A stretch of DNA of 35,025 bases. It comes from a virus. A program made the translations under genes and the position numbers. The notes beneath the pieces are model-generated. The model saw only the letters and a list, made by a program, of their open reading frames with translations, made no database searches and was not told the origin of the DNA. The stretch is from IMG/VR virus record IMGVR_UViG_3300025168_000288, positions 1 through 35,025 of that record. The stretch is one strand, 5' to 3'. Within the stretch, counting starts at the first letter, position 1; each line of letters opens with the position of its first letter. Shown here in pieces: positions 1 to 35,025 of this stretch.

Positions 1-252
1 TTGCTCAAAGACCGCATTAGCCCCGAAGCGAAGCAACACAAGTTAGAATACGACAAGAAATACGAGTCAAGCCCTGAACGTGTAAAGTACCGTGAAGAAC
101 TGAATCGGGAAAGAAGGAACCGTGGAATTTACGGAAAACATAACCATATGGACGTTTCGCATACAGAAGGCGGAAAATTAACCCTTGAGTCTGAACACGG
201 TAACCGAGCAAGACATTTTAAAGAAAAGGGTACACTAAGACATGAAGAGTGA
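1..252 (+). CDS. Small conserved phage-type protein of unknown function, possibly 5'-truncated
   Basis: The reading frame is open from the first base (TTG) and ends in TGA at 250-252, so the true start may lie left of the window. The 83 visible residues are highly charged. The second half contains REELNRERR, RGIYGK, DVSHTEGGKL and a closing NRARHFK. This order of short motifs (ELNR, G-x-YG, D-x-SH, GGK, N-R-x-R) recalls a small protein that recurs in marine phage genomes and whose biochemical role is not known to me. The His-rich, Arg-rich pattern would suit nucleic-acid binding or a small nuclease, but that is inference. The next gene overlaps or abuts its stop, so the two are probably co-transcribed. 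Confidence 0.6.
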   Translation: MLKDRISPEAKQHKLEYDKKYESSPERVKYREELNRERRNRGIYGKHNHMDVSHTEGGKLTLESEHGNRARHFKEKGTLRHEE

Positions 253-256
253 TGTT

Positions 257-781
257 ATGACACCAATGCAAAGTGCTTGGCTGTTGTTAAAACAATCTCA
301 ACCATATAAATTTAATTTTTTAGGTTATAGTAAAAGCCAAGAGCCTTTTGGTTTAGTTTCAATGACCAATTCTCGTGGTATAAAAAGAAAAGTACCATTT
401 TATCAACGAAGTGGCGGAGGCTCGGCATACAATTTTGAAACGGGGCAGACTGAATATGAAGAAAATGAGCCGCAAGCAGGTCAATGGGTTCCTTTCTTTG
501 GCTACGATACTGACATGCATTATGGCGATTCAGCACAACCTTATTTGATTAAACCATATCATGTTGTAGGTAACGACCCTATGAAAGAAGGAGTTCACAA
601 AAGATATGCTTTTGGTGCTTTTAAAGACGCAGGAGAGTGGTTAGATAGCACTCACGATGTAAGTTCTTTTAACCCTGAACTACATAATGAAATTGATTGG
701 GAAGATGCTAATCAAATGATGCTAAAACAAGGGGCGTATTTAGCAAAACCGTATGGAGATGAAAACAATGACACGATGTAA
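257..781 (+). CDS. Hypothetical protein with N-terminal AW-x-LLK motif
   Basis: I do not recognise this protein of about 174 residues. I prefer ATG 257 over the in-frame ATG at 242, because 257 is preceded by GAGTGAT at the usual distance and the resulting N-terminus (MTPMQSAWLLLK) carries the AW-x-LLK motif seen in several other genes here. The rest is polar, with aromatic residues and a Gly/Ser stretch (RSGGGSAYNF). There are no membrane segments and no Cys pairs. It sits between the conserved small gene at 1-252 and a 51-residue gene that overlaps its end, all in one tight operon. Confidence 0.7.
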   Translation: MTPMQSAWLLLKQSQPYKFNFLGYSKSQEPFGLVSMTNSRGIKRKVPFYQRSGGGSAYNFETGQTEYEENEPQAGQWVPFFGYDTDMHYGDSAQPYLIKPYHVVGNDPMKEGVHKRYAFGAFKDAGEWLDSTHDVSSFNPELHNEIDWEDANQMMLKQGAYLAKPYGDENNDTM

Positions 782-923
782 GATGCTTGACAGATGGTTC
801 GATGACGAATCAAAGAAGATAGATAAGACCGAAGCAGTAACAAATGTAGAATTTGTTACAGGAAAGAAGAAGTCAAAAAATTCACTTAGTTCACTTTGGT
901 CAAAGTTATGGTCATCTAAGTGA
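768..923 (+). CDS. Small basic protein, 51 residues, with repeated LWSK ending
   Basis: A short gene starts at ATG 768 inside the end of the previous gene and stops at TGA 921-923. A ribosome binding site (GGAG at 755-758) lies nine bases upstream. The protein begins MTRCKMLDRWFDDESKK. It ends in a Ser/Lys/Trp-rich tail, SLSSLWSKLWSSK, which is a near-duplicate of the W-S-x-L-K motif found elsewhere in the window. The 3' end overlaps the first arm of a 12-bp inverted repeat (903-914), so the coding end and the control region are interleaved. No function can be assigned. Confidence 0.5.
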   Translation: MTRCKMLDRWFDDESKKIDKTEAVTNVEFVTGKKKSKNSLSSLWSKLWSSK

Positions 924-1074
924 CTACTACACTCTCTTATATTATAGAGAGTAGGACTATAATAAATTGACCATAACTTATAGTCAATTTAGTGACCACT
1001 TGTATGAATAAAGTGAATAAAGTGGTATAGTGAACATAGCGAAATGTTTATGTTGACCATTTTAGTGACCAACA
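897..1074 (+). promoter_or_regulatory. Repeat-rich control region with nested dyads and TGACC/GGTCA sites
   Basis: The only sizeable gap on this side of the window is 924-1074, and it is structured. A 12-bp perfect inverted repeat has arms at 903-914 (AAGTTATGGTCA) and 968-979 (TGACCATAACTT). Inside it lies a 7-bp hairpin, ACTCTCT 931-937 with AGAGAGT 946-952 and loop TATATTAT. A second dyad has 9-bp arms TAAATTGAC 963-971 and GTCAATTTA 983-991. TTGACCAT occurs at 967 and 1053, and TTTAGTGACCA at 988 and 1061. GGTCA/TGACC cores occur at least six times. An AT-rich ACTATAATAAAT at 957-968 could be a TATA box. I read this as promoter plus operators for the cassette starting at 1075. There is no T-run after the hairpin, so a simple terminator is less likely. 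Confidence 0.6.
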
Positions 1075-1611
1075 TTGAGCGACATGCAAGCAGGTAATGA
1101 TAACTCGGACGCAGAAATTCGTTTGATGGGGCTAATCTTAGCGCAATCAGCGTTAATTGGACTATCAGTTGGAGTATACGACGCAGGAATTTGGTTAAAC
1201 AATGACGACGCTATGGTGAATGGATTTACATACGCTATGGCTGGTTTCTTTGTTCAAGGTATTGCGTACTATTTCTTCAAGATGTTCTTTGAACAGAACA
1301 TGCAAGAGCGAGTACAGATACAAAATCAAGAGCGACAACGCCAACAACGTTATCGAAATACACAGTTAAACTTTGATAATCGTAGAGCCGATATGGAAAT
1401 GCGTATGCAAGAAGCACAACTTGAGCGTGAACTGCAATGGATGGAACAAAATCCCGGTAAGATGCCTCCTTCATGGGGAGTACAGGGGGGTTCAACTTCT
1501 ATGGTAACTCAATATGATGACAATATGTTGATTAAGAATCCACCAAAACATGAAGCCATTATTGACAAACCAATGCATCTTGGTGCTGTAGACGAAAAGA
1601 AAAATCAATGA
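1075..1611 (+). CDS. Membrane protein with two transmembrane helices and a coiled-coil tail
   Basis: The protein has about 178 residues. Two hydrophobic segments lie at roughly residues 17-41 (LMGLILAQSALIGLSVGV) and 52-72 (AMAGFFVQGIAYYFF). A long Gln/Arg/Glu-rich helix at about 75-125 is very likely a coiled coil. The tail carries a short GG-rich stretch. The start is either TTG 1075 or ATG 1084, and neither has a clear ribosome binding site, so the message may be nearly leaderless. It is the first gene after the repeat-rich control region, and a second membrane protein and an Arf-like GTPase follow. A membrane scaffold or effector partner of that GTPase is a reasonable guess, but nothing in the sequence proves it. 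Confidence 0.75.
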   Translation: MSDMQAGNDNSDAEIRLMGLILAQSALIGLSVGVYDAGIWLNNDDAMVNGFTYAMAGFFVQGIAYYFFKMFFEQNMQERVQIQNQERQRQQRYRNTQLNFDNRRADMEMRMQEAQLERELQWMEQNPGKMPPSWGVQGGSTSMVTQYDDNMLIKNPPKHEAIIDKPMHLGAVDEKKNQ

Positions 1612-1621
1612 AGGTGATTAA

Positions 1622-1876
1622 TTGGGGCGCATTTTTAAAACGCCAACGGACGATAGTACCGAAGCAACACTTCGGGCTATGCATACTCAAAACACATTAG
1701 ACAATTATTACGAGAAGGGATGGGGATGGTTTCGTACATTTTTATTCACATTTATCGCTATTTTAGGAACAAGTCTTTGGGAAAAAAGTACTGATGTATC
1801 TGTTTGGGATAACACAATAGAGTGGTTTGTATTGAAAATAGAAGCATTTGGTAATTGGTTACTGGAGTTGTTCTAA
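1622..1876 (+). CDS. Small single-pass membrane protein, TTG start
   Basis: The start TTG 1622 is supported by AGGTGAT at 1612-1618, the same signal that precedes many ATG starts here. The 84 residues hold one clear transmembrane helix at about 35-52 (FRTFLFTFIAILGTSLW) and a C-terminal amphipathic Trp-rich helix ending in NWLLELF. The stop TAA overlaps the ATG of the GTPase gene as TAATG, which suggests translational coupling. No family is recognised. Together with the preceding gene it forms a membrane-protein pair directly ahead of a GTPase. Confidence 0.7.
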   Translation: MGRIFKTPTDDSTEATLRAMHTQNTLDNYYEKGWGWFRTFLFTFIAILGTSLWEKSTDVSVWDNTIEWFVLKIEAFGNWLLELF

Positions 1877-2592
1877 TGGTTGACCCCGCAGGTTCCGCAT
1901 TGGTTGGTGTTATGGTATGGGGTCAATCTCTATACAACTCATGGCGACCTCGACGTGTGGGAATATATGGTGCAGGGCAAGTTGGTAAAACAACGCTTGA
2001 CCGTTACATGACTACTCCCGGTGAAATGGAAGAAATTCCCGATGCTGAACGTACAGACCACAAAAAATTTCTTGGTAAGTACAACATGCCAAAGCCATCA
2101 CGAAAAAGAGTTTCTTGGAAAGGGCATAAACGTGTAGTGTACTCTTCTGATGTTGGAGGTCAAGAACGATTTTGGAATTTATGGATTGATGATATGGTCA
2201 ATCGACAAGTTGAAGCAGTTGTCTATATGTTTGACGAAAGAGCATTCAAAGGTGGAGATGACGCAATAAAACAAATTGGTGGTTTTAAGTATCTTGTAGA
2301 TGCTATACTTCATAGACAATATCGTTATCGAAATTTTAAGGCTCGGCGTAAAGGAAAGAAGTACGTTCCAAAACTCATTATGCTTGTTGCAAATAAAGCA
2401 GACAGATTTTTTGATGACACAGCCGCCATGCTTTGGCAACAAGACCGTATAGGAGAACATAAGGTATTCGACCCATTCCGAGATGATTTAATACGCTTAC
2501 AAAAAGGTGGTATACCAACAAGAAGGTCTTTTATGGCGACTCGTATTGGATGGAATGTAGAAAACACAATGGTCGATTTACTTACAGCATAG
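1876..2592 (+). CDS. Arf-like small GTPase
   Basis: This is a 238-residue P-loop GTPase of the Arf/Ras superfamily. Visible motifs are G1 GAGQVGKTT at residues 32-40, G3 DVGGQER at 92-98, G4 NKAD at 173-176, and a G5-like MATR at 220-223 followed by GWNVE. DxGGQ followed by an LW pair is the Arf/G-alpha style rather than the Ras style (DTAGQE). The switch I threonine is not obvious; T60 is a candidate. The N-terminus has a hydrophobic stretch (residues 6-20) that could act as a membrane-associating helix. A basic insert (about 150-162, RYRNFKARRKGKK) precedes G4. The start ATG overlaps the stop of the preceding membrane-protein gene, with GGAG upstream. It should bind and hydrolyse GTP as a switch, probably at a membrane. 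The role in infection is unknown. Confidence 0.9.
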   Translation: MVDPAGSALVGVMVWGQSLYNSWRPRRVGIYGAGQVGKTTLDRYMTTPGEMEEIPDAERTDHKKFLGKYNMPKPSRKRVSWKGHKRVVYSSDVGGQERFWNLWIDDMVNRQVEAVVYMFDERAFKGGDDAIKQIGGFKYLVDAILHRQYRYRNFKARRKGKKYVPKLIMLVANKADRFFDDTAAMLWQQDRIGEHKVFDPFRDDLIRLQKGGIPTRRSFMATRIGWNVENTMVDLLTA

Positions 2593-2600
2593 GTGATACA

Positions 2601-2777
2601 ATGACAAAAACAACAGTTACATCAGTAGGAAAACACAGTAAAAGCCTAAGATGCGTTATACCGCATTGGATAGTAGAAATGATGGAAATTTCAAAAAGTG
2701 ATTCATTAGTATGGAGCATCGAATGGGATTCAGAAACAGGAGAGCGACAAATTATGATAAATAAGGTGATAGAATGA
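2601..2777 (+). CDS. AbrB-type small DNA-binding protein
   Basis: A 58-residue protein starts at ATG 2601, four bases after AGGTGAT (2591-2597). Its pattern VGKHSKSLRCVIPHWIVEMM, then SKSDSLVWSIEWD, then a closing beta strand (RQIMINKVI), matches the swapped-hairpin AbrB/SpoVT fold: a K-x-S strand, the conserved IP turn, a helix, a K-x-D turn and the final strands. Such proteins dimerise and bind AT-rich operator DNA, often as transition regulators. It could act on the dyad-rich region at 897-1074, but that is inference. Its stop overlaps the next start (ATGA). Confidence 0.75.
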   Translation: MTKTTVTSVGKHSKSLRCVIPHWIVEMMEISKSDSLVWSIEWDSETGERQIMINKVIE

Positions 2778-3718
2778 CAATGATTTTTGATAGAAATACA
2801 GGTATGCAACAATTGGCTACGTCAAACGAAGCACACTTGTATGCTTTGAGTCAACAAGGAAATGAATCACTTTCTCATGCCGCACTTATGGAACAAGCAA
2901 CAGCACAATCTGCAATGCAAAATATTGCAAGCGAACAAAACTTAGAAGTTCCAAAGGTAAATTTCTTCCCGTCAAGACACCCTGACCCCCAAAAGGCACG
3001 AAAGAAAGACATTAAGCAAGCATACAAATTACTTTCACCAGCAAAAAGACCGTGGTATAATCCGTTTCGATGGTTCTTTGGCCGTAAATACAGATACGAT
3101 AAGCAAGCAAGTGTGTGTGTTGTAGATGGTTGTGATTGTGCAACTTTAATACAACATGATAATTTGTATGCTAAAATTACTGATGAAGATACAGGTTATT
3201 CCCTGTGGCAGTTGTATTGGCAAAACCCAGTTACTATGCAAGCAGAAGCCTTTGTTGCTCGTGAAAAGGTTTCAAGTGGTCGTAAAATGAAAGGTACATA
3301 CTGCCCTGAGCATCTTCATTTGTATCATCTTTTAGTAAAGTGGGAAGCAGAAGAAGATAAAATTCGTGAAGCAAACCCACGTAGACTACGTGATAAAGTA
3401 AAACGAGGAGTATCAATGGTAACTGTACCTGTAGCGGCTATAGCCAAAAAAGACCCCACTCCCTCATTTTTATCAAAGTATGAAGATTTCTTTGCAATGT
3501 TAGAAAAAGATAGCAAGCGCACAAAGGGAATTTCTATACTTAATTATGAAAATCCGACTAATGGACAAAATGATGTTACCATGATTGTCTTTGACCTTAG
3601 AATTTTTCAACAAGAGTTGGCAATGATGAACCAACCAACTCCTGCATTTCAAACAATGTTGAATCAACAACCCTATCAAAACACTCTTGAAGAACAACAG
3701 CATGGGATAGGTGAGTGA
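2774..3718 (+). CDS. Unrecognised 314-residue protein with Cys/His cluster
   Basis: The start ATG 2774 follows AGGTGAT and overlaps the previous stop. The N-terminal ~60 residues are Gln/Ala/Ser-rich and probably flexible. A basic aromatic stretch (KRPWYNPFRWFFGRKYR, about 91-107) comes next. A possible zinc site follows, C115-x4-C120-x-C122 with C177-x2-H180. The C-terminal half is mixed helical, and the end is Gln-rich again. The basic aromatic segment could sit at a membrane surface or bind nucleic acid. I know no family that matches. It belongs to the same co-directional run as the GTPase and AbrB genes. Confidence 0.65.
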   Translation: MTMIFDRNTGMQQLATSNEAHLYALSQQGNESLSHAALMEQATAQSAMQNIASEQNLEVPKVNFFPSRHPDPQKARKKDIKQAYKLLSPAKRPWYNPFRWFFGRKYRYDKQASVCVVDGCDCATLIQHDNLYAKITDEDTGYSLWQLYWQNPVTMQAEAFVAREKVSSGRKMKGTYCPEHLHLYHLLVKWEAEEDKIREANPRRLRDKVKRGVSMVTVPVAAIAKKDPTPSFLSKYEDFFAMLEKDSKRTKGISILNYENPTNGQNDVTMIVFDLRIFQQELAMMNQPTPAFQTMLNQQPYQNTLEEQQHGIGE

Positions 3719-3719
3719 G

Positions 3720-4340
3720 ATGCTTAATTTTAACGGTAATAATAATTCAAACGGGGCATTGAACCTCGGAGTCTCGAATAATCAACCCTCACAGTCAATG
3801 CAAAATCCATTTGCTAATCAACAAATGCAGGGAATGTCTCAAAATCCGTTTATGCAAGGTATGGCAGGTGAACAAAATCCGTGGATGCAACAACCTGTTG
3901 CTCCACCGAGTGAACTTGAAATTCAAATAATGCTTCTACGAGGTATTGTACCAGTAGACCGTTTCCTTGCAAGTGAATCTATGGGTACACTTGTACAGAT
4001 GTTTAACAATATTGTTACCTTTAGTGTACTTGAAGTATTCAAAAATGCAAATTTTGTTGCTGATGATGATGGTAATTTAAAAATGGATATTACATCATTA
4101 CCATCGCATCTTCAAACTATGAGTAGTGAAAATATTCAATCTAATTTTACAGCCCTTCAAAGTGCGGCAACTCAAAATGTTCAGATGGCGGAACAAAATC
4201 AAATGCAACTCAACACTATGGCGCAACAATCTATGATGGGAGGGGCGTTACAAGCGGCTCTTGCAGATGAAGGAATGATGCGAAAGGTTGGTGGGGGCGT
4301 AGGGAACTTCGCTCGCAATTTTATTACAGGGAGTCGATAA
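3720..4340 (+). CDS. Q/N/M-rich protein with QNPF repeats
   Basis: The start ATG 3720 follows AGGTGAG (3709-3715). An in-frame GTG at 3711 lacks this support. The first 65 residues of this ~206-residue protein are low-complexity Asn/Gln/Met/Gly. They contain three spaced copies of a short unit: MQNPFANQ, SQNPFMQG and EQNPWMQQ. The middle (SELEIQIMLLRGIVPVDRFL onward) looks folded and helical. The C-terminus is Gln/Met/Ala-rich and ends with a Gly-rich basic tail. NPF tripeptides are known peptide ligands in eukaryotic membrane traffic, but no such partner is visible here, so the resemblance may be coincidental. No function is assigned. Confidence 0.65.
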   Translation: MLNFNGNNNSNGALNLGVSNNQPSQSMQNPFANQQMQGMSQNPFMQGMAGEQNPWMQQPVAPPSELEIQIMLLRGIVPVDRFLASESMGTLVQMFNNIVTFSVLEVFKNANFVADDDGNLKMDITSLPSHLQTMSSENIQSNFTALQSAATQNVQMAEQNQMQLNTMAQQSMMGGALQAALADEGMMRKVGGGVGNFARNFITGSR

Positions 4341-4341
4341 T

Positions 4342-4587
4342 ATGAATGATAAAAATTACATGCCGTTAGGATTTGGAAATACTTCACTCAACGTACTAAA
4401 CCCTACAAGAAGTGTCATTATTGACATGATTATGGTGCAATTTATTTCTGTAATCGTTGTAATGCTCATGATACTAATTTTCAAAGGTCAAGACCTTTCT
4501 TCAAGCACCTTGTCCTACTATCTCGTCGGACTCTTTGGAAGTGCTTTGATGCTCACTGGAGTCTACTCCAGAATCACTCGTGGTTAA
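4342..4587 (+). CDS. Small membrane protein with two transmembrane helices
   Basis: The start ATG 4342 is preceded by AGGGAGT (4328-4334) and lies one base after the previous stop. The 81 residues contain two hydrophobic helices, at about 27-47 (IIDMIMVQFISVIVVMLMILI) and 58-74 (YYLVGLFGSALMLTGVY), joined by a short polar loop. Its size and double-span layout recall holins, but small two-helix membrane proteins have many roles and there is no lysis gene next to it. Its last ~87 bases overlap, tail to tail, the minus-strand zinc protein gene. Confidence 0.65.
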   Translation: MNDKNYMPLGFGNTSLNVLNPTRSVIIDMIMVQFISVIVVMLMILIFKGQDLSSSTLSYYLVGLFGSALMLTGVYSRITRG

Positions 4588-4851
4588 TTTCCACTTGTGA
4601 AGAGGACAAGTTGAATTTTTAAGTTTCAATTTTGTGTTTAAATGACACCCGCAAGCGGTGCATTGAGTACCGTAGTGTGGGCATTTTCTACATATTCTAA
4701 TTCTATGAAGTATTTCATCATCGTCTGCATAATCACGTTTTGATAAATCCTTTACGGCTTGAGAAATGCTTCTAAATGAATCCTTAGAGATAGGAACTCC
4801 GGCTATTCTTTTCGCTCTCCACATAGTACATTCCAATCTTATCTTCACCAT
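4501..4851 (-). CDS. Small four-cysteine zinc protein, minus strand
   Basis: This is the only convincing minus-strand gene. From ATG 4851 it encodes about 116 residues; ATG 4824 is an alternative start. The core, at about residues 48-86, reads RICRKCPHYG, then CTACGCHLNTKLK, then CPLHKW. This spacing (C-x2-C, C-x2-C-x-C, C-P-x-x-KW) recalls a small zinc-ribbon protein common in phages that I know as DUF6171-like, with no proven activity. The C-terminal 30 residues are Ser/Asp-rich and overlap the end of the membrane-protein gene on the other strand. No clear AGGTGAT site precedes either start. It faces the long + operon, so it probably has its own promoter between it and the gene starting at 4886. 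Confidence 0.65.
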   Translation of the reverse strand: MVKIRLECTMWRAKRIAGVPISKDSFRSISQAVKDLSKRDYADDDEILHRIRICRKCPHYGTQCTACGCHLNTKLKLKNSTCPLHKWKLTTSDSGVDSSEHQSTSKESDEIVGQGA

Positions 4852-4885
4852 AATTGTTTTCAAAGAGATACCCGTAACATGGACA

Positions 4886-5569
4886 ATGGCGGCGGGTGAG
4901 CAAGTAGTAAAACGGTCTTGCTCATTCTGCATGGATGATGACCGTGAAGAGTTAGAAGAACAACTTTTACAAGGGTACATTTCTCCAAAGCAACTTGACA
5001 AAGATAAGGGATGGAGAACCAATACTACAGACCGACATTTTAGAAATCACATGGGTGAATACCACGTTGCGGCTAACGAAACATGCGCTCTATGCACATC
5101 TCCCAATCGTGCTGATTATGAACGACTGTATTTTTCTGACGGTTCACAGATAGATGCTATAGCCGAAGAAGTCGGAATTAGTGAAAACCTCGTTTATCAA
5201 CATATGAAGCATCATTTCCAACCTTTGGTGCAGAAAACAGCGGCTCTTGAAATAGCATCCTTTGCAGTTGGTAATGAATTAGATTTACTTCGTACAAATG
5301 CGGAAAGATTAAATGGGAAACTAACTGAACTTCTTGATGAAGGGACTGTACATGAGGACGGGTTTGTTCGGGACGCTGTTATGCTTCACAAAGAAGTACG
5401 AGAAACAGTCAAGGACTTGCTTCGCTTCCAAGAACAATGGGGTCCTCAAGGTGAAACACAACAAGTTAACCAAACATTCAATATTTTACAGGTCGAACTT
5501 GGAAAAGAAAGCCCTGAAACTTGGGCTAAGATAAAGTCTCGATTACAAGAAAACATGGGGGTTGAATAA
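4886..5569 (+). CDS. Double zinc/HTH protein, candidate small terminase subunit
   Basis: From ATG 4886 this encodes about 227 residues. The frame is open further upstream, but that part overlaps the minus-strand gene and looks non-coding. It has two tandem modules of the same design: C12-x2-C15 with H51 and H55, and C67-x2-C70 with H106 and H109/H110. Each has an acidic helix and a turn (second copy: IDAIAEEVGISENLVYQHMK) that looks like helix-turn-helix. Single modules of this kind occur in small phage DNA-binding proteins. The C-terminal half is a long helix (ERLNGKLTELLDE, ETVKDLLRFQEQW) suited to oligomerisation. A DNA-binding HTH followed by an oligomerisation helix is the layout of small terminase subunits. 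However, the large subunit lies 5 kb downstream, so the assignment is tentative. Confidence 0.6.
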   Translation: MAAGEQVVKRSCSFCMDDDREELEEQLLQGYISPKQLDKDKGWRTNTTDRHFRNHMGEYHVAANETCALCTSPNRADYERLYFSDGSQIDAIAEEVGISENLVYQHMKHHFQPLVQKTAALEIASFAVGNELDLLRTNAERLNGKLTELLDEGTVHEDGFVRDAVMLHKEVRETVKDLLRFQEQWGPQGETQQVNQTFNILQVELGKESPETWAKIKSRLQENMGVE

Positions 5570-7341
5570 TGCCAATGATGGGAAGAGGTTCTGATACTCG
5601 AATGTATGCACCACGTAGTGAATCAGACACTATGTATTCATCTGCTAACGAAGGTGAAACAAAATACAATCCTACATCTCCTCAAGATAAAGACGAGAGG
5701 AATGAAAAGAAAAAGTTACGTGCCGAAGAAAAGAAAGAACGTAGAGACAAAATAAAACATCTCAAAGTTCGTGCTTCTCAAGGAATGAAAGGAGAAGAAT
5801 CTCCTGTTGCAGAAGATGACGGCAACAAACAAGACGATGAACGAGAGATGGGACTACAAGGTGGTCCTGCTGGAAGTCGTGGTAATCTTCTCGATATTGC
5901 AACAGGTGCAAAAACAGGTACAGGTTCAGCAATGACTGGACCGTTACCAATTGCAATGAGTGAGCCAATGGATGGTGCTTGGAGTAGTTTGTTGAAAGCA
6001 TCCATCGAAGAATTAATTCAAGAACGAGACAGACTTCAAGAATCAGGTCTTAGTCAAGAAGCAAAACGATTTGACCGTGTAATACAACAAATGATGCGAC
6101 CTGATAGACAAGAGCAACATATTTTAGAAAGTTTAGGTATACCTTCCGCAAAATTAATTATGCCTGAACTCGATAATCAATCTTTAAGAGATATTGGACA
6201 AGATATGATGTATGAAGGAAAACAAAATCCTGATTACATTGAAATGCAACATAGAATGGATGATTACGACCCTCAAGTACGACAGCAGTTTATGAACAAT
6301 ATCAGTAATATGGCACGTCGTATGCCAAAAATTGATTCAAATCGTCAACAAGCAGAAGAGAGTCTAAGAAATTTACAAGAAACAGACCCTACTAAATTCT
6401 TTGCAGACCAAGAAATTGCAACAGGTGAACCAATGGAGAATGCTTGGAGTTCGCTACTTAAGCGAGATACACCGAATAAAATTCAATCACGTCGTCGCCG
6501 TGAAAAGCGACAAGAATTTAGACCATCGACTGGTCAATTTAAGCGACCACCCGGTGGTATGAATCCCGCAGGTTCTACAATGCGAAGATTCCGAGCACGT
6601 ATGCGTGGTATCAAAGGAAGTAAGAAAACGGGACTGATGAAGCCTCACTTGTCTGTTGAGATGAGCCACCGTGGTATCGCTACTAAGCAACCTATGTCAA
6701 AAGACCCACAGAAGTATCGACAATACATGGGTCAATCGGAGGCTCGTAAAATTTTAGGAAATGTCCGTTCTTCATTCTCACCTCACGCTCGATACGGTGA
6801 GCGTTCAGTTTCAGCAGGTCCAACTGGTGCAGGTCGTATTGGAGGACTATTAGCAGGTCAATCAGGTCAAATGAATCGCCCATCTCTTCGTCAAATAGGC
6901 ATCCGACAACCACGAATACGACGACCACGAAATCCTGTTCAGGCTATGCAAGCACCAATGGGTGTTCCAAGTCAACCAACGCAAGCACCTTCAAGCATCA
7001 GTTCGCTTCCGCAACCTTCTGCACCAATGATGATGAGTGAAGAACGTGCTGAAAGTGAATTGCTCAAAGGGCGCACTAATTCACTAACATACCATAAACT
7101 CAATCTTCTTCGCCGTTTGATACGAGCACAAGAACGTGCTGAAAAACTTGGTAAATCAATGCAAGGCACACGTTCAGCAATGGAAAACGGACACATACCA
7201 AGTCATCCTGCTGGTGTACACCAACACGAAGATGAAGATGAGAAAAATGATGGACCTACACAGAATCTTGAAACAAATTCAAGTCGTTTAGGTCTTGACC
7301 CTGCTGGTTACATAACGTCTAAGCGGGGGCATATGGGATGA
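5569..7341 (+). CDS. Large basic, low-complexity protein with duplicated AWSSLLK unit
   Basis: The 590 residues start at ATG 5569, overlapping the previous stop as TAATG. The N-terminus is Lys/Glu-rich and helical. The middle has two copies of a unit, EPMDGAWSSLLK at residues 132-143 and EPMENAWSSLLK at 287-298. Between 305 and 480 the chain is very basic (RSRRRREKRQEFRPS, RQPRIRRPRNPVQ). The C-terminal quarter is Pro/Gln/Ser-rich with one helix (NLLRRLIRAQERAEKLGK). No enzyme motif is visible. A virion-internal or DNA-associated protein is plausible from its charge and from its position between the terminase-like genes. It is not a recognised family. Confidence 0.7.
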   Translation: MPMMGRGSDTRMYAPRSESDTMYSSANEGETKYNPTSPQDKDERNEKKKLRAEEKKERRDKIKHLKVRASQGMKGEESPVAEDDGNKQDDEREMGLQGGPAGSRGNLLDIATGAKTGTGSAMTGPLPIAMSEPMDGAWSSLLKASIEELIQERDRLQESGLSQEAKRFDRVIQQMMRPDRQEQHILESLGIPSAKLIMPELDNQSLRDIGQDMMYEGKQNPDYIEMQHRMDDYDPQVRQQFMNNISNMARRMPKIDSNRQQAEESLRNLQETDPTKFFADQEIATGEPMENAWSSLLKRDTPNKIQSRRRREKRQEFRPSTGQFKRPPGGMNPAGSTMRRFRARMRGIKGSKKTGLMKPHLSVEMSHRGIATKQPMSKDPQKYRQYMGQSEARKILGNVRSSFSPHARYGERSVSAGPTGAGRIGGLLAGQSGQMNRPSLRQIGIRQPRIRRPRNPVQAMQAPMGVPSQPTQAPSSISSLPQPSAPMMMSEERAESELLKGRTNSLTYHKLNLLRRLIRAQERAEKLGKSMQGTRSAMENGHIPSHPAGVHQHEDEDEKNDGPTQNLETNSSRLGLDPAGYITSKRGHMG

Positions 7342-9536
7342 TACACATTCAACCTCCACGTTTGCTTAAAGCATGGAGTATGATTGCTCATCCACCCGAA
7401 GGTCCTACAGCGTTTCGCAACCCTCCTCCACAGACTTTTCGCCCTGCACAAGAACCTGATATTCCTGCATTTGCACACAATGGCCGTGGGGATATTGTAC
7501 CCGGTGAGTTTGATTCAAGTCAAGGACCATTGGCTTACAAAACACAACATGGAAATTTCTATCACGGTATAGATTCATTGGCTGTTTCTCTTGCTAATTT
7601 TTTTAAGATGCATGGAAAAGATGTAGACCCTATTGCAGTTATCAATAAAGCAATTGGAAATTTTAATAATTCTCATTCTCATGGGCAACATCACGAATTA
7701 CCACCATTCGACAATATGGCATGGAGAAAAATTCGTGCAAATACTTTACCTCAAGGTACTACTGCGAAAGACGCAGAAGGAAATGAGCAGACAAATAGAC
7801 AAAGCCGTACACATAACCGAACACTCATTACTGCATTAACAAATAAAAACGCTGACCAAACTCCTTTTGGTCGTTTTATAGAATCATATTACATTCCATT
7901 TAATCAAAACTTATTCCATATCTTACAAGACATGGGATTTGAGGACAGACAAATAAAAGGTTCACTAAAATCAGGAGTTACCTATCCTTATGTCTATTCT
8001 AATCATACAGCACCCGAAGGATGGGTGTACTCTAACAAGGGTGAACACCCTGAAACATACACAAGTGATATGATGGGTCGTGCAAAACCCGGTTACTTTC
8101 CTGACCAAGAATCTGTACACACTTGGTCTACAGTACATCATCTTCCTGATGTTTTCTTTTATCCATCTCAAAAGAATGAAAATAAAGACATCATGAGTGG
8201 TGGAGGCGCACCAACAAAACTTGTAGCGGCGGCTCACGCCATGATTGACCAAGCGATAGAACAAGGTGGAATGGAATCAATTCCTGATGTTCCTGTTACA
8301 CTTAACACAGGTACTCTCGGCGCACCTAATATGATTCAACGACCACTTCATGAAATTCTTGGAAACAAAGACCTCAAAGAAGCACTTGTCAAAGATATGG
8401 CTCACGTTCCCGCTATGATGTATTTGTTTGGCCGCAGTTATCAAGGTAATTTCAAAAAGTTATACAATCATATGATGGATAAATACGGTGGTGGAGAAGA
8501 AGCACTTTCTGTAGAAGAACATGGTAAGTATCTTACTGGTGGAGAAAAAGGTGGTCAAGGGTTGCATAAAAATGCGGCTCGACTACTTGCATTGGCTCGT
8601 GCATCAGGAGAAGGAAGCGAAGAAGGTCGAAGTAAAATGGGAGAACATGGTGTTTCTTCCGATGAATTAGAAGCCGCAAATTTACCATATAGTGAACAAC
8701 GACTCGGACAAGTTGACAGATTCCGTAACGTTATCGAAGCATTAGCAAATCACCAAGCAGAAGCAAGAGGTCATCCTGTGCAAATGGGATTGGGAGATAT
8801 ACCTTCATCTCCTATGCCTTCACAAATGATTCACGGTTATCCACAACAGGATGAAACAGGGGCATACCCTGAACCTATTTTAGATGACCATATGCAAGCA
8901 TATCTTCACAGTATAGATGATTTCGCACCTAACGGCCAACAAATGGATGAAGGCCAACCATCATTGTCTCAACCGAAGGAAACACCGCAGACCCTACCTC
9001 CTGTGGCTACTCATGTTCCTGTTCGTTCACCTGAGCAAACTTCGGTTGAGACACCCCCTGTGGAGGGTGAACGACCAGTTGTTTCACCAAGATTCCAAGA
9101 TGTACGACATCAAATATCGGACTTTTCACCATCACAGTTCCGTGAAATGTTACAGATTGCAGGGGCATCACGTCCACAATCAATCACCGATGCACCATTG
9201 AGCGAGTTAGAAGCAAGGTCACAGCAAGCCTTATCAGACCCACGCCAACGTCTGCTAACTGATTACATGAAGTCCGAGGACGCACACCTGCCACTTATGG
9301 ATAAACTCATGAAGGCTCTTGAGCGTATGCAGTACCACGAAGCACAGATGGATAACGACGTTGTACCTCATCTAACAAACACATTAAATTCACCATTAAA
9401 CTTAGCAAAATATGTTGGTCTTACCAGTAGCGAAGTTAATGCAATAAACCACACAATGGGCGATTGGTATGATATTGCAAAATCATACAACGTAGAACCT
9501 AAAGTTGTAAAAGTAATCAAAATGAATTTGAGATGA
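7338..9536 (+). CDS. Large unrecognised protein, probable virion component
   Basis: The 732-residue protein starts at ATG 7338, overlapping the previous stop as ATGA. It opens with RLLKAWSMIAHPPEG (residues 8-22), another version of the AWS motif. Residues ~60-430 look globular, with His-rich patches (NNSHSHGQHH) and GMESIPDVPVTLNTGTLG. Residues ~490-600 are Pro/Gln/Ser-rich linker, and the last 130 residues are helical. No catalytic motif could be recognised. It lies in a run of three large unknown genes ahead of the large terminase gene. Size, linker-rich build and location favour a structural or ejected protein, but this is inference. Confidence 0.7.
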   Translation: MIHIQPPRLLKAWSMIAHPPEGPTAFRNPPPQTFRPAQEPDIPAFAHNGRGDIVPGEFDSSQGPLAYKTQHGNFYHGIDSLAVSLANFFKMHGKDVDPIAVINKAIGNFNNSHSHGQHHELPPFDNMAWRKIRANTLPQGTTAKDAEGNEQTNRQSRTHNRTLITALTNKNADQTPFGRFIESYYIPFNQNLFHILQDMGFEDRQIKGSLKSGVTYPYVYSNHTAPEGWVYSNKGEHPETYTSDMMGRAKPGYFPDQESVHTWSTVHHLPDVFFYPSQKNENKDIMSGGGAPTKLVAAAHAMIDQAIEQGGMESIPDVPVTLNTGTLGAPNMIQRPLHEILGNKDLKEALVKDMAHVPAMMYLFGRSYQGNFKKLYNHMMDKYGGGEEALSVEEHGKYLTGGEKGGQGLHKNAARLLALARASGEGSEEGRSKMGEHGVSSDELEAANLPYSEQRLGQVDRFRNVIEALANHQAEARGHPVQMGLGDIPSSPMPSQMIHGYPQQDETGAYPEPILDDHMQAYLHSIDDFAPNGQQMDEGQPSLSQPKETPQTLPPVATHVPVRSPEQTSVETPPVEGERPVVSPRFQDVRHQISDFSPSQFREMLQIAGASRPQSITDAPLSELEARSQQALSDPRQRLLTDYMKSEDAHLPLMDKLMKALERMQYHEAQMDNDVVPHLTNTLNSPLNLAKYVGLTSSEVNAINHTMGDWYDIAKSYNVEPKVVKVIKMNLR

Positions 9537-9540
9537 TACA

Positions 9541-10899
9541 ATGAGTAAGAAAGTATTGATATTGAAAAATACAGGGGCAACGCTCTATCAAACACCTGAC
9601 GCTAAAAGACCATCTGCATTAGAATTAGGAAGGACGCTTTTTGGTGGAAAAGGAACTGGAAAACTAAATCGCCTTGCGGCGGCGGCTGGTTTGGCTGGTA
9701 AAGGGGCGGCACTTGGTGGAACTGCTGTACAAACAGCGCATCAAATGCAAGGTGGTAATTTATTCGCACCACTTAGTGCTGGTTATACATACGAAGGGCT
9801 TGACCCAAGTGGAAAATTTTTGGCTGGCCGTGTTGAAGCGGGTAAACAAGGTGCTGAAAAATTCCAAAGTCAACAAAATCAAATCCCTCAAAGTACCCCT
9901 ACTGAAAGAATGGGAGGGTATACAACAGGTTCTAACTCCAATCAAGTAGGAGTAAGAGCAAAGGGTCCTGCACGATTCAATGTACCAAAGCCCGGTGACT
10001 CAAAACCTGCAAAACCTGAGTGGATGAAAACTTCTAATTCTACATCACCAAATGTTGGTGGGCAAACAGGTGCTCCACCAGTAAACACAGCAGTACCACC
10101 CGGTATGAGTCCCGAAACGGTGGGTGGTGCTTATAAAGCACGTTTAGAACAACCACAAGCACCTACAAATATCTCTAACCCTTTTGATGGTTTACCATCT
10201 CAATTGAATCAACCTCTTCAAAACTTTCTTCATGGGACTAATACTGGACAAGGACCGGTAAATCCTCAAAATAATACCGCAATGCTAAATGCTGGTAAAA
10301 ACTTAGGGCGGCAGATAGCATCTGCACCGCAAGCACCTATGCAACAACAGCAACCTATGACACCGCAAGTAATGGGCGATGCAATGAATCAACATATGCA
10401 ACAACCACAAGGAATGGCGGCACAACCGGCACAACCGGCAAAAAGTCCAATGGACTTAGCAATGGAACAGTTGAAAACTAATGCTCAAATGCCAAGTGCT
10501 CAAATGCCAAATTATCAGCAACAAGCAACAACACCAACAAGTACTGCTAATGCATTGAGTCCGTCTAATATGAATAACGCAAATAGCGTTTTAGATTCGT
10601 ATTATAACACGTTACCTCAAGGCCAACAAGCACATGGTGGGGCAGTACAAGGGGCGATTGCATCACAGGGTAATTTTGCTACTGACCCTCAAACTTGGGG
10701 TCAAACACCTGATTTGAATCAAGGATTAGGTCAACATCAAACAACTTGGAGTCAAAGTATGCCTAAAGATATGTGGAAAGCAATGCTCAAAGCATACGTC
10801 AAGCAACTCTATGACGAGTTTGGTGGATATTTGTACAAAATGACCCCTCATGAAGCAGGTCAATTCGCAGTTTATACATTATTTACACTAAGGAAGTGA
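9541..10899 (+). CDS. Q/P/G-rich, largely disordered protein
   Basis: The start ATG 9541 follows GAGATGAT. The first ~70 residues include an Ala/Gly-rich helix (LAAAAGLAGKGAALGGTAVQ) that could insert in a membrane or pack in a bundle. Residues ~80-400 are low complexity, rich in Gln, Pro, Asn and Met, with tandem repeats such as AQPAQPAK and QMPSAQMP. The C-terminus is folded and reads MPKDMWKAMLKAYVKQLYDE, a helical W-x-x-LK segment, then KMTPHEAGQFAVYTLFTL. No enzyme motif is visible. Its composition suggests a flexible virion protein. Confidence 0.65.
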   Translation: MSKKVLILKNTGATLYQTPDAKRPSALELGRTLFGGKGTGKLNRLAAAAGLAGKGAALGGTAVQTAHQMQGGNLFAPLSAGYTYEGLDPSGKFLAGRVEAGKQGAEKFQSQQNQIPQSTPTERMGGYTTGSNSNQVGVRAKGPARFNVPKPGDSKPAKPEWMKTSNSTSPNVGGQTGAPPVNTAVPPGMSPETVGGAYKARLEQPQAPTNISNPFDGLPSQLNQPLQNFLHGTNTGQGPVNPQNNTAMLNAGKNLGRQIASAPQAPMQQQQPMTPQVMGDAMNQHMQQPQGMAAQPAQPAKSPMDLAMEQLKTNAQMPSAQMPNYQQQATTPTSTANALSPSNMNNANSVLDSYYNTLPQGQQAHGGAVQGAIASQGNFATDPQTWGQTPDLNQGLGQHQTTWSQSMPKDMWKAMLKAYVKQLYDEFGGYLYKMTPHEAGQFAVYTLFTLRK

Positions 10900-10915
10900 T
10901 GAAATAGATATTCCG

Positions 10916-12397
10916 ATGGAAGGCGACATCAATGAATTTATCCACGATATGGATAAACAGATGTCTGCAAAGTCTTTTCGATACTTCTTTGAGGACATAT
11001 TAGGATTTGATTATTCGCACCACCATGAAAGTTGGGACAAAGGATTAGCAGAAAACAAATATTACTGTGTTAAAGCGAGTCGTGACCACGGTAAGTCTGT
11101 ATTCTTTATGTCCTATGCTCTATGGATAGCGGCATTTAAGCCCGGAACACACGTCATGATTTTCTCTCACTCTTTGGAACAAACATTGGAACACATGAGA
11201 TTTATTCGCAATAACATTGAATCCACACCAATCCTTCGTGAACTTATTCCAGAAGGAAGGCCGTGGAGAAAAACATACTTCGAGTTTGAGAACGGAAGCC
11301 GAATGATGGCTAAGTCCGTTGGTGGTGGTACTCGTGGTTTCCACCCTCACGTTGTAGTATGCGACGATATTCTATGGGGTACAACAGGTACAGAATTACA
11401 GCGAGCCGCTGATTGGTTCTATGGTGTTCTTCTCCCTGTTCTGCACCACACAGGTCGTATGATGATTGTCGGTACGCCGTTTTCATACAACGATTTGTAC
11501 GCTGAATTAGAACAAAGAGATGCCTTTACTGTCGAGACATATCCGGCAATAGATGCCGCTGGAGAAGCCCTTTGGCCTGAACGATGGAATCTTGAAACAC
11601 TCGACCAACGTAGACTTTCAATGCCAGCGATACAATTTTCTCGTGAGTATCTTTGTGAGCCTATTCACGACGTTGCGAGTATGTTCCCTAACGATATTCT
11701 CGACAAAGCCCGTGATAAAGACCTTGTATTACTCGACAGGGCTGATACTGAATTTGATGAGAATGGTAATCCCGCAGGTGTATTCGGTCAACACTTCATA
11801 GGATGGGACACAGCAATTGCTTCGGATAAGAACGCTGATTATACAGCAATGATTGTTATGCGTACTTTACCAGATGACCATACCAAACAAATTGTTGGTG
11901 TTATACATGAAAAAGGATTAGGTGGTGCGGCTCAAAAGAAACACATTTTGATGCTTAACAATCGGTTTCAACCTGATTTGATTGAACTTGAAGGTAACAA
12001 CTTCCAGCGTATGTTCGCCGCTGAACTGCAAGATATGCGTAGCGATATACCGATTAAAACATTTATGACTACTCGACAAAGAAAAGAGAGTATATTCATG
12101 TCTTTACTTATGGCATTTGAACAAGGGCAGATTAGAACACCGTATGGTGATGAACGAAGCCGTACTTTCACACATAAATTAGAACAAGAACTAAACCGAT
12201 TCGGAATGCAAAAGAACGGTAAGTTAGAATCTGTAGGTACTCACGATGACTTGGCAATGGCTTTGGCTTTGGCTAATTGGGGTACAAAAGAGTTCAAGGG
12301 AAGCATTGTTTCACTCGATGATTACATGCCCGGATTTGGTGATTGGCTTGACAATACTGTTGGTGGTAAGAACACAGGCGGGTGGATTATACCATGA
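10916..12397 (+). CDS. terL: Terminase large subunit (TerL)
   Basis: The 493-residue DNA-packaging motor has both expected domains. In the ATPase domain, Walker A is ASRDHGKS (54-61), Walker B is VVVCDDI (146-152) and the coupling motif is IVGTPF. In the nuclease domain, FIGWDTA gives the first acidic residue, LIELEGNN the second and THDDLAMALA the third, as in RNase H-like terminase nucleases. It drives ATP-powered DNA translocation through the portal and cuts the DNA. The start at ATG 10916 has no close ribosome binding site; GGAAGTGAT lies 16 bases or more upstream. An in-frame ATA or ATT nearer that site is possible. The stop overlaps the next gene as ATGA. Confidence 0.95.
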   Translation: MEGDINEFIHDMDKQMSAKSFRYFFEDILGFDYSHHHESWDKGLAENKYYCVKASRDHGKSVFFMSYALWIAAFKPGTHVMIFSHSLEQTLEHMRFIRNNIESTPILRELIPEGRPWRKTYFEFENGSRMMAKSVGGGTRGFHPHVVVCDDILWGTTGTELQRAADWFYGVLLPVLHHTGRMMIVGTPFSYNDLYAELEQRDAFTVETYPAIDAAGEALWPERWNLETLDQRRLSMPAIQFSREYLCEPIHDVASMFPNDILDKARDKDLVLLDRADTEFDENGNPAGVFGQHFIGWDTAIASDKNADYTAMIVMRTLPDDHTKQIVGVIHEKGLGGAAQKKHILMLNNRFQPDLIELEGNNFQRMFAAELQDMRSDIPIKTFMTTRQRKESIFMSLLMAFEQGQIRTPYGDERSRTFTHKLEQELNRFGMQKNGKLESVGTHDDLAMALALANWGTKEFKGSIVSLDDYMPGFGDWLDNTVGGKNTGGWIIP

Positions 12398-12816
12398 GTT
12401 ACTCGTTTGATATTTGTTGGTCTTTCTTGAAAAGTTATCGTGCTCACAAACTTGGTTTAATGCAAGATGGTCGGAAAGAGCAACTCAATACACAAAGGGC
12501 GATGGGTAACTTAAACGACCCCAACGCCGAGCCTAAAGAAAAGTCTCCCAAACTTGCTGATGATGTTGCTGTCGCATCGTTAAGAAATCTTCGTGCAAAA
12601 CATGGCGACCCATACGCTGGTATGACTCAAGAACAGGCTGATGAATACAATCGTATACTTGCGGAACAAAAACAGATTGAAGAACCAAGTCAACTTCCAC
12701 CAGCACCGTCATTCTTTGAAACTGAACCTGAACCAGTTTTAGATGATGTTGACCCTTACGCACAAATTTTTGAAGATATGAAAAGAAAGGCTTTCTTGAA
12801 AGAGGTAAGAGGATGA
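12394..12816 (+). CDS. Hypothetical protein with N-terminal CWSFLK motif
   Basis: About 140 residues start at ATG 12394, which overlaps the terminase stop; an in-frame GTG at 12382 lies inside the terminase gene and is less likely. The protein begins MSYSFDICWSFLKSYR, placing a W-S-x-L-K motif at residues 9-13. The rest is polar and Pro/Glu/Gln-rich, with a helix (MTQEQADEYNRILAEQKQ) and an acidic end (EPVLDDVDPYAQIFEDMK). No family is recognised. The position directly behind TerL suggests a packaging- or head-related role. Confidence 0.65.
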   Translation: MSYSFDICWSFLKSYRAHKLGLMQDGRKEQLNTQRAMGNLNDPNAEPKEKSPKLADDVAVASLRNLRAKHGDPYAGMTQEQADEYNRILAEQKQIEEPSQLPPAPSFFETEPEPVLDDVDPYAQIFEDMKRKAFLKEVRG

Positions 12817-12845
12817 TTTATCCATTTGATGATTGGGGGTTTTAA

Positions 12846-12992
12846 ATGAACGATAATATTTTAGCATTAGGGAATCATAATTTTTTGTATCATACCTGTT
12901 GCTTTGTAGCATTAATGAATGGTAAATCAAAACCATTTGGTTTCTGTGAAAAATGCTGGATTGAACATGGAAGACCGGAGGCTATGTCATGA
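12846..12992 (+). CDS. Small Cys-containing protein, 48 residues
   Basis: A small gene runs from ATG 12846, with GGGGG at 12835-12839 as a possible binding site, to TGA 12990-12992. The translation contains HTCCFVALMNGKSKP, then FCEKCWIEHG. A CC pair, C-x2-C and H41 could bind one zinc ion, so it is probably a miniature zinc ribbon. It overlaps the next gene by four bases (ATGA). It is the first of four very small Cys- or Lys-rich genes in a row. Confidence 0.5.
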   Translation: MNDNILALGNHNFLYHTCCFVALMNGKSKPFGFCEKCWIEHGRPEAMS

Positions 12993-13174
12993 CTTGTAAA
13001 TGTGGACATTGTGTAGGGATGGGAACTGCTTGGGATTTCCTTGAAAAAAAATTATGCCCTGCTGGTAAAGCGGCGGCTAAGAAAAAATTTGACGTGTACC
13101 CATCAGCATATGCTAATGGATGGGCTGTACAATATTGTAAAGGAAAGTTTAAGAAAAAGGGGAAAAAGAAATGA
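12989..13174 (+). CDS. Small basic protein with phage VYPSAYANGWA motif
   Basis: The 61-residue product starts at ATG 12989 after GGAGG. It begins MTCKCGHCVGMG, with Cys at 3, 5 and 8. The central segment GKAAAKKKF-DVYPSAYANGWAVQ is a motif I recognise from many phage and large-virus small proteins, where K-VYPSAYAN is highly conserved and its function unknown. It ends in a Lys-rich tail. Start and stop overlap both neighbours as ATGA, so it is tightly coupled to the Cys-rich genes on each side. Confidence 0.7.
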   Translation: MTCKCGHCVGMGTAWDFLEKKLCPAGKAAAKKKFDVYPSAYANGWAVQYCKGKFKKKGKKK

Positions 13175-13332
13175 AACTTAAGAAACCTTCTTGCTGTTGC
13201 GGTGGTACAAAGAAAACACCATGCGTCTGCATGATTGAGGGTAACCAATGCTCGGCTTCATCTCCAAAGTGTCCTTGTTATGCTCTTATTGACAAACAAA
13301 AAAACATTAAGAAAATGGTCGGTGTATACTGA
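13171..13332 (+). CDS. Cys-rich miniprotein, 53 residues
   Basis: ATG 13171 overlaps the previous stop, and TGA at 13330-13332 is directly followed by the next ATG. It has eight cysteines in 29 residues: a CCC triplet at 8-10, C18-x-C20, C27 and C34-x-C36. The spacing suggests a compact metal-binding or disulfide-stabilised fold. A Lys-rich helix closes the protein. No family is named with confidence. The next gene continues the same basic, metal-binding style. Confidence 0.55.
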   Translation: MKLKKPSCCCGGTKKTPCVCMIEGNQCSASSPKCPCYALIDKQKNIKKMVGVY

Positions 13333-13833
13333 ATGACTCGATGTACTTGCCATGATACACTCATTGTAAAAAATTTGAACCGATGGTTCAAAGAAAAATG
13401 GGTTGACGTATCACGTAAAAACAAGGACGGTAAGCACCCTCCTTGTGGAAGAAGTAAGGCAAGTAAATCAAGCAAAGGTTACCCAAAGTGTAGACCAAGT
13501 GTGAAAGTTTCAAGTAAAACTCCAAAGACAAGCGGCTCTATGAGTAGCGGTCAAAAACAAGCGGCTACAAAACGCAAGCGAGCAAAAAAGCAAGGCGTTG
13601 GTGGCAAACCTACGGTGGTGAAAGCAATGAAAGATAAAAAAGACATGAAAGACATGAAAGGAAAAAAAGGCATGGTAATGGTAATTGCCATTGGTGCTAA
13701 ACCAAAGAAAGTCGGCGTTAAAAAGGCTGATGACACAAAGAAAATGGGTAGAATGGAACAATGTTACACTTGTGGTAATCTTTTTCCAAATTATCAAATG
13801 TTAGACCAACATCAACAACAAATGAATCATTGA
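13333..13833 (+). CDS. Basic virus protein with DUF5872-like region and C2H2 zinc finger
   Basis: The 166-residue protein starts immediately after the previous stop. The N-terminal part (LNRWFKEKWVDVSRKNKDGK, then PPCGRSKASK and YPKCRPS) matches a family I recall as DUF5872, found in phages and large algal viruses. The middle is extremely Lys-rich with KDMKDMKGKK repeats. The C-terminus is a canonical classical zinc finger: C-x2-C, x3-F, x5-L, x2-H, x5-H (CYTCGNLFPNYQMLDQH, last His at the end). Such a basic, zinc-finger protein should bind DNA or RNA. Whether it is packaged or regulatory cannot be told. Confidence 0.75.
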   Translation: MTRCTCHDTLIVKNLNRWFKEKWVDVSRKNKDGKHPPCGRSKASKSSKGYPKCRPSVKVSSKTPKTSGSMSSGQKQAATKRKRAKKQGVGGKPTVVKAMKDKKDMKDMKGKKGMVMVIAIGAKPKKVGVKKADDTKKMGRMEQCYTCGNLFPNYQMLDQHQQQMNH

Positions 13834-13873
13834 TGTAAGAACAATTAAATGAGTGGTCAACGGAGAGGTCAAT

Positions 13874-15175
13874 ATGTGGGGGAGTGCATTTGTCGGGGAT
13901 GAGTATGATTTCCCCGTTTTAGGAAACGATGAGTTTTCTAATTTACTTGTCAAAAGTATATCACAGCACCCACAATTTCAATATGATAATCTACCTATTG
14001 AACCAGTAAGTTCATCTTTAGTTGTTAAAGAGGAATTAAAATCATATTCATTTGCTAAGAATGGAGATGGTTGGCTCGAATCCACATGGGGAAAGAGTGC
14101 TGACCAAATTATACGTGAATGTCGTAAAGCCCGTAGAAACGATAAATCCAATAGAGATATGTATGATTCTATGATTAAAGATGTTAGAACATTAAAATCA
14201 ATGGAAGTAGAAGCCACTATTACCAATTTGTCTTGGTCTGATGGTCTTTCTGATGTCATAAAGAATATGGGTATAAACGATAAAGCGTTAAAATCACTAC
14301 GAAAGTTTGGAGAATCACGTTCAATAAGTTTACAAAAAGCCTGTCAATTATTCTTGAAAGCAAATACTGTATTGAATATGCTTAATGAAAAAGTTGACTG
14401 GAATGTTGATGACCAATTAGAATGGGTCAATGCAAATCAATTACAAAAAGACGCAAGAAAAATGTGGAGAAATGTATTGAAGCAAGCAGAAAAATTACCT
14501 GTTAATGATGTTAAAGCATTAGAATTTGCATCTGATGTATTGGAAAAAGAAGGTCCTTTACAATCTCGTGAACTCGTAAGACGTGGACTGGGTACATTAG
14601 AAAAGAACATAACTCCTCAAAAGATGGCATCTTTACTCAAAACATACGGGGAAGAATTTGATATTTACAAAGCCCCGTCGAGAGGGAATTACATTAAAAT
14701 TGGTACGCATGGGTTAATTATCAAAGACATATGGGGGTACATGGCCGGTTCACTTGATTCAGATGGAAGCATCTTTATTTCACAACGTGGCGACCCTCGT
14801 GTAACCTTCGTTGCCAGTGGAAATATGGGTAAGCAGTTGTGTGAAGATTTGCAAAAGGCTGTTGGCTGTGGTCGATTAGTTACTGACCAAACAGTAGCAA
14901 AGAATACACAAAAAACTATTCATCGGCTCATATTTGCATCGAAGGATGATATTCGCCATGTTCTCAAACATTCCATGCCTCATATGCGTCTAAAAGACTT
15001 GCAAGCAAAGGCTATGCTTGCTTATGTAGATGAAAAAGATAAGATGAGAAAGACTGAATTATATCAGTTAGTTACATTCAGTAATTGGAAAGACCATAAA
15101 AACAAAGCCGACTCTCTCTTGAACAAGTGGGGCGTTGATGCTGACACTATAGGCGCATTTGCGGAGGGATTGTAA
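13874..15175 (+). CDS. Protein with winged helix and LAGLIDADG-like domain
   Basis: ATG 13874 follows GGAGAGG at 13862-13868; an in-frame GTG at 13853 is less supported. The product has about 433 residues. The first ~200 are unrecognised and charged. Residues ~215-280 look like a winged helix (EFASDVLEKEGPLQSRELVR, then a beta wing). The LAGLIDADG-like motif MAGSLDSDG lies at 290-298 and is followed by the usual strand-turn pattern (SIFISQR, RVTFVASGN), a helix, and GCGRLV. One motif is present, so a homodimer or a domesticated DNA-binding protein is likely. Both acidic positions of SLDSDG are kept. It is not inside another gene's frame, so it does not look like a free-standing homing-intron product. 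Its place between TerL and portal is unusual. Confidence 0.75.
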   Translation: MWGSAFVGDEYDFPVLGNDEFSNLLVKSISQHPQFQYDNLPIEPVSSSLVVKEELKSYSFAKNGDGWLESTWGKSADQIIRECRKARRNDKSNRDMYDSMIKDVRTLKSMEVEATITNLSWSDGLSDVIKNMGINDKALKSLRKFGESRSISLQKACQLFLKANTVLNMLNEKVDWNVDDQLEWVNANQLQKDARKMWRNVLKQAEKLPVNDVKALEFASDVLEKEGPLQSRELVRRGLGTLEKNITPQKMASLLKTYGEEFDIYKAPSRGNYIKIGTHGLIIKDIWGYMAGSLDSDGSIFISQRGDPRVTFVASGNMGKQLCEDLQKAVGCGRLVTDQTVAKNTQKTIHRLIFASKDDIRHVLKHSMPHMRLKDLQAKAMLAYVDEKDKMRKTELYQLVTFSNWKDHKNKADSLLNKWGVDADTIGAFAEGL

Positions 15176-15207
15176 TCGCAGAAGAAGATGGAAGAATATC
15201 ACGATTT

Positions 15208-16983
15208 TTGTCGGCTTTAGGTCGGCCTTTCAAAAGAAAGGAAAGCCCAACTCCAACAATGCCACTTTGGTCAAGTGGTATTCAAGAACCTGTTATGGCT
15301 CAAGGTATTACTATACCTGCTCTTTTTGCTGTAAGTACTGAATCACTTATTCTTCGTACTGTACTTTCTAAATTACGACAAGAAATGTTTCGTCGTGGTT
15401 TTTATTGGGAAAAGAAGTTTACTGCAAAATGTACTCAATGTGATGAAGAATATCAAGAAGAAGTTGAAACTTGTAAATTATGCGGTGGTACAACTCGAAA
15501 ACCTGATATTGATGAAATCACTTATCCTAAGTGGTTACTAAAACAAGAAAACAGTATGGAACAATCATTCTTCCATCTTTTACATGAACTTGAAAGTGAT
15601 TTGAATATTGTAGATGATGGCTTCCTTGTATTAATAAAAGAATATTTTATTGACCCTGAAACGAAAGAAGTTCAGTTTTATCGTGTTAAAGAAATGATAC
15701 GAGGCGACCCTATCTTTATGCGAATCGTTGCTGATAAGCGTGGAGTACGTGGTGGACGTTACAAAATTTGTTTAGTGCATCGAGAAAATGTAAAGACACA
15801 TTCTGAAAGTGATAAATGTGAAATTTGTGGAAGTGAAATGCAAGATGTTCACTACGTGAATATGGCTGGAAGTGGTAAGACACAATACTTTGTTGAAGGG
15901 GAAGTACTGCACATTTCAAAATATAATCCATCGAAATTGTATGGTCGTTCTCCAGTTAACACAATGTGGAGACAAGCAATGACACTCACAGCAATGGATA
16001 ACTACATCTATACTGCTTACCAAAAGAGAAGAATTCCAAAGGGTATTATTTCTGTTACAACAGATAACTTAGAATCAATGAAGTCATTTTGGAAGGCAAC
16101 TGATGAAAAAATGGAACGTGACCCTCACTATATTCCTCGTGTTGGTATCGAATCTTCGAGTGGAAGAGGAGGGGTCAATTGGGTCAAATTTATGGACACA
16201 CTTGAAGAAATGCAATACATCGGTGTACGTGATGAAATACGAAATCGTATAGCCGCTTTCTATGGTGTATCGTCTATCTTTATGGTTGACAATGGTAAAT
16301 CAGGAGGTCTGAATAATGAAGGACTACAAATTCTTGTTACTAATCGTGCTGTAGAATTTGGTCAAAAAGTATACACAGAAATTCTCTTCCCAAGACTACT
16401 AAAGCAAATGAATGTTAGTGATTGGAAACTCACGCTCTATCCTAATGAAGAAGAAGATGAAATTACTCGACTTCGTAGAGATGAACAAGAACTTAACGTT
16501 GCACAAAGAATGGCACAATTAGGATTTGTACCTGACTTACTCGATGAGCCAGCAAATCGAGACATCCGTTTCACATATTCTAAACCACCACCAGCACCAG
16601 CACCACCTCCCGGTGGCGCACCACCCGGAGGAATGCCACCCGGTGGTGGAGGAATGCCACCTATGATGCCACCCGGTGGAATGCCACCCGGTGGAATGCC
16701 ACCACAGATGATGGGAAGAGGCGGAATGCCAATGCCACCACAGATGGGTGGAGGTATGCCAATGCCAATGTCAAGACAAGTTCCACCCGGTATGGGAATG
16801 CCTATGCAACCCGGAAGTGAAGGAATGGGAATGAGAAATCGTGGTCCTGTAGCACCACAAAGAAGAGGAACAATGGGAAGTGGTTCACCACTTTCAAGTG
16901 TTCAACAAAGAGGACCACCACCATCTCCTATGCAGAACGTTTCTAATACATTATTAGACGCTCGTAGACCAAGAGGCCGCTAA
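15208..16983 (+). CDS. Portal protein with two zinc-ribbon insertions
   Basis: Portals form the dodecameric ring for DNA entry and exit at one capsid vertex. This protein fits by location and by its core: YGRSPVNTMWRQAMTL, then RRIPKGIIS, a long helical stem and the IAAFYGVSSIFM segment. Two Cys clusters are inserted: C75-x2-C78 with C89-x2-C92, and a C-x-x-H with C-x2-C about 120 residues later. The C-terminal ~120 residues are Pro/Gly/Met repeats (PPGGMPPGGGGMPP). The nearest standard start is TTG 15208, but it has no ribosome binding site. GGAGGG at 15163-15168 points instead to ATC 15175, which overlaps the previous stop like the TAATG junctions elsewhere and would add 11 residues. Confidence 0.85.
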   Translation: MSALGRPFKRKESPTPTMPLWSSGIQEPVMAQGITIPALFAVSTESLILRTVLSKLRQEMFRRGFYWEKKFTAKCTQCDEEYQEEVETCKLCGGTTRKPDIDEITYPKWLLKQENSMEQSFFHLLHELESDLNIVDDGFLVLIKEYFIDPETKEVQFYRVKEMIRGDPIFMRIVADKRGVRGGRYKICLVHRENVKTHSESDKCEICGSEMQDVHYVNMAGSGKTQYFVEGEVLHISKYNPSKLYGRSPVNTMWRQAMTLTAMDNYIYTAYQKRRIPKGIISVTTDNLESMKSFWKATDEKMERDPHYIPRVGIESSSGRGGVNWVKFMDTLEEMQYIGVRDEIRNRIAAFYGVSSIFMVDNGKSGGLNNEGLQILVTNRAVEFGQKVYTEILFPRLLKQMNVSDWKLTLYPNEEEDEITRLRRDEQELNVAQRMAQLGFVPDLLDEPANRDIRFTYSKPPPAPAPPPGGAPPGGMPPGGGGMPPMMPPGGMPPGGMPPQMMGRGGMPMPPQMGGGMPMPMSRQVPPGMGMPMQPGSEGMGMRNRGPVAPQRRGTMGSGSPLSSVQQRGPPPSPMQNVSNTLLDARRPRGR

Positions 16984-17028
16984 AACTCTTTAAACAAGTA
17001 GTATATGACATAGACAAGAGGGATTCGT

Positions 17029-17382
17029 ATGGACTTACTAAAAATGCACCCAATGGCAAGAAAAATGGAACAAGCGCAAAAAGCATTTGCTACTGCGTTA
17101 GAGCAGGGCGACGGAAGTTTAGCCAAGCAACATTTGACAGAAGTACAGAAACTAAGTGATTTCCTTTTGGAAGATTTGCAATCAGAAATTTTCAAGGCTG
17201 AAAACCTTGCACGTACACCCGGTGCAAAAGACCTCTACGTTGGTGGAGTAGCACCATATACATTCCAAAAAGAAGAAGGTCGAACCGAATTAACAGGACA
17301 TCGACTAAGTGGAACTGTATCAGCAGGAAAGCGACGTGCAGAATTTAATCCATCACGAGGAACACTTGGTCGTAGGGTGTGA
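17029..17382 (+). CDS. Small helical protein downstream of portal
   Basis: The start ATG 17029 follows GAGGGA. About 117 residues are predicted. The first 60 are helical (MARKMEQAQKAFATALEQG, then LTEVQKLSDFLLEDLQSEI), compatible with a coiled coil. The C-terminus is Gly/Arg-rich and probably extended (GTVSAGKRRAEFNPSRG). No known family. It opens a group of four small genes between portal and the giant protein, and a role in head assembly is only inferred from position. Confidence 0.65.
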   Translation: MDLLKMHPMARKMEQAQKAFATALEQGDGSLAKQHLTEVQKLSDFLLEDLQSEIFKAENLARTPGAKDLYVGGVAPYTFQKEEGRTELTGHRLSGTVSAGKRRAEFNPSRGTLGRRV

Positions 17383-17386
17383 TTCT

Positions 17387-17722
17387 TTGTCTGACGCAGG
17401 GCAACTCATGAATGTTCTCATCACAAAGATGGAGAACATGGACAATGACTTGTCTCTTCTGAAAGCAGAAAATGCAAGACTAAAGGCTACACTACAGAAT
17501 CCAAAAAATCTTCTTCGTAAGATGGGTCTTGTATCTATTTCTACTCCGTTAGCGGCAGATGTGATGATTGACCCACTACGTGCAGATATGGAAAATGATG
17601 CACTACTTATGAAGGGTGATATGTCATCATCAATACCGCAAACAAATGAAGAATTTCACAGTATGTCATGGGAAGAAATTCATGACATGGCAAAAACCGC
17701 AAAAGACACGGAGATGAATTAA
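17387..17722 (+). CDS. Small protein with C-terminal MSWEEIHDMA motif, TTG start
   Basis: I chose TTG 17387, three bases after GTGTGAT (17377-17383). The same GTGAT-TCT spacing precedes the ATG at 18170. The resulting ~111-residue protein has an N-terminal coiled-coil segment (VLITKMENMDNDLSLLKAEN). Residues 45-80 include PLAADVMIDPLRADMENDALLMKG. The end reads SMSWEEIHDMAK, almost the same as the C-terminus of the protease/scaffold protein (NMSWDEVHNLAD). That shared tail suggests both proteins bind the same partner during capsid assembly. The stop overlaps the next start. Confidence 0.6.
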   Translation: MSDAGQLMNVLITKMENMDNDLSLLKAENARLKATLQNPKNLLRKMGLVSISTPLAADVMIDPLRADMENDALLMKGDMSSSIPQTNEEFHSMSWEEIHDMAKTAKDTEMN

Positions 17723-18165
17723 TGAAGCCAAGATTCGATGAAGCACCAGTTCTCGTAAAAGCGTTAGAATTAGAACGACGTTTGAACGATTTAGCAATTC
17801 ACAAAGCAAAATGTGATTGTCCCGAAGGAAAGTGCGATTGTAAAGATTGTCCAAGTTGTGGTTCTAAGATGAACAAGATGGGTTGCATGAAAATGGGCTG
17901 TGGTGGAAAGATGGCTAAAGCACAACCCGGTTACAAGGCTGAAAAAATTTCAGACGTTAATCCTCACATGGTAACTGAAACAGGTGGACAAACTCGTACA
18001 GCATATTACACCACTAATGGTAAAACTATTGAATCGGAAGATGCTAAGAAAAAGCCTAAGAAGAAGGACGCTTCTACGAGTTTAGAATCTTTAGGCAATA
18101 GACTTAACCCACATTCTGGTACTGGTGCAGAAAGAGAAGATACTGCGGGTGAAAAGGGACTGTGA
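17722..18165 (+). CDS. Metallothionein-like Cys cluster protein
   Basis: ATG 17722 overlaps the previous stop as TAATG; the product has 147 residues. After a helical N-terminus, residues ~31-63 hold eight cysteines in tight C-x-C and C-x2-C arrays (CDCPEGKCDCKDCPSCGSK, then GCMKMGCGGK). Such spacing is typical of metal-cluster proteins such as metallothioneins. The rest is polar and Lys-rich with no hydrophobic core. It probably binds several zinc or copper ions. Whether it is packaged, regulatory or protective cannot be told. A homologue outside metallothioneins would change this reading. Confidence 0.6.
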   Translation: MKPRFDEAPVLVKALELERRLNDLAIHKAKCDCPEGKCDCKDCPSCGSKMNKMGCMKMGCGGKMAKAQPGYKAEKISDVNPHMVTETGGQTRTAYYTTNGKTIESEDAKKKPKKKDASTSLESLGNRLNPHSGTGAEREDTAGEKGL

Positions 18166-18169
18166 TTCT

Positions 18170-18343
18170 ATGTCTAATGTGCGTGTAATCAAAGCAAATG
18201 ACCACGCATCATTGAGAGAGCATAGTGAACGTGTTGCACCTCTATTGTGTCGAACCTGTGGCGGTTCATCTGAATCAGGATGTAAACTCCCTATGGCACA
18301 AGGAATGGATATACACGCCTGTCCTAAATTTACACCGCTATGA
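18170..18343 (+). CDS. Small zinc-ribbon-like protein, 57 residues
   Basis: ATG 18170 follows TGTGAT; the frame is open upstream but that part overlaps the previous gene. The product has a basic helix and then C-x2-C (LCRTCGGSS), with two more Cys (GCKLP and HACPKF), which can form one zinc site. No family is recognised. The stop TGA overlaps the possible start of the giant gene. Confidence 0.5.
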   Translation: MSNVRVIKANDHASLREHSERVAPLLCRTCGGSSESGCKLPMAQGMDIHACPKFTPL

Positions 18344-18357
18344 AAGGCGGTGTTAAA

Positions 18358-21300
18358 ATGACATATACTCAATTAGACCACGCTACATACGATTTGTTAA
18401 AATCGTTAGACGATGGTTTAGACCTTGAACGAAATGCGGCTGAATACATCATCGCATGGAACTCTATGGAAAAATCCCCCCGTGAACCCATTCTCGGTTC
18501 TCTTCTTGTATTAGCAGAAGATGTTATTGCAAAGAAAGAAAAAGAAGAAGATTTACCTAATTTAGAATATGACCCCGGTGAAGATACTGGTGAAGGACTT
18601 TTGCACAACATAGAAGATACTCAAGAAGATTTAACGAATCACATATGGCTCGATGGATTACAAGGCGGAAAGAATTTATCTGACCATTTTTCAACATGGC
18701 CTGTGTATCGACCCAATCCAGCAAATCACCCATATAGAGAACATCATTTTCCATTCCATCCAGCAAATCACCCCGCACTAAGACTTCATGCTACAACAGG
18801 AAAGCCTCATTGGGTTGAAATGCTAAGAGCGCACGTTTTTGGCGGATATATGGATGAAGAAGCAAAGATGGAAAAAGAATACATAAAACATCTTAAAGAT
18901 AATAAACACCCTTTAGCGTTTGGATTTAAACCTCAAGGTTCAAAATCAAAGAGTATGAATTTATTAGGTACTCCAGAAGTATTTGGTACGATTGGTACAC
19001 ACCAGAAAGATTTCTACGAACGAGATTATCATAGATGGAAGAAATCAAATGAAGCATCTAACATGAAGGACAGTCTTGTGGAAGAAGGAAGAAGTTCGCA
19101 AGACATACAAAAAATACTTCGTGAAGCCCATTTCGACCAAAAGGCAAATGAGTGGCTTACAGAAGATAGTGTTTTGGACGATGATTACAATGTTCATCCA
19201 ACACCATTAGGTCATCATGGTTTTAAATTAGGTTTAGAATGGTTTTCACCAGAAGAAAGAACCGCCATACGACAACAAATAGATGAACATGGTTTAGACA
19301 ATACGAGCACTATAGAATTACCAAGTGGACAAAAAATTCCTTCTTCTCGTCTTACATACAATGCTCTTATGCGTAAGACTCCTGAAATGAATTGGGCTGT
19401 ACGTAGCCCAAGAATGATGGGAAGAAATACCCATCTTCGATTAGAAGATAACGATACTGATTACGAAGCAGGTGAAGGTGGTCGATTCCTACAAAGTGCA
19501 TTAGGAAATGCTGTACACTTACCATATGAAGGAAAAGATGAATCTATCGCTGATTTTATTTTAGATGAAATAAATAATCTGTATGCAGATGATATGAAAG
19601 ATGCTGGTAAAGGGTATAAAAGAAAGTTAAAGTATTTACCAAGACTAAATTTACACAAAAACAATTCTCCAGAAGATTTGACTTGGGAGGGTCTAAAAGA
19701 CGCTGAAAAAAGTCAATTTGGAAAACGAACTCAAAAAATAGACCATTCAAGAATACCAATTGAAGATATACTTTTCTTGGCTGGATTTGACCCTAAAACA
19801 AGAGAACCTATTCAAAATCATGAATTACATGGGTCAATGGAAGGACCTATTGTTCCTTTAGAATGGATAGAGAATATGGAAGAACAGGCTTCAGGGCATA
19901 TGAATTTACAACAACAAGAGAAAGATATTCGTAAACATTTATCATTCCTAAAAGCGGCACATGGTCCTCATCCATCGGAAGATAAACCCTCGTATTGGCG
20001 TACAAGTGAAGATGGAGATTATACCTACGGACCCGGAAACTTTTGGAATAAATTGTATCAGGGTGCTGGTGGTGCAGGTATGTCTTTATCTACATACAAT
20101 GAAATTCTACACGCATTAACTGCTAACGAAGATGGTAATTCCTTACTTGGTGAAGTACATGAATCAGGTACTATGGGGGAAAAGAAAACGATAGTACCTA
20201 ATCAAAACAATTTATCTCTTGCCGCACATTTTATGCCTGAACGCTCTCAAGAACAAGGTCATTTTGATGCAAACACGAAGAAATATGTTTATCATAATGC
20301 ACCTAAACTTATTCAAAACATACTTTCACCTGTAAATGTTTCAAGACCAATACCGAGTGGAACATCACATAGTGGATTTAGAGAAGGTGCTACGACTAAA
20401 AATAATTTTACTGAACATAAATCATCACTTTCACCACAGTATGAGTATATGATACGCCATATGACAGATAAAGACAGACAAATATTTGGTTCACATCTAA
20501 AACCGTTTGATAGTACGTTAACAAGAAATCCATTTTTACATCACGCTACTTATCGTGGTTATGTACCATACAGTAGTGATAAACAGATATATGATAACGC
20601 CGCAGATACTCACAAAAGAATAATGAGATTTGGTTACCAAAACCATTTGAATACACCAAGTGAAAAGTCTGTTACATCGTTTAATGATTTACTAAGAGGT
20701 GAAGGAGAAGTAAGCGGAGGAGAAACACCAGACGATATGTTTTCTTTTTTGAATTGGGGAGTATCAAAACCTTCATACAATAAAGTAAAAGATTATTTGA
20801 ACACAAGTAAACGAGCATTTGGACTTCGTTTACTCACGAACATAACAAAGGTTATTGGTTCTCAAAAACCAAGAGATATTTTAGAATATTTACAAGCAGA
20901 AGATTTTACAGATTTACGTGAAAAAATGGGTTTCGATGCTGTAAATGATACAACCCCAATAGGAGATATTGTTGAAGGATTATTAGATGATATTCATCTT
21001 GATATAAAAGACCGACCTCAATCATACAAACATAGAAAACCTACAATGGAAGATGCAGTTCGTACAGCAATAAGTTTTGGTGGTGCATTACCGGCTATTG
21101 ATAAAGAGCAAAAATTACAAGATAAATCTGATGAATTACTTCAAGAATTTAATGAAGCAGATGAAATAGATAAACCACTCATAAGAGAAAAACTAACAGA
21201 TGTAACTTCAAAACTTACTGCAATGCAACAAAAAGCAATAGAAGGCGTACAAGGGAAAGGAACGACTCATTGGAAAATAGATTCCAAGAGAGAAGAAGAG

Positions 21301-24108
21301 ATGGCAAAGGCGCACAGAATTTTAGTTGCTAAAGTAGCACCAATGATAAAGGAAAAAATGGAAGAAGCAGACCCAACTGCTTTTGACCCGAATGACCCAC
21401 AGAAATTTATTGATAACAATGCAAGGATGTTTCGTGATGCTCAACGATATATTTCCAACGTTTCTCATTCTGTACACGGTTTAACAACAGCAGGGTATGG
21501 GGTTGATTTTACAGATGTAGAAACAAAACCTGCTGAAAATAAAGGCTTTCATCAAAATGTTGCTTCACATCTACAAGAACATGGTTTTCAAATTACAGGT
21601 AACATGAGCGTAGACGAAGTTCTTGAAGCGTTAGCAATAGAAAAAACACCACAGTCGAAAGAACATGCAAGAGAACTTATTGAGCGTTCTAACACTTTGA
21701 ATCAACCATTACACGCAAGTACTGTTAATCAACTCATTTCTCATGGGGGTATAACAGATGTACATGGGACAGACATTTCTCATATGCATGATGAATCGTT
21801 AGGAGAGAAAGAAGGAAGTGAACTTAATCCTGAACAGAAGTTTGCAGTTATGGTACAAACATTAGGCTATCACGATGCAGTACAAGAATTGCATAAAGAA
21901 ATAAATTCAGATAAAGAATACAAAAAAGCACAGTATATCCATGCACTTCCTCGTAGATTTAAGCAACTTATGAACTCAAACACTCAATTTGGTTCTGCCA
22001 TTGATGCTAATGGATTAGAATACATCAATAACGATGTATACGATGCACAAGGAAAGAAAAAAGGTTCTGCTGGAAAGGGAAGACCACAGATTACTGCTGA
22101 AACAAGAAACAATCTTGATTCTATTATTCATTACAATCCTTCTGTACAACAAGAAGAAAGACCAGAAGAACCTACTACTTCAATAGTTACAAGAGCAGGA
22201 ATGACACAAATTCCTGTCGGTTCTTCTAATCCAAACAACGGAAGTATCGTAGATTCGTTTGATGCTGGCGCACACCATAGTGGTTGGTTAGCAAATCCTT
22301 CTGTTGGTTGTGAATTTACAGCCGATGGTCAAATTAAGGCAGGACAATATGTAGAACAAGGATTGTATCACTCGGTTCCACACGAACTTACAGATATGGT
22401 TCATGGGAAAGAACTACGTGAACAAGTATGGAACAATGCACCACCCGCACAAGAATCTCGACTTCCTATAAGTGGTATTGACCCTACAACGTTTATTGCT
22501 ATGAATGAGGACCCAAGTAAATTAGCATTGAGTGAAATGAGTGATTACATAGAAGGGTTACTCAATCCTGATATTTTACTCATGAAAGAAGATAAACCTG
22601 AATGGAATCCTCTAATACGCCCAATGCACCGTATTTTTGAACTAAGTGATTTAGAACATCTACGTGGATTTAGTGGTTCGTGGGTTGTATCAAAATGGTA
22701 CGACGGAAAGCGAGTTATGATAATTAAAAATGGTGAAGAGATAACTGCTCTCAATGAATCAGGTAAAAAAGTAGGTCTGAAAAAGGCTCATAGAGAAGCA
22801 TTACAAAAAGTCAACGACAATAATTTTGCAATAGATACTATTCTTGGCGATGAAGATTTGAATGTTATTGACATTCTAAATTATGATAATACTGATATTA
22901 CAGATATGCAAGTCTTTGAACGAATCAAAGTCATACGTTCACAATTTGAAAGTCATGAGAATGTTATTGTTCCGGGTCCTCACGATACAAAGGTAACAGA
23001 TAGTGAAGGACTCAAAGAAAGTGTAGAACGAATGCAAAAAGAACATGAGAATATTTTGCTAAGAGATTCTAAGTCCACATATATGCGTGGAGAATTTAGA
23101 CACCCAAAGTGGGTATTGTATAGACCAACTCGTGATTACAATTTCATTGTTCTTGATAGAAGAGGCAATGGTCCTTACACATATCAATTAGGTGCGGGTC
23201 CTCTTATTGACGATGGTGGATTGGCTAATCGAGCGATTGAACACAAGGGTGAGTACTACATGGATGTAGGTACAGCACGTAATCAAGATAAAGCGTACAA
23301 AGTTGGAGATGTAGTGCGAGTATCAGTAAGTGGAGTTACAAAGAAAACTCGTGGGCAAAGAAATGTTTTCACCGTACAAGTAAAACAAATAGAAGGTGTA
23401 GGTGAAGGTGAAGGACCTGCAAGTGCTGAATCATTAGACTTGTTGACAAAATCTTATTCTGCAATCAACATTCCACACAACATAGAATACGATGAAGAAG
23501 GCTTCCGTGTTGTTCTCAAAGATATTGATACTGTAACATATCAAGTAGATGAAGTAGGGGATATGTGGTATCTCCATTCCCCTCAAGGGAATATGGATTT
23601 ACTATTCAAAAATCAGTATGCAGTAACATTAGCGGAGAGCCTTCAACCGTTTTGGGGTTCTGTAGCACCACTCATGTTATCAGGAGTATTAAAATCAGAA
23701 GAAGAGTTTAGTTCTCCGCCTAAAAAACATACACCAAAAGAAATGGAAGAAGGTTCTGTAGGTATTTTGGAAGAAGATGATGAAAATAGATTACTCAAAC
23801 CAGAAGATAAGAAAAAGGCTATTGAAGTTATTCTAAGAACACTTGATACACTTACAAAAGAAAAATTGACATGGACTGGACCAAGAGGTTTGGGAATTGA
23901 CGTAGGTACACCTACGGAATCACCAAGTGGACCTACAAAAATCACAGAAGAAGAAAACCTTCCAGATTTTGATGGAAGAACTGATGAAGAAAAAGATAAA
24001 GAATTTAAAAAACCAAAGCACATGAAGCCTGTTGATGTTTCAACAGAAGATGGTGAAAACCTTCATTTAGACTATGAAAATGATACTCCAGTACTTTCAA
24101 AGGTATAA
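18358..24108 (+). CDS. Giant protein with C-terminal ligase-like adenylation and OB domains
   Basis: I chose ATG 18358 because of GGCGGTG just upstream; ATG 18340 is an in-frame alternative that overlaps the previous stop. The product has 1,916 residues. Residues 1-~1390 are unrecognised, largely soluble, with His-rich patches and helices. From ~1400 the chain follows an ATP-dependent DNA ligase. Motif I is KWYDGKR with Lys1446, then a NVIDILNYDN motif IIIa, and then an OB fold (about 1592-1680). Other catalytic positions are altered: motif III AIDTIL (1491-1496) lacks the usual Glu, motif IV is ENILLR (1564-1569) instead of EG-x-x-x-K, and motif V is KWVLYR (1584-1589) without its Lys pair. 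I infer a nucleic-acid-binding pseudo-ligase or a diverged nucleotidyltransferase. It lies between portal and protease, so it may be a virion protein. The last 120 residues are acidic. Confidence 0.85.
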   Translation: MTYTQLDHATYDLLKSLDDGLDLERNAAEYIIAWNSMEKSPREPILGSLLVLAEDVIAKKEKEEDLPNLEYDPGEDTGEGLLHNIEDTQEDLTNHIWLDGLQGGKNLSDHFSTWPVYRPNPANHPYREHHFPFHPANHPALRLHATTGKPHWVEMLRAHVFGGYMDEEAKMEKEYIKHLKDNKHPLAFGFKPQGSKSKSMNLLGTPEVFGTIGTHQKDFYERDYHRWKKSNEASNMKDSLVEEGRSSQDIQKILREAHFDQKANEWLTEDSVLDDDYNVHPTPLGHHGFKLGLEWFSPEERTAIRQQIDEHGLDNTSTIELPSGQKIPSSRLTYNALMRKTPEMNWAVRSPRMMGRNTHLRLEDNDTDYEAGEGGRFLQSALGNAVHLPYEGKDESIADFILDEINNLYADDMKDAGKGYKRKLKYLPRLNLHKNNSPEDLTWEGLKDAEKSQFGKRTQKIDHSRIPIEDILFLAGFDPKTREPIQNHELHGSMEGPIVPLEWIENMEEQASGHMNLQQQEKDIRKHLSFLKAAHGPHPSEDKPSYWRTSEDGDYTYGPGNFWNKLYQGAGGAGMSLSTYNEILHALTANEDGNSLLGEVHESGTMGEKKTIVPNQNNLSLAAHFMPERSQEQGHFDANTKKYVYHNAPKLIQNILSPVNVSRPIPSGTSHSGFREGATTKNNFTEHKSSLSPQYEYMIRHMTDKDRQIFGSHLKPFDSTLTRNPFLHHATYRGYVPYSSDKQIYDNAADTHKRIMRFGYQNHLNTPSEKSVTSFNDLLRGEGEVSGGETPDDMFSFLNWGVSKPSYNKVKDYLNTSKRAFGLRLLTNITKVIGSQKPRDILEYLQAEDFTDLREKMGFDAVNDTTPIGDIVEGLLDDIHLDIKDRPQSYKHRKPTMEDAVRTAISFGGALPAIDKEQKLQDKSDELLQEFNEADEIDKPLIREKLTDVTSKLTAMQQKAIEGVQGKGTTHWKIDSKREEEMAKAHRILVAKVAPMIKEKMEEADPTAFDPNDPQKFIDNNARMFRDAQRYISNVSHSVHGLTTAGYGVDFTDVETKPAENKGFHQNVASHLQEHGFQITGNMSVDEVLEALAIEKTPQSKEHARELIERSNTLNQPLHASTVNQLISHGGITDVHGTDISHMHDESLGEKEGSELNPEQKFAVMVQTLGYHDAVQELHKEINSDKEYKKAQYIHALPRRFKQLMNSNTQFGSAIDANGLEYINNDVYDAQGKKKGSAGKGRPQITAETRNNLDSIIHYNPSVQQEERPEEPTTSIVTRAGMTQIPVGSSNPNNGSIVDSFDAGAHHSGWLANPSVGCEFTADGQIKAGQYVEQGLYHSVPHELTDMVHGKELREQVWNNAPPAQESRLPISGIDPTTFIAMNEDPSKLALSEMSDYIEGLLNPDILLMKEDKPEWNPLIRPMHRIFELSDLEHLRGFSGSWVVSKWYDGKRVMIIKNGEEITALNESGKKVGLKKAHREALQKVNDNNFAIDTILGDEDLNVIDILNYDNTDITDMQVFERIKVIRSQFESHENVIVPGPHDTKVTDSEGLKESVERMQKEHENILLRDSKSTYMRGEFRHPKWVLYRPTRDYNFIVLDRRGNGPYTYQLGAGPLIDDGGLANRAIEHKGEYYMDVGTARNQDKAYKVGDVVRVSVSGVTKKTRGQRNVFTVQVKQIEGVGEGEGPASAESLDLLTKSYSAINIPHNIEYDEEGFRVVLKDIDTVTYQVDEVGDMWYLHSPQGNMDLLFKNQYAVTLAESLQPFWGSVAPLMLSGVLKSEEEFSSPPKKHTPKEMEEGSVGILEEDDENRLLKPEDKKKAIEVILRTLDTLTKEKLTWTGPRGLGIDVGTPTESPSGPTKITEEENLPDFDGRTDEEKDKEFKKPKHMKPVDVSTEDGENLHLDYENDTPVLSKV

Positions 24109-24116
24109 TAGGGGTC

Positions 24117-24122
24117 TATATA
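24117..24122 (+). promoter_or_regulatory. Candidate archaeal TATA box for the head operon
   Basis: TATATA at 24117-24122 lies in the 38-base gap before the protease/scaffold gene. Its centre is about 27 bases before ATG 24147. An archaeal TATA box usually lies about 26 bases before the transcription start, so the transcript would begin at or next to the ATG (leaderless). GAGGAG at 24129-24134 is the only nearby ribosome binding-like site. It would give the capsid block its own promoter, in line with the change in codon usage here. Confidence 0.35.
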
Positions 24123-24146
24123 CCATGACGAGGAGTTGTTAATTCA

Positions 24147-25529
24147 ATGCTCGCTCTCAAGCAACCGGAACAGGGTCTTTCACTCCTCAAGAGTGGAAGC
24201 GACCTCGTTGTTGCTGGATATGCATCAGTTGAGTTGGTCGATAAACAAGGCGACCTTATCACTCGTGGTGCTCTTAAGAGTGCATTTGACGGTTTCATGA
24301 AGAGTGAGAAGTACCGCAATGTACAACTCGCTCATTCAAACATCCAAGTCGGTGAAGTCTTGGATTCTTACGTAGACAACAATGGAAGAATGTGGAAGTC
24401 CGAATGCGACGACACAGGAATGTTTGTTGTCGTTCAACTCCGCAATGATATTGAGAAGGCTCGTGAAGTAGCCGCTGAAATCCGCAAGGGTAACCTTCGT
24501 GGATTTTCCATTGGAGGACAAGCATTCAAGCGAGTGCGAAAGTCTGACAATGTAAAAGGCGACTATCAAGAGATTTCAAAGATGGAATTGCATGAGATTA
24601 CTATTTGTGAAAAAGGTATTAACCCTGAAGCACAATTTAGTATTTTAAAGGAGGACAACAATATGACTGATTTGAATACAGTAATGGAAAGACTTGAAGC
24701 ACGACTCGATGCAATGGAAAAGGGTGAATTACCACCTGCTCTTGAAGCATCAATGAAAAACAAAAAAACCGACGATGAAAAATCCGAAGAAAAAGGAGAT
24801 GAAGAAATGGAAGATGAGAAACCCGATGAAAAGAAAGAAGGTAATCCATTCGCAAAGGGCAACGAGTTCAGCGATGTTATCTCATCTGAATACCTTAACT
24901 GGATGGAAGATACTCTCAAATCTGCTGGTGTAAACACCAACGAAGCAAGAGCACACTTTGATGACTTGCAAAAGCAACAAATGGGTGGATTCGACAATCC
25001 TGATTCCGTTGACGGTGCTGACTACTTTGGTGGTCAAGTTCGTGGACGTGGACAAGAAGGTGGCAACCCATCAACTGGTGCTATCTCCGCACTCACAGCA
25101 GGTGGCGGAAAGCAACCTGCTGGTGCAATGGGACCTGCTAAAGTTGCAAAGGGAGATTACCTTTCAGCCTCTACAGTTTCACAATCCGACATCGAAGCCG
25201 CTTACGAAGTTTACAAAGCGGCGGCAATGGAACAACAATTCCGTGGTAACCTTGAATCCGAGTTCTCATCCCGTCTTAATCAAGAGATGACGATTGCTAA
25301 GAACGAAGAAGCACGAGCACACTTTGATGCTCGTGAGCCACTATCGGAAGTACTCAAGTCTATTGAGTCCCTTTCCGAGCGAATTGACAACCTCTCAACC
25401 GAGAGCGTTTCAATCCGTAAGTCGGCTTCTTCACCAAACATTGAAATTCCCTCCACCCAAGATTTGGGTAACATGTCTTGGGACGAGGTACACAACCTCG
25501 CTGACAAGGCAATAAGGGGAAGCAACTAA
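24147..25529 (+). CDS. HK97-type prohead protease fused to scaffold
   Basis: The 460-residue protein has a protease domain at 1-~170 of the HK97 U35 type. Candidate catalytic residues are H63 in QLAHSN, S121 in GNLRGFSIGG and E150 in ELHEITI, with the usual closing INPEAQFSIL. After residue 172 comes an acidic, helical scaffold region: a coiled coil, a KTDDEKSEEKGDEEMEDEK run, then Gly-rich and helical parts. Two related units occur (NEARAHFDD and EEARAHFDA). The C-terminus is MSWDEVHNLAD. The protease digests the scaffold after shell assembly. A strong internal start at 24663 probably makes free scaffold as well. Base composition is visibly richer in G/C-ending codons than the upstream giant gene. 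Confidence 0.9.
   Translation: MLALKQPEQGLSLLKSGSDLVVAGYASVELVDKQGDLITRGALKSAFDGFMKSEKYRNVQLAHSNIQVGEVLDSYVDNNGRMWKSECDDTGMFVVVQLRNDIEKAREVAAEIRKGNLRGFSIGGQAFKRVRKSDNVKGDYQEISKMELHEITICEKGINPEAQFSILKEDNNMTDLNTVMERLEARLDAMEKGELPPALEASMKNKKTDDEKSEEKGDEEMEDEKPDEKKEGNPFAKGNEFSDVISSEYLNWMEDTLKSAGVNTNEARAHFDDLQKQQMGGFDNPDSVDGADYFGGQVRGRGQEGGNPSTGAISALTAGGGKQPAGAMGPAKVAKGDYLSASTVSQSDIEAAYEVYKAAAMEQQFRGNLESEFSSRLNQEMTIAKNEEARAHFDAREPLSEVLKSIESLSERIDNLSTESVSIRKSASSPNIEIPSTQDLGNMSWDEVHNLADKAIRGSN
24647..24654 (+). promoter_or_regulatory. Internal ribosome binding site for scaffold
   Basis: AAAGGAGG is a full-length Shine-Dalgarno sequence, unlike the AGGTGAT type used by most genes here. It lies inside the protease/scaffold frame and its distance to ATG 24663 is ideal. 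Its presence inside a coding region supports a separate scaffold product. Confidence 0.6.
24663..25529 (+). CDS. Internal-start scaffold protein
   Basis: ATG 24663 lies in frame within the protease gene at codon 173, just after the protease domain. It is preceded by AAAGGAGG (24647-24654) with eight bases of spacing, which is the best ribosome binding site in the window. Translation from here would give a 288-residue scaffold identical to the C-terminal part of the fusion. This matches the nested layout of lambda protease C and scaffold Nu3. It allows many scaffold copies per protease copy. Confidence 0.65.
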   Translation: MTDLNTVMERLEARLDAMEKGELPPALEASMKNKKTDDEKSEEKGDEEMEDEKPDEKKEGNPFAKGNEFSDVISSEYLNWMEDTLKSAGVNTNEARAHFDDLQKQQMGGFDNPDSVDGADYFGGQVRGRGQEGGNPSTGAISALTAGGGKQPAGAMGPAKVAKGDYLSASTVSQSDIEAAYEVYKAAAMEQQFRGNLESEFSSRLNQEMTIAKNEEARAHFDAREPLSEVLKSIESLSERIDNLSTESVSIRKSASSPNIEIPSTQDLGNMSWDEVHNLADKAIRGSN

Positions 25530-25548
25530 TCTAAGGAGATGATGAACA

Positions 25549-26652
25549 ATGGCAAGAGATTACATACGAAGCATTACTGACATGGAACGCTACTACTACG
25601 GTGCTGGCAACGCAATGGGTTACTCCTACTCCGGTAGCGAGTTGCTCAAGGCTGACGCACCTATGCTTTCCTCGACAGCGGGAACATACCAAGCGATTTA
25701 TGGTCGTAAAGTTTGGTCCCAACTAAACCAAGAATTTAACGCATTCTCAATTCTACCAAAGCGTCCGTGGGAACGAAGTGGATGGCGAGTCATCACAGAA
25801 CGTCCTTCCTTCGCTGTTGGCGGCGGTGTTGCAGAGAACGCAACACTTCCTGACACAACCAAGCCGACCTTCCAGCATATTGCGGCCAAGCCTAAGACTG
25901 TGGTTCACACATTCGACATGAGCGAAACCGCAATGTTCCTTGCTGACAAGGACGATGGACTTGGCGACATCCGTTCTATCCTAAAGGAAGAAATGGGTAA
26001 GCACCACGCAGAGCACATCAACAAGATGATGACCGCAGACAAGGCTGTAGTTGCAGGTAACGACTTTGAATCACTTGACCGTATTACGGTTGGTTCAAAC
26101 GAAACTGGAACTGACATCGACATGTACAGTATTGACCGAAGTGCAAACTCTTGGTCTTACTCGGAAGTTAGTGAAAACAGCGGAACAGACCGTGTTCTGT
26201 CCCTCGACCATCTTGATGAACTCTTCCAGAAGTGCTGGACTCGTGGTGGTAACCCGAAGGTTATCCTTACAGGGTACGACACACTCATGCGTCTACAACA
26301 ACTTCTACAATCCCAACAACGTTTCCTTGAAGAGAAGCGTGTCACCCCAACCTACAACGGTGTAAAGGGTGTACCGGGTATTGAAGCAGGTTTCATTGTT
26401 GCAACATACAACGGTGTTCCAATCATTCCATCAAAAGATGTACAAACCGATACTCTAAGTCGTATGTACTTCCTTGATACTGATTACCTGTACTTTAGCA
26501 CAGCAATTCCAACGCAATACTTTGAGAGTGGTATCGAAACTGGTGACCCATTCGCTATTAACCGTCTTGGACAAGAGGGTATGTACCGAACTATGGGAGA
26601 ACTATGGACTACTTTCTACGGAGGTCACGGTTCAGTCCGAGACTTGAAGTGA
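25549..26652 (+). CDS. Major capsid protein, HK97 fold
   Basis: The start ATG 25549 follows AAGGAGATGATG. The 367 residues fit a HK97-fold capsid protein: an N-terminal arm, a long helix (ILKEEMGKHHAEHINKMM) as the spine helix, and the segment VATYNGVPIIPSKDVQTD, followed by YFLDTDYLYFSTAIPTQYFE, which resembles archaeal virus major capsid proteins. It lies directly behind the protease/scaffold gene, as expected. GC-rich codons dominate, as for a highly expressed gene. It forms the icosahedral shell around the packaged DNA. No fusion or decoration domain is visible. Confidence 0.9.
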   Translation: MARDYIRSITDMERYYYGAGNAMGYSYSGSELLKADAPMLSSTAGTYQAIYGRKVWSQLNQEFNAFSILPKRPWERSGWRVITERPSFAVGGGVAENATLPDTTKPTFQHIAAKPKTVVHTFDMSETAMFLADKDDGLGDIRSILKEEMGKHHAEHINKMMTADKAVVAGNDFESLDRITVGSNETGTDIDMYSIDRSANSWSYSEVSENSGTDRVLSLDHLDELFQKCWTRGGNPKVILTGYDTLMRLQQLLQSQQRFLEEKRVTPTYNGVKGVPGIEAGFIVATYNGVPIIPSKDVQTDTLSRMYFLDTDYLYFSTAIPTQYFESGIETGDPFAINRLGQEGMYRTMGELWTTFYGGHGSVRDLK

Positions 26653-26687
26653 GGCTAATGGAAAAAAATACATGGAGATGATTTATT

Positions 26688-27152
26688 ATGACAACAGAAA
26701 CAAAGACACAAAAAGGCTTGACAATATCGTTTGATGACGCTGATTTTACCACTGGAACGGTATCGGTTCTTTTGGACCTTGACTTGCGTACAGGAACACC
26801 AGTCGATGAAACTGATTGGTTAGACGGTAATGCTGGTGGTTCATACCCCGGAAGCCTTACTGGTTTTACCGCACAAAATACCGATGGAAAAGCGGCAGGA
26901 AGTATGCGATTGGTACAAATTGCATTCACACTTGCTGATGCTGCTGAACAAGTATTAGTTCTTACAGCAGGGGCTTCAAAAATTATTGGAGTACTCGGTA
27001 CTACTTTCGCAGTAGCCGACAAGACCCTATCTGCAACCTTCACTAACACTGGTGCGGCCCCTGCCGCTAAGACTGGCGCACTTCTTCCAGCACTCGTCCT
27101 TCACGGAGAGGCTGGCGGTGCTGGAACAGTAACGGCGGTTTTGCTTAACTGA
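26688..27152 (+). CDS. Small beta-rich capsid-associated protein
   Basis: ATG 26688 follows GGAGATGAT. The 154 residues are rich in Thr, Gly, Ala and Val, with alternating beta pattern and few charged residues after the N-terminus. The features include SFDDADFTTGTVSVLLDLDL and a late Ala/Gly/Leu run. No family is recognised. A capsid decoration or minor head protein is likely from its position just after the MCP, and it has no catalytic motif. Confidence 0.6.
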   Translation: MTTETKTQKGLTISFDDADFTTGTVSVLLDLDLRTGTPVDETDWLDGNAGGSYPGSLTGFTAQNTDGKAAGSMRLVQIAFTLADAAEQVLVLTAGASKIIGVLGTTFAVADKTLSATFTNTGAAPAAKTGALLPALVLHGEAGGAGTVTAVLLN

Positions 27153-27162
27153 GGGTGATTAA

Positions 27163-27498
27163 GTGCCTTCTGTAACCTACACAGGTCCCTTCTACGAACG
27201 AAGACGAAGAGATTCAAATGCTTCGTGGATTCGTGGAAAAGGAGAAGAGGTTACACAAGAGTGGCTTAACGAGTGGAGATATTCTCTACCTGAAAGACAC
27301 TTTCTTATCGAAGGAGATGAAGGAGTTACAGTCGATGGTGGAAATGATGGATTACCAGACAACGGATGGAGTCGAAAAGACATACTTACATGGCTTGACG
27401 AACAAAACGTTGATTTACCTAATGGCTACATCACTAAAACAAAGGCACTCACTCTTGTAGACGAGCACTTGAAACCAACAGAAAATGGAGATGATTAA
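27163..27498 (+). CDS. Protein with HeH/SAP-like helical domain, GTG start
   Basis: The GTG 27163 start is supported by GGGTGAT just before it. The 111 residues contain an N-terminal beta part (SVTYTGPFYERRRR) and a C-terminal helix-extended loop-helix: SRKDILTWLDEQNVDLPNGY, then TKTKALTLVDEHL. That is the HeH/SAP/LEM-like pattern, often in small phage head proteins next to the MCP. Such domains bind DNA or proteins. A head-completion or decoration role is inferred. Confidence 0.6.
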   Translation: MPSVTYTGPFYERRRRDSNASWIRGKGEEVTQEWLNEWRYSLPERHFLIEGDEGVTVDGGNDGLPDNGWSRKDILTWLDEQNVDLPNGYITKTKALTLVDEHLKPTENGDD

Positions 27499-27500
27499 TT

Positions 27501-28031
27501 ATGGCAGCAGGAAATACAACAGACACACGAACACACGTAATGGGCGACATGCTCATGATGACTGGAACTTTTACTGACGGTGGTATTGATGTATCATTCG
27601 ATGGAATACTTTCAACAGTCTTTGCGGCTGGTGGACACCTAACAAGCATTACTGCTACACCCGTATTGGCGGCAGAAGCAGAAGCGGCGGCGACAGCCTC
27701 AACAGAATTAACAGTTGACACCGTTGATGCACGACTTCACTTTAATATCGGAGATACAGTTTATCATACAGATGGACGAAGGTATGGAGTCATTACGGCA
27801 TTAACGGCTACTGCAATTACTTTTGGTGGTGGACTTTTAGTTGCCGTTACTAATAACGATGTTCTATGCAGATTGGGTGCAAGAAAAGCAGGAGTTACTC
27901 TTTTGCAAAACGCTATCGAAGTTTCTATTGATGAAACAAATCAATTTGTTGTTTTTGAAGCAGGAAGTCAAACGGCTACACAAACTGCAAACACAGCAGA
28001 TGGCCGCTGGTGGATTCTCGGACAACGCTGA
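27501..28031 (+). CDS. Beta-rich capsid-accessory protein
   Basis: ATG 27501 follows GGAGATGATTAATT. The 176 residues are Thr/Ala/Gly-rich with an internal AAEAEAAATAS linker, then a compact beta domain (GDTVYHTDGRRYGVITALTA and RLGARKAGVTLL). No family is known to me. The location among head genes and the composition suggest a virion decoration or fibre protein. Confidence 0.6.
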   Translation: MAAGNTTDTRTHVMGDMLMMTGTFTDGGIDVSFDGILSTVFAAGGHLTSITATPVLAAEAEAAATASTELTVDTVDARLHFNIGDTVYHTDGRRYGVITALTATAITFGGGLLVAVTNNDVLCRLGARKAGVTLLQNAIEVSIDETNQFVVFEAGSQTATQTANTADGRWWILGQR

Positions 28032-28042
28032 GGTGATTCCTC

Positions 28043-28261
28043 ATGGCAGTATTAAGTGGCTATGGCTCACGAGTAATCGGTCCCTACAGTCCTAAAATGA
28101 TGTCTGACGGAACGGCAACTGCGCTTATTCAAGCAGATATTCGTGCCACAGGTGGTACAGGTGCTCTTGGAGTATCGGCGGGAAGTACAACTGGACTCAT
28201 TAGTGTAGAACCATTCACATCGCTTGGTAACCATTATTTCTTACTTACCTACACAGTTTGA
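28043..28261 (+). CDS. Small beta-rich head-region protein, 72 residues
   Basis: The ATG 28043 start has GAGGTGAT 28030-28037, which sits in a small GAGG-TGATT-CCTC hairpin (28030-28042). The protein is Gly/Ser/Thr-rich with short beta strands and a closing YFLLTYTV. No family is recognised. It is sandwiched between head accessory genes, so it may be a minor capsid or fibre protein. Confidence 0.6.
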   Translation: MAVLSGYGSRVIGPYSPKMMSDGTATALIQADIRATGGTGALGVSAGSTTGLISVEPFTSLGNHYFLLTYTV

Positions 28262-28272
28262 GGTGAGTAAGT

Positions 28273-28563
28273 ATGGGATTCGATGTTAGAAGCCTTGACT
28301 TATCCGACATAGTAAGGTCGAGTAAGCAGGGTGTACACGTAGACAAAAGTGGCCTCGCAGACCAAAAGGAACACCCGTTAGCGGGTGTAACAAGAGAGCA
28401 ACGTAATCGAAACCGTGATATTGGTGATGTCCTCAATATCGGTTCAGGAACACGTTGTACACATTGTGGATTCCTCCATTTCCTATGGAGAGCAACTTGT
28501 GCAACTTGCGAAAAACCTATGGAATACAACTTAGGACATCGAGATGAAACAAACCGAGCGTGA
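28273..28563 (+). CDS. Small zinc-ribbon protein
   Basis: ATG 28273 follows GAGGTGAG. The 96-residue protein has a basic N-terminal region and a zinc ribbon at its C-terminus: C62-x2-C65 and C75-x2-C78 (TRCTHCGFL and TCATCEKP). Zinc ribbons bind nucleic acid or proteins. No family is assigned. It overlaps the next gene by 20 bases if that starts at 28544. Confidence 0.65.
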   Translation: MGFDVRSLDLSDIVRSSKQGVHVDKSGLADQKEHPLAGVTREQRNRNRDIGDVLNIGSGTRCTHCGFLHFLWRATCATCEKPMEYNLGHRDETNRA

Positions 28564-29116
28564 TTTAATGGTAAAAGTATTAGTAAAAGCAATGAAACCT
28601 CATAGGCAAAGAGTTCTTGCTGATGGTAACGAAATGAAACTACAGCAATTTGCTAATCGTAAAGTTGCTGAACAGATGCGAGCCGCAGGTCAAGACCCAA
28701 CTGGTGAAGGATTTCAATCGGCTCGTGATACAATGATGCGTGATGCTGTAGCCAATCCTGAAAAGCACAGTATCAAATTCATGGGCGAAAGAGTACCCTT
28801 TGAGGGGCAAAACCTTGAACAAATGCTTAGTGAGCCTGATGTAGCAGGTGAGCAAGCGGCTGTTGACCAAGAGTTTGCCCCTGAAAAGTCAACTGCACAA
28901 GACGAACTCATGTCTGAAATCATGGACGGGACAGGCAATCTAAAGCCTGACAACAAATTCATGGATGATGGAGAAGATGAAGATGATATGCCTCCACCAG
29001 AAGAAGAGGACGACAGACCAAAGAGTGAAGATGAACTTCTTGAAAGAATCATGGCACAAAAAGCGGTATCACACATTCGTGGATTCCGTGATGCTTGGAG
29101 TGTATTGAAATCGTGA
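28544..29116 (+). CDS. Acidic helical protein ending in AWSVLKS
   Basis: The start is ATG 28544 with AGGA upstream, or ATG 28568, which follows GCGTGAT and avoids the overlap. The product is 182-190 residues. The N-terminal half is helical and basic; the second half is very acidic (DDGEDEDDMPPPEEEDDRP). The final residues are GFRDAWSVLKS, so the W-S-x-L-K motif is at the very C-terminus. An acidic, flexible protein between head genes and the adaptor could be a minor head protein. No known family. Confidence 0.65.
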   Translation: MKQTERDLMVKVLVKAMKPHRQRVLADGNEMKLQQFANRKVAEQMRAAGQDPTGEGFQSARDTMMRDAVANPEKHSIKFMGERVPFEGQNLEQMLSEPDVAGEQAAVDQEFAPEKSTAQDELMSEIMDGTGNLKPDNKFMDDGEDEDDMPPPEEEDDRPKSEDELLERIMAQKAVSHIRGFRDAWSVLKS

Positions 29117-29129
29117 GGGAGGGTAATGT

Positions 29130-30755
29130 ATGCCAGTAGTATTTTCACCCGGCGAGCCTGAAACAAGGCCACTCGACCCTACTGCTACTGTGTACACAAC
29201 CGCCCAAAAAGTCGCTGATTTACTTGACATAAGCCCCACCGATGCGGTGTTAATGTCTGCCGATGGTGATGCCAACGCTGTGTACATCACAGGGACAGAC
29301 CTACGCAATCACGGTTTCACCGTTGGTGATAAGGTAAGACTTTACAGCGATGCTGACCCATTTGGAAAAGAAGATTTAGAAATATCAGCCATAGGTGCAA
29401 GTACAGGTGGAGATAGTGCTGGTACTGGGCATGTTAAAATTACGTTTACAACCTCACCTATTACAGCATCAGAATATCAAGTAGCGGATAACGGCTACAT
29501 TCAGAATCAAGCGTCGTTTACAAACGGCAAAACTCGTGGTGTAACGAAAGACAAAGTAGACCACGTTATACAAAGAATGCAAGACCGCATTGACAACATT
29601 ACTCACAACGCATGGCGACCATATCTCGTTAGTGCGGAATACATTAACTTCGATACTTACAAGCCATACCGACGACGGTACTATACTGACTATGTGGGTA
29701 CTGCACCTCTCCTGTTCCGTAACGTACAACAAATTCTACGTATCGAATTATGGCAAGGTGATGACTATCGAGAAATCGGTGCGGCAGAAGTAAGAATAAA
29801 AATTCCAGAAGATGTAAATGCAATTACAGGTTCAATCTATATGTCTCCCGGTAATGGTGCTGGAAGTGTAGTTACACTTGCTCCCGGTACAGGTACTAAT
29901 CAATGGAGAGCCGATTTTGAATCTACTACAACCGCACAAAACTTGGCTGACTTGTTTAACAAGGAGGACCGTGTAAGTAAGACCGCAGTAGAGTTCAGTC
30001 CTGCGTTTATATTAGAAGGTTCAGCATCTAATGTAGCAGTACATAACGAATTTTTAGCATCGGCAAACTCCGATTTAGGTACTGGTACGGTGAAAGTAAC
30101 TTCTATGAGAGGCGTGAAGGCTGGAGAATCTTGTAGTATCGTAACAACAGATTCAAATATTAAACTCGACCAAACAACTTCTGCTTCTACTACGTTCTCA
30201 AGTCTTGATTCTACTACAATTACTGTTACAAAAATTGTTGATGGTGAACCAGTTGATATTCCAACAGAAGGTTTCGTACACGCTGGTGTGGCAGTAGATG
30301 CAAGCGGTGATGTTTTCCGATACACAGGAAAGACCGCTACATCCTTTACAGGATGTGTTGCTGTAACAGGGAGTTTAGGCGCAATAACAGGAACTATCAC
30401 ACAGAACTCTCTACTTGTAGACCTACAAGGTGGTTCAAGTAGCGGCGACGTAGGGCGACTACGAGACTGGTGGCTTGACCCGGAAATGGGTATTATTTAC
30501 TTCAACAACTCCTATCCGTTCTTTGAATGGAATGCAATTAAGGTGGCTTACATTTATGGTGAACGTTACTTAGAAAAAGCAATAGAAGATATATGTACTA
30601 AGATGGTTGCTATTGAATTACTCATGGCTGATGACCGTTCAGTACTCATTCCAGAAGGAACGCAAAACATAGACTTGACCAGTAAAATTCAACTTTATCA
30701 GTCTGAAATAGACAGAACGTTGCCTAAGTACATCGAATTGGTGGTGTTCTCCTAA
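29130..30755 (+). CDS. Head-tail connector/adaptor protein with beta insertion
   Basis: ATG 29130 follows GAGGGAGGGT. The 541 residues have a pattern seen in head-tail connectors of the gp6/gp15 type: an N-terminal TTAQKVADLLDI helix, a helical hairpin (DKVDHVIQRMQDRIDNITHN-AW), a strand module, and a C-terminal part (DWWLDPEMGIIYFNNS, then helices EKAIEDICTKMVAIELLM). About 150 residues of Thr/Ser-rich beta structure are inserted before it, so it is longer than most. It would sit under the portal and seat the tail. The stop overlaps the next start as TAATG. Confidence 0.75.
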   Translation: MPVVFSPGEPETRPLDPTATVYTTAQKVADLLDISPTDAVLMSADGDANAVYITGTDLRNHGFTVGDKVRLYSDADPFGKEDLEISAIGASTGGDSAGTGHVKITFTTSPITASEYQVADNGYIQNQASFTNGKTRGVTKDKVDHVIQRMQDRIDNITHNAWRPYLVSAEYINFDTYKPYRRRYYTDYVGTAPLLFRNVQQILRIELWQGDDYREIGAAEVRIKIPEDVNAITGSIYMSPGNGAGSVVTLAPGTGTNQWRADFESTTTAQNLADLFNKEDRVSKTAVEFSPAFILEGSASNVAVHNEFLASANSDLGTGTVKVTSMRGVKAGESCSIVTTDSNIKLDQTTSASTTFSSLDSTTITVTKIVDGEPVDIPTEGFVHAGVAVDASGDVFRYTGKTATSFTGCVAVTGSLGAITGTITQNSLLVDLQGGSSSGDVGRLRDWWLDPEMGIIYFNNSYPFFEWNAIKVAYIYGERYLEKAIEDICTKMVAIELLMADDRSVLIPEGTQNIDLTSKIQLYQSEIDRTLPKYIELVVFS

Positions 30756-31183
30756 TGCGTATGAGTGATGATATAAGTTTTAGAAAAACTGGAAGAGATT
30801 ATCATAACATTTCAAATGAAATGTTAATCAATGATATTACTTTTCAAAAGGAAACTAAGGAGATAGCGTTGAATACTCCACCCGATTTAAGAGATAAAAT
30901 GGAAAGTATTGAAGCAGGGGCTATGGGATTTAAAATTAAAGATGGTGTGTTAGTAAATATAGCAAATGAACCTCTTAATGCCACAGAAAAAAGACAACTT
31001 AAAGAAGCAACAGACAAGAGAATGTTTGAAGTAAGTCCCTTTTTACAAGAACAGGGATTACGATATGTAAATGGAAAAATAGAATTAAAATCATTTGATG
31101 CAACAGTAAAGGATGCTAAGACTCGAATTACTGTTAATAATGACGGTGCAGGTGCATACAGAAGCATGGAACTGGTGGACTGA
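30755..31183 (+). CDS. Small protein in the connector region
   Basis: ATG 30755 overlaps the previous stop; ATG 30761 is an alternative start. The 142 residues are mixed alpha/beta and charged (GFKIKDGVLVNIANEPLNAT, then ATEKRQLKEATDKRM). No family is recognised. The position between the adaptor and the tail terminator-like gene suggests a connector, stopper or neck role. The base composition is AT-rich relative to the adaptor gene. Confidence 0.6.
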   Translation: MRMSDDISFRKTGRDYHNISNEMLINDITFQKETKEIALNTPPDLRDKMESIEAGAMGFKIKDGVLVNIANEPLNATEKRQLKEATDKRMFEVSPFLQEQGLRYVNGKIELKSFDATVKDAKTRITVNNDGAGAYRSMELVD

Positions 31184-31187
31184 TACT

Positions 31188-31637
31188 ATGGTTGCAACAT
31201 GGACAGAAGGACTTGATGCTCTTATCAGTATTTTCAAAACTGATTGGAATCGAGGCAACACGGGCAATTACAGGCCAGTAGTTCTCGACATTACAGATAC
31301 GGGTCCTGAGCATGGAAAGCGTCTTGACTTGCAGAAGCATGATTTCGTGCTATGTTACGAAACGGCGCACAACGAAGAAGCACCAGAATTATTCTATGAT
31401 TTCGTTACGACACGCATAAATATAACCGTAGACGTAAGAACTGTTAAAGGGAGGAAGCATCTGCAATTACTTGAGAACGAGATTCGCAGACTGGTTCACT
31501 CAAAAAGAAAGGGGGATGGGACAAACTTTGATAGACTTGTTTTCAAAACTCGAACTGACTTATCTGACCGCAGTAAAATCCTTTTCCGAATGACATTTCA
31601 AATAGAAGTCGTAATATTAGCAGAATTAATACCATAG
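31188..31637 (+). CDS. Tail terminator-like protein
   Basis: ATG 31188 is chosen because the frame upstream overlaps the previous gene. The 149 residues have an N-terminal helix (EGLDALISIFKTDWN), a strand with VVLDIT, KHDFVLCYET, and then a central strand (RINITVDVRTV) and a second helix (HLQLLENEIRRLV). This helix-strand layout matches tail terminator/completion proteins, which cap the tail tube and join it to the head. Position just before the tail tube gene supports it. It is not certain without structural comparison. Confidence 0.65.
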   Translation: MVATWTEGLDALISIFKTDWNRGNTGNYRPVVLDITDTGPEHGKRLDLQKHDFVLCYETAHNEEAPELFYDFVTTRINITVDVRTVKGRKHLQLLENEIRRLVHSKRKGDGTNFDRLVFKTRTDLSDRSKILFRMTFQIEVVILAELIP

Positions 31638-31647
31638 GTGAAGAAGA

Positions 31648-33786
31648 ATGCCATCAACAGTATACAAGGGAGATGTTTCAGAAGTAGCGTTTGCGCCTGA
31701 AACGGGTTTAGACATAATAGATAACGTTGATTGCCAATTTGCACTCACGAATGCTAACGGTGTAACTACAATTCGATTTAGCGGAGAATTGAATACTACT
31801 TTATTTGAAGCAGATACAAGTAAACTAAAATATCCTAAGAACGCTCTTGTTGGTTCTCAACTCACATTCAAAGGTATAGATGATGGAAAAATATTTACCA
31901 TTATAGAAAATGATGGGGCAACAATGAAAATCAGTCCCGCTGTATCAAGTACAACTGTTAATTCTAATGATGTACTTTCAATTCTACCTTACAAGACACC
32001 ACCAATGGACACCGCTGGACATACTGAAAGAAACGAGACATTCACAGTAACGGGTGCTTCTTATACTAACGAAACTGAAATTACACATGGTGCTTCTTCT
32101 GCAATTGCAGTAGGAATGATAGTTACGGTATCTGGAGGTTCTGGAAGCGGGGCAATACCTACTGGTGCATATGTTGCATCGGTAACAGACACAACACATT
32201 TTGAGTTATCGGTGGCTACTACAGGCGGTTCTCGTTCTGGTGCAACTCTTACATTCACAAAATCGGATAGTGCTACAAGCGCACCTTCTGAATCACTTCT
32301 TATTGACCAATTTTTGGGTATTGCGAATGCAATTGTACTTCCTGAAACAAAAGTCGATTTGAAGCGTTACCACGTAGTAGGACTTGGCCGTGATACATCT
32401 GTACAAGTTCCCGGTAAATTCACTACAGAAGGGGGTTCATTTGAAGTCAACCTCCATTCAGCACGATGGCTAAAATACTGTTTGGGTAATGAAGTAGTAG
32501 GAACTATTGGTACATCAACTGAAGCAACAACACTATCAGCAAAGGCTCATGCTGGTCAATCGTTTGTTACTCTTGCCGCTACTGCAAATGCAGGTGTAGG
32601 AAAATATATTTTACTCAAAGATACTACTGGTGGTGATGCATCTGCTACGGTGGATATTGTAAGCGACCATGCAGTTCGTACTACAGACCCAACATCGGAC
32701 GCAACGTGGAATTTATCAATAGACGACAGGGACTTTGACCAAGCAAAAGGGTATGAAATTCGACGTATCATCGGTGTAGCAGAAACGGCTAACACGTATG
32801 TATATCTTGACCAACCACTTACATTTTCACATGAAAGTGGTTCTACTGTAGCATTGCTTGATTATGATGATGAACCTAACACAAAAGCCCCTGCTATAGC
32901 ATCGAATGGTACAATTACTAATCCTATCACTCACTTGATTTACAGTCGAAGTATTTTGCCTTCATTTAGTATTGAGGTTTCACAACGAAGAAGTGATGTA
33001 GACAGCAGTACTGTAGTAGACGGTTCAATAGCAGATACAAAGGACCTCACACGTATCTTTAGAGGATGTAAAGTATCTGATTTCACACTAACAACCGATA
33101 ATGATGCGGCACTACGACTGTCTGTAAACTTCAATGCGGCTCTTTGTTTTACTGATACAGGTCGATTAGAAACCGCTAACACAAGTACAAGTCGATATAA
33201 CCCTCATCGAATGTTTGATGATACAGCAAATACTAATTTTAACCGATTGAAATCAGGTATCGGTATTGGCACACAAAAACCATTTATGTTTTACAATGGA
33301 CAAATCAAAGTCGCTGGTCAAACTGTGGCTCAAGTGCATAACTTTTCATTGACTGGTCAAACTGGAGTGCAAGCATTCCATACGATTAACAACACAAGTA
33401 TTGCAACAGGTTCAGCCGAATCCCAAGTTCCATTCGCTGGTTCTCGTAACGCTTCTATCATGGTTGAGGGACAGACCTCGTATGAAATGACTATGGAAAT
33501 TGTTGTCGATGACCCAATCTTCTATCATAAGATGCGTTCACAAACTGAATTTAGTGTTCATACAGAAGGTGCTACAACCAATCAAATTGTTATTGAATTT
33601 GAAAAACAAGCAAGAGGCACTACTGCCGCTGACGCTACAGAAAAATTAGTCGTTCTCATAGATGACTATTATATTGTAGAAGCACCAATGCAAATTCCAG
33701 AAGATAAGGGTGTAATGAAGAGTACAATGAAGATTATGCCTAAAGCAATTAAGGTTCTATCCCGTGATACAATTCTAAAATATTGA
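31648..33786 (+). CDS. Major tail tube protein, extended
   Basis: ATG 31648 follows AGGTGAAGA. The 712-residue protein has a tail-tube-like framework: N-terminal VYKGDVSEVAFAPETG, a core with TSVQVPGKFTTEGGSFEVNL and a late beta region (QTVAQVHNFSLTGQTG, then TMEIVVDDPIFYHKM). It has a Thr/Ser/Gly-rich insertion around 120-200 that looks like a surface Ig-like or beta domain. It is larger than usual for a tube protein. A contractile sheath is an alternative, but no typical sheath ending is seen and no separate tube gene follows. It should polymerise around the tape measure. Confidence 0.7.
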   Translation: MPSTVYKGDVSEVAFAPETGLDIIDNVDCQFALTNANGVTTIRFSGELNTTLFEADTSKLKYPKNALVGSQLTFKGIDDGKIFTIIENDGATMKISPAVSSTTVNSNDVLSILPYKTPPMDTAGHTERNETFTVTGASYTNETEITHGASSAIAVGMIVTVSGGSGSGAIPTGAYVASVTDTTHFELSVATTGGSRSGATLTFTKSDSATSAPSESLLIDQFLGIANAIVLPETKVDLKRYHVVGLGRDTSVQVPGKFTTEGGSFEVNLHSARWLKYCLGNEVVGTIGTSTEATTLSAKAHAGQSFVTLAATANAGVGKYILLKDTTGGDASATVDIVSDHAVRTTDPTSDATWNLSIDDRDFDQAKGYEIRRIIGVAETANTYVYLDQPLTFSHESGSTVALLDYDDEPNTKAPAIASNGTITNPITHLIYSRSILPSFSIEVSQRRSDVDSSTVVDGSIADTKDLTRIFRGCKVSDFTLTTDNDAALRLSVNFNAALCFTDTGRLETANTSTSRYNPHRMFDDTANTNFNRLKSGIGIGTQKPFMFYNGQIKVAGQTVAQVHNFSLTGQTGVQAFHTINNTSIATGSAESQVPFAGSRNASIMVEGQTSYEMTMEIVVDDPIFYHKMRSQTEFSVHTEGATTNQIVIEFEKQARGTTAADATEKLVVLIDDYYIVEAPMQIPEDKGVMKSTMKIMPKAIKVLSRDTILKY

Positions 33787-33795
33787 GGTGAAAGT

Positions 33796-34317
33796 ATGTA
33801 TACATCAACAAATCAATTTCGTCGTCTTGGTATTCAAGGATATGCTGAATGGGCTTGTATGCAAAACAATGTTTCATTCGATGAAAGTGTTGTATTTACT
33901 GATATTATTTCAGTTCACAATTGGATTATGCGACAACTAAATCCTACTTTAGAAGTAAAAGTAGAAGAAGAAGTACAGTCTGAACCTGTTCCTGTTCCTG
34001 TAGATGCCAATCCTTTCCCTACAGACCTACAACAATACGATTCTCTAACCGTTGCTGAACTACGTGAACTTTGTAAAGAGCGTGGATTACCAGTATACGG
34101 CACAAAGGCCGAGATTGTTTTGCGATTAAAGCAAAATGATGAAGGTATTATTCCCGAAGAGGAACCTGAAAGCCCTACTGATGAAGTAGCCCTTGAAGGT
34201 GAATCGGAAGCCCCTACTGACGAAGTAGCCGCATCCAATGGAGAGGAAACAAATGAAGAAAACATTAACGGAGAACAAGAACCTACTACTAAGGAACGAC
34301 AAAGCAACGAAGCATGA
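33796..34317 (+). CDS. SAP-domain protein with acidic repeat tail
   Basis: ATG 33796 follows GAGGTGAA. The 173-residue protein has an N-terminal helical part with NWIMRQLNPTLEV, then a SAP domain at about 75-115 (DSLTVAELRELCKERGLPVY, then GTKAEIVLRLKQ). SAP domains bind AT-rich DNA or serve as protein docking modules. The acidic tail has two near-repeats (SPTDEVALEGE and APTDEVAASNGE). It overlaps the next gene's start region. It lies between tail tube and tail chaperone, where a DNA-binding role is unexpected, so a protein-binding use is more likely. Confidence 0.7.
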   Translation: MYTSTNQFRRLGIQGYAEWACMQNNVSFDESVVFTDIISVHNWIMRQLNPTLEVKVEEEVQSEPVPVPVDANPFPTDLQQYDSLTVAELRELCKERGLPVYGTKAEIVLRLKQNDEGIIPEEEPESPTDEVALEGESEAPTDEVAASNGEETNEENINGEQEPTTKERQSNEA

Positions 34318-34627
34318 AATATCTACTGATAAAAACGACCCTTCACTTTTTATGGAAGTGTGGGTAAGGGATATTTCTTATTTCGATATACAGCAATCCG
34401 TTGAAAAACTACTAAACATTACTCAAAGCGGTGGAGTGAAATTCAATCTCCAAGCCTACTGGCGATACGCTTTCTCACATTGGATAGAAAAGACAAATCC
34501 TGAACTAACCGTAAGCGAACTGCTTAATTTAAACGGTTATGTTGGCGACCAAATTTCAAAAGTTTTACCAAAACCAAATGAAATTCTGGAGGATATAACT
34601 GGAAATTTTACCAACGAGACAGAATAA
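34253..34627 (+). CDS. Tail assembly chaperone, short form (G-like)
   Basis: ATG 34253 is preceded by GGAGAGG (34240-34246); ATG 34238 is an in-frame alternative. The 124-residue protein is charged and helical and ends at TAA 34625-34627. Tail chaperones lie between tube and tape measure genes, as here, and occur in two forms through ribosomal frameshifting. The second, start-less frame that continues after this stop, and the slip site before it, support this assignment. It would coat the tape measure during tail assembly and be absent from the virion. Confidence 0.75.
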   Translation: MKKTLTENKNLLLRNDKATKHEISTDKNDPSLFMEVWVRDISYFDIQQSVEKLLNITQSGGVKFNLQAYWRYAFSHWIEKTNPELTVSELLNLNGYVGDQISKVLPKPNEILEDITGNFTNETE

Positions 34628-34920
34628 CTGTCTCGAATTATCTTGAACGAAAAAACAAAGACCCAATTCAAAATTACGAATTACAAATACAAGAATGGGC
34701 TTACATAATATCTCAACATTACAACATATCATTAGGTGAAGTATATGAACTGCCAAAAAGTATCTTCAAACAGTCCTTAGTATGGGCTAACATAGCAGAA
34801 GAACAGAAGCGTCAAAAGCAAATAAGACAGGAAGAAGAAAGACGACTCCAACAAAAAGCAGGAACAAGGGAAATTGTACGATTAGATTACGACTTTAATG
34901 AACTGGATGAATTACTATGA
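34253..34920 (+). CDS. Tail assembly chaperone, -1 frameshift fusion (GT-like)
   Basis: A second frame, open from 34582 to the stop TGA at 34918-34920, lacks any ATG, GTG or TTG for most of its length. It is in the -1 frame relative to the G-like gene. Reading 34253-34609, then slipping back one base and continuing 34609-34920, gives a fusion of about 222 residues. The added part is helical and basic (ELQIQEWAYIISQHYNISLG, then EEQKRQKQIRQEEERR). That is the expected GT arrangement, where the T part binds the tail tube. The fusion overlaps the tape measure start as ATGA. Confidence 0.75.
34603..34635 (+). promoter_or_regulatory. -1 ribosomal frameshift signal: slippery heptamer plus hairpin
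   Basis: The heptamer A_AAT_TTT (34603-34609) lies in the correct frame (GGA AAT TTT ACC) for a -1 slip. After five spacer bases (ACCAA), an 8-bp perfect stem follows: CGAGACAG 34615-34622 and CTGTCTCG 34628-34635, loop AATAA. The loop holds the stop codon of the short form. Slip site, spacer and stem fit the classical stimulatory layout. Confidence 0.8.
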
Positions 34921-35025
34921 CCGCATTAGCCGCAATCACTTCTATGGCACAATCTGCCAAAGCAATAGGACCTGCTTTTCAAATGGCTGGTCAAATGATG
35001 AAACAAGCCATTTCTGACTTATGGA
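34917..35025 (+). CDS. Start of tape measure protein, cut by window edge
   Basis: ATG 34917 overlaps the chaperone stop as ATGA, and the frame is open to the right edge. The 36 visible residues are an Ala/Met/Gln-rich helix (MTALAAITSMAQSAKAIGPA, then MAGQMMKQAISDLW). Tape measure proteins are long helical rods located directly after the GT chaperone gene. The assignment rests mainly on that position. Confidence 0.6.
   Translation, partial: MTALAAITSMAQSAKAIGPAFQMAGQMMKQAISDLW

Follow-up and report, generated by a model that had tools for sequence, protein, structure and literature searches.

In lambdoid phages, the operators OL and OR are clusters of repressor sites at two opposite promoters, and all sites of one phage are alike, those of different immunity types being different. 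Iteron-type replication origins, among them those of F (RepE) and P1 (RepA) and the herpesvirus oriS and oriL, have repeated initiator sites with origin-specific units beside an AT-rich stretch; in herpesvirus oriS, inverted sites flank an AT core. In archaeal operators of the LrpA/Ptr2 type, the sites lie directly against BRE/TATA at a fixed distance.

The Magrovirales (Apasviridae), viruses of Poseidoniales according to their ICTV description, are tailed archaeal viruses of 90-110 kb with a PolB replisome, whose morphogenetic and replication modules are transcribed in opposite directions (PMC12999244). Their ICTV profile reports no integrase, predicts a lytic lifestyle and describes no origin, operator or promoter element (PMC12999244). 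Here we describe a mirror-image array of short units, element A, that abuts a putative core promoter, element B, in viruses that fit this description, and that recurs about 9 kb away beside an oppositely oriented promoter. Such arrays are of a known kind; the architecture of element A appears to be undescribed.

The virus and its relatives

The stretch analysed here (the window) is an entire IMG/VR virus record of 35,025 bp, classed as linear, and is probably a fragment of a larger virus genome. It carries a terminase (PF17289), and its major capsid protein, of SU10/HK97 type (Pfam, PHROG), is 33-36% identical to the Druskaviridae capsids of HVTV-1 and HCTV. Related records reach up to 115 kb; a family-B polymerase (PolB) was found in 12 of 14 of them, and their modules lie on opposite strands. 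The window and its relatives fit the description of the Magrovirales, to which, with Poseidoniales as hosts, we assign them provisionally because no named magrovirus matched; the hosts of these tailed viruses are probably marine archaea. When genome contigs were searched for a host with the viral GTPase, only two bacterial MAG contigs were found, from a Maricaulis MAG (L299) and a Cytophagaceae MAG (L300), and both are probably misbinned virus contigs.

Relatives were fetched through the GTPase (80 loci) and through the membrane protein that is first in the operon (55 loci). Loci carrying the second copy of element A were fetched through a gene for an HMGL-like lyase (PF00682, E=3e-19 in G002). 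In these viruses the gene (L153:14039-14872, plus strand; homologues in L165, L206, L211 and L219) is kept at an identity of about 54-64% and is a candidate auxiliary metabolic gene.

The features of the window are collected in Table 1. The short ORF at its left had no match in Pfam or PHROG, and the first gene of the operon had only a weak DUF350 match in Pfam; the GTPase motifs read by eye are G1 GAGQVGKT, G3 DVGGQ and G4 NKAD. Several proteins share an N-terminal motif resembling M(T/S)PxxxAWxLLK, encoded between the two copies of element A in G002, G007, G012, G017 and G019 and at 242-781 in the window, which is perhaps a shared virion-targeting or processing signal.

Table 1. Coordinates of the features in the window.
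Feature	Position	Strand	Details
Short ORF, 54 aa	759..923	+	Last codons encode the left arm
Element A, whole	880-1027		Mirror-image arm pair around an AT-rich dyad
Element A, left arm	880..923	+	TCA at 882, 891, 900 and 912 (9-9-12); inverted TGA at 921
Element A, centre	924..983	.	AT-rich dyad; hairpin ACTCTCT-N8-AGAGAGT at 931-952; repeats at 955-979
Element A, right arm	984..1027	-	Units at 1025 (degenerate), 1016, 1007 and 995; inverted unit at 984-986
Element B	1038..1072	+	BRE-like AGCGAAA at 1038-1044; TATA-like TTTATG at 1047-1052; TGACC at 1054 and 1066
First gene of the element-B operon, probable membrane protein, 175 aa	1084..1611	+	55 viral relatives
Small Ras/Roc-like GTPase	1876..2592	+	PF08477 E=0.008, below cut-off; motifs by eye
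AbrB/MazE-like small protein	2601..2777	+	SLRTVIPxW motif, by eye only
Second element-B site	13855..13871	+	GGTCA-N7-GGTCA between a TTAAAT box and the ATG at 13874

Architecture and spacing of element A

A preliminary description of the window had listed nested repeats ahead of the GTPase operon. The 12-bp arms at 903-914 and 968-979 were recovered as a perfect pair, the dyad at 963-991 with 14-bp arms at 93%, and the direct repeats TTGACCAT at 967 and 1053 and TTTAGTGACCA at 988 and 1061; the 7-bp hairpin ACTCTCT/AGAGAGT (931-952) was read directly in the sequence. The TGACC/GGTCA cores, given as at least six, number exactly six (898, 910, 968, 993, 1054 and 1066) and form the densest 185-bp stretch of the window, the expectation being 0.44 per 178 bp. 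The first arm lies within a coding end, as had been said: the left arm of element A overlaps the 3' end of the short ORF, whose stop codon (TGA, 921-923) is the inverted TGA of the arm. The inverted-repeat score of the region was 16.0, against 9.1 +/- 1.6 (maximum 15.1) in 60 dinucleotide shuffles, and it ranks second among the inverted repeats of the whole window; the equivalent region ranks first or second in five related genomes (G001, G002, G006, G007 and G009) and fourth in G011.

Behind these repeats stands a larger design, of which they are the part that shows. The expectation that dyads would be kept among relatives while spacers drift failed for the dyads originally named and held for a deeper architecture: among close relatives, only the near-identical L088 has the 931-952 hairpin and the 12-bp arms in exact form, while the unit positions and a central dyad are kept. 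In each arm, TCA-type direct units stand at 0, 9, 18 and 30 bp and an inverted TGA at 39/40 bp; the right arm mirrors the left, with extra outer units reaching to about 1042. It is this 9-9-12 spacing and the mirror symmetry, not the exact repeat sequence, that are conserved. A central dyad of the form CTACTCTC..ATATAATA..GAGAGTAG is kept in many relatives, and in the long ones the AT content of the centre at this position is in the top 1-2%.

A histogram of TCA pair distances in the region peaked at 9 (49 counts), 12 (29), 21 (27) and 18 (15). With a spacing rule requiring at least three of the four TCAs plus the TGA, the 35-kb window yielded only two matches, one forward (the left arm) and one reverse (the right arm), and stray matches elsewhere came to 0.005 per 240-bp region (22 records). 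Across 208 loci (2.37 Mb), most of which contributed to the derivation of the rule or closely resemble contributors, it found 30 distinct inward-facing pairs, every one at copy 1 or copy 2 of the element (see below), and no outward-facing pair; L014, L015 and L016 played no part in deriving the rule, yet fit it. Three viruses of the TTGTC type (G011, G028 and G029) escape the strict TCA form, as does one arm of G022.

Viruses more distantly related to the window have different-looking DNA before the homologous gene. Many of the more distant relatives L118-L139 carry, preceding their homologue of gene 1084..1611, a hairpin, GGGTCGGAGG..CCGACCC, with a CCCTCTC that is complementary to GAGAGGG just ahead of the start of the next gene; this hairpin is possibly an RNA-based control.

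Element B and the position of the putative promoter

Comparison of the upstream DNA separated a conserved part, element B, from a fast-changing part, element A. Element B (a BRE-like GCGAAA, a TATA box and two TGACC 12 bp apart, its TGACCA repeat having a 12-bp period) is conserved in closer relatives and was the top position-weight match in each of seven genomes scanned whole. Judged from its sequence, it is a putative core promoter with predicted transcription starts downstream of the arms.

The right arm of copy 1 stands 3, 6, 16 or 20 bp from the TATA box of element B in 18/18 records, the wider gaps, of 16-20 bp, being occupied by additional outer units. The repeated sites thus hold a fixed position relative to BRE/TATA, as in archaeal multi-site operators. 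The preliminary description had proposed a multi-site operator ahead of the GTPase operon, possibly read by the nearby AbrB-type protein; the operator part agrees with these fixed gaps, and the anatomy of element A points to a protein-binding array.

A second element-B site, in the opposite orientation to the first, was detected in the window by the position-weight scan (Table 1). The distance downstream from the gene of copy 1 to this site is 9.9-13.0 kb, and 20 of 21 other records have it in recognisable form; the sole exception, G029, gave no convincing match. The gene behind it (13874-15175) appears by eye to encode a winged-helix-like part and a LAGLIDADG-like part. It had no significant Pfam match and a weak endonuclease-type match in PHROG (E=1.4e-4), and its product is possibly a regulator of its own promoter.

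A second copy with a genome-specific unit

The unit of element A varies by virus; examples are TTCACTTT, GTTCACTTT, CCTCACTT, TAGTCAT, TTGTCAT, TTATCAT and TTGTCC. Both arms of one virus have a common unit, and mostly a common dyad spacer of 6 or 7 bp. When the region was compared with its own genome by BLASTN, a second copy was found 8.3-9.5 kb upstream in G007, G011, G012, G017, G019 and G025, and that of G002 was recognised by a short match and then read directly. Copy 2 is present in 7/7 records that extend far enough; in most others it is not visible because those records begin too close to copy 1. The spacing rule is satisfied by copy 2 in 6/7 records, and copy 2 of G011 is of the TTGTC type. 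A third, weaker TTGTC-type array lies in G011 at 15987-16097 of the oriented record, upstream of a minus-strand gene.

Architecture and unit are the same in copy 2 as in copy 1 in G002, G007, G012, G017, G019 and G025, and the two copies of G019 agree in every letter of a 35-bp unit string. Across six genomes, the arms of copy 2 paired best with copy 1 of their own genome, this pairing being the best of 720 permutations, with the own genome as best match in 4/6 rows of the comparison. The unit is thus common to two regions of a genome and different between genomes, as in lambdoid phages, and the matching of the copies within a genome speaks for a factor acting in trans rather than for purely local causes.

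The second copy bears on several other accounts of the symmetry. In one, the arms have no function and are a by-product of mutation: when quasi-palindromes are corrected by template switching, two arms close together can become alike. This leaves unexplained a unit common to sites 9 kb apart, a 9-9-12 spacing that stays fixed while the units differ widely, and the lack of outward-facing pairs. Contradicted by the distant copy, local correction of this kind is scarcely conceivable as an explanation.

Base pairing in a structured RNA, either a leader or a 3' UTR hairpin, could likewise account for inverted repeats that are strong, among the best in several genomes, and whose arms change together between viruses. 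Pairing requires neither direct 9/9/12-bp repetition within an arm nor a match to a copy 9 kb away, the place of the core promoter would put the arms ahead of the transcription start, and Rfam returned no match for element A beyond sub-threshold chance matches; we consider an RNA extremely unlikely.

Two widely spaced copies per genome would also be compatible with a site for another process, namely a partition centromere, a start of packaging or the organisation of virion DNA. Plasmid R1 parC consists of two clusters of short repeats around a promoter, which element A resembles. An unsystematic look near the arrays noticed no partition genes, the terminase lies about 10 kb from copy 1, and the lytic lifestyle predicted for the Apasviridae, with no integrase reported (PMC12999244), also argues against such a site, which we regard as very unlikely. 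The recombination site that the preliminary description had allowed for has no support, because each genome has the arrays twice, in a layout common to the whole lineage.

Strand switch and GC skew at copy 2

Copy 2 lies at a strand switch, next to the promoter of the replication operon, which runs in the opposite direction; the first large gene of this operon encodes an SNF2-type helicase (3/3 records tested). This leftward promoter has the form CGATGGACTGA..TATTTAAA in several records, and the distance from copy 2 to its TATA box varies. The site therefore recurs at more than one promoter, as operators do. On balance, sequence comparison leads us to favour element A as a multi-site operator that would head both divergent transcription units, because the array is locked to its promoter in all 18 records.

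In six long records (G025 being too short), copy 2 is at most 0.5 kb from the cumulative GC-skew minimum in G007, G011 and G019 and 3-7 kb from it in G002, G012 and G017. Copy 1 is never at the minimum, and the skew check for an origin proposed in the preliminary description showed no switch at the noted repeats. The skew is weak evidence because it also follows gene strand in these genomes.

These positions bear on a further reading, in which element A is an iteron-type replication origin present in two copies: an initiator would bind the mirror arrays and melt the AT-rich dyad, and promoter effects would be secondary autoregulation. Inverted arrays do flank a conserved, AT-rich central dyad, and directly repeated units lie beside an AT-rich segment, as in iterons; the genome-specific units common to both copies resemble iteron/initiator specificity groups, and copy 2 lies at a strand switch by a helicase-headed operon and, in three genomes, close to the skew minimum. 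Against an origin stand the distance of 3-7 kb from the minimum in the other three genomes, the position of copy 1 away from any minimum, the lock of the right arm to the TATA box in 18/18 records and the number of copies, since two, and three in G011, exceed the need of one origin. We regard an origin of this kind as possible but doubtful. Operator and origin roles can coincide; that the paired arrays are replication origins with a linked switch, at which an initiator of unknown family would read 9-9-12 half-sites with a specificity that changes rapidly between close relatives, seems to us unlikely.

Candidate reader proteins

The AbrB-like protein probably does not read element A, since it stays almost unchanged between viruses with different units: its N-terminus is near-identical in L101 (TTATCAT), L103/L105 (TAGTCAT) and L110 (TTGTCAT). 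It had no Pfam match, AbrB included. This part of the original proposal is not supported for the main array; the protein could possibly read the TGACC promoter repeat of element B. Proteins of the RHH_1 family (PF01402), the only ribbon-helix-helix family searched, were not found in 24 records, with positive controls.

Immediately to the right of copy 2, all seven records have a gene for a protein of 250-360 aa, U300, which is also found beside array-like repeats in some distant relatives (L252, L270 and L279), a kinship of these repeats to element A being suggestive only. U300 had no match in Pfam or PHROG, and single-protein scans returned almost only the queries. Its AlphaFold model is good (pLDDT 88.8), with no Foldseek match at E<=0.001 in PDB or BFVD and a best VIA Z of 3.9, to the C-terminal region of T4 endonuclease VII; nothing can be inferred about its function from these results. 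U300 was set aside as a reader, as its variation did not follow that of the unit (rank 50 of 53, in six genomes only).

Between copy 2 and U300 lies a conserved stretch (G007, L153 about 12130-12330; equivalents in G002, G012, G017, G019 and G025) that contains GAGTCCAACCCATATGGGTGCG and an inner hairpin. It is apparently structured, with compensatory changes seemingly present. Rfam gave no match at the gathering threshold and none convincing at E<=5, and the stretch is possibly a new viral non-coding RNA.

Discussion

We propose that a virus-specific DNA-binding protein would bind element A cooperatively, through two mirror arms around an AT-rich dyad. Copy 1, against element B, would govern the GTPase/structural operon, and copy 2, about 9 kb upstream, the replication operon. 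The array-binding protein may then toggle between the two divergent modules or hold them in balance, in the manner of the repressor sites at lambdoid early promoters. The 12-bp-period TGACC repeat of element B would form a second operator, common to one other promoter of the window.

The site changes rapidly, and in step between the two copies, which suggests that its specificity is under selection, for instance through superinfection exclusion or the compatibility of viruses that infect a cell together. If the origin reading were true, mutually incompatible origin types would exist among abundant marine archaeal viruses. In the part of the literature covered, we found no origin or regulatory region described for these viruses, which are known from metagenomes only. 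The spacing rule finds the element in megabases of DNA without false pairs and so offers two control regions per genome as a concrete target, and the natural series of specificity variants should be useful for finding the reader protein.

The closest likenesses can be set out in turn. The viruses themselves resemble the Magrovirales in being tailed, probably archaeal viruses, with PolB in most of the related records and modules on opposite strands; the arrays and promoter elements found here are absent from the Magrovirales profile (PMC12999244). Like lambdoid OL and OR, element A has site clusters at two opposite promoters and a unit particular to each virus. It differs in that its units are short (about 7-9 bp), in a 9-9-12 direct repeat mirrored around an AT-rich dyad, that no repressor gene was recognised between the copies, and that the viruses are predicted to be lytic. 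With iteron origins it shares repeated sites by an AT-rich stretch, genome-specific units and inverted sites around an AT core, but its period is 9 bp, not about 20 bp, there are two or three copies per genome, one of them locked to the structural-operon promoter, and no initiator was identified. As in operators of the LrpA/Ptr2 type, its sites lie directly against BRE/TATA at a fixed distance; unlike these, element A is far larger and symmetrical (about 110-265 bp), and a putative second, direct-repeat operator lies downstream of the TATA box.

Follow-up and report, generated by a model that had tools for sequence, protein, structure and literature searches.

Background

LAGLIDADG domains of the I-CreI type are sequence-specific. 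Domesticated LAGLIDADG proteins on the one hand, and packaging nucleases on the other, are already known separately. The closest domesticated relative in architecture is WhiA (DUF199), in which a LAGLIDADG domain comes first and a helix-turn-helix (HTH) domain last, and in which the catalytic residues are described as lost (PMC3781837). Homing genes often adjoin terminase genes; whether nuclease genes in such places are selfish or belong to the packaging machine is presented as a matter of debate in PMC10448857, where domestication as genome-end processing is also suggested. The HNH protein gp74 of phage HK97, encoded beside the terminase genes and proposed to be part of the packaging module, is reported to stimulate cos cleavage (PMC9410871). 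A LAGLIDADG-like pattern has in addition been claimed in a terminase context for pUL56 of HCMV (PMC6950143).

Here we describe a gene, named LAG, that would join the two subjects. Among the papers searched, none was found that joins LAGLIDADG domestication with a packaging nuclease, judging by titles and abstract openings, and none that links LAGLIDADG to magroviruses. The gene lies in a window of 35,025 nucleotides that spans positions 1 to 35,025 of the IMG/VR virus record IMGVR_UViG_3300025168_000288. Its portal protein is about 29% identical to the portals of haloarchaeal viruses of the Druskaviridae, a family that the portal tree in PMC8651126 places among marine archaeal viruses including magroviruses. 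Because of this portal resemblance and the published tree, we call the window magrovirus-like, that is, a putative marine archaeal tailed virus. Its relatives in IMG/VR are records of 50-110 kb. Searches of the window for tRNAs and Rfam families matched nothing, as did a tblastn search of a phage collection with LAG.

Gene context of LAG

The genes and signals around LAG are as follows.

10916..12397, plus strand: terminase large subunit (TerL); Pfam Terminase_6C/6N, PHROG 38
13333..13833, plus strand: DUF5872 protein (Pfam), within the variable TerL-LAG stretch, outside the fixed trio
13862..13868, plus strand: Shine-Dalgarno-like GGAGAGG for LAG, read from the sequence
13874..15175, plus strand: LAG, winged-helix/LAGLIDADG gene of 433 aa, ATG start, conserved MWGS start
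15163..15168, plus strand: GGAGGG in the 3' end of LAG, Shine-Dalgarno-like for the portal gene, read from the sequence
15208..16983, plus strand: portal protein, open reading frame as listed; Pfam Phage_portal, PHROG 18178; homology puts the start near 15175

The first-pass annotation had placed the gene between TerL and portal, and the Pfam and PHROGs matches of both neighbours agree with this. We set the LAG start at the ATG at 13874, where the family-wide MWGS start falls; the GTG at 13853 is an alternative readable start of the same frame. In the stretch 15169-15210, the window and its closest relatives (L002-L004) have ATC where other portals start with ATG, right after the LAG stop, and the portal gene of this lineage possibly uses an unusual start codon, for example ATC or ATT. 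The DUF5872 gene was present in 26/47 magrovirus-like representatives and in 0/20 deep ones. Further downstream, between the portal and prohead protease genes, a protein of 1922 aa (18340-24108) has a weak match to ATP-dependent DNA ligase over residues 1467-1606.

Domain architecture and active site

Searched as a single sequence, LAG gave only faint signals (Pfam LAGLIDADG_3 at E 0.13, under the family cut-off, and a weak match to I-CreI at E 0.036). A profile built from 36 relatives matched I-CreI, I-CvuI and I-MsoI over residues 282-390, with best E-values of about 1e-7 to 1e-4; the top row of that search, a designed beta-propeller, was rejected as a spurious chance motif match. The AlphaFold2 model of LAG had a mean pLDDT of 83 and a pTM of 0.49, and structure comparison aligned it to I-MsoI, I-CvuI and I-CreI with Z of 13-14.7, the best being I-MsoI (rmsd 2.0 over 126 residues at 20% identity). 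The domain is of the single-motif, I-CreI/I-MsoI type. A predicted fold without a LAGLIDADG core was the outcome that the first-pass annotation had named as speaking against its reading; the core is present, and the profile match and predicted fold also substantiate its proposal of a winged helix joined to a LAGLIDADG domain. The domain features are listed below.

14483..14713, plus strand: winged-helix domain, residues ~204-280; AlphaFold2 model, VIA Z 8.8/8.5 to winged-helix domains
14717..15139, plus strand: LAGLIDADG domain, residues 282-422; profile match, VIA Z 14.7 to I-MsoI
14741..14767, plus strand: MAGSLDSDG motif, residues 290-298; translation and profile alignment, Asp 297 equivalent to I-CreI Asp 20
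14993..14995, plus strand: codon of Lys 374, aligned to I-CreI Lys 98 by profile alignment; Lys in 178/178 proteins

The motif thus lies at the residues reported for it earlier, as the LAG translation confirms. Modelled separately, residues 58-282 reached a pLDDT of 92 and a pTM of 0.80. The winged-helix matches of this model were moderate, and a Foldseek search with it gave no match at E<=0.001. For the helical part (residues 58-203) there was no convincing structural match, the winged helix filling the VIA list. Modelling was poor for the first 57 residues, most of which are absent from some relatives. The best PHROGs match, PHROG 5046, was shared by all 36 LAG members and covers only the LAGLIDADG part; given this, its label "HNH endonuclease" may be wrong.

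Residue conservation was counted over 180 unique LAG proteins, from which L272 and L275, cut by contig ends, were dropped, leaving 178 that could be read; L102, split by a frameshift, is not included in A3. All 178/178 proteins keep the Asp that corresponds to I-CreI Asp 20, a residue also named in PDB entry titles. The same holds for Lys 374, whose counterpart we take to be number 98 of I-CreI, and for Arg351. His350 is replaced by Asn in 27 of the 178 proteins and by Gln in 2. In one lineage (L223, L227, L232) the motif is degenerate, reading AADFLESDG, and the C-terminus is shorter, so that the LAG found there is possibly a decaying or altered nuclease; we count it against a packaging function, though both the Asp and the Lys remain.

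Compared with I-CreI, I-MsoI and I-CvuI, LAG shares the fold of residues 282-422, the motif and the catalytic Asp and Lys. It differs in that the domain sits behind a helical and winged-helix part and is not mobile, being fixed in a packaging cassette. The comparison with WhiA made in the first-pass annotation holds for the idea of domestication only: both proteins join a LAGLIDADG fold to a domain of HTH type, whereas in LAG the order of the domains, as modelled, is reversed and the catalytic residues are kept.

Conservation of place and inheritance

We fetched three sets of loci (n=80 each) by portal or TerL similarity, without using LAG. With the window portal as query, LAG was directly upstream of the portal gene in 80/80 loci, and its stop codon overlapped the portal ATG by one base (TGATG or TAATG) in 77/80. 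A portal profile led by HCTV-5 gave LAG upstream of portal in 62/80 loci, all 62 of marine type; 59 of these abut the portal gene, while L204, L208 and L244 have a gap. The remaining 18 (L167-L184) lack LAG and are Druskaviridae or hypersaline-type relatives, several of them on short contigs. The third set was fetched with a TerL profile headed by a deep relative; in it LAG followed TerL in 79/80 loci, and at the sole exception the sequence stops 102 nt past terL. No empty site lacking LAG was found among marine relatives in the portal- and TerL-fetched sets.

The spacing within this arrangement varies between clades. Magrovirus-like genomes have insertions of 18-3115 nt between TerL and LAG, so that other genes can intervene. 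In the deep clade, no more than about 15 nt separate the end of TerL from the start of LAG, also at loci where other sequence lies between LAG and portal; for example, in L313-L315 and L319 the portal gene has moved away but LAG is still beside TerL. LAG was present in all 47 magrovirus-like and all 20 deep representatives, and no tested gene other than TerL, LAG and portal covers both clades fully or nearly so. A search of IMG/VR with LAG matched 366 stretches, the best 80 of which were kept. The gene is single-copy in 33/33 positive records; in G022 and G034 a second match falls on the N-terminal part of that one open reading frame. The sole relative from genome contigs, L166, is an 18,054-base contig of a Cytophagaceae metagenome-assembled genome. 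It is most likely a misbinned viral contig, and we rejected it as a sign of cellular origin or spread of LAG; the IMG/VR contig L209 is equally long.

Distances and trees of TerL, LAG and portal were compared over 67 of 69 chosen loci. TerL and LAG distances correlate at 0.94, and the LAG tree recovers 22/31 strong TerL splits, compared with at most 1 after name shuffles (n=200). In the magrovirus clade the agreement with TerL is looser for LAG (r 0.84) than for portal (0.96). From 22 chosen close pairs (3 lacking TerL and 1 with saturated LAG dS), the dN/dS of LAG was 0.01-0.105 over 21/22 pairs. The gene is under purifying selection and evolves like TerL and portal.

The first-pass annotation had offered two readings, a homing-like nuclease that targets relatives' packaging genes or a domesticated DNA-binding protein for packaging or regulation. 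The former did not survive: there is no marine empty site, the gene is single-copy and fixed in position, and its phylogeny is largely congruent with those of TerL and portal. LAG has the fold and the catalytic Asp and Lys of a homing endonuclease, and we saw neither the sporadic presence nor the several locations of one. From the latter reading, the packaging form gains support from the fixed TerL-LAG-portal order.

Relatives without LAG

Gene order in the Druskaviridae is HTH-HNH-TerL-(HNH)-portal. Homologs of the HTH gene before TerL were found in 12/22 LAG-negative and 0/224 LAG-positive loci by single-sequence phmmer, which may miss diverged HTHs in the latter. HNH homologs were found in 8/22 LAG-negative and 0/224 LAG-positive loci. 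An HNH nuclease gene occupies the slot between TerL and portal in HCTV-5, HVTV-2 and the LAG-negative records of L182 and L184, and both LAG-negative records tested had a PF01844 match at portal; among LAG-positive records, such a match at E<=0.001 occurred in 6/33, always about 40 kb or more from LAG. The LAG-negative loci missing the HNH gene have the order HTH-TerL-portal. Since HNH is inconstant in the LAG-negative group, the exchange of LAG and HNH in this slot is only partial, which counts against the packaging model. A search with the HCTV-5 TerL matched no LAG-positive locus at E<=0.001; for this reason it seems that the gene for the terminase was swapped along with that of its DNA-binding partner, the portal being kept.

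A candidate target site in terL

Two spots in terL showed strong conservation at silent positions, CGTGGTNNNCACC (11333-11345, before Walker B) and CGTGACCAC (11081-11089, Walker A region). We list the former as a weak candidate.

11333..11345, plus strand: CGTGGTTTCCACC in terL, before Walker B; more conserved as DNA than the protein requires, weak candidate target

The motif at 11333 is nearly unique within whole records. Its column was 1 of 518 columns at 90% or more, with the TerL Arg written CGT in 48/49. After dereplication by TerL identity it drops to 25/27 and loses its rank as top column, and the deep clade is partly without it. Codon preference is a possible cause of the conservation, and we treat the motif as a lead only. 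At the 13-mer level, no shared noncoding site was found among 50 representative loci; the 13-mers common to most of these loci and the window are coding, where they could be placed in the window.

Possible roles of LAG

Because it lies beside the packaging genes in nearly all sampled marine archaeal viruses that have this packaging gene, and because its key residues are retained, LAG probably functions in packaging rather than as a selfish gene. We propose that in the tailed viruses of marine archaea, magroviruses and deeper relatives alike, LAG has been domesticated as a packaging subunit and is inherited vertically, and we judge this full model to be evenly balanced between right and wrong. 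LAG would be made and inherited together with TerL and portal. Its winged helix would probably recognise and bind viral DNA. With its one motif, the LAGLIDADG domain is expected to work as a homodimer, and the dimer probably nicks or cuts the site where packaging begins. The cut end would then be handed to TerL at the portal, and LAG would thereby do the work done elsewhere by the small terminase subunit (TerS), or by TerS and an HNH nuclease.

We infer the TerS-like part of this role mainly from distribution, since the occurrences of the HTH gene and LAG are complementary. Like TerS, LAG has a predicted DNA-binding domain of HTH type and is encoded beside TerL (79/80). It differs from TerS in having a nuclease fold and lying after TerL, and no TerS PHROGs match was found among 36 LAG members at E<=0.01, which speaks against the model. 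The gene after portal (17029-17382) also weighs against it, with a weak TerS match in 3/13 members (best E 0.0075); we rejected this gene as an alternative TerS, given the weakness of the match and its absence from the 20 deep loci. The ICTV figure legend for Aoguangviridae (PMC10768690), which lists a TerS not mapped to a gene here, is a further point against the model. As for the nuclease part, HK97 gp74 would be the closest precedent for nuclease-aided packaging by LAG. Both are encoded as neighbours of terminase genes. Their folds are unrelated, LAGLIDADG in LAG and HNH in gp74, and LAG is fixed in 80/80 and 79/80 loci. The likeness to HCMV pUL56 is confined to the proposal of LAGLIDADG in a terminase context; that proposal concerns a short pattern and not a fold match, and we neither show nor imply any kinship with LAG.

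Among the other explanations, it is improbable that LAG is a DNA-binding regulator, WhiA-like in effect, whose winged helix controls the late genes or its own operon while the nuclease fold is structural only. The winged helix, the precedent of WhiA and the position of LAG as first gene of a translationally coupled pair with portal are in keeping with such a role; the invariance of Asp and Lys, in contrast to their loss in WhiA, is not, and the position of LAG is tied to TerL and not to a regulatory region. We also consider it unlikely that LAG is a structure-selective packaging nuclease that debranches concatemers or trims their ends. The genetic link to packaging and the kept active site would suit this as well, as would the lack of a common noncoding 13-mer; the sequence specificity of I-CreI-type domains and the added winged helix, which suggests site recognition, point the other way. 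A role as scaffold or bridge between terminase and portal, with the LAGLIDADG fold as a protein-protein module only, would account for a gene always near TerL and portal and, alone, would not need an invariant metal-site Asp and active-site Lys; we regard it as quite unlikely. Finally, the idea that a homing endonuclease entered the terL-portal junction in the past, became fixed and is still homing, for which the fold, the catalytic residues and the habit of homing genes to adjoin terminases could be cited, is strongly disfavoured by the lack of marine empty sites, the single copy per record, the tree congruence and the overlap of the LAG stop with the portal start codon.

Conclusions

In the debate over nuclease genes beside terminases, LAG is a case in which fixed position and joint inheritance speak against a selfish gene and the residues of the active site are retained. 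This combination opens the idea of domestication to a direct test that needs a single protein and a single TerL. LAG is a candidate TerS for magroviruses, and it may take the role of TerS, of a packaging HNH nuclease, or of both. A more specific proposal, which we hold as tentative, is that a domesticated LAGLIDADG endonuclease replaced the small terminase and starts packaging in abundant marine archaeal viruses by one specific cut per genome, possibly at the terL motif before Walker B. If this is true, a virus lineage would owe the making of its genome ends to a former selfish gene.
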